The translations under genes and the position numbers were made by a program. The notes under the pieces are model-generated. The model saw only the letters and a list, made by a program, of their open reading frames with translations, made no database searches and was not told the DNA's origin. Below, piece after piece: positions 1 to 64,000 of a stretch of DNA of 64,000 nt; positions within the stretch are counted from its first letter, which is position 1, and the number at the start of each line of letters is the position of its first letter. This DNA is from Haplosporangium gracile (taxonomy: Eukaryota; Mortierellomycota; Mortierellomycetes; Mortierellales; Mortierellaceae). The stretch spans positions 17,862 through 81,861 of the forward strand of contig JAAAUF010000050.1 of the NCBI GenBank assembly GCA_015499985.1, read 5' to 3'.

Positions 1-2578
1 GGGTTGTGGCAGAGATGCCGTTCGTTAAGCCAACAAGCCCCAAAAAGCAAGCCCAGGGATTGATTGGAAATTTTATCGAGCTTGTTGTTGATGGAGTGGT
101 TTCATCGGATGACCGGAAGCTGTTGGGGTATTTATGCCCTCCAATCGAGGCCAAGGCCTCAGAGGGTGCCAATGATGAGCCACAACACTAGACTGATACT
201 ACCGTTGATGAGGATGCGGGCAAGTCCGACAAGCAGGTGAACTTTGTCGCGTGCTTCTTGCGGTATCTCCATTCGGGCAGGGTGCTTACAGGTCGAGGGG
301 ATGGTGCACTCGTCATCGAGTTTATTGAGCGTTTGAAGCAGCTCAGCTTGTTCGGGACACAAGCACCAGCTTCTTTTGGAGGTCAAAAGCTCAGATCCAC
401 TGAACTTGTCAAGGCCGTAGCCGCGCAGCTTGCGGTAGAATTTAAAAAGATGTACAGAAACGGTGCGCTTGAGCTGCAGGAACAGGTAAAGAACGCATTC
501 TAGATGTTTTTCATGGCCATGTATATATGTAACGTTTAGTATTATACACTCAAGCACTGTCGTTTGTTTATTTATTCTAATTTAGCTCAAGGCTCAGAGG
601 GAACGGGACCGCAAGTTGAAGCAGGGTAATGGCTCGTCATTGAGCGAACCGCTTCAGTCGGACAAGAACACTGAAGGAGTTGTGGAGGTGGGGTGAGGTA
701 AGGTCGAGCGAGTCCACACAGCACCAGCCGCTCAACCCGGAGCAGCAGCAGGAGTCGACCCAGCAGCAGCAGCGGCAGAAGAAGACGGCAGACGACTTGG
801 ACTTGGAGATCCACCACAATTGGAGTGCTGTAGAGAACTTTGTTAGGTTCAGCAAGTTGACGGGTAGTCCTCGACGATTCATTCCTATTTCCCGCCGAGA
901 GGACGGATTTGTCACCTTTTCGGAAAGAGAGCTGCTCGTGTTTTTCTGCGACCAATCTTTGCTGGCAAACAAGATCCGGAACCTGCCAAGGATGAGTTTC
1001 CGAATGGTACTGCTGTGACCGACTAAGAGAATTGGGGTAGAGAGTCAGGTTCCGGGGTATTTGATCAGGATCTTTCTCTCCGATCTCAACACCGATGGCC
1101 TTACGTCGCGACAGAAAGGCAAGGCCGGGTACAGAGGTGCCATCAAATCTTGGAGTTTGAACCGGATCAAGGATTACCTCAGAGATCTCGCACAAGGTAT
1201 CGTCAAGCCAAAGGACCATACAACAAAAGGATACTTATTGCAGGGCTCAATTCACTCCGATGGCTTGGAAATTCAGCTTGTGGCTTTCAAGATGAAGGAG
1301 CTTCAATCCGCCAGATTCAAGCGTGTACCAGGAGATTGGTTGCCCAACGACCGATTGACATCGATTGTTTCCGGTGTGGACTATTTTCTAACGGGGATTC
1401 GCAACGTTGTCAAGACCAAGGAGGTTGTCATGAGATTCTGGCCACAAGAGGGATGTGACCCGGAGCAGGTCGAGAGCCAGGAAGATGTTGATTGACTGTG
1501 GTCGCAGGACGCGTACGATCCGGAGAAAGATCAAGATCCTGTATATTAACCTCAATTAGGCGTGCGTTGTTGGAGCCAGTGGTCTACTGCCGGATGTGCA
1601 CTGGGTTCCGACAAGAAAGGAAAGATGAAGTACCCCGATCAGAACACGAAGGGCAAGATAAAGGCCGTTTCAACTTCTACTGCGCCATCCTCCGCTGCGT
1701 CGTCTGAAGACGCAAGTGTTGTGGAGTACCTCAAGGAGCTGGAGTGTATTCAGGATCGACTCGATGACTTCTACAACAGGGACCATATGCGGCTCAAGAG
1801 ACATGGATGGGATGCTAGCCGGCGCGCGAGGAAGAGTTCAGGACCATTGCTCATCGCCTTCTTGGGCTAGTTAAAGGATCTATCGGAGCAAAACGGACCC
1901 GAAAAATTTGGTCGCTATTAGGATTGGACTTGGACAGTTCTCCTGCAAGATAGAACTCACGTCTCTCCATGGGACGTTCATGTCGTTCTTTGTACAATTG
2001 GTAAGCTCTATTCAACTTCAACTTTGGTGCTTGTACTTTGTCACCTATGCTACCACTCGTCAATATATTAATCTTCCGCATCCATTTTGCTCTTTTTTAA
2101 ACCCGGTCATTGGGATACGTTATCGTTGGGATTAACGAGTTTTAATACATCGAAAAAATGTCCGACATGTTTTAGGTTCGTCTGCCAGGTCAATATTCGG
2201 CGGTTGTATTGTCCAAACTGCGAGCAGTTTTTCTATTGCGATATAATGACGGCGCACAACATGTGTACTATCGTCAAGGACCATCTTCTACATCAACGGT
2301 GACCCAAGTATCTCTAGCCCATCGATAAGAACGGTAACTATCCCTGAATGGAGGATGACGGTAGCAACAGTAGTCCGGAGTCACCAGCCAAGGACCCTAG
2401 GACCGATGCTGGTATTATACCTGTCCCGGGTTCCAAGAGATGCAAGCTAATTGACGATGCCGAGCACAGCTTGACTCCTGTGCATGGTACCAAGAGGCGC
2501 CAGCTGGAGGAGGAGGAGGATGTCAAGCCCTCCGTACAAGCTTCCGAGGAACCTAAATTGGAGGATCCAACACTTTAG
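1..2578 (+). pseudogene. Decayed Fanzor (eukaryotic TnpB-like) nuclease gene
   Basis: Fanzors are eukaryotic relatives of TnpB, RNA-guided RuvC nucleases carried by mobile elements. The conserved C-terminal half is still readable across frames. A RuvC-I-like stretch lies at 1542-1580 (INLN, stop, ACVVGASGLLP), where families normally have an Asp in IDLG. 'GLGQF...LTSLHGTF' follows at about 1920-1975, and 'RSLGYVIVGINEF' with the RuvC-II Glu is at 2104-2142. A zinc ribbon (CPTC 2159-2170, CPNC 2210-2221) and RuvC-III 'CDIMTAHN' (Asp at 2240-2242) follow. Upstream, 6-485 joins 586-693 through a phase-0 intron (486-585). Lesions include in-frame stops at 189, 1016, 1557, 2300, 2315 and 2342, frameshifts near 690, 1560-1700, 1830, 1900 and 2141, and an intron (2001-2100) ending AA instead of AG. 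It probably starts upstream of the window. The family call is strong; non-function is nearly certain. Confidence 0.82.
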
Positions 2579-2771
2579 TATATTTTTTTCGTTTGTAGCA
2601 ACCACTGATTGCGTTTATGTGGCTTCGGTGACGTAATTATGGTGCCCATTCTCCTGCTTTCGTGCCACCAACATTTTTTCTTTTTTTCCTCTGATCAGCA
2701 TTGCTCAAGAACAAACAACTTCACCTCCAATCACCACTCACCTATAAAAACAGGACCACAGGACAGCCAGG

Positions 2772-3843
2772 ATGAGACTCAAGAGGACAAAGGACTACAA
2801 GCGGTACATGAACATGTACTGCCAGACATTTCATTTCCGCAAGCCCTACCAAGTCCTTGGTAATGCCTACAGCCTTTCTTTCTTATGTTACCTTTTGGTT
2901 ACTGTGTCAACGGGGCGAATATGTTGATTCAACTTATGCTGACCTACATGCTGTCATCATTCTTTAATGATATAGTCGACGCGGATTTCATCCAGACAGC
3001 ATTGGATCAGCGCATGGATCTCAGGACAAACATTCCCAAAGTTCTCAGTGACGCTTCCAAACAAAGTAAGTTTCACTTTGGGAGATTTTCAAGGATGCTG
3101 GATCATATCGATCGTTCAGACGAGCAAAGCTAATTTTCACGTTCTTCCTCTTTACGTTTCTAGTGGTGACACCATGCACGATGGCATTGCTCAAATCCCG
3201 TGGTGAGGACGCATCAGGAGCCTTCTTGGCCTCTAAGCGATTCGAAAAGCGTCGCTGCAAACACCAGGAAGCCGTTGACGAAGACATCTGTCTCTCGCAA
3301 ATTATCTCCACCTCTAATCCTCATAACTACGTCGTTGCCTCTCAATCCAAGAAGCTTCGTTCAAAATTCGGTCAAGTCCCCGGTGTGCCACTCCTCTACA
3401 TCAACCGTTCCAATCTCATTCTTGAGCCTCCTTCGGATGCCAGCATGAACAAGTGTAAAGAGATCGAATCCGGAAAGACACATGCTTCGACCAAGGAATT
3501 GGCGACCCTGAAGACCGTCAAAGTGACTGGACAAGGAAAGGTCACGCTCGACGTCAAGGCCGCCAAGAAGTTAGAGGAGAAGCAAGAGTCCAAGAAGCAG
3601 AAGCGGGAGGTTCAAAAGGCCAAGCTGCTGAAGAAGCGTATGGGACCTAAGGAGCCTAACCCTCTCTCGGTTAAGAAGAAGAAGAAGGTTGTGGCTACTC
3701 CTGCAGCAGGAACAGCAGCAGTAGCAACAGTAGCAACAGTAGCAACAGAAAAGAAGAAGAAAGCCGAAGACGAGAGCGCAGACGGAGCACTGGAAAAGAA
3801 GAAGAGGAAAAGAAGAAAGTCAAAGTCTGCAGGCGCCAGTTAG
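2772..3843 (+). CDS. UTP23: UTP23, rRNA-processing PIN-fold protein
   Basis: UTP23 is a nucleolar SSU-processome factor needed for early cleavages of pre-18S rRNA and snR30 release. Exons are 2772-2859, 2976-3065 and 3164-3843; all splice sites are GT-AG and phases agree, giving 285 residues. The start MRLKRTKDYKRYM, then FHFRKPYQVL, is the family's N-terminal signature. The PIN-like fold continues through the second exon (VDADFIQTALDQRM) and 'PHNYVVASQSKKLRSKF...GVPLLYI' in the third. A Cys/His cluster (CKH near RRCKHQE, then DICLS) fits the Utp23 zinc motif. The last 90 residues are Lys/Ala-rich with nucleolar-type basic runs, somewhat longer than in yeast (254 aa). Its ATG lies only 193 bp after the Fanzor relic. 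Confidence 0.9.
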
Positions 3844-4404
3844 GAAGCGGCTGCTGGTGCCGAGTCATTATAGACATATCACCTTTTCCTTTTTTCATTC
3901 CATTTGCATAGTTTCTCATCCCTGATAAAACCATTCTAATACCATTAATTTTTCACAATGGAAAGTATTGTGGAGGGCTTGTTAGGCGTCTGGATACAAG
4001 AACCTTACCCAATTTGCCACCAATCCATGCACATCGCTACTTCAGAGTATAGTCCCTAATGTGTGTTTTCTGGTTGCCTTCTTCCGACCTATACGCGTTA
4101 CACAACTGACGGTGGAAGAAGAGAAACAGAGTGAAAAAAAAGAAAGAGGAAAAAATCTGATCAAACACGTATCATTTTCACGCCCATCATCACAAGTTCT
4201 TTCTTTCTTCTTTCTCTCTTCCACAAACATCCCATCCTCTTTCTCACTCTCCCTTCTCTTCCCCGCCTCCCTTCCAATCCTATGCTGAGCACCCTCCTCT
4301 ATCAACTAAAAGCTTTCTTCAAGTCTCTCTTTGGAAGAACTTTTCACCAGCCTATAAACGACGACAACACCTATCACGCCTACAACGAAAAGAACAACAA
4401 CTCC
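3844..4404. promoter_or_regulatory. Intergenic region before the ART-like gene
   Basis: No gene is seen. The last 200 bases (from about 4190) are strongly CT-rich with ATG-free runs typical of a leader in this genome. An in-frame ATG at 4282 could extend the downstream protein by 41 residues (MLSTLLYQLKAFFKSLFG...). Confidence 0.4.
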
Positions 4405-5168
4405 ATGACCATCCAAGGTGTCTACCTGGAGCCCGTGCGCTTGCACACCAGCGAGTTCAAGGAGTTTGACCAGCGCTTCGGTAACAAGCTCGTCAGTATG
4501 TACGAGATCAACTATGCTGAAGTCGTCAATGCGTACCTCGGCAACGAGGACGAGTGGGACGAAACTACTTACTACCACGGCACCTCGCACTGCGGATGTC
4601 TTGACCGGCAGATTGTTAACCCCGAGAACGATCGAGTTCCGGTCTATGCCTGGTGCGAGAATGCTCGCTGCTATACCAGAAGCATCATCAACAGTGGATT
4701 CATCAAGGCCACGAGTCCCCGAGGTAAGGTTTGGTTTGTTCTTCTCGTATGCATAGAAAACAGTTTTCAAGCGCGTTGAGCTTGACCCTGGTTCTCACAC
4801 TGTCCTTTCATCTCTTTCAACGACGTTGTTGGGTTTTAGGTCACCTCTTCTCCCCTCAGGTCGAGACGGCCCGGCTGAATGCGACCAATAAGGGCCAAGG
4901 AACTGCTCCGAATTCGCATCTTTTAAGTGTCTTCATCTGCGTCACTCGAAACCCTCAGAACGCACGCGTACAAGGCTACGATGACTACCACTCTGTCCAG
5001 AACGACAATGTAAGTTGATCACTTTTTCTGGATCTGTAGTCATCGCCTTGCAATGTTCAACCATTCTGGAAAAAAGTTCACTTATTGCCATTGATGTTTC
5101 CTCGTTCTCGGGTAACCTTGCGATGTTAGGACATTCTGCCGGTCTACATCGCGATTGTCCGCAAGTAA
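4405..5168 (+). CDS. Small PARP-like ADP-ribosyltransferase-fold protein (copy A)
   Basis: Exons 4405-4723, 4840-5009 and 5130-5168 have matching phases and encode 175 residues with no lesions. The layout resembles a minimal PARP-type catalytic domain: HGT at residues 58-60, a Cys-rich insert (CGC at 63-65, then WCENARC), 'IINSGF', 'GHLFSPQVETAR' (about 107-118), 'LLSVFICVT', and a terminal 'DILPVYIAIVRK'. In PARPs the HGT His and the FSP/Y-S segment bind NAD+; whether this protein is catalytic is unknown and the expected Glu is not assigned. I chose the start by identity with the paralogue at 23942 (both begin MTIQGVYLE); the in-frame ATG at 4282 is an alternative. No signal peptide or membrane segment is seen. 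The fold call is inference. Confidence 0.6.
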
Positions 5169-5344
5169 ACAGGAGGCACCGCTGCTTAAGTCTTTCGCTC
5201 AGTGACTGATGAAGTGATGCCACCTCACCACTTTTTTCTTGATTTGTACTCATCATTTTACAGTGTCTGCACCGCCGTTGTTCATCACATTTCATCCATC
5301 CACTTCCCTTTCTTACGCGAAGCTAGGTTATAGTCAGCTTCTTC

Positions 5345-5350
5345 AATAAA
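5345..5350 (+). terminator. Poly(A) signal AATAAA after copy A
   Basis: AATAAA lies 177 bp past the copy A stop and just before a repeated segment shared with the 24.8-kb locus. It is the likely 3'-end signal of the ART-like gene. Confidence 0.4.
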
Positions 5351-5355
5351 AACAC

Positions 5356-5530
5356 TATTGTGTTGTCACCACAAGCGCATGCTGTGGATGACGTTCTCAC
5401 GATGATGGCAAGAACGGAGAGTAATGATATCCTCGCCAGAGAGGTTTGATCCTATCAAACGGGATGCGGTTAGCATGTGTTGATCAAAGCATGGCTGTCT
5501 TGCGCTTCCAGAGTGAGATCACCAACAGGC
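5356..5530 (+). repeat. Dispersed repeat R1 upstream of copy B
   Basis: This segment aligns by eye with 24832-25011 (R2) and 25316-25490 (R3). Shared stretches include ATTGTGTTGTCA/ATTGTCATCA, CACGATGATGGCAA/CGCGATGATAGCAA, and TTGATCAAAGCATGG/TTGATCAAATCATGG followed by GAGATCACCAACAG-like sequence. It sits at the same place relative to the B-type gene in each locus, so it is the old intergenic and promoter region of the duplicated pair. Confidence 0.65.
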
Positions 5531-5640
5531 GAAGAAAGAAGGAGCAACCTCATTCACATCTCTTCCTTCCTCTTCTTCTCTCTCCCTCCTCTCCTCTCAC
5601 CCACAACCACCCCTCTGATCACCATTCCAAAGCTACCGCC

Positions 5641-6073
5641 ACGAGTCTGAAGGGTCAACACCTCGAGTCCCTAGCTCCCACCCCACTCAAGTTCTCCAGT
5701 ACTAAGGTCTCTTTGGGATCAACAATCTGACGAAACTCTACAAGATTCTCTACGAACCCGTCGGTGGGCACGGTGTCGGCAATTTCAGCGCTTTGCCGTC
5801 AATCTGCTATTATGTACAGGATAAGGGTATTGAATCCGAAAGTCGGGAAAGTAGGCTTACTGGTTCATGTTTCTCGCCAAGGCTCAATACAACAATTTTT
5901 AGTATACCAACTTTCTGCTGTCCCAAAAGACATGGTAGATTACACAAAGCTTGATAATGGCGTGTTCGTGATTCCTCCTCCTTATGACCTCCCTTCCTTT
6001 AAAATGAAATGCGCCCACACTAATCCTATAGGATATCCCGCCCTGTTTCTTGACGGTCCTTCGTAACCCCTGA
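5641..6073 (+). pseudogene. Gutted ART-like gene (copy B)
   Basis: Sequence from 5641 matches the start of the intact B' gene (25637) but the initiator is ACG instead of ATG. 'SLKGQ.LE.LAP' is followed by 'TKLYKI.YEP'-like sequence in a shifted frame. The central part holding the HGT and Cys-rich segments is missing; the sequence jumps to the region equal to the end of exon 2 ('..PKDM', then GT at 5934). A final exon follows an AG near 6031 and ends with 'DIPPCFLTVLRNP' at 6073, matching B' 'DILPCFLAVLRHP'. It cannot make a working protein. Confidence 0.75.
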
Positions 6074-6357
6074 ACAAGTCGCTTTGGGTTTATTCGAGGG
6101 TTCGATAGCGAGCCCCTTCAAGCCAGCCTCCTCCTCCTTCGCTCGTCTGTATGCTTTGTTTTCGCAAGACCATTTTTTTCTTTGCCATAACCACATCATC
6201 ACCTTTCAGCTGATAGTTCCATTCTTTGAGTTCTTTTCCTTCTTTTTGCACTGAATAAAGGCGCGAACATTACCACTTCTACGCAAGATGTATTATGTTG
6301 TTGTTGATATCAATTCATTGAGCGCAGAGGGAAGTTGAACAGAAAAAAAAAGAAACT

Positions 6358-8628
6358 CTAGACAGCGTTTTCAATCTCCATTGCGGTCGAAAGCGCGTCT
6401 TCCGCTCCATTGACAGCCATCTCCTGCACACCCATCGGATTGGTACTGTTGTTGCTCATGGCCGAGGTGTCACTGATGTCCATGGCCAGGGCATCTAGAG
6501 CTCCATCGATCCTCGAGCAACCCCGGCCTCCTGGATAACCAAGACAGCCTCGCGTTCAGCTGCACTGTGTCTAGCTCTGTAGGCTCTTCTGGCAACCCTA
6601 TGCGTTTTGCTTCGAGCCCTGGGAGTGTTCGTGTTCGTGCTTGTGTTCGACGCCGATGGTAGAGAGCATGCACACCGATATCCTTATGCGCATAATCAAT
6701 CCGGCACTTGGTGAGCGCATACTCTGGCGTCACCGCCTTGATGCCCTGAACCGCTGCTGTAGCCGAGACGATATCCGCAAAGTTGATGAACGCAAAGCTC
6801 CAGTGCCAGTGTACATGGACCTTTACAACAGCGCCAAACACTGAAAGTCCTGCAGCATCTTGTTGTTGCGCATACCTCCCACTTTCAGAGCGTTGCTCGC
6901 ATGCACTTCCCGGGTCGCGCCTCTCCTGAGAGCGTGGATCACATCGAGTGAAAGACTGTGAGGTCTATCGTCGTTCCAGTGAACCTCGACTGATCGCTGC
7001 ATGATCCTAGCATCGTGAATGGTCGTATAGTCGACAAACTGGACCGCGGCATCGGGGTCGACAAAGGAAATAATGACGCACGAGACCTGAGGCTGATGCT
7101 GGATGCGACTCAGCATGCCTCCTTTGATCACACTGCAAAATCATGTCGATAGTCGTATCAGAGCTAAGGTTGCCCAGGTACACATTCCGCTTGCCCTCAA
7201 CAGTCAACACATCCTGCAGCACAGCATCCTCCAGCACTCTCTCGGTAACTGCCACGCTCAGTCCATTAACCACTCTCATCATGATCATACCCAATTTGGC
7301 ACATCAGTCCTTGCCGAAGCGGAGATGAAGATCCAAATAGCGAGGATCTTTCGAAAGTGGAGCTTTTGCCTTGACAGCAGAGTCGATAGTGACGAAATGA
7401 ATAAATGCCGCTCTTTTCTCAACATCTGTCTTGAAGTACTCAACCTGATCGAAAGCCACAAATTCCGCCTTGATAGTCTCCTCAGAGAGAATAGTAGAAC
7501 TCCAATCGCCAACGACCACAGAACGAGCAGCACCGCCACGCTTAATCGCCTCAAAAACTTCGGGAGCAATAGGCTCGAAGGGCTCCAGAGAGAACGAGAC
7601 CACTGATTATTAACCTGCAGTCGTGAGTTTGCACCGTCAACGAGAGCAGTAAGTGCTACGGGGTGCACGAATATGATACAGGCAGAGTGTGTCTCAAAGT
7701 CCAGGCAAGCCGACTCGATATCGCCGGTGATTATCAAGTCCAGGATCTTGTCAGTCGTAACTCTATCAGGGACGACTCCAATGCAGACAGTTCGAGGTTT
7801 GGGAGGACGGGGTAGAGTGGATGCGGAAGATGATACAAGTTGCTCGTCCCATCGCACCTTTTTGTTATAAGTGTCGCTGGAGATTCCCTCATAGTAGTTG
7901 CGTTTCTTGCACCTGGGTGCCGCCACAGCCACGTTATTGACTGCGCGATCAAGTGTCGTAGGAGAAGGCTGTCGATTAGGTTCTGGGGCTGCTGGAGCAT
8001 CGACACCGAGAGGCTCGCGGGCTAAGACAGTGTCCTCTGCTGTACTGTCGTGTTGGTTGTCGTTGTCGGTCTGCGTCTCAGTAATGGGCTGACGAGGAGG
8101 CTCTGAGGTTCCTGCTGCATCAGCGCCGAGGGGTCCACTGACTGGGACAAAGTGCTCTGCGCCGTCGGGTTGGTTGTTGCCGTTATCGACTTGTGCCTTA
8201 GTGTGGGGTTGAATGGAGCTCTGGTCGCCAAGACAAAGCCTTTTGAAGATATCATCCACAGCACTGCAACTGCTGTCGTCGTAGTTGCGCTTCTTTGAGC
8301 TAAAAGTCAACCCTTTTTGCTGAGTTTCCTCGACAGTCGAGTCGATGCTCTGCGAGCTGGCAGTGACTGGAGTGGGTTGTTGCAGTGGTTCAGGTTGTTG
8401 CAGAAGTACAGGCTAGTTAGGGAATTCAACTTGTTGAAAGGGTTTAGGTGCATCAAGGGAAGTGTCAATAGAGCCCAAGTGCTCGGTGGTGTCGAACTGC
8501 TCCGTCTCCTATGCTGCGTTACGGGTGTTAGTAGCAAGTTGGCTGGTATCGGGTTCTTCGTTATGTTCACCATCGAGGCGAAGCTTTTTGCTCTCGAGCT
8601 CGCTGGGGTGTGTGCGGCGTCGCTTCAT
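6358..8628 (-). pseudogene. Decayed four-RRM RNA-binding protein (Mrn1/Nrd1-like)
   Basis: Reading right to left, one frame starts at 8628 (MKRRRTHPSELESKKLRL) and runs through a Gln/Pro-rich region to a first RRM ('RTVCIGVVPDRVTTDKIL...'). RRM2 follows as 'ARSVVVGDWSSTILSEETIK...FGKD', RRM3 as 'RNVYLGNLSSDTTIDMIL...', and an RRM4 half at 6740-6840 ('HWSFAFINFADIVSA'). The C-terminal tail ends at 6358 (MEIENAV). This order resembles ascomycete Mrn1/Nrd1 proteins, which bind mRNA in the cytoplasm. Lesions are TAG codons at 8511 and about 8415, a TGA at 7306 exactly where 'GKDRCA' is expected, and frameshifts near 7605, 7127, 6845 and 6530. The homology call rests on memory; the lesions are directly visible. 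Confidence 0.7.
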
Positions 8629-8911
8629 AAAAGTGTTTGTATGAAGCAAGTAAAAAGTGGAAGAGTTTGTTGTAGTAAGAAAGAAAGCTATGAAAAAAGA
8701 GCCAAAGTGCAAATTTTGGACGAGTTCAGTTAATAACAAATTTGGTGGCGTCACACCCACGCAAAATCAAGCCTTTGGGCTGTGAGCGATCTCAAAGCTG
8801 GCCCCTTAAACACAACCATGCCAACCCTTATTTTCGTGCGGTCGCAGCAACATGCCTTCACAGTTTTGACATCACCTTCCTCGATTAACAACCCGACAGG
8901 ACTATTGTGAC

Positions 8912-11670
<2,759 letters not shown>

Positions 11671-12005
11671 GTGCCCCCTCTAGCGATTGACCCGCGACAA
11701 AAGCGGGCGAAATAATAAATTGAGGAAGAGAGTTGAGTCACGTGTGACGTGCGCATTCCCTGGCTCGGGACATTTTCCTTTCCTGACCGACTTGCTCGGG
11801 ATTCACAAAGTCCCTCAATTTTCCACTCTCCACAACAAAAGTACACATTCCTCTTCTCTCTTTTCTTCTCCCCACCAAAAAACACAACCCGCACTTCTCA
11901 CGCTCAAACTTACTCATTCACTTGTTCCGACACTTTATTATCTCTCACGACAAGTTCTAAACATCAGCAACCGACACTTCATCCACACAATACCACACAC
12001 ATAAA
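11671..12005. promoter_or_regulatory. DHX35-ISA2 intergenic region
   Basis: A 335-bp spacer between tandem genes. From about 11800 it is CT/CA-rich and ATG-poor up to the ISA2 start, as expected for a leader. No other element is seen. Confidence 0.35.
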
Positions 12006-12926
12006 ATGGCCTCACTTCTTGCACGGACACGGATCGTCTCTCGACTCAACACCACTGTCTCAAAGCCCTTTCACAACCTCGCCTGCGCAGCCACTATCCC
12101 CCGAAACTGCAGCCCAGCACATCGCACACTGACCACTCTCTCAAGGACAGGTTTCCACAAGCAGACCGTTCTGGCACCTACTCATACCATCCTCCGAGGA
12201 TCATACCAACAGCGTCTCAACAGTACAAGTGCTGCCACTGCCCCTGCCGCCGACACAACTACACCCACCACAACTACATCCGAGCTCAAAATCCACAACC
12301 CCCAGTATGACGAAGCAGGAAAAGAGCTGACTGTCATTATTACAGACAACGCTGTCAAGGTACCCGAACGAATCATGCATGGATAATACGGATCAAAAAA
12401 ATATTTGTATTCGCCGCAACGTACCACTTGCGCCCGCCGATGGTTTCATACAGTTTAACTGATCAGCCTTGTCTCTCGGCTTGTGTTTTGTTTAACCAAT
12501 AGCAACTGAAGCGCATCGCAACCAGGGAAAAGAAGCCTTTGCAAGCATTGAGGATCACAGTCGACTCTGGCGGATGTCACGGATACCAGTACCTCTTGGA
12601 CCTCACGGATACTGTCAACGAGGATGATGTGTAAGGATTGAAAGCATAGTGGCTTTTGCCTTCAGAATGTATGCTTGCATCATTGTATGTGACTTTTGTT
12701 CAAAATGACAAAAGCTAACTTCGTAAGGCCCTTTTTTTTGTATCAAATTAGTGTGTTTGAAAAGGATGGAGCACGCGTTATTCTGGACACGATTACATTG
12801 CCCATGGTGAGCGGATCAAGAATTGACTATATTGAGGAGCTGATCGGATCGGCCTTCAAGGTTCTTGCCAATCCCCACGCAGCACACTCTTGCGGATGTG
12901 ATACTTCATTTGAGATTAAGATCTAA
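12006..12926 (+). CDS. ISA2: Mitochondrial iron-sulfur assembly protein ISA2 (A-type)
   Basis: ISA2/ISCA2 acts in the mitochondrial matrix with ISA1 and IBA57 to build [4Fe-4S] clusters for aconitase- and lipoate-synthase-type proteins. Exons are 12006-12359, 12503-12630 and 12752-12926, giving 218 residues. The first 90 residues are rich in Arg, Ser and Thr with no acidic residues near the start, a plausible matrix-targeting presequence. The A-type domain follows: 'VDSGGCHGYQYLLDL' with the first ligand Cys, and 'HSCGCDTSFEI' with the second and third near the C-terminus. The three-Cys set is complete. Phases agree at both introns. Confidence 0.93.
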
Positions 12927-13356
12927 AGTCTTCTCCTACCAACAAAAAGACGAACACTCTTGTGCATTTATTCAAATCAATCTTTGGGCGCAACCGTGCT
13001 GGTAGTTTCATATTTTTCACTCTAGACGTTTATTTTGCATATCCACCGTACACACCTCCACCTTGCATCTAGACAAGAAATAAAATACAAGTTCGCTGTG
13101 CCTGAAAATCATCGAGGGGTCCAAATATGTCTTGGACGTGCGGAGTGGCTTACTGTCAACAGATTTTTAGCAGTCCTTTCGTCGCCTTTTTTGTTCATAT
13201 GAAGCTGATCCCTTGTCTGACCATGGGTGTCACCTTCATTCACCTTCCTCCATTCACGACTACGGACCACTTCGGACCAGGAACAAAACAAAGACAAATC
13301 ACCCAACAACACATCCACTCGACACCTGGAAGTAACTAGAGCCGTGTTGAATAATA
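12927..13356. other. ISA2-PET127 intergenic region
   Basis: 430 bp with no gene I can support. Short open frames at 13127-13339 overlap in several frames without conservation. The last 100 bases are the likely PET127 leader. Confidence 0.3.
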
Positions 13357-16300
13357 ATGTCAGGAGCCGTAGGAATATCCCGGCTAGCCTTGCCGCGTTC
13401 CAGGCCTATTGCTTCGCCGACCTTTACAACATACCCAACAGTCCTCCTCCGCCAATGTAGATGTCTACATCAACAGGCCCTGCAGATATTGTCGCCAGCA
13501 ACTTTCAACTTCAAACTTGGCACCCGGTCTGTCAAGACCTCATCAGCCAGTCACAAGCGGGGCTCCAATGACAGAAGGACAGGACCTAGTTCAAAGTCTG
13601 GTGGTAGCGGCGGCAGCGGGTACAGCAGGGGAGGCAGGGCGCCATACGATCGAGGTTCAAATGCTTCGAGTGGCCGCATGTCTGAAAATTCAGGATCTGG
13701 TGATATTTCGGGATACCGATCTAGGCAACCTGCCTATGTCAAGGCGCATTCGGTGTCAGGTTCACAGATGGTTCAGGCGATCGAGTCAAGCCGACAGGGA
13801 GCCGGACTATCAAAATCGGATAACGGAGACAGAGGATCTACGACGGACCCCTTTGGCAGCAAGGCCGCTGATCCATTTGCCAACAAGCTCGAGGCTGCCA
13901 TTGAGGCTAGTCTGAGGACCACGGGTCAATCACAACGGAGTAATAGGGCGGATTCCCGGCATGACCGCACCAACACATACCCCGTTGCGGAAACTCAGGT
14001 CCCGGATATTCAGGCGCAGTACCTTGTCGGATACGCTCGTTGGGAATCTGTCAATGCCAAGGACGTAGATATCAAGAGTAAGCTTTCCGGCAGTTGCGAT
14101 GCAGGAATGTTCACTTTGGATATGGAGTAGCTGGATGCACCTCTAACAGGAGCCCCTTCATTTGGATAGATGTCACACCAAAGTCGAGACCCAAGATTGC
14201 GGTGCTGGAGCACGGCTTGGACCGAGTTTTGTTCAAGTAAGTATCAAGGCATAGGAATCATGTTCACAGTTTACATTGATCTGACTTTTTGTTTGTGAGC
14301 CAGACTAACAAGACAACCTTGTTTTGCCTCATACAGCCCTGGCGTTCACTGGCTACAGGATCCTCGGTCATCTGTGTTCAACTTTGATCCTTATCTGCGG
14401 TCAATCTGCCAACCCAAGGATTTCGACTACAACGCCTTGCCAGCTTACAAAACCTCATCAATGGATCCAGCACTGCTCAACATGGCGCGTAATTATCACG
14501 GAAAGTACATGGGGTCAACTTCATCCATGACCTCTATCTTGTCGCAATACTATTTTTTGATTTCTGGATGGAAGCCACTCAAAACCAAACATCTTTCGGA
14601 GGCCTTTACAGCTCAAGTAAGTCGACAAAATGATGGATCACGAGCTTCATTTTTTCCCTTCAACGTTGAGTTGTTAGAGCGTTCACTAAACAAGACCGAC
14701 TTCTCCCTCCGATAGCCCAAGGGCTTCACAAGGTTAAGCAGGGCACCGACGACAGTCGAGTTGGTGCATAAGGGCGATGGATATTATGCAATTGACGCCG
14801 ACAAGACCTTTGATTCCTCGACAGTCTTGATGCAACTTGTAAGTGGAATAAATTTGTCAGCGGTTTATGGACAGGTATTTATCGTTAAAAGAAATGGTCG
14901 CTAACATAACCTGTCTATCGCTTTATCAAAATCAATAGGGAAAGTCCATGGAAAAGATGTTGACCAGCACACCACAGGAGTTTTCGAGGTTCACAAAAAC
15001 AAATTCTTGGATGGTCACACCAGAGGAGAGAAATCAGCTCGAGGCGTTTAACTATATCTCTGTCGACAACTTTCTGCTCCGTTCGCAGCTGGACTGCGAA
15101 GACCCACGACTTCCAGGCAAAACGTTTGATCTTAAGACGCGCGCAGCAGTGGCGATCCGTCTGGATGTTCACAACTATGAGCTCAATCAAGGGTACCAAC
15201 TTCGCAAGGCGCACGGATACCTAGAGAGTTTTGAGCGCGAGTACTACGACATGATGCGATCGGCATTTCTAAAGTACAGTCTCCAGGTCAGGATTGGACA
15301 AATGGACGGCATCTTTGTTGCCTTCCACAACACGGCCAGGGTCTTCGGATTCCAGTACATTTCTTTGGATGAGATGGACTCGCGGCTATTTGGATCGAGT
15401 GTGATGGGCGATGAGTGTTTCAAGAACCAGTTACGGCTACTGAATCGCACCCTGGACGAGATCACCGCCAAATACCCCAATCAGGACCTGAGGATCACTG
15501 TCGATACGGATGAGACCGTCCAGAGCATGAACGTTTGGGTCGAGACTTTGCCTCTGGGAGCTAGGACATCGGTGCAGGGTCGTAATGTGAAGGTGGAGTT
15601 TGACGAGGCTGGAGCACCAGAGATGCAACCCAACGCCGAGCTCAGTCTGTGGCAAATTGTATGTTACTCCAACGTCAATAACTCGACCGTCATTGGACCT
15701 TTTGATCTGAACGAACGAGGCACCGATAAGTGGGAACTGCGGTACAAAATTGCGGAGTTGAAGAAGCCGCATATGATAAGCGAGTACCGCCGGATGAAGG
15801 CCATCCAGGCCGAGATCATGTTGGATGATGCTGCGAAGGAAGCGCTTGCAGAGAAGGCGATTGAGGCAGGGGAGGAGGATTCGGAGAGCAGGCGCGAGTC
15901 GCTTGCCCGTGCTGCCTCTAGACGCGATATCATGAGGGACCAATTCCGTCGGATCAGTGAGCAGGGACGACTCAAGGAGGAGGACGAGGAGCGGAGGCAG
16001 GCCGACAAAGAATTTTTAATCTGGGAGCCTAAGGGATACATCAAGATTTCCGACGCCATTGCGACTTCTTCTGCTACCAAGCCTGAATCTGCGCCTGCGG
16101 TAGCAGCCAAGGGTGCTAAAGTTTCAGCCAAGACCGACAAGGAGGCCAAGGGGGCTCAACCTGCCGCCAGGACTGACAGTAACACCAAGGGTGACTCTAT
16201 CACGGCATCCATGGCTCGTAAGCTGAAGGAGATGATTTCCAAAGGCGCTGCGTCGCCTTCCGCTCCCGTTGCTACAGCAGTTGCAGCCGCAGGTGCAACC

Positions 16301-17302
16301 GCAGCCCCGGTCACCCCCACGCCAGCCAAGACCACCGACACGACTGGAGATTCTGAGAGCACCACCGCCGAATCAAAGGCGCCCAATGCCGAGACTGCTG
16401 CAGTTTATTACCGCCGCATCTCCAACGGCAAGATGACTAAGATCCCACGCGAGGACCTCGCGTTCATTCGCGAGTCCTACCTGAAGCCTGCCTCGCTCTC
16501 ACTTGAGGATTCGTCGCGTCTGAAACATCTCTCTGGATTCCACGGCGACCTGATCCAGAGTTTGACGCCCTATGAAGATATTCGATTCAAGTTGCTGGAG
16601 GTCCCTGTCCGGTCAGTTGACTATGCGTCCCTAGATAAGCCGACTCTGCACCGGATCGCAGGGTATATGGATATCATTCCACCTGCCGACAAGACCGATC
16701 GTGCGTTGGGCCAGATCTTGCACAGTGAGACGCCTCGGTTTCGGTACAAGTTGCATTTGGATTACTACTACAACTGGATCCACAAGGTCTTGGCGTTGAA
16801 GGACGATGCTGCGCCGCTTTCTGATTTTAAGGAGTTTGTGGCGGTGGAGGATGAGGCGGCTCTGAAGAGGGTCGCCAATGGCCTGTTAGTCTCGGAGATG
16901 ATGATTTATTCGCAAGAGAAATCTTATGATCTGAACCGGCGCGATGCTATCAAGAAGGCTGTCTTGTCGCAGATCTACTATGCGGAGAGGGCGTTTAAAA
17001 ATAGCGAGCTCAAGGAGATGGGGTATTTTCCGAGGATCTTTGACCGAGCTGTGCACAAGACCACCAGGAATCTCTTGCAGATTGACAAGGCAGCTGGAAC
17101 CAAGGATGAGGCGCAGTCTGAGTTTGAGTCTGAGTTAAAGTCTGAACCTGAGCAGGAGTTTTTGAGCGACAGTACTGTTAGCAGTAGTAGTAGCGCTGTA
17201 GTTGACGAGCAAAGTCTGAGCGATGGTGATACTAGTGTTGCTGGCGGAAGTGTTGATGAGCAGAAGGAGAAGGACGGCGAATCATCCAAACCCATCTCAT
17301 AG
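13357..17302 (+). CDS. PET127: PET127-like mitochondrial RNA-processing protein
   Basis: Pet127 is a mitochondrial membrane-associated protein needed for 5' processing and turnover of mitochondrial RNAs; the family has been linked to the PD-(D/E)XK nuclease fold. Exons are 13357-14077, 14170-14236, 14337-14616, 14716-14838 and 14939-17302, giving 1184 residues against 800 in yeast. The Arg-rich start (MSGAVGISRLALPRSRPI) fits a matrix presequence and is followed by a Ser/Gly-rich stretch. Conserved blocks are 'LEHGLDRVLFNPGVHWLQD', 'SSMTSILSQYYFLISGW', 'RSQLDCEDPRLPGKTFDLK', 'YLESFEREYYDMMRSAF' and 'RIGQMDGIFVAFHNT'. Residues about 678-885 are a charged, Ala-rich insert before a conserved tail ('GYMDIIPPADKTDRALGQIL'). 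Confidence 0.88.
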
Positions 17303-17938
17303 ACACAGCGCTTTCATTTTCTCCACTCAGCATAAACGACATTTTTGTATTTTTTTTTAATTGTGACAACTTTGGTGAGGGCGAAGACGACAATTCGAAT
17401 TGGGGTAAAGTAAGAACTTTTCTTTGTATACTGAACGTCAAGAAGACAGATATTGCAACCATGTGAAGATCAGTCTGTGGAACATGGCGAAGGGAGAAGA
17501 GAGGGCAAAGAGAAAACATAAAATATGCAAGCATGCTCTCAAGTCCCCCCTCCCCCCCTTTTTTTTTGTTTTTGGAAGGATGGTCATTAGCGTGATCACT
17601 CTTCCCTCGGCACTACAGTTTACACATGCTTTCATGCCACACCAGTTCGAGTGGCGAGGAAATGATTGAAGAGTTGATGTGTAAACGCATCCACATGTTC
17701 AAGAGGGTACATCAGCTCGGCAAGCGCGCGAGGCTGCATTCTTACGCGCTCGTGATTTTCTGCAAAGCCTGTGCTTTTCTACAAAAATCAAAACTCAGGA
17801 ACCAAAATCGGCGATTTGATTCAAGGAACACAAACAACTCAAAAGTAAAATCAATTGACAATTCCGTGAGATTGATTTTATGCTTTATTTTATTTTATTT
17901 TTTGCGCTGGCGTAAGTATACCACCCAAAATGGCCACT
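17303..17938. other. Convergent 3' region, PET127 and RRP4
   Basis: 636 bp between two convergent stop codons. It is AT-rich with T and A runs as expected of two 3' untranslated regions. No coding signal is seen. Confidence 0.4.
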
Positions 17939-19425
17939 TTAACCCTTCATGTTGTCGACGGCGGTAGTAGCCTCTGTTGCGATCGCATGCATAATCTCCT
18001 TCTTATTCATGTCCTTGAGTTTGTACTGTAATGAGGCCTCATATGCGAACGAGATGATGGTGTCGTTGATAAAGATGAACTCGTCCGCGAGCGCCCGGAT
18101 ACAGTTGCCGACACGAGCAATCGACTCCCTGTCTCTAGGTGTAATATCCTCCTGAAAGTAAAGTATCCCGCATCATTACAAAACATAGAGAAATGGTTAG
18201 ATATAGCTTCTTTTAGCGTCATCCCAAACACTCACAATCAATACCTGTCCAAAAGCAAAGCTCGTCCTTGCAATAATTTACCTTGTTCTTGTTGGAGTAG
18301 ACAAGCTCGGTATCAATCTCATCCAAGTTCTGGGGTACATGAGCACTGACCCAAATGTACCCGTTAAGACCCAAGATCACATCAACTCCACAGGCCAACG
18401 AATGGAAATGCGATTTACAGCGTTGAACCAATGCTGGAGGCACAGAGATAAAAGATCCGTTCCTGAGCTTGCCGTACTTCAAACTGCGGGTGTGGAGTGA
18501 GTAGGCGCCATCGCCGAAAAACGCCTGCACCTCTGCCACAACCAAATCACCCTCCATGAAGAAACTGCGCATCTGCAACTCGTCCGACTCTTGTTTTCTC
18601 CTCTAAAGACGATACATTAATGGCGAGATTAGGAGTTGTTGATTTAGGTAAATTACCACAAATTATCCAGAGTATGACTGTATCCCCGAGTCCACGAATA
18701 ACCAACATGCAAAATAGGATGATCCGTATCACTGTACCTGAACTCCTCCGGGCAAGTTGATAGAACTCAACATCAAGATTGCATCCTGACGCGCACTCAC
18801 ATCGACCTTCCACCGCTTCTGTGCCACTTCTGTAATCCTGCCCACCACAACATCTCCAATCTCTCCAGTGTATCTAAAACAAACGACAACAAACGAGGTG
18901 ATGCGTCAGTCCGAGTTGTCCCTTAGCGCATGACATCAAATAAGCACGCACGATGTTTTTCTGTTGTGCAGCAATATGAACCGCGAATGTACCTTGTGTG
19001 CAAAGGTCTGACAGAGATCAATTTGTTGACGCGATCCACTACTCCAGCAACACTTGAGACGACCTTCTCGTTCTCGATATATGTTCCATGACCCCTACAA
19101 GTACCAAAAACAAAAGCACAAGCCCAGTTAGGGTTCTATTCATCAAATAAACTATGCAACGATCAGCACACATCCCCGTTCCGCTGGAAAAAAAAAAGTA
19201 CGTCTCGGGTTGTTAAATGTACCTCATAAAGGCTGTATCGTTGGTGATGACCTCTCCCGGTGTGACGACATGGAGTGTAGAGCCCTTGACATCAGATTCG
19301 TTGGAGCCATCCTCATGGTCGCCGTCGAGGTCCATATCCTCGAATCCGTGCTGCTTGCTCTGCTTATGGGCCTTGCTGCCCGAAATAGCTGTCCTGGGCG
19401 CTGGCGAATAGAATGAAACGTTCAT
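17939..19425 (-). CDS. RRP4: Exosome cap subunit RRP4
   Basis: RRP4/EXOSC2 is one of the three S1/KH cap proteins of the RNA exosome, in nucleus and cytoplasm. Exons in order are 19223-19425, 18993-19094, 18738-18873, 18282-18602 and 17939-18151, giving 324 residues. The N-terminal strand block is '[19 protein letters not shown]', then '[19 protein letters not shown]'. The S1 domain contains '[16 protein letters not shown]' and 'RWKVDVSAR'. The KH part has '[10 protein letters not shown]' and the GxNG-like '[11 protein letters not shown]'. All introns are GT-AG with consistent phase. The same frame stays open for 63 codons upstream of this ATG, to 19614; I chose the internal Met because conservation starts after it. 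Confidence 0.93.
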
Positions 19426-19900
19426 CGTTGATGACTTCTGTGTGCTGGTAATGAAAATAGTTCCTTGTAAGTGTCGAATAAACAGACGTTTCCCGGCTCT
19501 TGTTGTATCCTGGAGACGGGCGTTAAGTGTCGAGGGTGAGTTGGGTCGAAGTGAGAAATGAAAAAAAAGAAAGATGGAGGACGCATGCCCTCTCTCAAAT
19601 GTCAACAAACGCACGAATGACAGTCACTTCAGCGAATTTTGAGCGCGTCTTCTCTATTCAGAAATAACGATGAATTATCGTCGTGTCCAGACATCACTTG
19701 CCTGAGACAACGACCAAGGCAACAGACAAGGTAACGTGGCAAACGGGTTTATGGACAAACGAGGTTTATTATGTTACAGGGTTTTGTTGTAGTGGATATG
19801 GAGTTGAGTGTATGTGTATGTACGAGAGAGAGAGGGAGAGAGAAGGGAGCCTGCGAGGATATCTTGATACTTTTAACAAAGTGGTGGTATCTACAGTACT
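19426..19900. other. RRP4 promoter and MDH 3' region
   Basis: 475 bp between two minus-strand genes. It holds the RRP4 leader (toward 19.6 kb) and the MDH 3' end, with a short GA-rich run at about 19825-19850. No further gene is seen. Confidence 0.35.
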
Positions 19901-21984
19901 TTAGGCACTGGTGACGAATGAGGTACCCTTGGTGATGTTAGTCTTGAGCTCGGGGTAGGCAGCATCCAACAAGGTCTGCTCATAAGCAGAGACCTGGGGA
20001 AGGGGCAAAATATGCTTGACACCCTCCTTGCCAAACTCAACATCCAAGGCAAAGTAATCCAAACCATGTTTGGCCTTGAAGGTTGCCGTGCTCTCGACAT
20101 CGGCATCGAGGTTGACATACGACGACTCGACCAATCCAGTCTTGCCGGCAACAGTAGCCTCGAGGAGGGTAAGAGCAAAGCGGGCTCCGGCGTAGGCCAT
20201 CGACAAGGTAGCAGATCCAGCACCATCCTTGGCCTTGACGACCTCGTCACCTCCGTACTGGATGCGGTGGGTCAAAGCGTCCAGTTGCTCCTTAGAAAGA
20301 CCCTCAACAAAACCGGGGATCTTGGAGAGAATAGGGACGATGGTGACACCAGAGTGCCCACCAACAACAGTGACGCGAGTGGTTTTGGGGTCAACAGAGG
20401 GGTTGACCTCAGAGACGAATCTGGAAGAGCGAACGACATCCAAGGTGCTGATACCAAAGACCCTAATTCATTTTTTAAAGTTGAGTCAACAAGAAGCGGT
20501 TAGTCATACAAACTCTTTTGGGAGTGGTCAACGTGAGCTGATTGACATTGGTAGCTTAGGTACTCAGCAAGAAGGCGAAAGCGAGGGCAAGGTGAAAAGG
20601 TGGGGTTTGTTTGTTTTTAGGCAATTCCCAGATCCATGGGAGTATTGAACAAATAAAAAACGACTGGGGTAAGGCGAAGAATGTGGAGTCTTTTTGTGGA
20701 TGTGGTGGGCAAAGTAAGATACCCCATATCCAAGCAACAAAAAGAAAAAGAACGGACCATTCATCTCCCCGCACCCAAAAATAAGCAGAAATTGCTCTGG
20801 CCATAGGTAACTTTCATGATGCGGGGTATGACTCAAGAGAACATTCGATTGGGCCAAATTGTTTAGAAAAAGAGAAGAGACTGACAGTGTAGAAATAACT
20901 GAGAAGAGGCACTTACTTCTTGGGGTTGAAGACGCCATGCTTCTTGAGGACCTCGGCCACGATGGGGACGGTCGAGTTGACGGGGTTGGAAATGACCAGG
21001 ACGAAGGCGCCGGGGCAGTTCTTGGCAACACCCTCGGCCAAGGTGGCGATAATACCAGCGTTGATCTACATTACATGTGCGAAGCCGCGTTCGTGGTTTG
21101 TTCAATCGAAAGAGTCTCGTTAGCTCACATTCACGCCTTGCCTGGGTTACTGTTGTACGCATCCTATAAACAAATAAACAAAAACCTTTGTTTTTTATCC
21201 TTGTGTGTGTACCTTGAAGAGATCGTCACGGGTCATGCCAGGCTTGCGAGGGACACCGGCGGGGATGACGACGGTGTGGGCATCCTTCAAGGCAGCATCC
21301 ATGTCATCCTTGCCGTGTCCGGTGACTCTGGACTTTGAGTTGATGTGTGAGAGATCGGCAGCGACTCCGGGAGCGTTGACGACATCATAGAGCGCCAAGT
21401 CAGTGATCAAGTCAGATTGCTTCAAAAGTAAAGAGAGGGGCTGTCCGATTCCTCCGGCAGCGCCGCAAACGACGACTATTTATTGGTAATAAGGAAACAC
21501 CAAGAGGGAATGATCTTGTTAGTTTCTGGGTTCTTGTCTTTTTTAAGTGAGTGTTGCTATCATCAGAGATAGTTGCGTCCTTGACGTACCTTTGACCATG
21601 TTGTGTTCAGGAGCTGGAGACTGGAGTGTATAGGGGAGGGGAAAGGAAGAGNNNNNNCGGAGTTTTTTTTTTTTTTCTTTTTGTAGTTCGTACTTTGGCG
21701 GTCGCGTTTGAATGGTAGAAAGAGGAGGAATGGGTGGCGAATGAGGTCAAGAAGGACGAAGAGAATGAGGGATGCGTTGACGAGCAGAGTCGAATGGAGG
21801 GAAGTGAAGGAAAGGAAAAAATGAAAAGACAAAGGCGTTTGATAAAGAAAAAAAAAAAAAGAAAGGAGAGAAGGCAACAAGCATTGCGCACGTCTTCTTC
21901 TCTTTGTGCACCCCCTTTTCAAAGACCTAAATCTCATTCCTCTTGTTTGTCCTGAGGTGGAAATAATGCATTGTTACTTACCAT
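19901..21984 (-). CDS. NAD-dependent malate dehydrogenase
   Basis: This enzyme interconverts malate and oxaloacetate with NAD+. The core exons are 21590-21620, 21213-21475, 20917-21065 and 19901-20462. The Rossmann motif is '[15 protein letters not shown]', substrate-loop Args are in '[15 protein letters not shown]', and the catalytic His is in '[12 protein letters not shown]'. The product is 327 residues if it starts at the ATG at 21599. A better leader context exists at 21984-21982, where an ATG is followed directly by GTAAGT. Splicing to an AG at 21621-21622 gives in-frame [14 protein letters not shown] (335 residues), so I prefer that start. There is no clear mitochondrial presequence and no C-terminal peroxisomal tripeptide (ends TSFVTSA), so it is probably cytosolic. 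Confidence 0.9.
21652..21657. other. Assembly gap (six N)
   Basis: Six undetermined bases lie inside the proposed first MDH intron, next to a T-run on the plus strand. They do not touch any coding exon proposed here. Confidence 0.95.
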
Positions 21985-23941
21985 GTTGATAGTTGTGTAT
22001 GTGGTGTGAGGTGGTCGGTTGGGTGAACTGGTTGTTCGTTAATAGAGGAAGAAAAGAGCAAGTGTGGAAAGAAGAGGAAGAAAGTGGACAAAAGCTGTTC
22101 CTTTTAAATATGCATGGTTCCAGGCGAATTGAACTCCATCATTGTCGAGAATAGCACATACTCACACATTTACTCCATTCAAAGTTCCTTCTCTTCCCTT
22201 CTGGTATCCTTATTTCCTTCGGAGCAATTGGTCATCGAGACGTTGTTTTTTTTTCTTCTCTCTCTTTCAGCGTGGATACCCGTGTTCGTTGTTGGTTTGT
22301 GGGCGTGTGGGTGTATTATAGGCGTAAAAAAGCGTGTGAATGAATAGCATACGAGAACGAAAACGCTATTCTTTCTTTTCTTTCCCTCTGACAGCCCCCG
22401 CGTAATATCAAATGCCTAAACACCTGTGCCTGGCCCTTCGGATGCTTTACCTTTTTTCTCCCACGTAACAACGAAGTCATTCAAAATAGGCTATGTATGC
22501 AAGGGAAGCAAGGCCCATGAGTGAGAGCTATGGACAGGGAAGTGAGAGGGATGAACCCGTGTCTATGTCCGTCAACCTACACCTTCCTTATTTTTTCTCC
22601 TCTGCCCACTTGTCATCATAAATTGGTTCATTCGGAAATGAACGGACTAGACATCAATTTTTCGGTCGCGTAATCTTCCGAGCAGCCAGGGAGAAGGGGA
22701 CTAGTGTAAATGTGAACTCTGGCCACACCCCTCTTCCTCACCATCACTGTCGCCGTCATCTTTAAAGTTGTCAGCAAAAATACAAGCCCTTTCATGCTTG
22801 TCACCAGGAACAATGGTTACCCTCCATCCCTTGTCAACTGAAGAGTGGTGGTCGCACACACGGAGAATGTCCGAATTGGGCGGAGAATAAATATGTCTGC
22901 AGTCAGCGTCAGGAGAGTGAATTCCTTCTCACCGGAACCACAAATAAGAAGCATTTTTCATTTCTGCAGAACAGTAGTACTCGATTTGCCTCCATTTGGA
23001 TAGCCGTTGGTTGTTCTTTTTTTATTTTTATATCCTTGGCCTCTGCGCCCAATGCAACACAACTGATGTTCTCACAGTTATTTCCTGAACCCCCCTATTC
23101 TCTCATGTCATAATCATACTCACACTGACACGACAATGTCATTTCCCTCTCGCCGCGTCCACCTCTTACACAGTTAAATTTCTTCAATAGGAACAAGGAA
23201 TGAAAACGAGCAGAGACGGAGAGGGGCTCCTGAGGAATGGGGATACACGATGACCAAGGCTGAATTCGGAAATCATATGCTTCTCTTCCTGAACTATCAA
23301 ATGAAAGCGAGAGAGGGAACCAAAAACCAAAAGAAGCGCACGAAGATGACATTGGTTTCAATTTTACGGGCATTGCAGATATGTATTGTGTCTCTGTTTG
23401 TTGAGTGGGAACAACAACGAAAAGAAAGGAAAATAATCGCAATCAGCCCTTGACGTCCCCGATCCTTTTCTGTCAAACAAAGAAAAAAATAAGTTGAATT
23501 TCGACACGGGCAATGTGAAACGACATGCCCGCCGCAAGTCTTCGATGTGACTGTTTGAATGAATTGGACTCCTTGACACCTTGCGCCCGATACTCGATCC
23601 TAGGTCTCTTGCAACCTGCACCGCCAAAAAAAATATATGAACTTCACAATCCTTTCGCTGTCCTGTGGAGAGACAAGCTGATATTTCAGAATGATAGCCT
23701 TCCCATTAATTGGTCTGATCGCGACAACGACGCGTCAAAGGAACATCATCGCAGTCACCAATGGAATCATTTGTTGAAAGGAAAAAAACGATCGAACGGC
23801 CACTGTTGCCACCCTCCGTCGTCACGCTCTCCCCCCCCTCTCATTTCTCATAGCCGCCATCCTTTCTCACACTCGCTCTTCTGTCCCAACAACAACAACA
23901 ACAACTTCACCTCCACTACCAACCAACAACACCGACAAGAA
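21985..23941. other. Long intergenic region, MDH promoter to copy A'
   Basis: About 2 kb with no gene I can support. The first 110 bases are the CT/CA-rich MDH leader on the minus strand. Open frames at 22628-22813 and 23095-23442 lack conservation or codon bias that I recognise. The last 200 bases are a C-rich leader before the decayed ART-like gene. Confidence 0.4.
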
Positions 23942-24670
23942 ATGACCATCCAAGGTGTCTACCTCGAACTCCGTTCTCAAGTCCACCACCGAATTCCAAG
24001 AGATCGACCAACGCTTCGACGACAAGTTGGTAATCCTCTACGAAATTACCTACGCTGAGGTGGTCGACGGGTATCTGGGCAACAAGGACCAATGGGACGG
24101 GACCACCTACTACCATGGCACCTCGCACTGCGGATGCGTCGACCTCAAAATCATCAACTCTGAAGATGATCGGACCCCGGTGTATGCATGGTGCAACAAT
24201 GCTCATTGCTGTACTAAGGGCATCATCAACAGCGGGTTCCTCAAGGCCAAGAGTCTGCAAGGTAAATACTTGCTCTTCTCTACGTCTTGAAAAGTTGCTC
24301 GAGACTCTTGTTCTCACTCTGCCGTTCTTTTCCTTGGGCATGGTTGTTGAATACAGGCCACTTCTTCTCCCCTCGGTCGAGACCGCTCGAGATATTGCAT
24401 TGAGCAAGACTTTCGGAATAGCTCCGGTATCGCCTCTCCTGAGTATCTTTGTCTGTGTTGTCAAGAACCCTCAGGATGTACCTATCCACGGCTTTGACGA
24501 CTATTACTCTGTCCAGAACGACAACATACGCCGGACAATGTTTCTTTCCTTATTCATCGTCGTGCCTTCTCTTCAGTCGTTAGTACCTATCGTTTTGTTT
24601 ATTGTCTCGTTGACAATCCTTGTGATGATAGGAGATTTTGCCAGTTTACATCACCATTGTCAGAAAGTAG
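23942..24670 (+). pseudogene. Decayed ART-like gene (copy A')
   Basis: It starts MTIQGVYLE like copy A, and exon positions match: exon 1 to 24261, exon 2 from 24357, last exon 24632-24670 ending 'EILPVYITIVRK'. A +1 shift between 23969 and 24000 moves the conserved 'FQEIDQRF...YYHGTSHCGC' stretch into another frame. A second one-base loss near 24374 ('FSPRSR' instead of 'FSPQVET') breaks exon 2. The second intron donor reads AT (24526-24527) where copy A has GT. The rest is well kept, so decay is recent relative to copy B. Confidence 0.8.
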
Positions 24671-24831
24671 GAGACACCGGCGCTTTTGCTCTCTTCTCTA
24701 GGATCGATCAAAGGATATCGCGTCACTGCGTTCTTCTTGAATTGTCCCATCACCATACCGCTTCTCTACCTCCATTGCTCGTACCAACCATACATTTATT
24801 CGTGGGTTGTCGTTTGACTCTTCAGTAAACA

Positions 24832-25011
24832 GATCGTATTGTCATCACGAGCTCACGCTGTGGCCAGTTTTTTCACGATGATAGCAAAGATAGCTAGAAG
24901 TGATAGCCTCGTAGCTTTTGCTTCAGATGCCTAATTTCATCAAGAGGCAAACTGGGTTCGCATTGATTAAATCATGGCTGTTCTGCGCCTCCAACGTGAG
25001 ATTACCAACAG
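24832..25011 (+). repeat. Dispersed repeat R2
   Basis: Second copy of the intergenic repeat also found at 5356-5530 and 25316-25490. It starts near CGTATTGTCATCACGAG and ends after the ATCATGGCTGTTCTGCGCC region. Confidence 0.6.
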
Positions 25012-25080
25012 AAGGGTATATGTGTGAAAGAGAACGGCATTATTCACACCTTTTCTTTCTTTTCATTCTCTTTCTTCTTA

Positions 25081-25260
25081 ACCACAACTACTGCGATCAC
25101 TCATCCCTTTGAGATAAAACATATGTAAACCAATCATGCCTGTTGTTGGTGTTCGTCTGTTAAGACATTCTCCCTTGCTTCCTGGCTGTTCTACGAAACA
25201 CAAGGTCCTATTGAACGCTTGAGGGTTCAATGGCGCCATGGAACCCCTTCATACCAAACC
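25081..25260 (+). pseudogene. Deletion scar of a third B-type gene (B'')
   Basis: Between R2 and R3 the sequence begins like a B-type leader (ACCACAACTACTGCGATCACT, compare 25602-25620). It then jumps directly to a B-type last exon and 3' flank ('ACATTCTCCCTTGCTTCCTGG', compare B' 26317-26338), followed by 'GGGTTCAATGGCGCCATGGAACC'. The coding body is gone. I read it as a tandem B copy removed by internal deletion. Confidence 0.5.
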
Positions 25261-25315
25261 CCCTCTCCCCTCTTCCACCGCTTTGATTCGCGTTTTCATT
25301 AAAAAACAAAAACAA

Positions 25316-25490
25316 CATCGTATTGTCATCAAAAAAACATGCCATGCTTGGGCGTTCTCGCGATGATAGCAATGACAAAAGAGTAATGTTAGTCTCGTTA
25401 CAGATGCTTGACTCCATCAAACAGAATGCGGTGAGTTCGCATTGATCAAATCATGGCCGCCCTGTGCCTCCAATGTGCGATCACCGACGG
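25316..25490 (+). repeat. Dispersed repeat R3 upstream of copy B'
   Basis: Third copy of the intergenic repeat, 147 bp upstream of the intact B' gene, in the same position R1 holds relative to copy B. Confidence 0.6.
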
Positions 25491-25636
25491 GGTGGGGAAG
25501 GAGGGAAAAGCAACCTCATTTACATCTCTTCCTTCCTCTTCTTCTCCCTCCCTCTTCTTCTCTCTCCCTCTTCTCCTCTCTTCCTCTTCTTCTCCCACCC
25601 ACAACCATCCACTGACCACATCCCAAAGCTACCGCC

Positions 25637-26356
25637 ATGAGTCTGAAGGGTCAATACCTCGAGCCCCTGGCACCCATCTCCCCCGAGTTTATCCAGTACC
25701 AACATCACTTTGGCGGTAATAAGCTGGTGAAGCTCTACAAGATCGTCTATGAACCGACGGGCACGCACCGTCTCGAACAATTTAGTGATTATCCGTTGAT
25801 CTTCTTCCACGGTACTGGACATTGCGGATGTCTCCTCAAGCGGGGCGCCGATACCGAGTCGACCAAGATCAATGCCAGCGACTGGTGCGGCATGACTTAT
25901 TGCGCGACGCAAGGGATTCTGAACCATGGGCATCTGCGAGCCTTCAGCGGAAAAGGTAAAGATATACGTTGTCTTCCATTTGGGTTAAGTTCTCCAATCC
26001 TCTTAAGGAATGCAACTGAGTTTATTTCTTGGTTATATGCTCGTAGGCCATTTCTTCTCTCCGAACTGGCATACGGCACTAAGCTATTCCCTGAAAAATC
26101 CAGGACAAACGACTTACTTATCCATGTTCTTGGTCAAGGCTCGGTACAGCTATCCTCAGCACACTGACATCTGCTCCGTTCCGAACGACATGGTAGGTTG
26201 CATAAGTCTTGATACTGCTGCGTCCATTTTCCTCCTCCTTGCGAGCTTCCGCCCTTTGAAATGAAAGCTCGTATCTTGAAACAACTCTCAATGATGCTGT
26301 TGTTCTACTAATAGGACATCCTGCCCTGCTTCTTGGCCGTCCTACGCCACCCCTAG
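25637..26356 (+). CDS. Small PARP-like ADP-ribosyltransferase-fold protein (copy B')
   Basis: Exons 25637-25955, 26047-26192 and 26315-26356 encode 168 residues with consistent phases. Exon 1 is 319 nt, exactly as in copy A, and both intron positions are shared. The His of HGT is residue 58, again as in copy A, followed by GHCGC. 'WCGMTYC', 'GILNHGHLRA', 'GHFFSPNWHTAL' and the terminal 'DILPCFLAVLRHP' follow. Overall identity to copy A is modest, so A and B are old paralogues. Predicted role: ADP-ribosyltransferase fold, substrate unknown, probably cytosolic because no targeting signal is visible. Confidence 0.62.
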
Positions 26357-26620
26357 TTGGATCCGTGCAAGAGGCTGAAAATCCACTGATGCCATGGATA
26401 CGTTCATCCCTGCCTCTCTGCCTTTCACGCTGTGTGTTTTTTCTCCACGGTTTCCCTCATTACTCCTTGATCCCGTATTTCTCACTCTCTGTTTGAATGA
26501 ATAACACTCCCTGGGCATTTGTGCCCAAAACAATGCAAACTACCTGACAGCCACATGCACCAGTGAGAGAATGACGTTATTGCAAATGCGCGTTGTATTC
26601 GATTTGATGAGTGATTCAAG

Positions 26621-27798
26621 TTACAGCTCCTTCAAAAGGTTCTCGGCGAGAGTGACAGACAATCCAGTGTTGTTGGGCTATAACACGAAGAAAGAAGTGA
26701 GCGTTAGTAGGGAGATTAATGCGAAAATGACATGCTATCTTCAACATTCGCACGTTCATGTTTCTCACCTCGACAAAGGCCTTAGTAATCTTGCCGTTCT
26801 GCAATGCCCAGGTTGAAAAGAAAGAAAAATAGAGGGTCAGTGGTTTGATTTAACGGCCCTGGTAGTGCGTCCGTGTCCCAACTGCTACCAACTTACCTCC
26901 AAAATCAATGCGAAGCGCTTGGAACGGTGTCCACCGAGAGCAGCTAAGGTCCAACGAAGAGGAAAGGATTAGTTTAAAAAGTAAGGTCGGACTTCATAGT
27001 TTCTCCTTACAAAACAACAGGCAACAAAAATGGACCAGTAAGATTTGGTCCACAACATACCTGAGGCATCAAAGTCCAATCCGAGGTCCTGGACGAACTT
27101 GCCCTGAGGATCGGCGAGCATGGTGACCTTGTCGCCAACGTTCAAGTCCTTGCCCCAGGCATCCATGACAAAGGCATCGTTGACAGAGACACATCCGATC
27201 AGCTCGACGCCCTTGTTCTTCAACTCATCGTAATGCTTGAGGTATCCGGGGACATGAGTCTATGTCAAACAGTGGCGAATCCGTGTTAAATCGATGTGTC
27301 TGTTCGCTGATCTGCGCTCTCCGCTGTTCGTCATTTAGTATTTCATGATCAGTTGATCCTGTCGTTTCCGGCATTTACCTTGGAACAACCTATAAAGTAG
27401 AGAAGTAGCGAAAAGTAAGTAAAACCATCAGACATGGATTGTTACACTAAACCCAGTCGGAGAGACGTCAACAAATGAAACTACGAACCTGGGGTGAAAG
27501 CGCCAGGAACACCAATGAGGACAGCCTTCTTGACAGCACCAAAGAGCTCGGCAGGGTTGACTGTATCAGCAGGGCTGGAGCGTTGAAGAACCGAGGCAGA
27601 GTTGAACGACTTGGAGACCAAGTTAGAGGACTAAGCAGTATAAAAAAATTGACGCGTGGTTTATCGTGGGAAAGTGTTAGAGCTGCGATTTTTTTTTTAT
27701 TTTTCTTTGTAAACAATGTAAATGTATTCAGAGGAGAAGAAGGTTGTTGAGTGAGGTGTGGAATGACATACAAAGAGGACACGCGAGGCACGGAGCAT
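26621..27798 (-). CDS. PRDX5: Peroxiredoxin-5-type thiol peroxidase
   Basis: It reduces hydrogen peroxide and alkyl peroxides. Exons in order are 27772-27798, 27489-27630, 27379-27389, 27061-27259, 26897-26943, 26769-26798 and 26621-26677, giving 170 residues. Exon 3 is only 11 nt and encodes the peroxidatic centre: 'GVPGAFTPGCSKTHVPGY' with Cys58. 'GCVSVNDAFVMDAWGK' carries the second conserved Cys83, 25 residues later as in human PRDX5. 'LGGHRSKRFALILE' and 'NGKITKAFVE' complete the fold. The resolving Cys of human PRDX5 is replaced by Val in 'GLSVTLAENLLKEL', which suggests a 1-Cys mechanism. The first 30 residues (MLRASRVLFSSNLVSKSF) look like a mitochondrial presequence. Confidence 0.9.
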
Positions 27799-28796
27799 GG
27801 TTGGATCTAATGGTGTGATGGGGTGTGAAAAAGTGGAAGGACGGGTGATGGAGGTGGGAAGAGATCAGTGGAGCAGAAGAAGGTGGGCGGTCAACTTCTG
27901 TCGGAAGGAACTCGTCTGTGGAGAAAACCCTTAAGTGATTATCGAAGAGGTGAATTTGGCGGCGGGCTGGGAGAAAATCAAGTCAAGGTAAAGACGAAGG
28001 AGGAGAGTTTCTTGATCCACAGGATTTTGATTCTAGTCCATGAGAATTGTGCTTCATCTTTATTCCTATCTGTGGATGTTTCGCGCATGTGACCCTTATC
28101 GGGTTGTCGTTGACTGGCTGACAGGGCGCAACATCCATGCACAAGGCTCAGATGGGTAGGGGTGGGGGTTGGCTTTTGTTGTGTTACTCTTTTTGTTTGT
28201 GAAAACAACCAATGAATTTGACGAGCAAGGGCCATGCGACAACATCACTAGGGAGCAAAAACGTTTCAAGGATCAGGAGGGGAGGGGAATAAGAAACAGG
28301 GGGTACGATGGATGGACGAGTGTTTTGTTCTCATTTTGCTCAAATAGAGAAAAAAGAGGAGATAGCTTAAGGAGAGAAATTTAACAAATTGAGGCGCCAT
28401 TGACGTGTTGATAAGCGCATGGGAGGGGCTTTTAAGAAGCCCGGGTCTCCACTCTGGATCCCTTCCGCGAAGGCGTGTTAATCGCATGCAAATCGAATCA
28501 GTCAACAGTCACTCAAGGCAACGCAATTTTTTCTTTCCCTTTTGGTTCTTTTAGATTTTGCTACTGTTCTTCAACAAGGGTCCAACTGAGTTACTTATTT
28601 TGACATCTCTTTTCCCTTTTCTCTCCTTTCTTTTCCTCTCTCTTTTCTTCCCATCATCCTTTTCTTTTCTTTTTTTCTTTTTTCTCATCATCCTCTTCAT
28701 CGTTAACAACAACCACTTCACTCTCATTCACCGCTGCCAAAGTGTCAATAAAGTAGTCAGTCGTCCGTGTTCACCAAACCTGCACAAAAGAAAACA
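27799..28796. promoter_or_regulatory. Divergent promoter region, PRDX5 and sugar transporter
   Basis: 998 bp between divergent starts. The right part (28550-28790) is a strong CT-rich leader with many TTTTC/CTCTT runs. The left part holds no recognisable gene. Confidence 0.45.
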
Positions 28797-31664
28797 ATGT
28801 CCGCGGGAACGGCCTCCTCACTGAGTCCGCAGAGCCACCTTGCCCGTCCGAGGACAAGAAGCATCAACACAGACCACTCCAAGCTGCTCTTCACCGCAGC
28901 TTCGCCTGCTTCTTCTTCGTCGTCTACAGGAGGATCCCATCAAGATCTATCATCATCATCATCATCCTTGGCTCAATCCGGCGGTGCTCCAGTTACAACT
29001 CCTCCTTCAACAACAAGATCTGGTCGTCCGCTCTCGTTCTCTCGTCCTAGTCCAAGTGCAAAGTCAAGATCGCCGTCTCCACCACGACCGTCTGAGCCTC
29101 TTCTATCAGAAATGACGACAGTAGGTCCTTCAATTGGAACCTCAGGATCAGGATCACTCACAGGAGCCAGGTCCCACTTTCCTCTCTTACCTTCTTCGAT
29201 GCCAGCGCACAACTCGTCGCCACCCCGCTCCCGCCAGCACTCCCAAACGACGCTTCTCGGTTCCAGCAGCTCAAGCACGCCAGCAACAATGGACTCGTCT
29301 TTCCACAACCATAACCAACATGTTTTCCATCCGCACCCTTCAGAAATGCATCTCTCGCTCGATCCTTCCACCTCCTCATTGGCTCATCACCACGAGAGTG
29401 CTCGCTTGGTTTCAAATAGCACACCCCCTCTCCATCTCCAGCACTCGACTAGTCTTGGCTCAAGCGCTAAAATCGACCACAATAGCACTACTACAAACAA
29501 GCCAAACGACCTCTACACCTCCTCCTCGAGTGCCGTAAACCATGGAAGCCATTCTAATATTAACCTTGCCAATAGCAACAGCAGTATCAACACCCTTATT
29601 TCCAACAGCCCTCTGCAACACCGACCCCACACTCCTCTAAAGTCGTCGTTCCCCATCTCAATTACCTCGGATAACCTCTCGGATCATTCCGTGCCATTGT
29701 CCGCCTCAACCTCGGCCAGCATACACATCGGGGGAGGTGGTGGTGGCGGAGGAGGAGTAGGAGGAGGGGGAGGGATCGGCATGGGGAGCAAGTCATCGTC
29801 GTCGGGACACTCCTATGAGACCACAACGCCATTGCACTTCAAGTCGCTCTCTACCAAGACGGGACGTTCGCATTATGCCGACAATGAGAAGCAGCTTGGA
29901 TCACTACCCACGATTCACTATCAGGGACGAGACGGCAGACGTAAGTTCATGGTTATCGGTGTTCGCTTGTTTGTTTGCGTTTGTGTTTTGTTTGTTCTTG
30001 TGAGACCATTTCTATTTTCAAATCGATACACTTTTCTGTGGGGGAGGGTGTTTAGGGGTGATTTTTCTATGTTGTTAATTTTGGGCACTGTCAATCCACC
30101 TTCACCAAGGGGAAAAAAAGGCAGTTGCTGGCATCTATGCTCGCAATGGGATTAAGTACACTCGAAGAGAAGAAAAAAAAATAGGACGACGCACCACCTT
30201 TGGCACTAGTCGCGGGATGATAAGTCTAAACGACAAAACACTGCTTGGCGACGTGATGGATTCAACTTTCGACAATAAATAACAACAAACAACAACAAAC
30301 AACAACAATTCAGAAAAGATAAACCTGATAACCATTAAACGCTAAATCGGAACCACTGTTCATCCTTATTCTCAGATCCCAAACAGGACAACAGGGATAT
30401 CGATATGCTCATTCCTCTCCTCGCTTACTTCTCTATTGCTGATGTCTTCACCTGAAAGCAATGACAACTAATTGAGACCGTGGGCCCATCTCATAGCATA
30501 GATCAAACGGTACTAGTACAATACAACAATGGATTAACATTCGTTCTCACTTTTTTTAATTTTTTAGAAGAAAGTCCAACTTTTCTTGGAGTGTCAATGA
30601 AGCACTTGTCTCTGGTGGTGCTTCTGCTGCAAAACAGTGTTCTAGTTCTTATGATGCGCTACTCACGCGTCTCTGTCGGTCCAGATCAACCCATGTACTT
30701 GGCGTCAACAGCCGTCTTCCTTGCCGAGATTATCAAACTCTGCACTTGCACAGGAATCTTGGCTTACAGGACCCAGTCGATCCCCAGGACAATCCACATC
30801 CTTCGCAACGAGGTCCTCGGCCAACCACGGGAACTTCTCAAGATGCTGGTCCCTTCAGGACTGTACGCCCTCCAGAACAACCTCCTCTATATCGCACTCT
30901 CCAACCTCGAAGCTGCCACGTTCCAAGTCACCTATCAGCTCAAAATTCTTTCAACCGCCATCTTTTCGGTCGTCATGCTCAACAGACGGCTTACCAAGCA
31001 AAAGTGGCTTTCACTCTGCCTTTTGATGCTGGGAGTTACTCTAGTTCAATTGCAGAACGTCGGCACACCCAAGAGCCCTGTGGTGCTGGATACCTCAAAG
31101 AGCGACGAAGGCAATTCGGACTTTTTGGATACATCTGGAATGGGCGACGAGCGCGATTCATCACCTCCCGAGGACGACTCGTTGGTCAGCCAGAATCCCA
31201 TCATCGGACTGTTCGCCGTGTTGACATCCTGTATCTCATCTGGATTTGCTGGCTGCTACTTTGAGAAGATTCTTAAGGGCACTGAGTCAGACATGTGGGT
31301 GCGCAATCTTCAGCTGGGCGTTTCGGGATCCCTCTTCAGCTTCCTCGCCATGTTCTACGACCGCCAAAAGATCTACGACGGCGGCATGTTCCAAGGATAT
31401 TCGCTCATCACCTGGTGCGTCATCACCAACCAGGCGCTCGGTGGACTGTTAGTCGCTATTGTAGTCAAGTACGCCGATAACATCTTGAAGGGCTTTGCGA
31501 CGTCGCTCTCGATCATTATCTCAGGCATGATCTCGGTCTACTTTTTCGACTTTGAGCCATCGATTCAGTTCCAGATGGGAACTCTTGTGGTGATTCTGGC
31601 CACCTTCCTCTATGGCCGGCCCGACGCAGCGATCCCGAGATTTATCCGACCACAGAAAAAGTAA
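28797..31664 (+). CDS. SLC35A-type UDP-sugar transporter with Ser-rich N-terminus
   Basis: This is a Golgi nucleotide-sugar/UMP antiporter of the UDP-galactose / UDP-N-acetylglucosamine group. Exon 1 (28797-29940) encodes 381 residues rich in Ser, Thr, His and Pro with a Gly run at 29730-29782. Exon 2 (30568-31664) encodes the whole ten-helix transporter, for 746 residues in all. Signatures are 'KHLSLVVLLLQNSVLVLMMR', 'ALQNNLLYIALSNLEAATFQ', 'VTYQLKILSTAIFSVVMLNR', 'GFAGCYFEKILKG' and 'VKYADNILKGFATSLSI'. The intron (29941-30567, 627 nt) keeps phase (GRQESPTFLG). The exact sugar cannot be told from sequence. A transcript could also start inside the intron and omit the long tail, since typical family members begin near 'MKHLSL' (ATG at 30597). 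Confidence 0.88.
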
Positions 31665-32260
31665 GCTGCAAAGCAATTGTTACTTTCTCTCTCTTTCCCT
31701 TGTTCTCGGTTTACCCTCCTTCGTTTCCCCCTCCATGCCGTTTCTTCCTTCCCCCCTTTGCAGTGCATTATTGAATTCAACTATACTATTTTTATTTATT
31801 GTTGCTTCTCTACTTTCGTTTCTTAATTTGGCTGGATACATCATAGGCGACAAAGTATGCCACCACTGAAGTTCGCATCATAGTGTCACAGTTCTAGGAA
31901 GAGAGTCAGGAGGAGGACGTCTATATCTTCTTTTGATCTTTCGTTTTATCGCCTCTATCGCTGCTTTACCTACAAGGCATCGTAGTTTTTTTTTTTCGCC
32001 ACTTAGAACAGCTTTACATATTATTGTTACCTCTCTTGTTCATTATCCTACCACTCATTCATGTTTGAACTGTACTGTACATTACCCTTGTGAATAAATT
32101 TGGTGGCGCTATCTTTAACTGACGCAATCTCTAATTGACAGTCCGACTTGATTTATCTTTGGCACATTTTTCTTCACGTTTCACTCTTTTCTCCTCTCCA
32201 AACTCACAACTCGCACCTCACAAACTCATTCAACTTACTTATAATAACGACAAACTAGTG
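31665..32260. other. Transporter 3' region and GPAT promoter
   Basis: 596 bp between tandem genes. It contains an AATAAA at 32093-32098 for the upstream gene and a CT-rich leader from about 32160 for the downstream gene. Confidence 0.4.
32093..32098 (+). terminator. Poly(A) signal AATAAA after the transporter
   Basis: AATAAA lies 429 bp past the transporter stop, just before the leader of the acyltransferase gene. Confidence 0.35.
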
Positions 32261-35200
32261 ATGGTAAATCCACTACGAAAGAGAACACCAGCTGACCTCA
32301 AGAACCAGAATGCCAGCACAAACGGTCATTCCAACACCAACGGCCATGCTCCCATCAATAGCAACAACGACGAGAGTCAAGAGAGTATTACCAGTCTGAA
32401 GGGTGTCAACGCCAACGTGCCCCCACCGATGTACAAGGCTATCCGCTTCTTCTTTCAGATCTGTCTCCACTCCTTCTATGGCAACGTCGAGGTTGAGGGC
32501 ACCGAGAACATTGCCCCGGATAACTACCCCGCAATCCTCGGTATGTTTTTGTCTCTCTGCCCTCCTTCTACTTTTCCCCACTTTGAACGTCGAACCAAAT
32601 GTGGCATCATCGATGAAATCATTTGAAAAAAATTGTTAGCGTGAAAAATCCCGCGACACAACGCATTAACTTTGTTAGTGCTTGACTTTTTTCATTTATG
32701 GTATGGTTAATGGTTAGTGGCGAACCATAGCAATAGCTTGACAGATGCAATTGCGATCCTGTCGACTGTGCCGCCCAAAATTAGGAGCATGGTCCGGATG
32801 ACCGCTAAGGACACCTTTTGGCACAAGCCAGGAGTCTTCAAGTACGTACCGGATTGACATAGCGGATGTTTTTCGGACTGTCTTCGTCTTTGCCTTGGCA
32901 ATGTTTTGCTGTGTTATTTTCATCCTTTCCCCCTCCCTTCGTTGTCCATCAACAGCCCCTTGTTTTTTTCCCGTTTTTATTCTTATTATACATGCTACTC
33001 ATTTTGCTTCTGATCAGTCGCGCGTTCAAGGCTAACTGATTTTTTTTATATTTCCTTCTGCTTCGATTGCTCTTGCGTGTGATCCCACCGTAGTTATGTC
33101 ATTAAGAACGCTGGAACTATCCCCATCAAACGACGAAAGGACTATGACAACCAAAAAGTGAACAATGCGAATGCAATGAGTGCTTTGATTGATAGTCTGG
33201 GAACCGGGAGCTGTGTGTGGTAAGTAGTCCCCTTCCCCCTATTTTCAATTGTTGTTGATTTTCTCGACCATTTTTCCCGTCTGTGGATTGTCGCGCTTTT
33301 TTTAATACATAAAAAACGACACAAGTCGAGGTTGTATGTCGCGATTCGTGTGAAAAAAGACAGGCAGGAAAAGTTATCCAGGGACTTTGGACAAGCATGC
33401 ACAATATGCAACCCCAATCTGTTTCTCCTGGTTTGCGTGCATGAAGGGCTGCAGTGGGTTGCAGAGGGAAAAGAAACAAGGGCCTGCTCACTTACCCCTT
33501 TCTGTCTGTTTTACCGTTTGCGTTTCGACCGCCTTGATAATGATAGCATGTTCCCAGAGGGTATTTCTCGTTATCATCCTCAACTCGCACCCTTCAAGGC
33601 CGGAGTGGCCATGATTGCCAGCGATGTAGGTGAAAAAAAGTCCGATATTTGCCTGGAACCATGATTTGTCATTCCGAATGCCCTATTTTCGACCGCGCTA
33701 TGCTCTTTGTACATTACTCAGGGTATACAATGCTATTCCCTACCCCCGCTCACTTCCACTGAAAATACAATGGCTAATCCTGTTCCCGTATCACATGTCT
33801 GGTTCCCCTCCACCTTTTTGTTTCGCTGGATGATCTTGTGTAGACTCTTGCTCAGTTCAAGGACCAGCCAGACTTTTCGTTGACACTGATGACCACGTCG
33901 ATCAACTACTTGCACCGTGAAAAGTTCCGCTCGGATGTGCTTGTGACATTCCACCCTCCGATTGTGCTGACACCTCAGCAGGATGCCAAGCTGTTCTCGA
34001 GCGTCAAGGAGGAGCGGACAGAGGCGATCACGAAACTGACAGAGTTGCTCGAGTCGACCGTCAGATCGAACTTACTGAACGCTGACGACTGGCAGACTGT
34101 TCGTGTGGGTCATGTGGCTCGCAAGTTGTATGCAGGCGATTTGGGCACTCGGATCTCGCTAGGACAGTATGTCCGCTTGACTCAGAAGTTTGTCTCTGCC
34201 TTTGGACAGCACAAGCAGGAGTCTTTGAAGGAAAAGCAGGATGCGGAACAGAGGAAGCATAAGAATAGTGGAAGTGACGGAGAGAATAGCGATTCCTTGG
34301 AAATGCAGCGACCCGTCAGGATGAGCGCCGATACAGCTCTCAAAATGGATGAGCTTGCCGCCGATCTTGCCGTAAGTTGACGTTGTCCCTGTGCAATTTT
34401 TTACTGTGTCAACGCTTATGAAATTGACGTGCCTAATCCCAACATACGCATAACTTTTTTTTTTTGTATTTCATGGTTGTAGGAATACCAAGATCAGCTG
34501 GACTTTTATCACCTCAAGGATTACCGTATCAACCAAGGAAAGCCTCCAATCAAGGTGCTTCTTGGCAAGCTCTTCCAGCGCCTTTTGTTGGCATGCTTGC
34601 TGTCGACTATTTGCATCCCCGGACTCATTCTTTGGGCTCCCGTATTTATTGCCGTCAAGTATGTGCACCATTACTTGGAAAACAACATCTCTTATGATCC
34701 GTGGTTCGGTATTGAATAATGACGGCATTCAAACGACCCATTAACACTTGCTTCTACTCGCTTATGAAATAGGTACCAAGAGAGACAGATTCGCAGGAAG
34801 GGACCTTTGGAAGATAACTTGGATGAGATTGCTCAATACAAGTTGATGATTTCGACATTCTTCTTGCCCATCATCTGGGGATTCTGGGTCCTTGTGACCT
34901 TCCCCATTGCTCTTATTACCGCACCCGGCATCGTCGTGCTTATGTGGCTGTAAGTGTTTTGACGACGTCCTTGATATCTTTTCCTCATCTGCTCTAATTC
35001 ATGTTTGAATGCTTGAACTCATCATGTGCCCACGTATTTCTTATTTGCGGACCCACCTATAGCACGATCCGATGGTTGGAAGACTTGATCCATAATGCAA
35101 AGTCAATGCTGTCGCTACTGCGATTGCTGTTCATGACGGAGGACACGATGTACTCGCTTCGGGATTGTCGTCAGGAACTTGTAGGTCGTGTCCATGAGTT

Positions 35201-35381
35201 TGCAGTTCAGTTCCTGAGGCTGCCCGAGGACCCCGAGGAGTTGGTCAAGGAGAACAAGACCAAGAAGGCGGACAGTGGGTGGATGGGTAAGCTGTCGGGA
35301 AGTTACTTTTCGATCAAGCGCCGGAGAAGAAAGGATTGGAATGAGGTTATGCGCCTCCATGATGTCTCCCACTATGACTAG
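32261..35381 (+). CDS. SCT1: Glycerol-3-phosphate acyltransferase (Sct1/Gpt2 type)
   Basis: It catalyses the first acylation of glycerol-3-phosphate (or DHAP) in the ER, feeding phospholipid and triacylglycerol synthesis. Exons are 32261-32540, 32718-32841, 33094-33219, 33547-33625, 33844-34371, 34483-34658, 34773-34949 and 35063-35381, giving 602 residues with phases consistent at all seven introns. The PlsC domain shows motif I 'NHSNSLTD' (His97, Asp103), motif II 'GTIPIKRR' (142-149) and motif III 'FPEGISR' (179-185). Two hydrophobic stretches near residues 405-435 and 460-498 are the C-terminal membrane segments. The N-terminus is Asn/Ser-rich. Yeast homologues are about 740-760 residues; the shorter tail here lacks their long extension. 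Confidence 0.9.
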
Positions 35382-35479
35382 TTTATAATCAACATGACCG
35401 ATAAGGTTTATTGTTTCTGTCGGTTTACTTTTTGACTTTTTGCACTAAAGAATATTTTGCCACCAATTTCTGTGCTCGA

Positions 35480-36822
35480 TCAGCGTGGCTTTTCCTCGTG
35501 CTGGAAGGCTTGGTGAATCAACGGAAGGCAACCGTTGGTGCGTTCAAGTCTGTCGCCTTCACTTGAATCTCCTCCCTCCCCACCACCTTTTTCTCATCAC
35601 CCCCTCCTTCTTCCTCACTTCGCCTTCAAAACCCCCCCATGTCTGGTCAAGCAACTCCTCGACAAGACCAGTAAAATGAACAATTATCCTGAACCTGGAC
35701 AGCTATGACTCTGTCGGCCCACCAGCCGGGATCCTCCATGCCAAAGATGGCGACGGCGACGACTCGACAACCTTGGTGCCCATCTCTGGAATGCAGGACA
35801 TCTCGACTTTTGGAATTTGCTGGGCATATCTGGAACAGGTAGCGTACTCTTTTTTTTTTTTTTTTTCTTTTTTTTTTCGACGTTCACAATATGAAAATCG
35901 CACTTTTATGTTACGTTTGTTTTGTTTTTTGTATCGTTAATGTATGTAGTTCGTATACGTTGGATGCGTATATGAGACGGTCGTCAAACCAATACACTTT
36001 CACGTCCCAAGTGCCCGATCCTCATTGAATACTTCTTGCCCATAAAAATCACAACCTCCACACCTTCAGAACCATCATCACCAGCCTCAACAGCAACAAC
36101 AACTTTGAAAAGGAAGAAGAAACCTATCAGGATCCTAGAAATCGGCGCAGGGACAGGATACGTCTGGATCGTACTCGCGAAGCGCCTGGACTCGGATTGT
36201 ACAATTATTCTGACGGATCTGGAGGAGGTCGTTCCTCTGATGTAGAAGAATGTCAACGAGCAGCGGCTCTCCCGCCGCCCCTTTTCTTCCTCTTCCTCCG
36301 TCGCTACAACCACCATTGCCGCAGCTGAACAAACGCAAGCAGAAACACAAAAGGAACCATCGTGCGCATGGGTAGAAGTCGAACCCCTCGCCTGGGGAAA
36401 CTCCTCACACGCCCGCGCAATCCTCGAACACCCCGCACCTATTGACTACATCATCGCCAGCGACCTAGTTTACTTCCTTGAAAGAAATTACACGCGTAGG
36501 GGAGACCAAGATCTTGTTCGGGTATAAAGATCGGGCGTTATGGAAGGAGAGTCCCTTCTGGGAGGAGTTTGGTCAGTTTCCTGAGTTGGAGGTTGTCAGA
36601 ATTGAGCGTCATCCTGTCAAGAAGGATAGGAAAGGAGAGAAAGGGGAGGAAGGGGAGAAGAAGAAGGAGGGGGGCGAGGAGGAAGGAAGAAAGGAGGTGT
36701 TTGGATGTGAGGGCGAGGATAGGTTGTATATGTTTGTAGCGACCAAGCGGTCAGAGGACCAGATCGTGAAGGGCACCGATGGTACCTTGACCACCCTGAT
36801 GATGATGCAGATCGGTGTCTAG
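35480..36822 (+). pseudogene. Decayed lysine methyltransferase (METTL21/Methyltransf_16-like)
   Basis: Pieces of a class I SAM methyltransferase are visible in several frames. A first readable exon (about 35668-35838, 'LDSYDSVGPPAGILHAKDGD') is followed by a GT at 35839. 'PIRILEIGAGTGYVWIVLAK' (SAM motif I, about 36124-36183) then leads to 'IILTDLEEVVPLM', stopped by TAG at 36243-36245. Reading on in frame gives 'VEVEPLAWG' and 'DYIIASDLVYF', then a frame break with loss of about ten codons near 36478, and 'VGETKILFGYKDRALWKESPFWEEF' to 36822. Family members methylate lysines on elongation factors and chaperones. An ATG-initiated intact frame is absent. Confidence 0.7.
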
Positions 36823-37008
36823 AGCATTAAACACTACCACATTAGCATCTTAAAAAGTACACAAAGCAGGAAAATAAAAAACATCTCAAAACCAAGAGCA
36901 CCTGTGCGATTTTAACTACAAAAGGGAGAAGGAGAGCAAACTCCCAAAAATCACAGTTTTATTTGTTCGAAAAGGTAGCCAATAATGAACTGGAAAAGGT
37001 CAAATTCT

Positions 37009-40000
37009 TCACTTGTGCTTCTTCTTCAGGGACGACGTTGTAGAAGAAGGGGGCGCATTGGGGCGGGGGGGTAACGGGATCGGTTTATGGGGTAATGGGA
37101 TTGGCGTCCGGCTGAAGCTTTTGGATTTCGTGGAGAGGAGTGTACTTGCCGAGGATCCGGACAAGGGCGAATGTTTGGCTGCTGCTGTTGCTGTTGTTGT
37201 TGCTGTTGGACTCGATAATGACGAGGAGGACTTTGTCACTGGCAAGGGGTTGGCAACTGGAGTTGTAGGGGCGAGATGTGTTCCCATTGTGATTCCTGTT
37301 GTTGTCGATGTAGCCGTAGAAGTGGACTCGGATGAGGGAGGTGGAGGCGGGGATGATGATGGTGGAGGTGGTGGTGGAGGAGGAACAGAATCTGACGAAG
37401 CAACGGGTGACTCAGGCGGAGGTGGTGGTGGAGGTGTCGCCGCATTAGTTTCAGGCATAGAAGCAGTCTCATCGACCAAGGTCTCTTTCGTCAGTTCTGG
37501 CTCTGCCGCCTCTGCTGGTACGGACAGCTTTGAGGGCAAAGTGGAGGCGACGGTTGCTGAAGTCGCTATTGGGGAGTCCAGAGTTGAGCGTTCTGCCGTC
37601 AGGTCGGGCGAAGTTCCTACCATTGAGAGTTCAGATATAGACCCAGCAGTCGAGAGCGATCCAGTTGACGACAGTGATCCCGCAGAGTGAATCGATCCGG
37701 TAGACGCGTTTGAGTCCGGAGACTTGAGTGCATGTTCCGTTTTAGTTACTCCTGAATGGTTCTCTGCCTTGGACGAATTTTTGAACAGAGGAATGTCGGG
37801 CGAGGCTATTAAGGTAGCAGACTTGGGAGTCGTAGCGGTCGGGGTAGCATGACTCGAGGGCGATCCTACAATCGTCGATTGAGATGTTGAAATCACTGGT
37901 TTTGGAGGGGCTGTTGGGCTGGAGGCGGACGAAGGTGAGGTCGATTCTGCTGCCTTGGAAACAGACGAGAGCGATTGAGATCGCGATCCTGTCAGACTTC
38001 CTCGAGGAGGCGGAGGAAGTGGATGTTGCAGATGAGGAGGAGGCGGAAGTGGGTGGTGAAGGTGCGAGTGTCCTGAGCGCGAGTCGTGACGATCCAGCGA
38101 GGGTCGTTCTCGAGTAACACTGTTTTGGCGAGAAGTCGTATTAGGCGTTGTTGGTGATCCAACAGAGGGAATTGTGGGCAGACTAGGCGAAGAGGCAGAA
38201 CCAGCAGTGCTTGCGCTGACCCCAGTTGCAGTGGCGGTTGTTGAGGACGAATTGCGGGAATGGCTAGTTCTTCTGTGAAGAGAGAGGGGAGCTGGCTTGG
38301 GTGGCAGTGGAACAATGTTGGGTCGAGGTGGCAGCGGCAAGGGTTGGTGTCCTGTCCTTTTCGACTGTGATGAATGGTGCTCTGAATTCCTGCGCTCTGC
38401 CGTCTCGGATTCTCGGCGACGATGTGATTCGGTTCCTGAAGGCGCAGGGGAATTGGTCTGCGATGAAGGTGCTGATGAAGATGGGCTTGACCGCGATACC
38501 AAGGGATTTGTGCTTGCTGCTGGCGATTTCGGATTAGTGTCGGCTATCGAATCTTCCTTGTCGTCCTTGGATGGTGCTGGTCCTGCAGCAGAGTCTAAGC
38601 TATCCTTTGCTGATCCGTTTACTGCAGATGACTCTTCCTTCTGATCGACTGCCATAGATATCGAATCTTCATCAATGCCATCCTGTTTTGCCGCGGTGAA
38701 ATTCTTCTCACTCTTGTCACCTTCGATGTCGGGCTTGGGATCGACATCCATAGCAACATCAGATTCAACTCCAGACATCATTCCAATACTGTCCAGAGTG
38801 TCGTTGCCATTGAGCGTCGAATGTTCCTGTTCCTGTACATTCAAGTCGCTCTCGGTACTGTATCTAGTGTCTCTGATGTCCCTGATGTCTCTTGGGGCCT
38901 TCTTGGCCAGCTTCTTAGCCCGGTTTCCAGCTTTAACTCCAGATGTATCCGACTCGCCTTCAGAACTGGAAGGAGGGCTTGACAGAGAAGAGTTGGAATC
39001 CACGCTCTGTCGCCGGTTGCGCTTCTTGGGAATAATTTTTCGGTTCGACTCCTCTCTGCTCCCGTTTCCGGAGCTCGATTTCCTTGAAAGATCTGCAGAA
39101 ATCTCGAGTGATGCGGCCGAAGAACCCGCTTCGCGTTTTACAGCTGGCGCGGTAGCATCCTGGACGGGCTTGTGGTCTTTTGGCTTTGATTGAGGTCGCG
39201 GTGGGAGTTCCAATGATAGCTCCTTCTTGACAGTGGCGAATTGTTTATTGTGTTTTTCGGTCGATCCGTGAGTATCGCTCCTCCTGGATGACGAATGTGC
39301 CGCCTCGGATTTCGAAGACACGTCGACTGTTGTTGAATCCATTGACTTCCGTGAGATCCTATGATCCTTTCCTTTCTCCTGCTCTACAGATGCCTCTTTT
39401 TCTAAAAATGACAATTGTAATTGTAAGTTTCTTTCTGCATTAATAACATTGTCATTTTAGCAATAACTACAAATAAGTCATATCCATTAACTTCGATATG
39501 ATTGAAGTCGGTACCTGATGGTGTCTGTTCCTTAACGATTGTCATGAGGGTTCCCTCAATCTTGTTCAGGTACTGGGCGGGCTGTAATAATGAATCAACA
39601 AACTGTTGCACATCCTTGTATTCTGCAGACCTATTATGTGTCGATTAAAGCGTATGCGAGGCGTTAATAAATCTGTTGGTCGTATCTGCTTCGCCAATGA
39701 TTGGTGGGGGAATTGATGCTTTGATAACGTGAAAACAGTGTGAGGAACAGGTTGAGCAGAGCGAATGTGTGCGGGTGTGTGTTTACTTTGTGATTCGGTC
39801 GACCATGAGCTGATGGAATTCAGGCTTCTCGCGCTGGAGTAGGGTTGGGTCGTCGTCGATGCATTTCTGAAGGATGTCGGTTAGCTGTGAAGCAAACTGC
39901 TGGCCTACTGACTGGATAACGTTGAAGAGGATAAAGTGGTATAAGTGGTGAGAGCGAGTCAGCGATGAATGGGGGGGAAAGGACGAAGTGAAAGAGCAAC

Positions 40001-40125
40001 AGCTATGGTGGTTTGCTGTGACGTACGCTGTTCTGAAAGTCGGTGAGGAGGCTTTTGCGGGTCGAATCAAAGTGGCCACGACGCTTGAAGAGGGCGGCCA
40101 GTTCCTCGGCGGTGATGGAGGCCAT
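37009..40125 (-). CDS. SHG1: COMPASS subunit SHG1 / BOD1-domain protein
   Basis: SHG1 is a small subunit of the COMPASS histone H3-K4 methyltransferase in yeast; BOD1 is the animal relative. Exons in order are 40027-40125, 39787-39911, 39515-39630 and 37009-39401, giving 910 residues. The SHG1 domain is residues about 5-115: 'ELAALFKRRGHFDSTRKSLL', 'QQFASQLTDIL', 'EFHQLMVDRITKSAEYKDVQ' and 'LNKIEGTLMTIV'. The last exon encodes about 800 residues of disordered sequence. It has basic clusters ('KKRNRRQSVDS'), Ser/Thr runs, and polyproline blocks ('PPPPPPPPSSSPPPPP') near the C-terminus that could bind SH3, WW or profilin. The plus-strand open frames opposite it are shadows. Confidence 0.82.
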
Positions 40126-40733
40126 GGGTTTTCCTTGTAGTGATTTGCTAATTTGGTCGTTATGTCGTTATTTGTTCGTTGTTGCTGTTGTGTCCTGCAC
40201 GCGCAAAAAAGGACGGCCGTTATAAGTTGCTGATGGTGATTGTTATTGCTGTCGTTGTTATTCGTCAAAGAGTATGAATATGCCGTGCCGGTGAGTGTAA
40301 ATAAGTGTAATATGCCAGAGTTCTTTTTTGTTTGTTGCAGGTGCTGAGTGAGGCGTGGTTGTGGTTGTTGATGAGCGAAAAAGAGATGGGGAGTGGAGGA
40401 GAAACACAAAACAACAAAACTTTAGTCAGGGTCACAAACGAGGAAAATGAACAACGAAAATGGGCGGCAGACAGACAACTTCCGCTCACACTCGCCAATT
40501 GAATAGTGCCCTTAACCCTTCCTAATTGACTGGTACTCTAAAACCCAAAATTGGAAAAAAAATGACTGTCTTCACCAAAGGGGTGGCTGCCATTCAAAGG
40601 AGGAGGAAAAAAAGCGACAAAGCACAAAAGGTGATCTCGATCGACTTGGCCTTTTTTTTCTTTTCTTTTTTCATTGTCCCTCCTTTACTCACCAAACCGA
40701 CCAATCAACAACAGCAACAGCAAAAGACAGACC
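40126..40733. promoter_or_regulatory. Bidirectional promoter, SHG1 and SR protein
   Basis: 608 bp between divergent ATGs. CAA/GTT-rich leaders flank a central AT-rich part. No separate gene is seen. Confidence 0.45.
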
Positions 40734-43016
40734 ATGCCACCACGCGACAGACAAAACGAAGCGGTCTCGCTCTACGTTAGCGGATTCAAGGACAGCACTC
40801 GGTAAAATACAACACACTTCTTGGAGACAGAATACCGCGCTGGAGACTCTGACAGCATATGACGTTTTTGATTGGATTCCCAACCAAGATTCTCACATCC
40901 CTTATCGTCCGCTGTCTCTCATTCGCTTTTTGTTAATTTGCAGCCCAAGTGACCTGGCGACTCTCTTTGAGCCCCATGGACGGATTGCCGATGGTAAGTC
41001 ACTCTTCTTGCATCCAGTTTTACGTTCGCGTTGTATGGACGCACTGTGTATTAACTTTACCCGAAAACTAACAATGGTTACGCCACTACCCTGATGTTAT
41101 TGCTTTGTTCATTTTTCTAGTCTACATCCCCAAAGGTAAAGCAGATCATACCTTAAAGTATTTCTTCAGCAAACGCGAACTCTTAATAACAACAGACGGA
41201 TTGGAAACTTTGCTTGCGTTGTTTTCCGGCCTGTTTAAATATGCATTCGATATGGAGGACTTCCAAACAATGCAAGAGGAAAAAAGGAGTCATTGAGGAG
41301 AGTTGGACATTTTCTCATTGCCAAATTGCTCACACACATTACTCCCTGTCTTAACCCTTGCAACTGATTATTTTAGATTACTATTCTGGACTCCCCCGAG
41401 GATTCGCTTACATCCAGTACGGTTTGTTTTATTCATTTTAATCGAGTTTTTCGTAACGAAAGACGCAAAAGACTGGACAAAGACATCAAGGGGGATGAAG
41501 TACTGGGCAGACAGACATACAGAATATATGGACGCTTCTTTCAACGGACGACTCTAACTTGGACGTGATAAAGCAAAAAAGAGGGTACGAGTGGAAAAAG
41601 ACGACGTAGTTTCCAACACTGGATGATGATGTGTTGCCAACCGCTGTTCTTCTCCATTCTTTTATTCAACAAAAACAAATATCCGGTCTTTATCGTCTGT
41701 TTACAACAAGACTCCACAAGTCAAGACAAGATTGACATTCAGGGTGACGGCAAGATTATTTCACAAGAACGTTCAACATGGGAAAAGAACGACCTCGACA
41801 AGAATACGTGCAAGGCAGAGACACGGCGATCGACAAGACCACCTCCTCCACAGTGCTTGTGGCAGCCCGTTGGCAGTCCGTACAGCCATATACCTCCGCC
41901 CCTTTCCTGGATAGATATGGACCTCAAGCGGAGATGGATCCTCCTCCACTACCCCTGGACTCTTACATGTGCACAAGAGATGGCGATTCGCTCAAGAAAC
42001 TTGTTTTCAAGACCTAACATTCCGCCCCTTACACTCTTATTTCACCGTGCCGTACATCTGCCTTTTGGATCCTGGTTTCCGCCTCTGCCCTCAGGTACCA
42101 CGATGAAGAGGATACCCGCCGCGTCTTTGAGTCTGGCGAGCAGTTCGTCCTTGATGGGCGCAAGCTCGGTCTCCAATACGCCCAGGGTCGCCGCAAGAGT
42201 AAGTTCGATCACGATGACATTGTAGGCGCATTGTTGCGTTTGGTAGCTACACCTTTTGGGATCGATGTCTAACCGGGCTCTTTTTTACCATGATAAATTA
42301 TGTAGGCCCTAACCAGATGAGAGGGTGAGTAACGCAAGTTTCATGGCTTATTAGAGGAACTGGATGATTATATGTGCACTGGAAACCATAACGACGATCT
42401 AACATGCCACTTAAATGCTTTATAGCCACGGTGGACGAGGAGGCGGAGGAGGAGGAGGAGGAGGAGATCGTCGCCGCTCCAGATCAGCTGACCGTCATTA
42501 TCGACCAAGGTACGAACTTCTTGACATTTTGCTAGCATGCGTATACTTCACCATGCATCCTTCAGGACAACGGAGTCTGATCTAGTATCATGTATTATAT
42601 GTTGAATCAATAGTTCCCGCCGTTATACGCGCTCACGATCTCCCTCCAGAGATCGCCGTGATCGCCGTCGTGACAGTCGCAGCCCCAGACGTCGTCGCTC
42701 GTACAGCCGATCCCGCTCAAGATCCCCTCGATCCCGTTCCCGCTCTCGCTCCCGTTCTTCGCGTCGCCGCTCGCCTTCTCCCCGTGGACGTGGCAACCGC
42801 CGTTCGCCCTCGCCCAGACGCCGCTCGCCTTCCCCTCGCCGCCGCTCTCCCTCTCCCAGACGTCGCTCTCCCTCTCCTCGTGATCGCTCTCCCCCAAGAG
42901 GTGGAAGCCCTGGAAACCGCCGACCCTCGTTGAAGAACGAAGGCCCATTTGATGGCAGTAACGGCGCTCGTCCCGAGCACGGCCACATGGACATTGACGT
43001 CAAGAATGACTATTAA
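40734..43016 (+). CDS. SR splicing factor, SRSF10-like
   Basis: A single-RRM SR protein that should bind pre-mRNA and steer splice-site choice in the nucleus. Exons are 40734-40801, 40944-40993, 41121-41135, 41377-41416, 42095-42198, 42306-42324, 42426-42509 and 42614-43016, giving 260 residues. The RRM runs from 'SLYVSGFKDST' (RNP2 region) to 'PRGFAYIQYHDEED' (RNP1 region) and ends 'LQYAQGRRKSPNQMRG', which is the SRSF10/SRSF12 signature after the RRM. A Gly run, then an RS domain with repeated RRRSPSP units, follows. Very small exons (15 and 19 nt) and one 678-nt intron (41417-42094) stand out. Donor GTACGG at 41417 was chosen because it keeps the RRM aligned without gaps. Confidence 0.88.
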
Positions 43017-43182
43017 GTCTTGATTTTGCTTTCAGTCCTCTTTTTTGCTACTTTTTTTTCGCTTTTCTCTTGTTTTTTCATCTCTTTGTTTCAGTTGCTT
43101 TACTTTTTTCATTTTTTCCCAGTCACTGATCATCGCTGCGGGGTACAAATTCTATTTTCTATTTTTTTCTTCTATTGCACCG

Positions 43183-43188
43183 AATAAA
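43183..43188 (+). terminator. Poly(A) signal AATAAA after the SR protein gene
   Basis: AATAAA lies 167 bp past the SR protein stop, after a T-rich stretch. It is the likely 3'-end signal. Confidence 0.5.
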
Positions 43189-46100
43189 GAACTGCTTTCC
43201 TGACGCGTCGCAATGGCTATGTTGTTTCGATGATATGCATTGGCTGAGAAAGGTGGACATCATAGAACACGAATGGGCGTGAGATGCAAGAACTGATACG
43301 AACGTGCTCTTCGAATTGATCAAACGCGTTGTGTCCTTTTGACTAAGAGACGCGTTTCGTGTTGTGCTGATCTCAATGCAAATGTTCATTTTTTTGTTCA
43401 CGCGGTCCAGTCCAGCCATCAAAGCCAGCATTTTTCAAGAAGAGTCGGAAGTACTGTATCTTCGCTACTCCTCTCACACACGCACGCTTACTAACAGAAA
43501 CACAGATACAACAAAAGCAAACAGACATAAAATAATAAACGAAAGTACCAACCAAAGAGAGAAGAGCGTACATCGTTTGGCAACGACGCATAGTGAAAGC
43601 AAAAGAATATATCAAAGTGAAGAAAGTGTCAACGAAGGGGAAAAAAACCTATCCTGAGAGGAGAAAGAGCCGCAGTCTACGTACAAATGTATCAACGCTT
43701 GACTATTCGTCCTGGTATGAAAGCTATGCACAAAAGTCGTTCTGGAACTCACAGTTGAATCGATGGCGACCAGTATAAAAAATATGGAATTAAATCTAAA
43801 AGCTGCAGTGCTTCAGCTTTCTTAAACATTCAAAGCCTGTATCACAAAGATTTGAACAACCCAAAAAAAAGGAAAAGAAAAAAAAAGTGGAAAAAGGACA
43901 ATGCAAGTACATATTTAAAATCGAAATGAACAGCCGTGACCGCCGTCGTTCATGCGCAGTACTCTTTGAAAAACTTTGAAAGAGCGACATCTGACGACGA
44001 AGAGCCTCAAATCCACCAATTGAAAGAACTCAGTATGCCAATGAGACGGATCGCTCTTCGAGATCACTATATGCATTCGTTTTAGTTCTTTGCATTGATA
44101 GTAAGGAAAATCGTGAATTTTAGCCGTGTTGATTGGTCCATATTCACTATTTTTTTATTGCTGATTCTTAAACCCTTCCTCCCTCGAAAACGGAAACGAG
44201 GGTAACTGAAGTAACCATACCTAACTTGCAGGATCAGGAAATTGGAAAGGAAATTGACACTCATACTGGAATCACATCCGCCATCTTTATTAAAATAAAG
44301 AAATGGGAAAAAAGGACCTAAATTCTTTTCATAAGAATCCTCAATCCGTGATGTGAACTATGAGAAAAACACTTGAAAAGAAAAAGTCGCAATTTGGGGC
44401 AGTCTTCAGGGTTCTCTCATCGATGTAAAACAAAAGCAAGGAAGAAAAAGAATTGTTTGCTTTCTCAAACTTCTATCCCACTCTGTTTGAGAGAAAATAA
44501 AAGCGACCATACCTCCAGAATAGCCTATCCTAGCAAATGAACATAAATGAGTCAAAGTGCATTAGAGGCTTGCAATCTATGCGTGTCCTGGAATGCGTTG
44601 TCGAAAGAAGAGAGGAAAAAATAGATCAGCGCGCTATCTGTCTATTTTTTACTAGCCCATCCATCTTAATGAAGTCTTGGATGCAAAAAAAGGAGTATTT
44701 GAATGGGGAAAGCGTGTCCTTTCTTTTTATATTTTTATTTAGGAGAGATAGTCGAGAAGACCATTAATACAACAACGCTCTCCTGAAAAGACGGCAATCA
44801 AGACCCCAGCATCTAATTCAGTCCAACAAGGAGCATGTTAATGAAGGCATCGGACAGAACAAAAAGGCATTACCTAAAGACAGTGCGATGTGCGTTTTTA
44901 CTATACTTTTTTCACAAGGGGAAAGGAGCACCATTGAATGAACTGAAGTGTTTACTCCCATACACATTTCAACAATCTGTCATTTTCATATTTACTTTAA
45001 TATCTGGTTTTGAAGAAATAAGAAAAAAGATATGTCTGCTAAAGACCACCTTCCATCCATCTGCACCTAGAAAAAAACAACATGAAAGAAGACGATGTCT
45101 TGCAGCGTAATCATATCGTCCACAGTTGTTATTGCAAAACATGAAAAGAAAACAAGGTCTCGCGCCACTGCTATCATGTATCGTATTAAGAAAAAAAATG
45201 AACAAGGGCCAGCGTTGTAATTGGAGGCGAGTTTTTGATCCCTCATATAGAAGAAGGTGGACGAAGACCAAGAAAAAGAATGTTTAACATCAGGATGTTC
45301 GGGTTGGTAGAAACAAACAAAATGGAAAAAAGTCGCCATCTGATTGATTGGAAACGCGTGATCCCTTCTCTGTGTCCCATGTAGGGACGAAAAGAAAAGA
45401 AAAAGACTAAGTAAGAAACTTGAGCACCTAACCGTCAAGAAGAATAAAACTTATCAGCGATCGAAGGGTTTACAATCATACACACACACAAAAAAAGAAA
45501 GGAATAATATAGCCTGCTAATGTTGGTGTATGTTATGACATAAAGGTACACACCAACAACAGCAACAATTTCTCGTGACTTGTAGTCAATACATCGTGCC
45601 TGTAAAACATCGTTTCTTGGTTTTTAAACGAGTTAAATTTGATTTAGTATCGCGTACAGGTTAATCTCAAATGGGCGGCGCAGCATCGTATATGACTGGA
45701 AAGGCAAGAAAAAATCACTCAAAAGTAAGTTGACTGTAGCAGGAAAGAGGCGAGGGAGGAAAAGACCTCCTCCTGTTCCTTCTGGAAAAGTCTTTGAGAA
45801 ACGTGATTTTGACTCTATGCTCCGTGCATACAAATGTTCATCTTATAGTTTGCCACCAACCTTGTGAGCCTCATTCTGACGTGAACACATGCACACCTTG
45901 TGCGCTGTGTCTCGACAAGTCAACTAAAGTATTTTACTTTGTACGCCGTACTTCTCTCTAAGCAAACGCAAAAGACACTATAGCAATATCGAGATGGCTG
46001 TGTGCATATTTGGTAAGCGTGTCAAAGGGGTATGAAAGAGGGCTGACACCTGATCACTTTGTGAGAAAGCGATGCATTGACCTCTTCCTGTTTTCTTTGT

Positions 46101-47360
46101 AAATTGAGAGAGAGAAGAGTCATTGATTGAAGCGCAGTGCTTATTCGCAATGGTATATTTATGCCTCAACACAAACAAGTTACTCTATGCAGTAAGAGCA
46201 CGTCCCCATGAGAAATACGACCCCCAAGCGGGCGGTGATTTTACATGTAGTTCCGTGTATCTCAACGCGTGGCAAGAAAGCAAGAATAAGCGTTTACATG
46301 AAAGAAAAAATACGATCATCTCTGAGCCGATTCCTGCGTCCAGTCTTATCTCATTTGCCACCTGATCCTGCGATAACTGTGTCACGCATAAACGAAAAGT
46401 TCGCTTGGTTCTATTTCTTATTCTTGTTTTGTTGTTCTCCCTTGTCTCTATCCTAAACTGTGCCCCGTCTTTGCCTCCTCCCCATTTTTTCCTTCCTTCC
46501 TTCCTCTCCATGTTATTCATGCAACAATCGACAGTGTAAATTGCATTATACTACTTTTCCTTTTCCACTTTTGTCACGGAACGTGGCTATATTGCTCCCA
46601 ATCTCCCCTGTTTTACTTGCTCTGTCATAGAAAACGATTAGTCGCCGGTAAGCAGACGAAGTACAACAGAGAAATAAGAAGCGGGATTAAGATGGGAATC
46701 TCCTTTTTTTTTTTTTGCTTGAATGAAATTGTTACTTTTCGATGATGTCGTTGCTTTTTTTCGTTGAGGTTGGGTGTTTTTGTTCCTTCTGTTGGTGTCT
46801 GTTTAAGAGAAGGAGAGTTTTGCATGAACAAACGAAACGGCGCCAAGGTTTGCCTTGTGTCTGCGTCTGTGTCACTCTCTCTGTATGTGAGAGAGTGGAT
46901 TGCCTGTCTCCTTTTTTCATGCCCGCCAGTTCCAAGCGGAATAATAAACAAATAAAAAGCAACAAGCCAAAACAATACAAAATGAGGCGCCAACCTAGCT
47001 CCCCATACCAACGATGCTTTGCCCCCGTTCTGAACCGTGTCGTTTGTTCTTGCACCAGCCTGAATGCTCAGGAAAGAGGGTGGGCATGGAACGGAGCGAG
47101 GGACAACGAATTTTTTGTACTGCATTTGTGGTGCCCCCTTTTTATTCCAGTCCTCATAATTACTTTCTGTTATTGTTCCATGGGCTCAATTGATAACAGA
47201 GTGAGTGGTTACGGGATTTTTTTTCCGCTTATTGCCATTGTAAATAAAGAAAGGGAGGCTATGCTCAATCTGCTCGCCAAGCAAGCAAGCACAGGCCAAC
47301 TGAACCACCTGAGGGTGAAGTGTAGTCATAGACCGAAGGGACAGTCAGAGGAGAGGCAGA

Positions 47361-47640
47361 GGAGACAGAGAAGACAGAGGAGACAGGAGACAGAGGAGAC
47401 AGAGGAGACAGAGGAGACAGAGGAGACAGAGGAGACAGAGGATGAGGAGAGGAGTATGAGTTTTGTGTACGACAGGAGAGAATGAGGAGAGGAGGGAAGG
47501 AGGGTGGTGACCCATCGCTAGCCTTGCTTTGATCTTCATGCTGTTCGTTACCGGCAAGACGACCAACGCGTTCCCCGAGGGAGGGGGAAGGGAAGGGAAG
47601 GGAAGGGAAGGGAAGAGGAGGAGAGGGGAGGAGAGGAGAG
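47361..47640 (+). repeat. Purine-rich tandem repeats (GGAGACAGA and GGGAA)
   Basis: A 9-bp unit GGAGACAGA repeats about nine times with small changes from 47361 to 47450. After a 130-bp spacer, GGGAA units run at 47585-47620 and continue as GGAGA-type sequence to 47660. All purines lie on the plus strand. Confidence 0.85.
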
Positions 47641-48059
47641 GAAAGGAAGCAGGGTGGGTAAGAAGAAAAGGAAGGAAGTATGGAAGTAAGGAAGGGCGCC
47701 TAGGCAGAGTGATAGAGAGAGAGAGAAAGAGAGACGTGTTCAAGATGGCTATGGGCTATTTGGCATGGCATCATATGCGTCGCCCATGCCAAGTTGACCC
47801 GATGCGATAGCTGTCTTTTCGTTACTGCCTCTTGAGATATGGTATGTGTAAGAGATATGCGATGGATAGTGAGACTTCTATCTCATCCAAGGCATTGTGT
47901 GTCAAATGGTCTCTTGAGGACGCTGTATTGTTTGTTTGCTTATGTTTTCATAGTCGCCATAGTCGCGATTGAATACTCTTCTACTCATACTTGCTTCCTT
48001 GTCTTTTCCTTCTGTTTTCGTCTTTGTCCACTGACGACGTTCTTCTTCGTTGTTTGTGT

Positions 48060-48310
48060 GTATGTGTGTCTTACTCTCGTCGTGTCTCCCTTTTGTCTCC
48101 TCCCTCCCTTTTTTTTCTTCCTCTCCTTCCTTCACTTTATCATCCCCTCCTTCCCTCCCTCCCTCCCTTTCTTTCCTTTCCTGTCCCTCCTCACTCACCC
48201 CTTCCCCCCTCCCCTTCCCTCCTGTTGTTGTTTGTGTTTTTCCCTGTTTACAAGTTCCCTGTCTCTTCCTTCTTGCTTCTTCTCCTTCCTTCTTTCTTTC
48301 TTTTTCCCAA
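48060..48310 (+). repeat. Pyrimidine-rich tract
   Basis: Nearly unbroken C/T sequence on the plus strand, including CCCTCCCTCCCTCCC. It mirrors the purine block 0.5 kb to the left. Confidence 0.7.
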
Positions 48311-49755
48311 GGAAGATCCCTTTTCCCCATTGCGCATTTTCTACAAGATATGTTTCCAGCAGTCAGATATCATCAGCCATCAGCTATTCAACTGCTCATC
48401 ATTGTAAGTGAGAGGTGCAGAGTGAGATCTGTCAGAGTGAAAAAACGCCTCTTCTCTCCTTCACCACTGGCTTTATCTGTGGCTACTTCTTAGCTCCCAT
48501 TAAAAAGGAGAAGATAGAAGCACAAGTCTTCGCAGTAGTGTATCGTGTCATTGGTCATTGATTTGGGCTATTGTTCTTCTATGACGGGTTGCCCTTGTTA
48601 TCTTCCGTTTGCCTTTTTTTTTGACGCCTTTTCTTTCTTTTCTTTTCTTTTTCTCCTTCTCCACCCTTCAACTCCACCCTCCGGGTTGATCTCATTCCCT
48701 TTCCTTTTTCGCGTTCAAATTCATTCATTGTCAGCACACGCTCTCCCTCCTTCTCTCTGTCTCTCTCACACACAAACGTACTTTTCATCACTCACTCACA
48801 CTCTCACACACCCATACACCCGCAATAAAGACGCGCCTTTACTCTTACTCTCTCACTCTCGCTCAATTTTACATTTATTTTCATTCGCGCCATTCACCCA
48901 CCTACCAAGTCCATTCTGAATGTAAAAAAACTCTTCTGCTGTTCCCTGCTTTGTTCATTTGTTCTCCTTCCTTCCTTCGATTCTTCCCATTCACTTCTTC
49001 CCGCTCTCTTGCCCTCTCTTTCCCTCTCTTCTCCCTGATCACTTCACTGTCCTGCTCTCGTGTTCACTGTCATACTCTCTCCCTGTCCTGTCCCTTTCAC
49101 CCTCAAAATAAGGAGGCAAACAAGAAAGAAAGAAAAAGACCGTGCCACAGCCATCTTATATTTTTAGCGGAGGCCACTGGAGAAACAACAACAACAAAAA
49201 AGACGCGTCCCTCTCTTTCTCTCCCTCACACTTTTCCTTTCTCTCCACTGCCTCCTTTGTTCGTTTCCTCTTTTTTCTTTTTCTTTCTCTCTTCTGTTTA
49301 CCTCTTTTGACCAATACTTGCTGCCAATCGTTGTAAAGGAAAAGAGAATCATCCAATCATTCATTCATATCCACATACATCGACAAGCAAACAAAGAAAA
49401 CACGATCGACAGAACACCTCCTCCACCACGACTATACAAACGCGCTTCTCACTCGCTCTCTCATTCAATTGCACACCAATCTTTCCTCTTGTACTACCAT
49501 TCTCACTAAGAACCCCTTCCTTCCTTTCTTTCTTTCTCTCTCTCTCCCTTTCTCTCAGTTCAACTTCTCCGCTCAAACAACCTTCGCCTATCGTTTCTTC
49601 TCCGACGCCACTCATCGCGCGCGTCGTCGTCGATATCTGTCTCCCTCTCGCCTCCCCCCTAGTTGTCTGTTGAGACCCCATCGGACTCGCGTCAGGGCCT
49701 CAGCACCACCAGTCCCATCCACAGGAGGCCGACAGATACGATCACGACCATAGTG

Positions 49756-52700
49756 ATGCTCAACAGTCCTCACCAGTCACCTCCACTTCCGCCACACAAG
49801 GGCAGCGCTACCCACCCTGCCCAGGTTGTCGACTTGACCCTCGAACAGCAAGTCCTCCTCGTGTCCCTCGAGGACGATCCTCAACTTGACCTCCAGCTTG
49901 GTCCTCGAGAGCCGGCCGAGGTCAAGGAGTTCATGGAAGTCACTGAGGTCAAGGAGGTGACAGTCAAAGACAACACCAAACCAAAAAGCAGGGCTGGCAG
50001 CATTGGCACTAGGAGCAAGGACGCCTTCTCTGCTATTTCCAAACGCTTCTCCCCCCCTCCCCGTCCCCAATCTCAATCCAGCTCCTCGCCCTCGACCCCA
50101 GCCCCAGCAACTACTCAACAATATACAGACACATCTGGTTCGATTGGTTCCACAGACGACAGTGGGTCGGTCTCTCATTCCTCTTTGACACAGGCTGGAT
50201 CCTTGTCTAGCTCACCCTTCAAGGACCACTCCCGTCACCACACCGACTCGGCAACCATTCCCCCCCAGCAACATAATCGACGCTCTCGTTCCTCCTTTAC
50301 ATCCTCGTGCTCAGCCTCATCCTCGTCCTCATCAACGTCGACATCCTCTTCCCCGTCATCCTCCGTCTTCTTCTCCCCCGCTGCCTTCTACACTTCGCTC
50401 TTCAGCCCCAAGCACAGCACGAGTAGTCACAGCCACAGCCACAGCCATAGCCATATTCATGATCAATGCAGCAGCGTTAACCCGCTATCCCCTACCTCTT
50501 CATCCAGTTGTTTCTCTTCATTGACGACAACTACGACAACGAATGGCGGAACTCTTCGATCGACTCCCCCTACCTCAGGAACTTTAAAAGCACATCGTGC
50601 GTCATTTGCTGAGCCAGGGAGTAGATCCCTCTTGGCTTCTGACAACACGTCGATTAATGAAATGGGGACTCCTATCACTCGCCAGACGCGATCTGCATCG
50701 TGCACACGTCTCTTTCCGATGTCGTCGCCTTCGTTCTCTTCGCTGGCAATGATGTCGTCGTTGTCGAGTGAAGGTATTCTTTCTTCAGAGTTGTTATCTA
50801 TTCCTGGAACTGGAAATCGTCCTGGATCTGCGACATGTCCAATCGATGAGCACCAGGCGGCTCTTCTGGCTCCTGGACTCTATCCGTCTCAGACCCCAAT
50901 CACAGCCATCACAGCCAGCCCGGATTCACCTCCACCTTCTTCCTCTTCCTCGTCTTCCTCCTCTTCATTGTCTTCAACCACAACAAAGTCAAAGACAACA
51001 GTAGCAACAATTGCACCCACAGTTGCCACCTCTGGAACATTAACAGGTATAACGACAGATACAACAACAACCACAATAACAGATCAAAGACCGAGTCCCA
51101 CTTCCGCTTTATCCTTCTTCCCCGTTTCGTCCCCTCCTTTGCCTTCTTCGTCCGCCTTGTTTCCTCCTTCCTCAACCACAATCTCCTCCTCCATGACCAC
51201 CTCTGCTTCTGCCTCTTCTTCTTCTTCACCATCATCCTCGTCCATGCTTCCTCCTCTCCCTCTCTTCCCTTCCTTGCCTCTCGGCTCCTCCTTCCATTCC
51301 TCCTCCTCCACCAATTCCTCCCCTTCGTCCTCCATCAACCAAAACCAGCCTCACCACCCACACCATCCACATCTTCCTTACTTTGACGATTCCCGAGACT
51401 CCTCTTCTTCTTCCTCCTCTTCCTCCTCTCTTTCTCTCTCCTCTCATTCTCGCTCGCACTCCCACTCTCTTCCTCCCACCTCTACACCTACTCACTCCTC
51501 ATCCCTATCATTCGCTACCTCCGCAATATCGACCATGGGCGTCTCTTCTCCCGCCCTCCACTCACACTTAGCGAGCCACGCAGCAGCACTCGGCTCACAC
51601 GGAACAGCAACCAGCACTGGCGGCGCCATGGCAACTTGCCAGCCTCAGCCTCATGCACATGTACATTCACATCACCCTTTTGCTCATTCTCATGGTGCAT
51701 CAGGCCTCTCATTCGAGGCCAGTGTTCAAGGGTTGGAGTTGAGTCTTCCAGGCAAAGCGAACTCAGCCCTGCCGATTGCCAACTGCAGCCGTTCGTTGAT
51801 GCCTCCAGCCTCACCTATGAGTTCATCTTTCAACTCTGACCCTGGGTTTCAGGGCGGCTCTCGTCGCAGTTCCAAGGACTCAGTGTAAGTTTATTATTAC
51901 CCTTGTATCTCATTCTCCATTGTACACTCCTCCTGATCCATCAAAGGTTTCAATGGGGGTTATTCAATCGTTGTTATTACACGCCCCTCCCCTTCTTTGG
52001 AGCCCCTACCCATCGATGCCACCGATACATTTGCATTACCATTGAGATACGGGTGGGGATGGGATATATATGCAAATCATGAAACGCCATTGGTTGGCTC
52101 TGAACGCGCGCGCTCTTTGTTGGATTCGGCTCGTTGTGTATTCGATTTAAGCAAAAACACATACCCTATGTTCTATACACCCCTTCTCCCTTCTGCCCCC
52201 TACTTTTGCATCCCTTGGACATTAACATTGCTTTTAACATTAATGCCGTCTGTCCTTGTTGCAACAAGGTCACGACCCTCGCTTGTAATCATTTGTTGGC
52301 CTTGCTTCTGCATTCTATTGTCCTGACTGACTAACTGATTTGTGTTAACCCTCGTTTTGTTATTTTTATTACTTTTTATATTGTTTCATTCATGTCTCCA
52401 TCCTCACCGCTGCTCATCAAACCCAATGTAAATGTATTTTTCAACGGCCTCTTCTTTTGTCCAACAGTGACTCTGTCCCAGGAGTGACACTGGATGTCCT
52501 TGTCGACCAGCTTACCATCCCCGACTACATCAACACCTTTGGTAAGTCCGGCTGCTTTTCTTACCCCTGTGCACGTTGCCACACCCTCTACTACTATAAT
52601 ACTGCCACTACTTAATTACGCCCTCTTATGCCTTGAGGGAGTTGTACGCAATGTAATGCACATGCAATGTGTGGTACCATCGATCCAAAAAGGAAGAAGC

Positions 52701-55700
52701 GAGACCACATATCACTCGTGATCGGGTGGATGCTTGCATAATTGCTCTCTCTCTCCCTCATCCTCTCTCTCCCTCTCTCATATCCACCATTCCTTCCCTG
52801 AGTGTTCGTATGAATTGGGTTTGAACTCTTCAACCTGGTTATGGTTCAACCCTTTTTCCTGCGCCTCTCTCCCCAACGTCTCCCTCTGTCACATCCCTTT
52901 TTTGACTTTGAGTGATCATGGTGCTTGCTCTTTCCTTTTGGGCAGCGATGGAATGAAAGGAGCCTGATCTGGCACCAACAAGAAGATCAACAACAACCAG
53001 CTACTACAAACAACACGACCTTTTCTTTTACAACCGTCGACCGTAGTGGTGGTTTCTTTGACTATCGTCCCCGTTTTGCTCTTTCCTTTGCACGAACTAA
53101 CCCCTTCATTTCTTTTTTCTCTCTGCCCGTCTGTCTTGTCTATTACTGCCCTCGCCTGCTCGCTCTCATGGTTGAATCACTCTTTTTCATTTTCCTTTTC
53201 ATTTCCCGAATGTCATTCTATCCTCCAACTCCTGTTTACCTACTCCTATTTTCCTACTTTCTGCTCCTGCTCCTGACTCTTGGCAACGCTCTCTTCGTGT
53301 CCCCTCTTGTTCCTTACCCCTTGAATTGTACCTTTCCTTTTTTCATACAATTCATACAACTGTATCGTTCATTTTTCATTTCCCTTTTCTTGACTCTCTG
53401 TTTTACTCATGCGTCCTTGTTCGTGCATGCGTGGTCCTCCCCTGAACATCTTGTTCTTTTTGTTAAACGGATGGTCAATATGATTCTGCGTCTTATATAT
53501 TTATAGAGCAAATCGCCCGCACGAAGGTCTTCCTCATGATTTATCGGAAATTCCTTCGACCCCGCGAACTTTTGGAAATGTTCATCGAACGATTCGAGGA
53601 GTTGGGCGAGTTTGTCGATGACGACGACGAAGAAGCCAAAAACACACGCCTCAGGTATGTCATCTGTGATGTGTCACCTGCCCGCCTTCTCCTTCCTTTC
53701 TTTTCTACATTGTCCAACCACTCTGCATTGTTGCTCATATTCATAGGCATGCAGCCTGCAGAATGCAAAGAAAAACCATACACTCCCAAAGACAGGTCAA
53801 AAACCAGGGGGGAGAAGGGGATAACAACGACGATTAACCAAAAATGTGCACTGACTTTGCCCTATAGGATCTGCGCATGTCTGTACTACTGGCTCAAACA
53901 CCACCCCAACGACTTGATCCACCGTCAGACAAGGCAGCGTGTTGCCTCCTTCCTTAGGGAGCGTGTCGCTCTCTTCCCATGCCTAAGCGAGATCTACTCA
54001 AAGCTGTTGCCGTTATCCTCCATCCACTACTTCAACACATGGCGCTGGCCCCAAGCTGACCACCACCCCGATTCAAGGAGCTCGTCGTTTTCAGGACCTA
54101 CTTTCAACGGATTGATCTCGGATGAAGATTCAGACTCTGGATTCTACGACGCCGCAGCTACAGCAGCCCATTCTGAGCAGAACATGGATGAGGACAGGGA
54201 GTGGGGTCTCTTTGACGAAGATGAGGCTGCCCCAGATGCGAAGGTCTCATTGACAATGGAGAGTCTGGCTGCGCCTTTCTCGCCTAGCAGTGTCGGAGCT
54301 ATCAGCATTGGAGCCAACACTGGCGCGAACGTCGGAAGCAATCCCAGCCGCCTTCAGGCTCCATCTTTCACCCAGTTGCCTCGCGACCGTCGCTCAAGTA
54401 CAGGATCTCTTGCCCATCACAACAGCTCTCCCTGTGGTATGGAAGCCTTTGTCGCCAGTCGTCGAGGCTCGGCTTCGTCGGTGTCGTCCAGTCAGAGTCA
54501 CACCCCCAGCAATCTTTTGGGACATGGAACTTCTGGTAGTTTTGCAGAGGGATACATGACCCCCCTTCAGCTTCAGCCTATGACCCCAATTCCGTTCATC
54601 AACAAGCGCAGCAGCAGCCAGGCGTATCGTCAAAAGGTCCAACAACAACAGCAGCAGCATCAACAACAACAGCAGCAAAGAAATGCATCGCCCGTGCCTC
54701 CGTTGCACCAAGCAATGGTCAACACTGGATCGAACGTGGCTCTGGTGTTCAAAGAGACTGTGGACGAGCCTGTTGGTGCTGGTGGCGTTCACCCACTTCA
54801 GGGAAAGGCAAACCCACTGCCCCCACCTCCCGTGGATTATCTGACAATGAATATGTCGTTTCTGGAGATCCCTGACGGCGCTATTGCTGCACAGCTTACT
54901 TGCATCGAGTTTCTGCTCTTCCGAAAGCTCAAGGTAACAATTCTTGCCCTATTGGTGCCGTAGAATGGTGGCGCATAAGTAAATTTTCGTGAGTATTTAC
55001 TGACAAGCTTATTTTTATGTTATTGGTTGATAAATAGCCAAGAGATATGTTACGCCAGGTCTGGAAGACGGGTAAAGGATCGGCTGCATTCCAGGCATGC
55101 ATCGCCCATTTCAACTTTATCTCGTCTTGGGTCGGTACTATGATTTTGTCACAGGCCAAGGTCAAGAACAGGGCCAAGATGATGGAGAAGTATATCTCCA
55201 TTGCCAAGGTAGCATATTTTGCTCCGCATAGCATATATTTACTCTGTGTGGTTACAGACGAACTTTATTGCCGTTATTTAACCGCCTTCGTCTTTACACC
55301 ATTTGTGATATATTAGCTCTTGCGCGACATGGGCAACTTCAACACGACGATGGCGATTATTGGAGCGATGAACACATCGTCCATTCATCGCTTGATGCAG
55401 ACACGTGAGCTACTGCAGGGCAAGGAGATCTGGATGACGTTCAAGGAACTCGAGCATCTTATGAGCTCTGAGCGCAGTTTCTTTGAGTACCGCGCTGCGC
55501 TTAAAGCCCAGAAGCTGCCGTGCATTCCCTACCTGTAAGATATCATATCTCCTTTTACTCAACAAATCGCCTTGTTGACAGGTGCTAAAAAAACGACTTA
55601 CGCGTCTTTTCTTCTATTTGCTCCATCAATAGTGGCGTTCATTTGGGAGACTTGTTGTCGATTAGTGAGGGCAATCGGGATTTTCGACAGGATGGATCGA

Positions 55701-55915
55701 TCCATTGGCAAAAGTTTTGTCTGTTGACGGAGGTGATCTCGACGGTAATGCACTTCCAGTCTGAGCCCTATATGATCCAGCCAGATCCCTTCATCTCTCG
55801 GGCCATTACGGACACCCACGTTTTGGACGACGAGGAGATGTATACAAAGTCTGTTGGTGCTGAGCCTGGGAAGCTGCATCACTCGAGAAGCTTGAGCAAG
55901 TTCAACTTTTTCTGA
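49756..55915 (+). CDS. Ras guanine-nucleotide exchange factor (CDC25 family)
   Basis: RasGEFs load GTP onto Ras-type GTPases at membranes. Exons are 49756-51884, 52468-52541, 53507-53654, 53868-54933, 55038-55208, 55317-55534 and 55633-55915, giving 1362 residues. Residues 1-709 are Ser/Thr/Pro-rich and disordered with a His-rich patch. The N-terminal REM domain starts about 715 ('VTLDVLVDQLTIPDYINTF', 'KVFLMIYRKFLRPRELLEMF', 'ACLYYWLKHH'). A low-complexity linker with polyGln (about 54640-54690) separates it from the CDC25 catalytic domain, about 1120-1360. Marks there are 'TCIEFLLFRKLKPRDML', 'ACIAHFNFISSWV', 'FNTTMAIIGAMNTSSIHRL', 'LPCIPYLGVHLGDLL' and 'INW-type DGSIHWQKF'. No SH3 or PH domain is evident. 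Confidence 0.9.
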
Positions 55916-56820
55916 ACTTGAAGATGAGCAGGAGGTGTATGAGTTGCTAGTTTTTTGTTTGGTGTCCGGAGGTTGTTGTTTAATGCCCTCCCTTTTTTCT
56001 TTTTCCTCTTACCTTGTACATAACGCTTCCATTTGATGCTGCCTTCCTCTTTTTTTTTGATACCCCATCGCCTCCTTTTTTTCCTTCTTTGGCAAGGCGG
56101 CTCAATCTGTATATACAAGGATGCCGCCTTCTTCTTTCTCTGTCAGTGCTAATGTCCCCTATGTCAACACTAGTTTCCTTCTGCTCTGCATATTCTTCTC
56201 TTCGTTTGTCACAACCTTGTTACCACAATGTGCATTTTAATGTTCTTCCTTTCAACAACTACCAGAACAAAAACACCAATAAAATATTCTTTTTCCCGTA
56301 AAAAGTTCTTACTAGGACTTGACTGAAGAACTAAGAAGCAGGGGGGTGAGCAGGGTAGTTGTGCGTCTTGAGTGAGTAAGGTAGAAGACAGAGCACAAGT
56401 CTAGATCCGGAGCCGGATTGTCTGAGTCCTGAAGCCACCAACCTTTCTCACCGCCACCAATATTCGAGATCCTTCCTTACTAATCAACCACTGACATAGA
56501 GACCATCAGAAATCTTCATAACAGTACGAATAGCACCCATTACCCTAGTCGATTCCTCAGCTTAGGCCATCTTTTCCAATACAACTACCTCTCGTCTTGT
56601 TACATCTCATCATTGGATTCAGCCGCCAAGGATCAAGGGGTAAACAAGGGAAAGGTAGAAGGAGTAAATGATTTATTGAAGTACGAAGAACAAAAAGGTG
56701 GGCATTGATGTCTACTTTATATATGAAGAAAGGAAGGAAGAAAACCAAATGGCGAAGGCTAAACAAAACGACGCGCGCGCCATTTTTTTAGCGATGTTGA
56801 TCAAAGAAACCCGTTTACAT
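55916..56820. other. RasGEF 3' region
   Basis: About 900 bp of T-rich then mixed sequence after the RasGEF stop. Only short unconserved open frames are present (for example 56557-56766). Confidence 0.35.
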
Positions 56821-56829
56821 TTCCGAAGG

Positions 56830-57800
56830 AAAGTTAGATCCGTCATCAGAAACTAATCGACTTGTAGCATCATCATTGGATTAAGCGCTTGTTGTGGCTG
56901 TTGCGGACATTGCAGGTGCTTTTTTGGCCTTGGGGGGGGGTTGTACCTCCCCTCGCGCTAGGGCCTAAACCCGGTAGGGTTGGCTTGAGAAGCATGTTTG
57001 ACCTTTGAATCGATGTTTGCTATTTGGGAATGGATGTGATGGCAATCGGACTGGAGTCGAGAGGTTGAAGGGCTGTAAGAAAGGTTCTGTGCGGATTAAA
57101 AGTGAAATAATCCATGTTAATCATGAAAGTACGAAATAACACAAATGGAAACAAACCGGGTAGAAACAGAAAAAAATATTTACCGGTAGTGCAAGAGGGG
57201 TTCTGGATCCATCTTTTTTGTCCTTAATATGGATCAAAACGGCACTTTTATTCCATATCCTCAGCGGCAGTGTCTCGCCTTGGTCCTGGAAGTCCCGCAA
57301 TCCATCTCCAAATGTAATTGTACTTGTGCCGAAATTGATCTTGCAGACGATCCAATGATTTCCATTAAAAAGGCCAACGGCGTAGTAGTAATTTGACCAA
57401 TAGATATATTCTCCTCCATCCTTGACCCGCCGTGATACCACATGAAGTCGTTCACGGTCATTGTACCAGCTCCAATACGCTTGACCATGCGTTCCCATTC
57501 TTTCATACATGCTGGTGTAATAAAGATAACGACATGAACGCCACATCTTCGAATACCATAGCAGCTGGCTTGTGATGATTAGAATCTCGGGTTCACGCGC
57601 AACGAACCATGCTCCCCCTTGCAGAGTCTTATACCGTCCAAGCAGCACTTCAGTGGACTTCGTCTATTGCTGTGGCGCCTCGTTCACTGGCCGCACGCTT
57701 GATGGTACACCGTTGGAGTTATCTCGAGCCAAGCTCAGAACAGATCGATGCCTCTCCTTTCATCCCTGAACAAGAAGTTCAACTGAAATCGATCAGGGCG
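56830..57800 (-). pseudogene. Decayed Ulp1-like cysteine peptidase (C48)
   Basis: Minus-strand frame 57648-57121 contains 'LLGRYKTLQGGAWFVAREPE', 'MWRSCRYLYYTSMYERMG', 'AVGLFNGNHWIVCKINF' and 'STITFGDGLRDF'. The pair HW...GDGL matches the catalytic His and Asp of Ulp1/SENP-type peptidases, which cleave ubiquitin-like modifiers. The frame is interrupted upstream by TAG at 57666-57664. Downstream, a possible tail ('SNDDATSRLVSDDG', ending near 56830) is cut by another stop. A catalytic Cys segment was not found. In early-diverging fungi such domains are abundant and often sit in mobile elements. Probably a relic fragment. Confidence 0.6.
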
Positions 57801-57959
57801 ATCTCATACATGCACCTGTGCCCAATTCCGGAGAGGGCACTTGCTACTCGCCGATTGTTTGCTCAAGTGATGAATCCGCATAATCGTCCGCCTTGTCTCC
57901 AACAATACAACCCTTTTAGCATCCGGTTACCTTTTGCATTGGTGAGAATCTAAATATTT

Positions 57960-59859
57960 TTTTTCCTATGTATGAAGTTGTGAACAACAACACAGTCCAT
58001 TAGTCTACCCGTCCCACTTTGTGAACAAGCGAGCATCAGCCTGCTGTACCCATAGATGTGCTTTGCTAATCTTTTCGTCCAGCCTTGCTTATATCTTATC
58101 CATATGTCACCTAAATGTTTTCTGTTTGTGTGTTTGCGGCCACTACCCCCCTTCTGTCTTTATTGCAAAAGATGACAAGCTTTGCTTTGAGGCTCGCCTG
58201 ACCTTGCTGTTTTCTGCATCTTATTAGCCAAACGTGTCCAGTCTCAGTACAAGAAACGTAGTCAATTATCAAATATTACCATTAATTCAGACGCGTTTCA
58301 GGCACAAATTCAAGTACCGAGAAGCAATAACCACGTCTACCGCTTTCAGAGTTTTTATTTTTCTACTTTGTCTTACCTTGTTGTGTGATTATGACCCCCA
58401 TAACAATGGTTAACCAGATTCAGTTGTTCGTTTGCTCAAATGACTTGATAATGCTCGATGATAGTAGTCGTGGTGGTTTGCAGACTTTTAGATTTCATTA
58501 TTTTTTTTGGCTGACTTCAACCAATAGTTCAAAAGGTTCGTTCGGGTGGTGGATCTTGCGAGACCTTGAGCGATATTTTTTGTTGAAGGGTCAACTTTTC
58601 ATGTATTTTTTTTTTTGCGACGTTTTGGCATGGTCAGCTCTGGCTACGTGAGGCATCATCTAGTGTACCAAATTGACCTGGAGACTCGACAAAGTCGATA
58701 TAAATAGAGCAAATGGCTTAACGGGGATGGGGGTTTATCTTGTATAGTTGCGCCTTTTTTTTTATATTTTTATTGTGAGAAAAGGTTAGCCGAGAGACGT
58801 AGATTGTGAGGGCAAGAAAGAACAAGAAGCAAAGATGTCATGCCCACTTGAGCTGAACGATATCCGCCCCGCCTCCAACATTTCTTGCGCGTGACTATGG
58901 TAGTATCGGGCGTAGCAATGCATGTGCCCACATCCTACCACTTTCTGGACCCGTGTGTATGCCCATGAACCATCATTGTTGGGTCTCCTTCCATATGGTT
59001 ATTCCAATGGGTCCTTTTTTAGTGTCTCTTTCCAACGATCCTCTTTTTACTCTGCCCGCCTGTCTATTTCTCCATCCCCCATTCAGCTCCTGCTCAAGGC
59101 TCCTCTGTGGTATAGTGCTTGTTGTCGAAATAAAATATGTCTATTTAAATATGCATGCGGAGCAAACGGCAAGATGGTTGTGAGGCCTGCAGATGGATAA
59201 AATGGTTCAAAGGTGTAACAATGGTTTCCCCTCAGGCTCTTTTGTCCGCTTTGCCCTGCCCTTCTTGGGACCAAATACAAAAGCACAGTCGGAGTGCGGC
59301 GATGGCTCCCATGGTTCAAATGATTTGTACGGTCCAACAAGGGTCAAAGTGTTACAGATTTGCTATTTATGTATGGCTCACACATAGATTTGAACATTCC
59401 CTTTAGCATATCTACGTACCTACATGTCATCCGCCGTAATGAGACCATGACCATGGCCCCAATTTTTTTAACTTGCCCTTCTCAGTCACTTGACCTGCAG
59501 CAAACACAAAAATCATGGTTAAGCATCTCTCTGCTTCCGATTTCATTTCTTTTTCTTCTTCTTCACTCTTCCCTTTCCCCCCCATCCTTCCCTTTTTTTT
59601 CTTCTTTATTCCCCCTTCCTTTCCTCCGCTTGTTTCTTTCTGATTGTTTCATTCTTCAAAGTCCACTCTTTCTCCTCTTTCTTCTTTTTATTCTTTACGC
59701 CCCTTTTTCTTTTGTTCACTGTCCCTGTTCACTATCCTTGTTCACTGTCCCTGTTCCTTTCCTTGCCACTACTCTTCTTCCTCCTCTCCATTCCACTCAT
59801 TCCCCCCTTACCCTCCCTTGACAGGAAAACACACAAACACACATAACATACACTCGACC
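57960..59859. other. Intergenic region before nudE
   Basis: About 1.9 kb. The left 1.4 kb is AT-rich with no conserved frame. From 59530 to 59820 it is an intense pyrimidine leader ending in CACACAAACACACATAACATA before the proposed nudE ATG. Confidence 0.4.
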
Positions 59860-62800
59860 ATGTCCGAAGAACTCCAAAGGTACTTTACTACCCTTACTTC
59901 ATCTCAATCTGACACACAGTCTCTCTTATCACTCTCATACACTTCGCCTTCTCCTTCATCACACACACCCTTCTTCTTCCAGTTCATCCTATTCGATACA
60001 TCCTTTTCCCTTACTTGTTGTTTCCCTTTAACCTCCGATATGAGCAACAACAAAAAAAGTTTGTTGCAAGCTTTTTTTTTTGCACTACCCCAATCACATC
60101 CTCTTCGTCCCACCCCGACTCCCCCTCACGACTCCATTTTGTTTTGTCATGACACACTCACTCAGTGGGGGCTGGTCCTTGGGGAGGGTAAAAAAGTAAC
60201 CACCGTAGTAGTAAAAAACAAGCAGCGACATAACAATAACAACAACAATAACAATGGTGCATAGTATTGGGATGTGGTGTGGTGTAGGTGCAAGCGTATG
60301 TGTGTATGTGTAGGTTCTGCTGTGAATAGGGATGTGGTTTGTCAGGAACACACTGACAAAACGACGACAACCAACAATAGCAGCAATAACAGCAGCAATA
60401 ACAGCAGCAATATCAGCAACAAAAAAAAGAAGCTCATGACTTTGTATCTCTTGTTGTCTATGTCCGTCAGAAGGACGTAGTTGCCACCTTTTTCCTGTTC
60501 TACTCCTCCTCTTCGCTTGTTCTGTCCATACTCCTTCTTACTCCTTGCTAAGACAACTGTGATTAACAACATAATGAATGAATGGAAAGCGTGCCATGGC
60601 AGTACACACATACACACCCGATCCACACTTTAGCTCCCATTGGGCTCTGCTCTCCTTTCCCCTCGCAACAACCTCTTGACCCTTCTGCAGTCTGCACACC
60701 ATACCGGCTTGGAGGTGCTTTCTACCTGTATGTCTCGGCTCCTGTTCTTCTCCTTCTCTCCCTCTCTCCCTCTCTCTCTTCGCGTCCCCTCCCCCCTCTC
60801 TTCCCCTGGGACGCCCACCCAGAAGGAATCACACTAGCTCACTTTCCGAGCTAATCTGACTGAGAGGCGCCTCTGCTTTTTACGCATTATCTTTTGGGGT
60901 TGGCTCGCATGGTAATTTTGTCTTTTTCGCCGAGGGACGAACGGGAAATGGAGAGTGAATTGAGTGGAGACACTTGGCTTACTTTTCCGCTCTCGACAGA
61001 GCGATGAAAAAAGCTCACTTTTCTTTATTGTTCAATACACTCCTTACTTTTTGTTATCGGTGCGAACGGTTCACCGTTTTCACCCCTCTCTTGCCAGTTT
61101 ACTATTCTCCCGTTGCTCATTCTCGGGCTTTTATTGTCCTATGTTGTCTTTATCGTCTGCTTGTTCCTCAGCCGAAATAAGGCAAGATAGAAGGCAGAAA
61201 ATGATCAATAGGTGTTGTATGAAAAGTGTGTGTATGAAAAGACACATAGTATTGAGAGGAAAGGGATTGCTACAACATAATGCCGAGTTCCTTCATGATC
61301 CAACATCCTCACAAAGTGAAAAGAGCGCAAAGGGACAAAAGAGAAAAGAGAGATGAGAAGATTATCTCTCTCTGTGTGTGCATGTATATCTGTGGGCGAA
61401 AAGAGTCCGTGTCCATTGCTCATAAAAATGGTGTTCGTGCGTCTGATAGCGTGGCATAGGATATTTTCAACGGGCAATCTGCACCCTGATGCAACTCTCG
61501 CTTACTTGTTTGCTTCCCTGTTACTCCTCTTTCACATTGCGTTTTCCTCAGACAGGCCACGCGGTATGAACATTTCTTTCTCCCTTGCTTCATACATTGT
61601 TCCAATGCATTGACGCTTTTATTCTTATTGTTACTGCAATGATTGATAGCTTCACAGGTGCTGCGGATGAGCTCGAGTACTTCAAGAACCTTGCTAGAAA
61701 AAACGAAGATGAATTGCTCGAAACCAGAGCCATGCTCGAGGACTTTCAGCTTTCGTCCCGAGAACTGGAAGAAGAACTGGAGAAGGAAATCGACTCCACA
61801 GAACGCAGATACAATGAGATCAGGATCAGGAACGAGGCCATGAAGCAGGAGGTCGAAGATTGGAAGGTAAACAAACGCCAGCCCTTGCATGCCAGATGAC
61901 GACAACGAACAAGAGCGGGCGGGCCACCAAACATATGCATGACCATTCACTTTTAGAATGCTGAGGCTGAATAGTGGTTGGTCCTGTGATGTAAACATCG
62001 ATAATGACTCGATTTTTGTCAGCTACTCCCACTCTTGTTTGTTTTTATCTTTTTGTACTAACAGGAGTAGGAGGATAAAGAAAAAGGGGGAGACCAAGGA
62101 TATCGACAAATGGTTGGGGGTGTTGTCGGAAATTAGCACTGTGCGAAGAAAAAAAAGATCTCCTATTTGGAGTATGACAGGTGATGTACCCGATCCTGAC
62201 GACTCATACTTTTTTTTTGTTTTGTTGACATCGTCGTTCAATAGGAAAAATATCATCAGGCAGTCAAGGAGTCGAATGCCAACATCAATCAGCTTTCTCG
62301 CCAGCTGGAGGTGCTCAAGCAGCAGACAGCTGAGTTTATCAAGACGAGGCGTGAACTGGAGCAGGAGAACGATCATTTGGAGAGAACGGAACGGTAGGTT
62401 GTTCTTGAATACGATACTCTTTCAAGTTGCGCCGCATTATGGTCATTGCTGTTTCACATGCCATTTGAAGATTTTGTGTCTTGTGCGACGCCATTCACCT
62501 TGGACTATAGACAAAGACGCATTCATGGTTCACGGACTAGCAGGTCATGACCATATTCAACTAACACTTGTTTCCCTGTTTACTCCGCAATCCTTTTTAC
62601 GCTATTTTGTTCTTGTTATGAGCGTAGTGCTGCCACGTGGTCGATGCAGGAAATCACGACCAAGTACGATGCCGCGGTTGAACGTGTGGCGATTCTGGAG
62701 AATGAGGTTTCCACCAAGGCCAGTCTCTCGGAGGAGGTCCAGAGATTGAAAGACGAGTTGCGAGGTAAGAAAACGACGCAGGAAAATTTCCACATCAAGA

Positions 62801-63541
62801 CGGGAGCTATGGTTTATTCTGTGGATATGAATGAGAGATAAGGACAGCATTTCCTAACTTCATAATTTGCTCCGCAACTTTCAACCCATGCTAGATACCA
62901 ACGTCGAGCTGGAAATTATGAAGGCGAACCAGAAAGCAGGATTGAATAGATTGAATAATACCTTGAATTCTTACAACGGCAGCACTTCTTCACTGGTGGA
63001 AGGGCAGTCTCCAAGGCCATCGATCGGAAGCAACTATGAGGCCATGCCGTCGCTCAGAGCGCGCCTTGCCAACAACAGTGCCCTTCAAAGGTCGGCGTCT
63101 CGACTTGCGTCTTCGGGATCGCCAGCGGCCAAAGCAGCAGCCGGAGTGGCTACAGGATCCGCGCCAGGCCATAGCCCTGTACAAGTCGTCCAAGACATGG
63201 TCGGCCGTGTCAAGTCTTTGGAGGCGCGTTTGGTTTCTTGCCGGTCGCTTGTGACGCCATTGTTGCAGCCACCTCCTTCATACTCGACTACCCCCAGCAC
63301 AGGACGCAATTCATGGCAAGGAAGTCAGACCAGCACCAGCACGACGGGATCGGACAGCACCCGCCTGGGATCGCCTTCAGCGACGTCACCCAGTTCGCTG
63401 TTGACCAGCCCCAAGGTCAGCCGGCGCACGTCATTGCTTCTTCAGCAGCATCTCCAACAACACCGTGAGCAGCGTGAACAGCAGAAACTTCGGGAACAGC
63501 AGCGCGCCATGGCTGTGGCCGAGTCAGCCATCGCAACCTAA
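59860..63541 (+). CDS. nudE: NudE-type dynein regulator
   Basis: NudE binds LIS1 and dynein and works in nuclear migration along microtubules. Exons are 59860-59879, 61650-61866, 62245-62393, 62628-62764 and 62895-63541, giving 389 residues. Residues about 10-165 form one long coiled coil: 'ELEYFKNLARKNEDELLETR', 'LSSRELEEELEKEIDSTERR', 'QLEVLKQQTAEFIKTRRELE', 'VAILENEVSTKASLSEEVQR' and 'LKDELRDTN', which is the NudE N-terminal signature. The C-terminal half is Ser/Thr-rich and ends in a Gln-rich helix. The first exon (MSEELQ) joins in frame to SFTGAADELEYF across a 1770-nt intron; its leader context is good, but an alternative closer start cannot be excluded. Confidence 0.85.
60374..60430 (+). 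repeat. AGCAATAAC microsatellite in nudE intron 1
   Basis: Imperfect AGCAATAACAGC units repeat four to five times inside the long first intron of nudE. Confidence 0.7.
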
Positions 63542-64000
63542 AGAGTTTCTCGTTCTCGTTTTGCTTGCTTAGAGAATCCGTCTTTGTCTCTTTTCTTCAT
63601 CGAAGAACATTTACGTGCTTTCTTGTTTACCATATTCTTTGTTCTTTTTTTGTTTCTCCTTTTGCTCTTCTTTGTAACCATTTCCATTTGTACCATAGCT
63701 GATGTGGTCGCTCTTTTCCTTGCTTGTTTTTCTTTTCTTCTGTTGCATTTTTTCGATGCAATTGCAAAAAAACCGACAACATGGGTCAGAAGTCCAAGAA
63801 GCACCCAATATCCCATATCTCATATTCCATATCGCAATATCCAACTTCTCATTTCCTCTTCCTATTCCCCTTTCTCCTCTTTCTTTAAGAACCCAAAAAA
63901 ATCCAAAATGACGACGAAACGATTTCAAAAAAAATGCAATAGCTCTTTTTCTTTTCTTTTTTCCTTCTGAATACTTGACAAAAAAAAAAAAAAAAAAAAA
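63542..64000. other. nudE 3' region and terminal A-run
   Basis: T/C-rich then mixed sequence with no gene seen. The window closes on about 20 consecutive A. Because the window stops there, it cannot be told whether this is a genomic A-run or an assembly end. Confidence 0.4.

Follow-up and report, generated by a model that had tools for sequence, protein, structure and literature searches.

The window is a stretch of 64,000 nucleotides (C630:17862-81861) from Haplosporangium gracile (Mortierellaceae), whose genome comprises 37.5 Mb in 1,157 contigs. The analysis confirmed that the stretch ahead of UTP23 is a decayed copy of a Fanzor-like mobile element. The features are given below in window positions, except for the first.

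L009:5178-6171 (C630:16039-17032): FEN1/EXO1/XPG-like domain and linker of the same gene, upstream of the window (domain coordinates)
1..503, plus strand: remnant of the Fanzor-like N-terminal half (REC-like region), with an in-frame stop at 189-191 (tblastn with P0022)
788..1495, plus strand: REC/WED remnant, including the TDG equivalent read as SDG (tblastn with P0020 and P0022)
1520..1600, plus strand: RuvC-I remnant, with Asn instead of the catalytic Asp, then a stop at 1557-1559
1702..1707, plus strand: deletion site, about 224-269 bases gone relative to four paralogues (spacing of paralogue blocks)
2128..2302, plus strand: RuvC-II (GINEF), TNB zinc ribbon and RuvC-III (CDIMTAHN) (PF07282; alignment with P0020)
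2303..2578, plus strand: remnant of the C-terminal tail, with an open frame at 2348-2578 and a similar tail in C928
2622..2661, plus strand: conserved right end of the element, with a 33-bp core and unique flank from 2662
2772..3843, plus strand: UTP23, a host gene outside the element, with its ATG at 2772 (Fcf1 E 1.4e-24, UTP23_sensor E 8.1e-7)

The first-pass annotation had given the relic a span of 1..2578, which was too short on both sides: the actual start precedes the window by about 1,820 bases. Protein similarity began at about window -1822 (tblastn). Residues 1-199 of the relative P0022 aligned to -1822..-1214, residues 88-300 to -1569..-829, residues 445-495 to -414..-274 and residues 587-736 to window 42-491. 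DNA similarity to other copies ran from C630:17500 (about window -361, where contig C1022 ends) and ceased at window 2661-2665 in C1022, C652 and C928. The relic is at least 4.4 kb long. Its right end at 2661 lies 110 bases ahead of the UTP23 start codon, just upstream of that gene as the annotation had claimed. The left neighbour is a cytochrome c1 gene on the minus strand (Pfam E 2.7e-46), so the relic, with UTP23 on its right, lies in the upstream DNA shared by two genes that point away from each other. Beyond cytochrome c1, and on the same strand, is a catalase-like gene (Pfam Catalase E 9.6e-12; L009:612-1904, minus strand). A tblastn search with nine long homologues (E <= 1e-4) returned no further pieces of the element past window 2700.

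The annotation had also read a C-terminal Fanzor/TnpB architecture in the order RuvC-I, bridge, GINEF, zinc ribbon and CDIMTAHN. All of these were present except a distinct bridge, which was not identified. GINEF is encoded at 2128-2142, TSKKCPTC from 2147 and CDIMTAHN at 2237-2260. A better match to another zinc-ribbon family had been named as the outcome that would speak against a Fanzor. In window 2072-2299 the best zinc-ribbon profile was TNB (PF07282; E 0.001, 19.6 bits, under the cut-off of 26.3), and the runner-up scored 15.1 bits. The long relative P0020 matched the relic with 200 bits (E 8e-56, 31% identity; tblastn). RuvC-I reads LDxGQA in most relatives.

The coding frame is broken throughout. 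Premature stops lie at 189-191, 1493-1495, 1557-1559, 2300-2302 and 2315-2317, each at a position that is a sense codon in one or more relatives. These are five stops, not the six or more counted earlier, since some stops called by eye were out of frame behind a frameshift; the multiple frameshifts stood. In a comparison with four paralogues, five small frame-breaking indels at 1500-2150 were private to the relic; indels before 1500 are less certain because most paralogues end short of that region. One frameshift separates GINEF from TSKKCPTC, and the stop at 2300-2302 follows. The blocks flanking 1702-1707 are 253 (C1022), 224 (C652), 233 (C928) and 269 (C880) bases apart in the paralogues and 0-5 bases apart in the window. 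As present in C652, the deleted block carries a conserved NLAVKQKAV...LPPL stretch. In the XPG part, the relic has at least two frame changes, and the last catalytic Asp was replaced by Gly (NGY for NDY).

Copies of the element and their ends

The proposal that Fanzor-carrying elements were once active in this genome agreed with the abundance of related copies: the TNB profile gave 35 matches at E <= 1e-3, 32 of them above the cut-off of 26.3 bits. Close copies with 82-89% DNA identity to the relic were found on four other contigs. Over the aligned parts, identity was 88.7% for C1022, 87.4% for C652, 89.0% for C928, 83.6% for C880 and 66.6% for C343, and the REC/WED remnant shared 86-89% with C1022 and C652. 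The TNB scores of C1022 (35.2 bits) and C652 (28.3 bits) were above the cut-off. In the pieces of these copies that were examined, the frames were split too. The expectation that intact relatives exist elsewhere in the genome was borne out by C129, whose intact gene encodes 1,335 residues; its model matches the deposited H. gracile protein P0001 (BGZ47_000819) with 100% identity over 97% of the model. A second, degraded Fanzor-like fragment lies in opposite orientation 3 kb upstream of this gene (C129:1-570, L027:1-570).

Homologue searches scored about 8,000 candidates each, and a number of matches were unnamed metagenome proteins. Among the named protein matches listed (120 of 153 in the largest search), no family besides Mortierellaceae appeared; we take the matched genera other than that of H. 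gracile to belong to this family. Two family members are deposited under misleading names: P0025 as Elongation of fatty acids protein 2, and P0027 (C578, H. gracile), a prefoldin plus TNB domain model, as subunit of tubulin prefoldin. In Linnemannia hyalina, P0010 and P0029 have consecutive locus tags (KI688_007301, 007302) and both carry an XPG part; P0029 has no TNB match.

The 33-bp right-end core occurred 25 times in the genome with up to 3 mismatches, seven times exactly, and the reversed control occurred 0 times. Past the core, the copies end in CCAGCC-like, TGTAACC-like or TGCTTTC-like sequences by subgroup, followed by unlike flanks. The right end was absent in C880 and weak in C343. 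At 13 of the 25 core places the contig breaks off within 25 bases on the element side, which would fit a repeat collapsed by the assembly. Seven contigs (L036-L042) share an identical core; on the element side, six of them end no more than 21 bases from it and the seventh within 80. This pattern suggests a young, collapsed subfamily that is absent from the assembly.

At the left, C841 and C508 carry a 20-bp inverted match (19/20) to the right end, about 180-200 bases ahead of where the XPG part starts. Because the right end of the C841 copy falls outside its contig, this match was scored against the common form of the right end. No inverted left end was found at the expected place in the nine other loci (2 of 11 positive), nor was an inverted match found at the left-end place of the window relic. 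In C508:10629-11653 (L043/L066), the left end, the XPG part and the right end are present and the Fanzor-like part is gone, as in an internally deleted copy. The 9-mer CTGCTTTCA flanks the C129 element, with one occurrence at L027:3361, ahead of its putative left end, and one at L027:8174, at the right end. At the corresponding right-end place, other copies of the C129 group carry CTGCTTTC or a near variant of it, and the flanking 9-mer may be element sequence rather than a target-site duplication. Insertion just ahead of gene starts was also considered and was unsupported: ATG frames were no longer near right ends than farther on, with a median of 59.5 aa for those starting up to 250 bases from a right end (32 right ends) and of 62 aa for those starting 600-850 bases farther on (n = 31).

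Two nuclease modules and their class

Intact relatives seem to combine a FEN1-like and a Fanzor-like nuclease in one large protein. From the N terminus, the module order in the family is a FEN1/EXO1/XPG-like nuclease, a disordered linker and, at the C terminus, a Fanzor1-like part. The first module had escaped the first-pass annotation because in the relic it falls before the first base of the window. The N-terminal part has the predicted fold and the acidic catalytic set of the FEN1/EXO1/XPG 5' nuclease superfamily, and it matched RAD2 by profile (E 9e-8). The XPG_I match of the C129 piece reached 22.2 bits, slightly under the Pfam cut-off of 24.9. The acidic positions presumably correspond one-to-one to named EXO1/FEN1 residues.

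Conservation was counted by column in 126 proteins (34 + 4 + 88), partial ones included and gaps left out; the 88 were among the matches listed in a search queried with the Fanzor-like part alone. Seven XPG catalytic positions were almost invariant across divergent copies. Mobile elements often acquire extra genes, and the XPG activity is predicted from sequence and fold; the domain could accordingly be a functionless passenger in the element. We consider this distinctly improbable, given the invariance of the catalytic positions and the place of the XPG part inside the left end in both copies in which that end was found (C841 and C508).

Across the genome, 30 XPG matches fell in 23 places. 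At 14 of these, a Fanzor match lies 1.25-3.7 kb downstream on the same strand, among the Fanzor matches listed; simple arithmetic gives a chance expectation below one. Of the nine places left, C472 and C360 continue into the linker and the Fanzor-like N-half, C508 passes directly from XPG to the right end, C44, C416 and C855 lie at contig ends or at most 700 bases away, and C675, C236 and C922 make up the rest of those with no listed Fanzor partner. Among the 126 proteins, 58 have both modules (XPG first in all), 67 have the RuvC part alone and one has XPG alone; 62 of the 67 gene models with the Fanzor-like part alone are shorter than 1,000 aa. By splice prediction, in-frame splicing spans the XPG-Fanzor junction in C129. 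Read by eye, the first introns of C129 and C472 interrupt one and the same aligned Asp codon between its first and second bases; C472 is a distant lineage, and its copy contains an in-frame stop. The second introns, also read by eye, agree in phase and are both located close to the linker start, at a place that cannot be aligned exactly. A near-full structure model of the fusion had moderate confidence (pLDDT 69.5).

The fusion is known from gene models and splice prediction, and with so many proteins Fanzor-like alone, the relic might be an ordinary Fanzor1 copy beside a separate XPG-like gene that gene predictors wrongly joined to it. The same order and strand at the 14 listed places, the splicing over the junction with a first intron shared by C129 and distant C472, and, in C841 and C508, a left end that precedes the XPG part make this explanation very improbable. 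We favor one gene, in which both modules are probably read from a single transcript.

In the Fanzor-like part, the RuvC D-E-D set was almost invariant. A DPG motif in RuvC-I was described as near exclusive to Fanzors (Yoon et al. 2023, PMC10711439). Most of the Mortierellaceae family lacks it: DLG, DGG or DAG stands there in 111 of 121 proteins (L 59, G 29, A 23) and DPG in 6. The same paper gives an alternative glutamate six residues before the zinc finger as a Fanzor feature and names a TDG motif in the WED domain for Fanzor1. The glutamate is present in 72 of 84 aligned proteins, and the TDG motif is well conserved (T 114/124, D 94/124, G 122/123), reading RTDG in C129. The C129/P0001 protein also fits the Fanzor/TnpB pattern D-X(125,275)-[TS][TS]-X-X-C4 zinc finger-X(5,50)-RD (Bao and Jurka 2013, PMC3627910), with TSKK preceding the C4 finger, RD following it and the D 226 residues upstream. 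As a regular expression, both parts of this pattern were found in 18 of 38 proteins; the rest were partial, lacked a part or did not fit.

The scarcity of DPG could mean that the family is a separate TnpB-like lineage that entered the fungal family on its own and is not Fanzor proper. In line with this, phmmer of the C129 protein against solved chains gave no match named Fanzor, only weak ones to LaTranC, TnpB-like protein L79 and GrpE. Against it stand the alternative glutamate, the TDG motif and the Foldseek search, whose seven best matches were all Fanzor1 structures. We hold a separate lineage to be unlikely and read the C-terminal part as Fanzor1-like. The counts then suggest that a whole fungal group has been missed by the DPG fingerprint for recognising Fanzors.

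Proposed mechanism and known systems

We believe, with a probability of about 0.8, that the stretch represents a Mortierellaceae element, now dead, with a single gene for a two-nuclease protein, composed of a 5' nuclease, a linker and a Fanzor1-like part. This explanation is based on the relic, its right end, the module order, the predicted folds, the catalytic residues, the copy number and the spread. From these we infer that both activities, homing and mobility belonged to the living element.

The guide RNA of known Fanzor1 has a 3' end that corresponds to the flank beyond the right end of the element (PMC10432273). With its conserved right end and unique flank, the place in this family would fit such an origin, and a guide RNA may have arisen from the right end. 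RNA structure there was weak, which counts against this: the RNAalifold consensus was -0.98 kcal/mol with 6 pairs, one of them with a double change. Among hairpin segments chosen by eye and compared with shuffles, those of 6 of the 17 non-window copies reached the 0.05 level; that of the window copy did not. In the proposed mechanism, the Fanzor-like part would bind an RNA that originates in the conserved right end and uses the adjoining flank as its guide. The guided nuclease would cut a matching site without the element. Judging from its fold and catalytic residues, the EXO1/FEN1-like part could process 5' ends or flaps at the cut, or its R-loop, and such processing would favor repair that copies the element into the cut site. 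It is conceivable, though doubtful, that these form a class of eukaryotic elements that spread themselves and have no separate transposase. A single protein would then cut under RNA guidance with its Fanzor-like part and resect or trim the cut with its EXO1/FEN1-like part, and repair would copy the element in.

Fanzors are eukaryotic RNA-guided nucleases. A large family that fuses such a nuclease to a structure-specific 5' nuclease, with both active sites conserved, would point directly to cut processing as part of the element life cycle and offers a testable system. Fanzor itself is already known; the fusion is apparently undescribed. No description of a FEN1-like and Fanzor-like pairing was found in the literature, although the 2023 Science Advances survey of Fanzors may mention it, and no paper was found that links Fanzor or TnpB with Mortierella, or Fanzor with XPG.

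Fanzor1 proteins are known from Spizellomyces punctatus (SpuFz1), Guillardia theta and Parasitella parasitica. The family described here differs from them in its N-terminal FEN1/EXO1/XPG-like nuclease and in having mostly DxG other than DPG. Most Fanzor1 proteins have 600-700 residues and a relatively conserved organisation, with the RuvC insertion of PpFz1 as the notable exception (PMC11423790, 2024), whereas the fused proteins here have about 1,200-1,350 aa; that of C129, with 1,335 aa and an additional nuclease domain, departs from both. The words fused and FEN1 are absent from the main text of that paper. The MuDr-like Fanzor1 elements of Mucorales (ROr-4, PBl-3, MCi-4) are similar in being Fanzor1 elements of early-branching fungi with inverted ends, seen here in C841 and C508 out of 11 loci; they encode no MuDR transposase (Bao and Jurka 2013, PMC3627910). 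The passages on them in that paper report 9-bp duplications, which were not established here, and do not mention an XPG domain. With the EXO1/FEN1/XPG (RAD2) superfamily, the N-terminal part shares the predicted fold, the acidic catalytic set and the RAD2 profile match; it differs in its identity of only about 15%, its fusion to a Fanzor-like nuclease and its place on a repeated element. Academ-X elements are DNA transposons with an XPG-like domain and a DDE transposase and no Fanzor. As generally described, they share with the present family an XPG-type nuclease in a mobile element, which is paired with a DDE transposase in Academ-X and with a Fanzor-like nuclease here.
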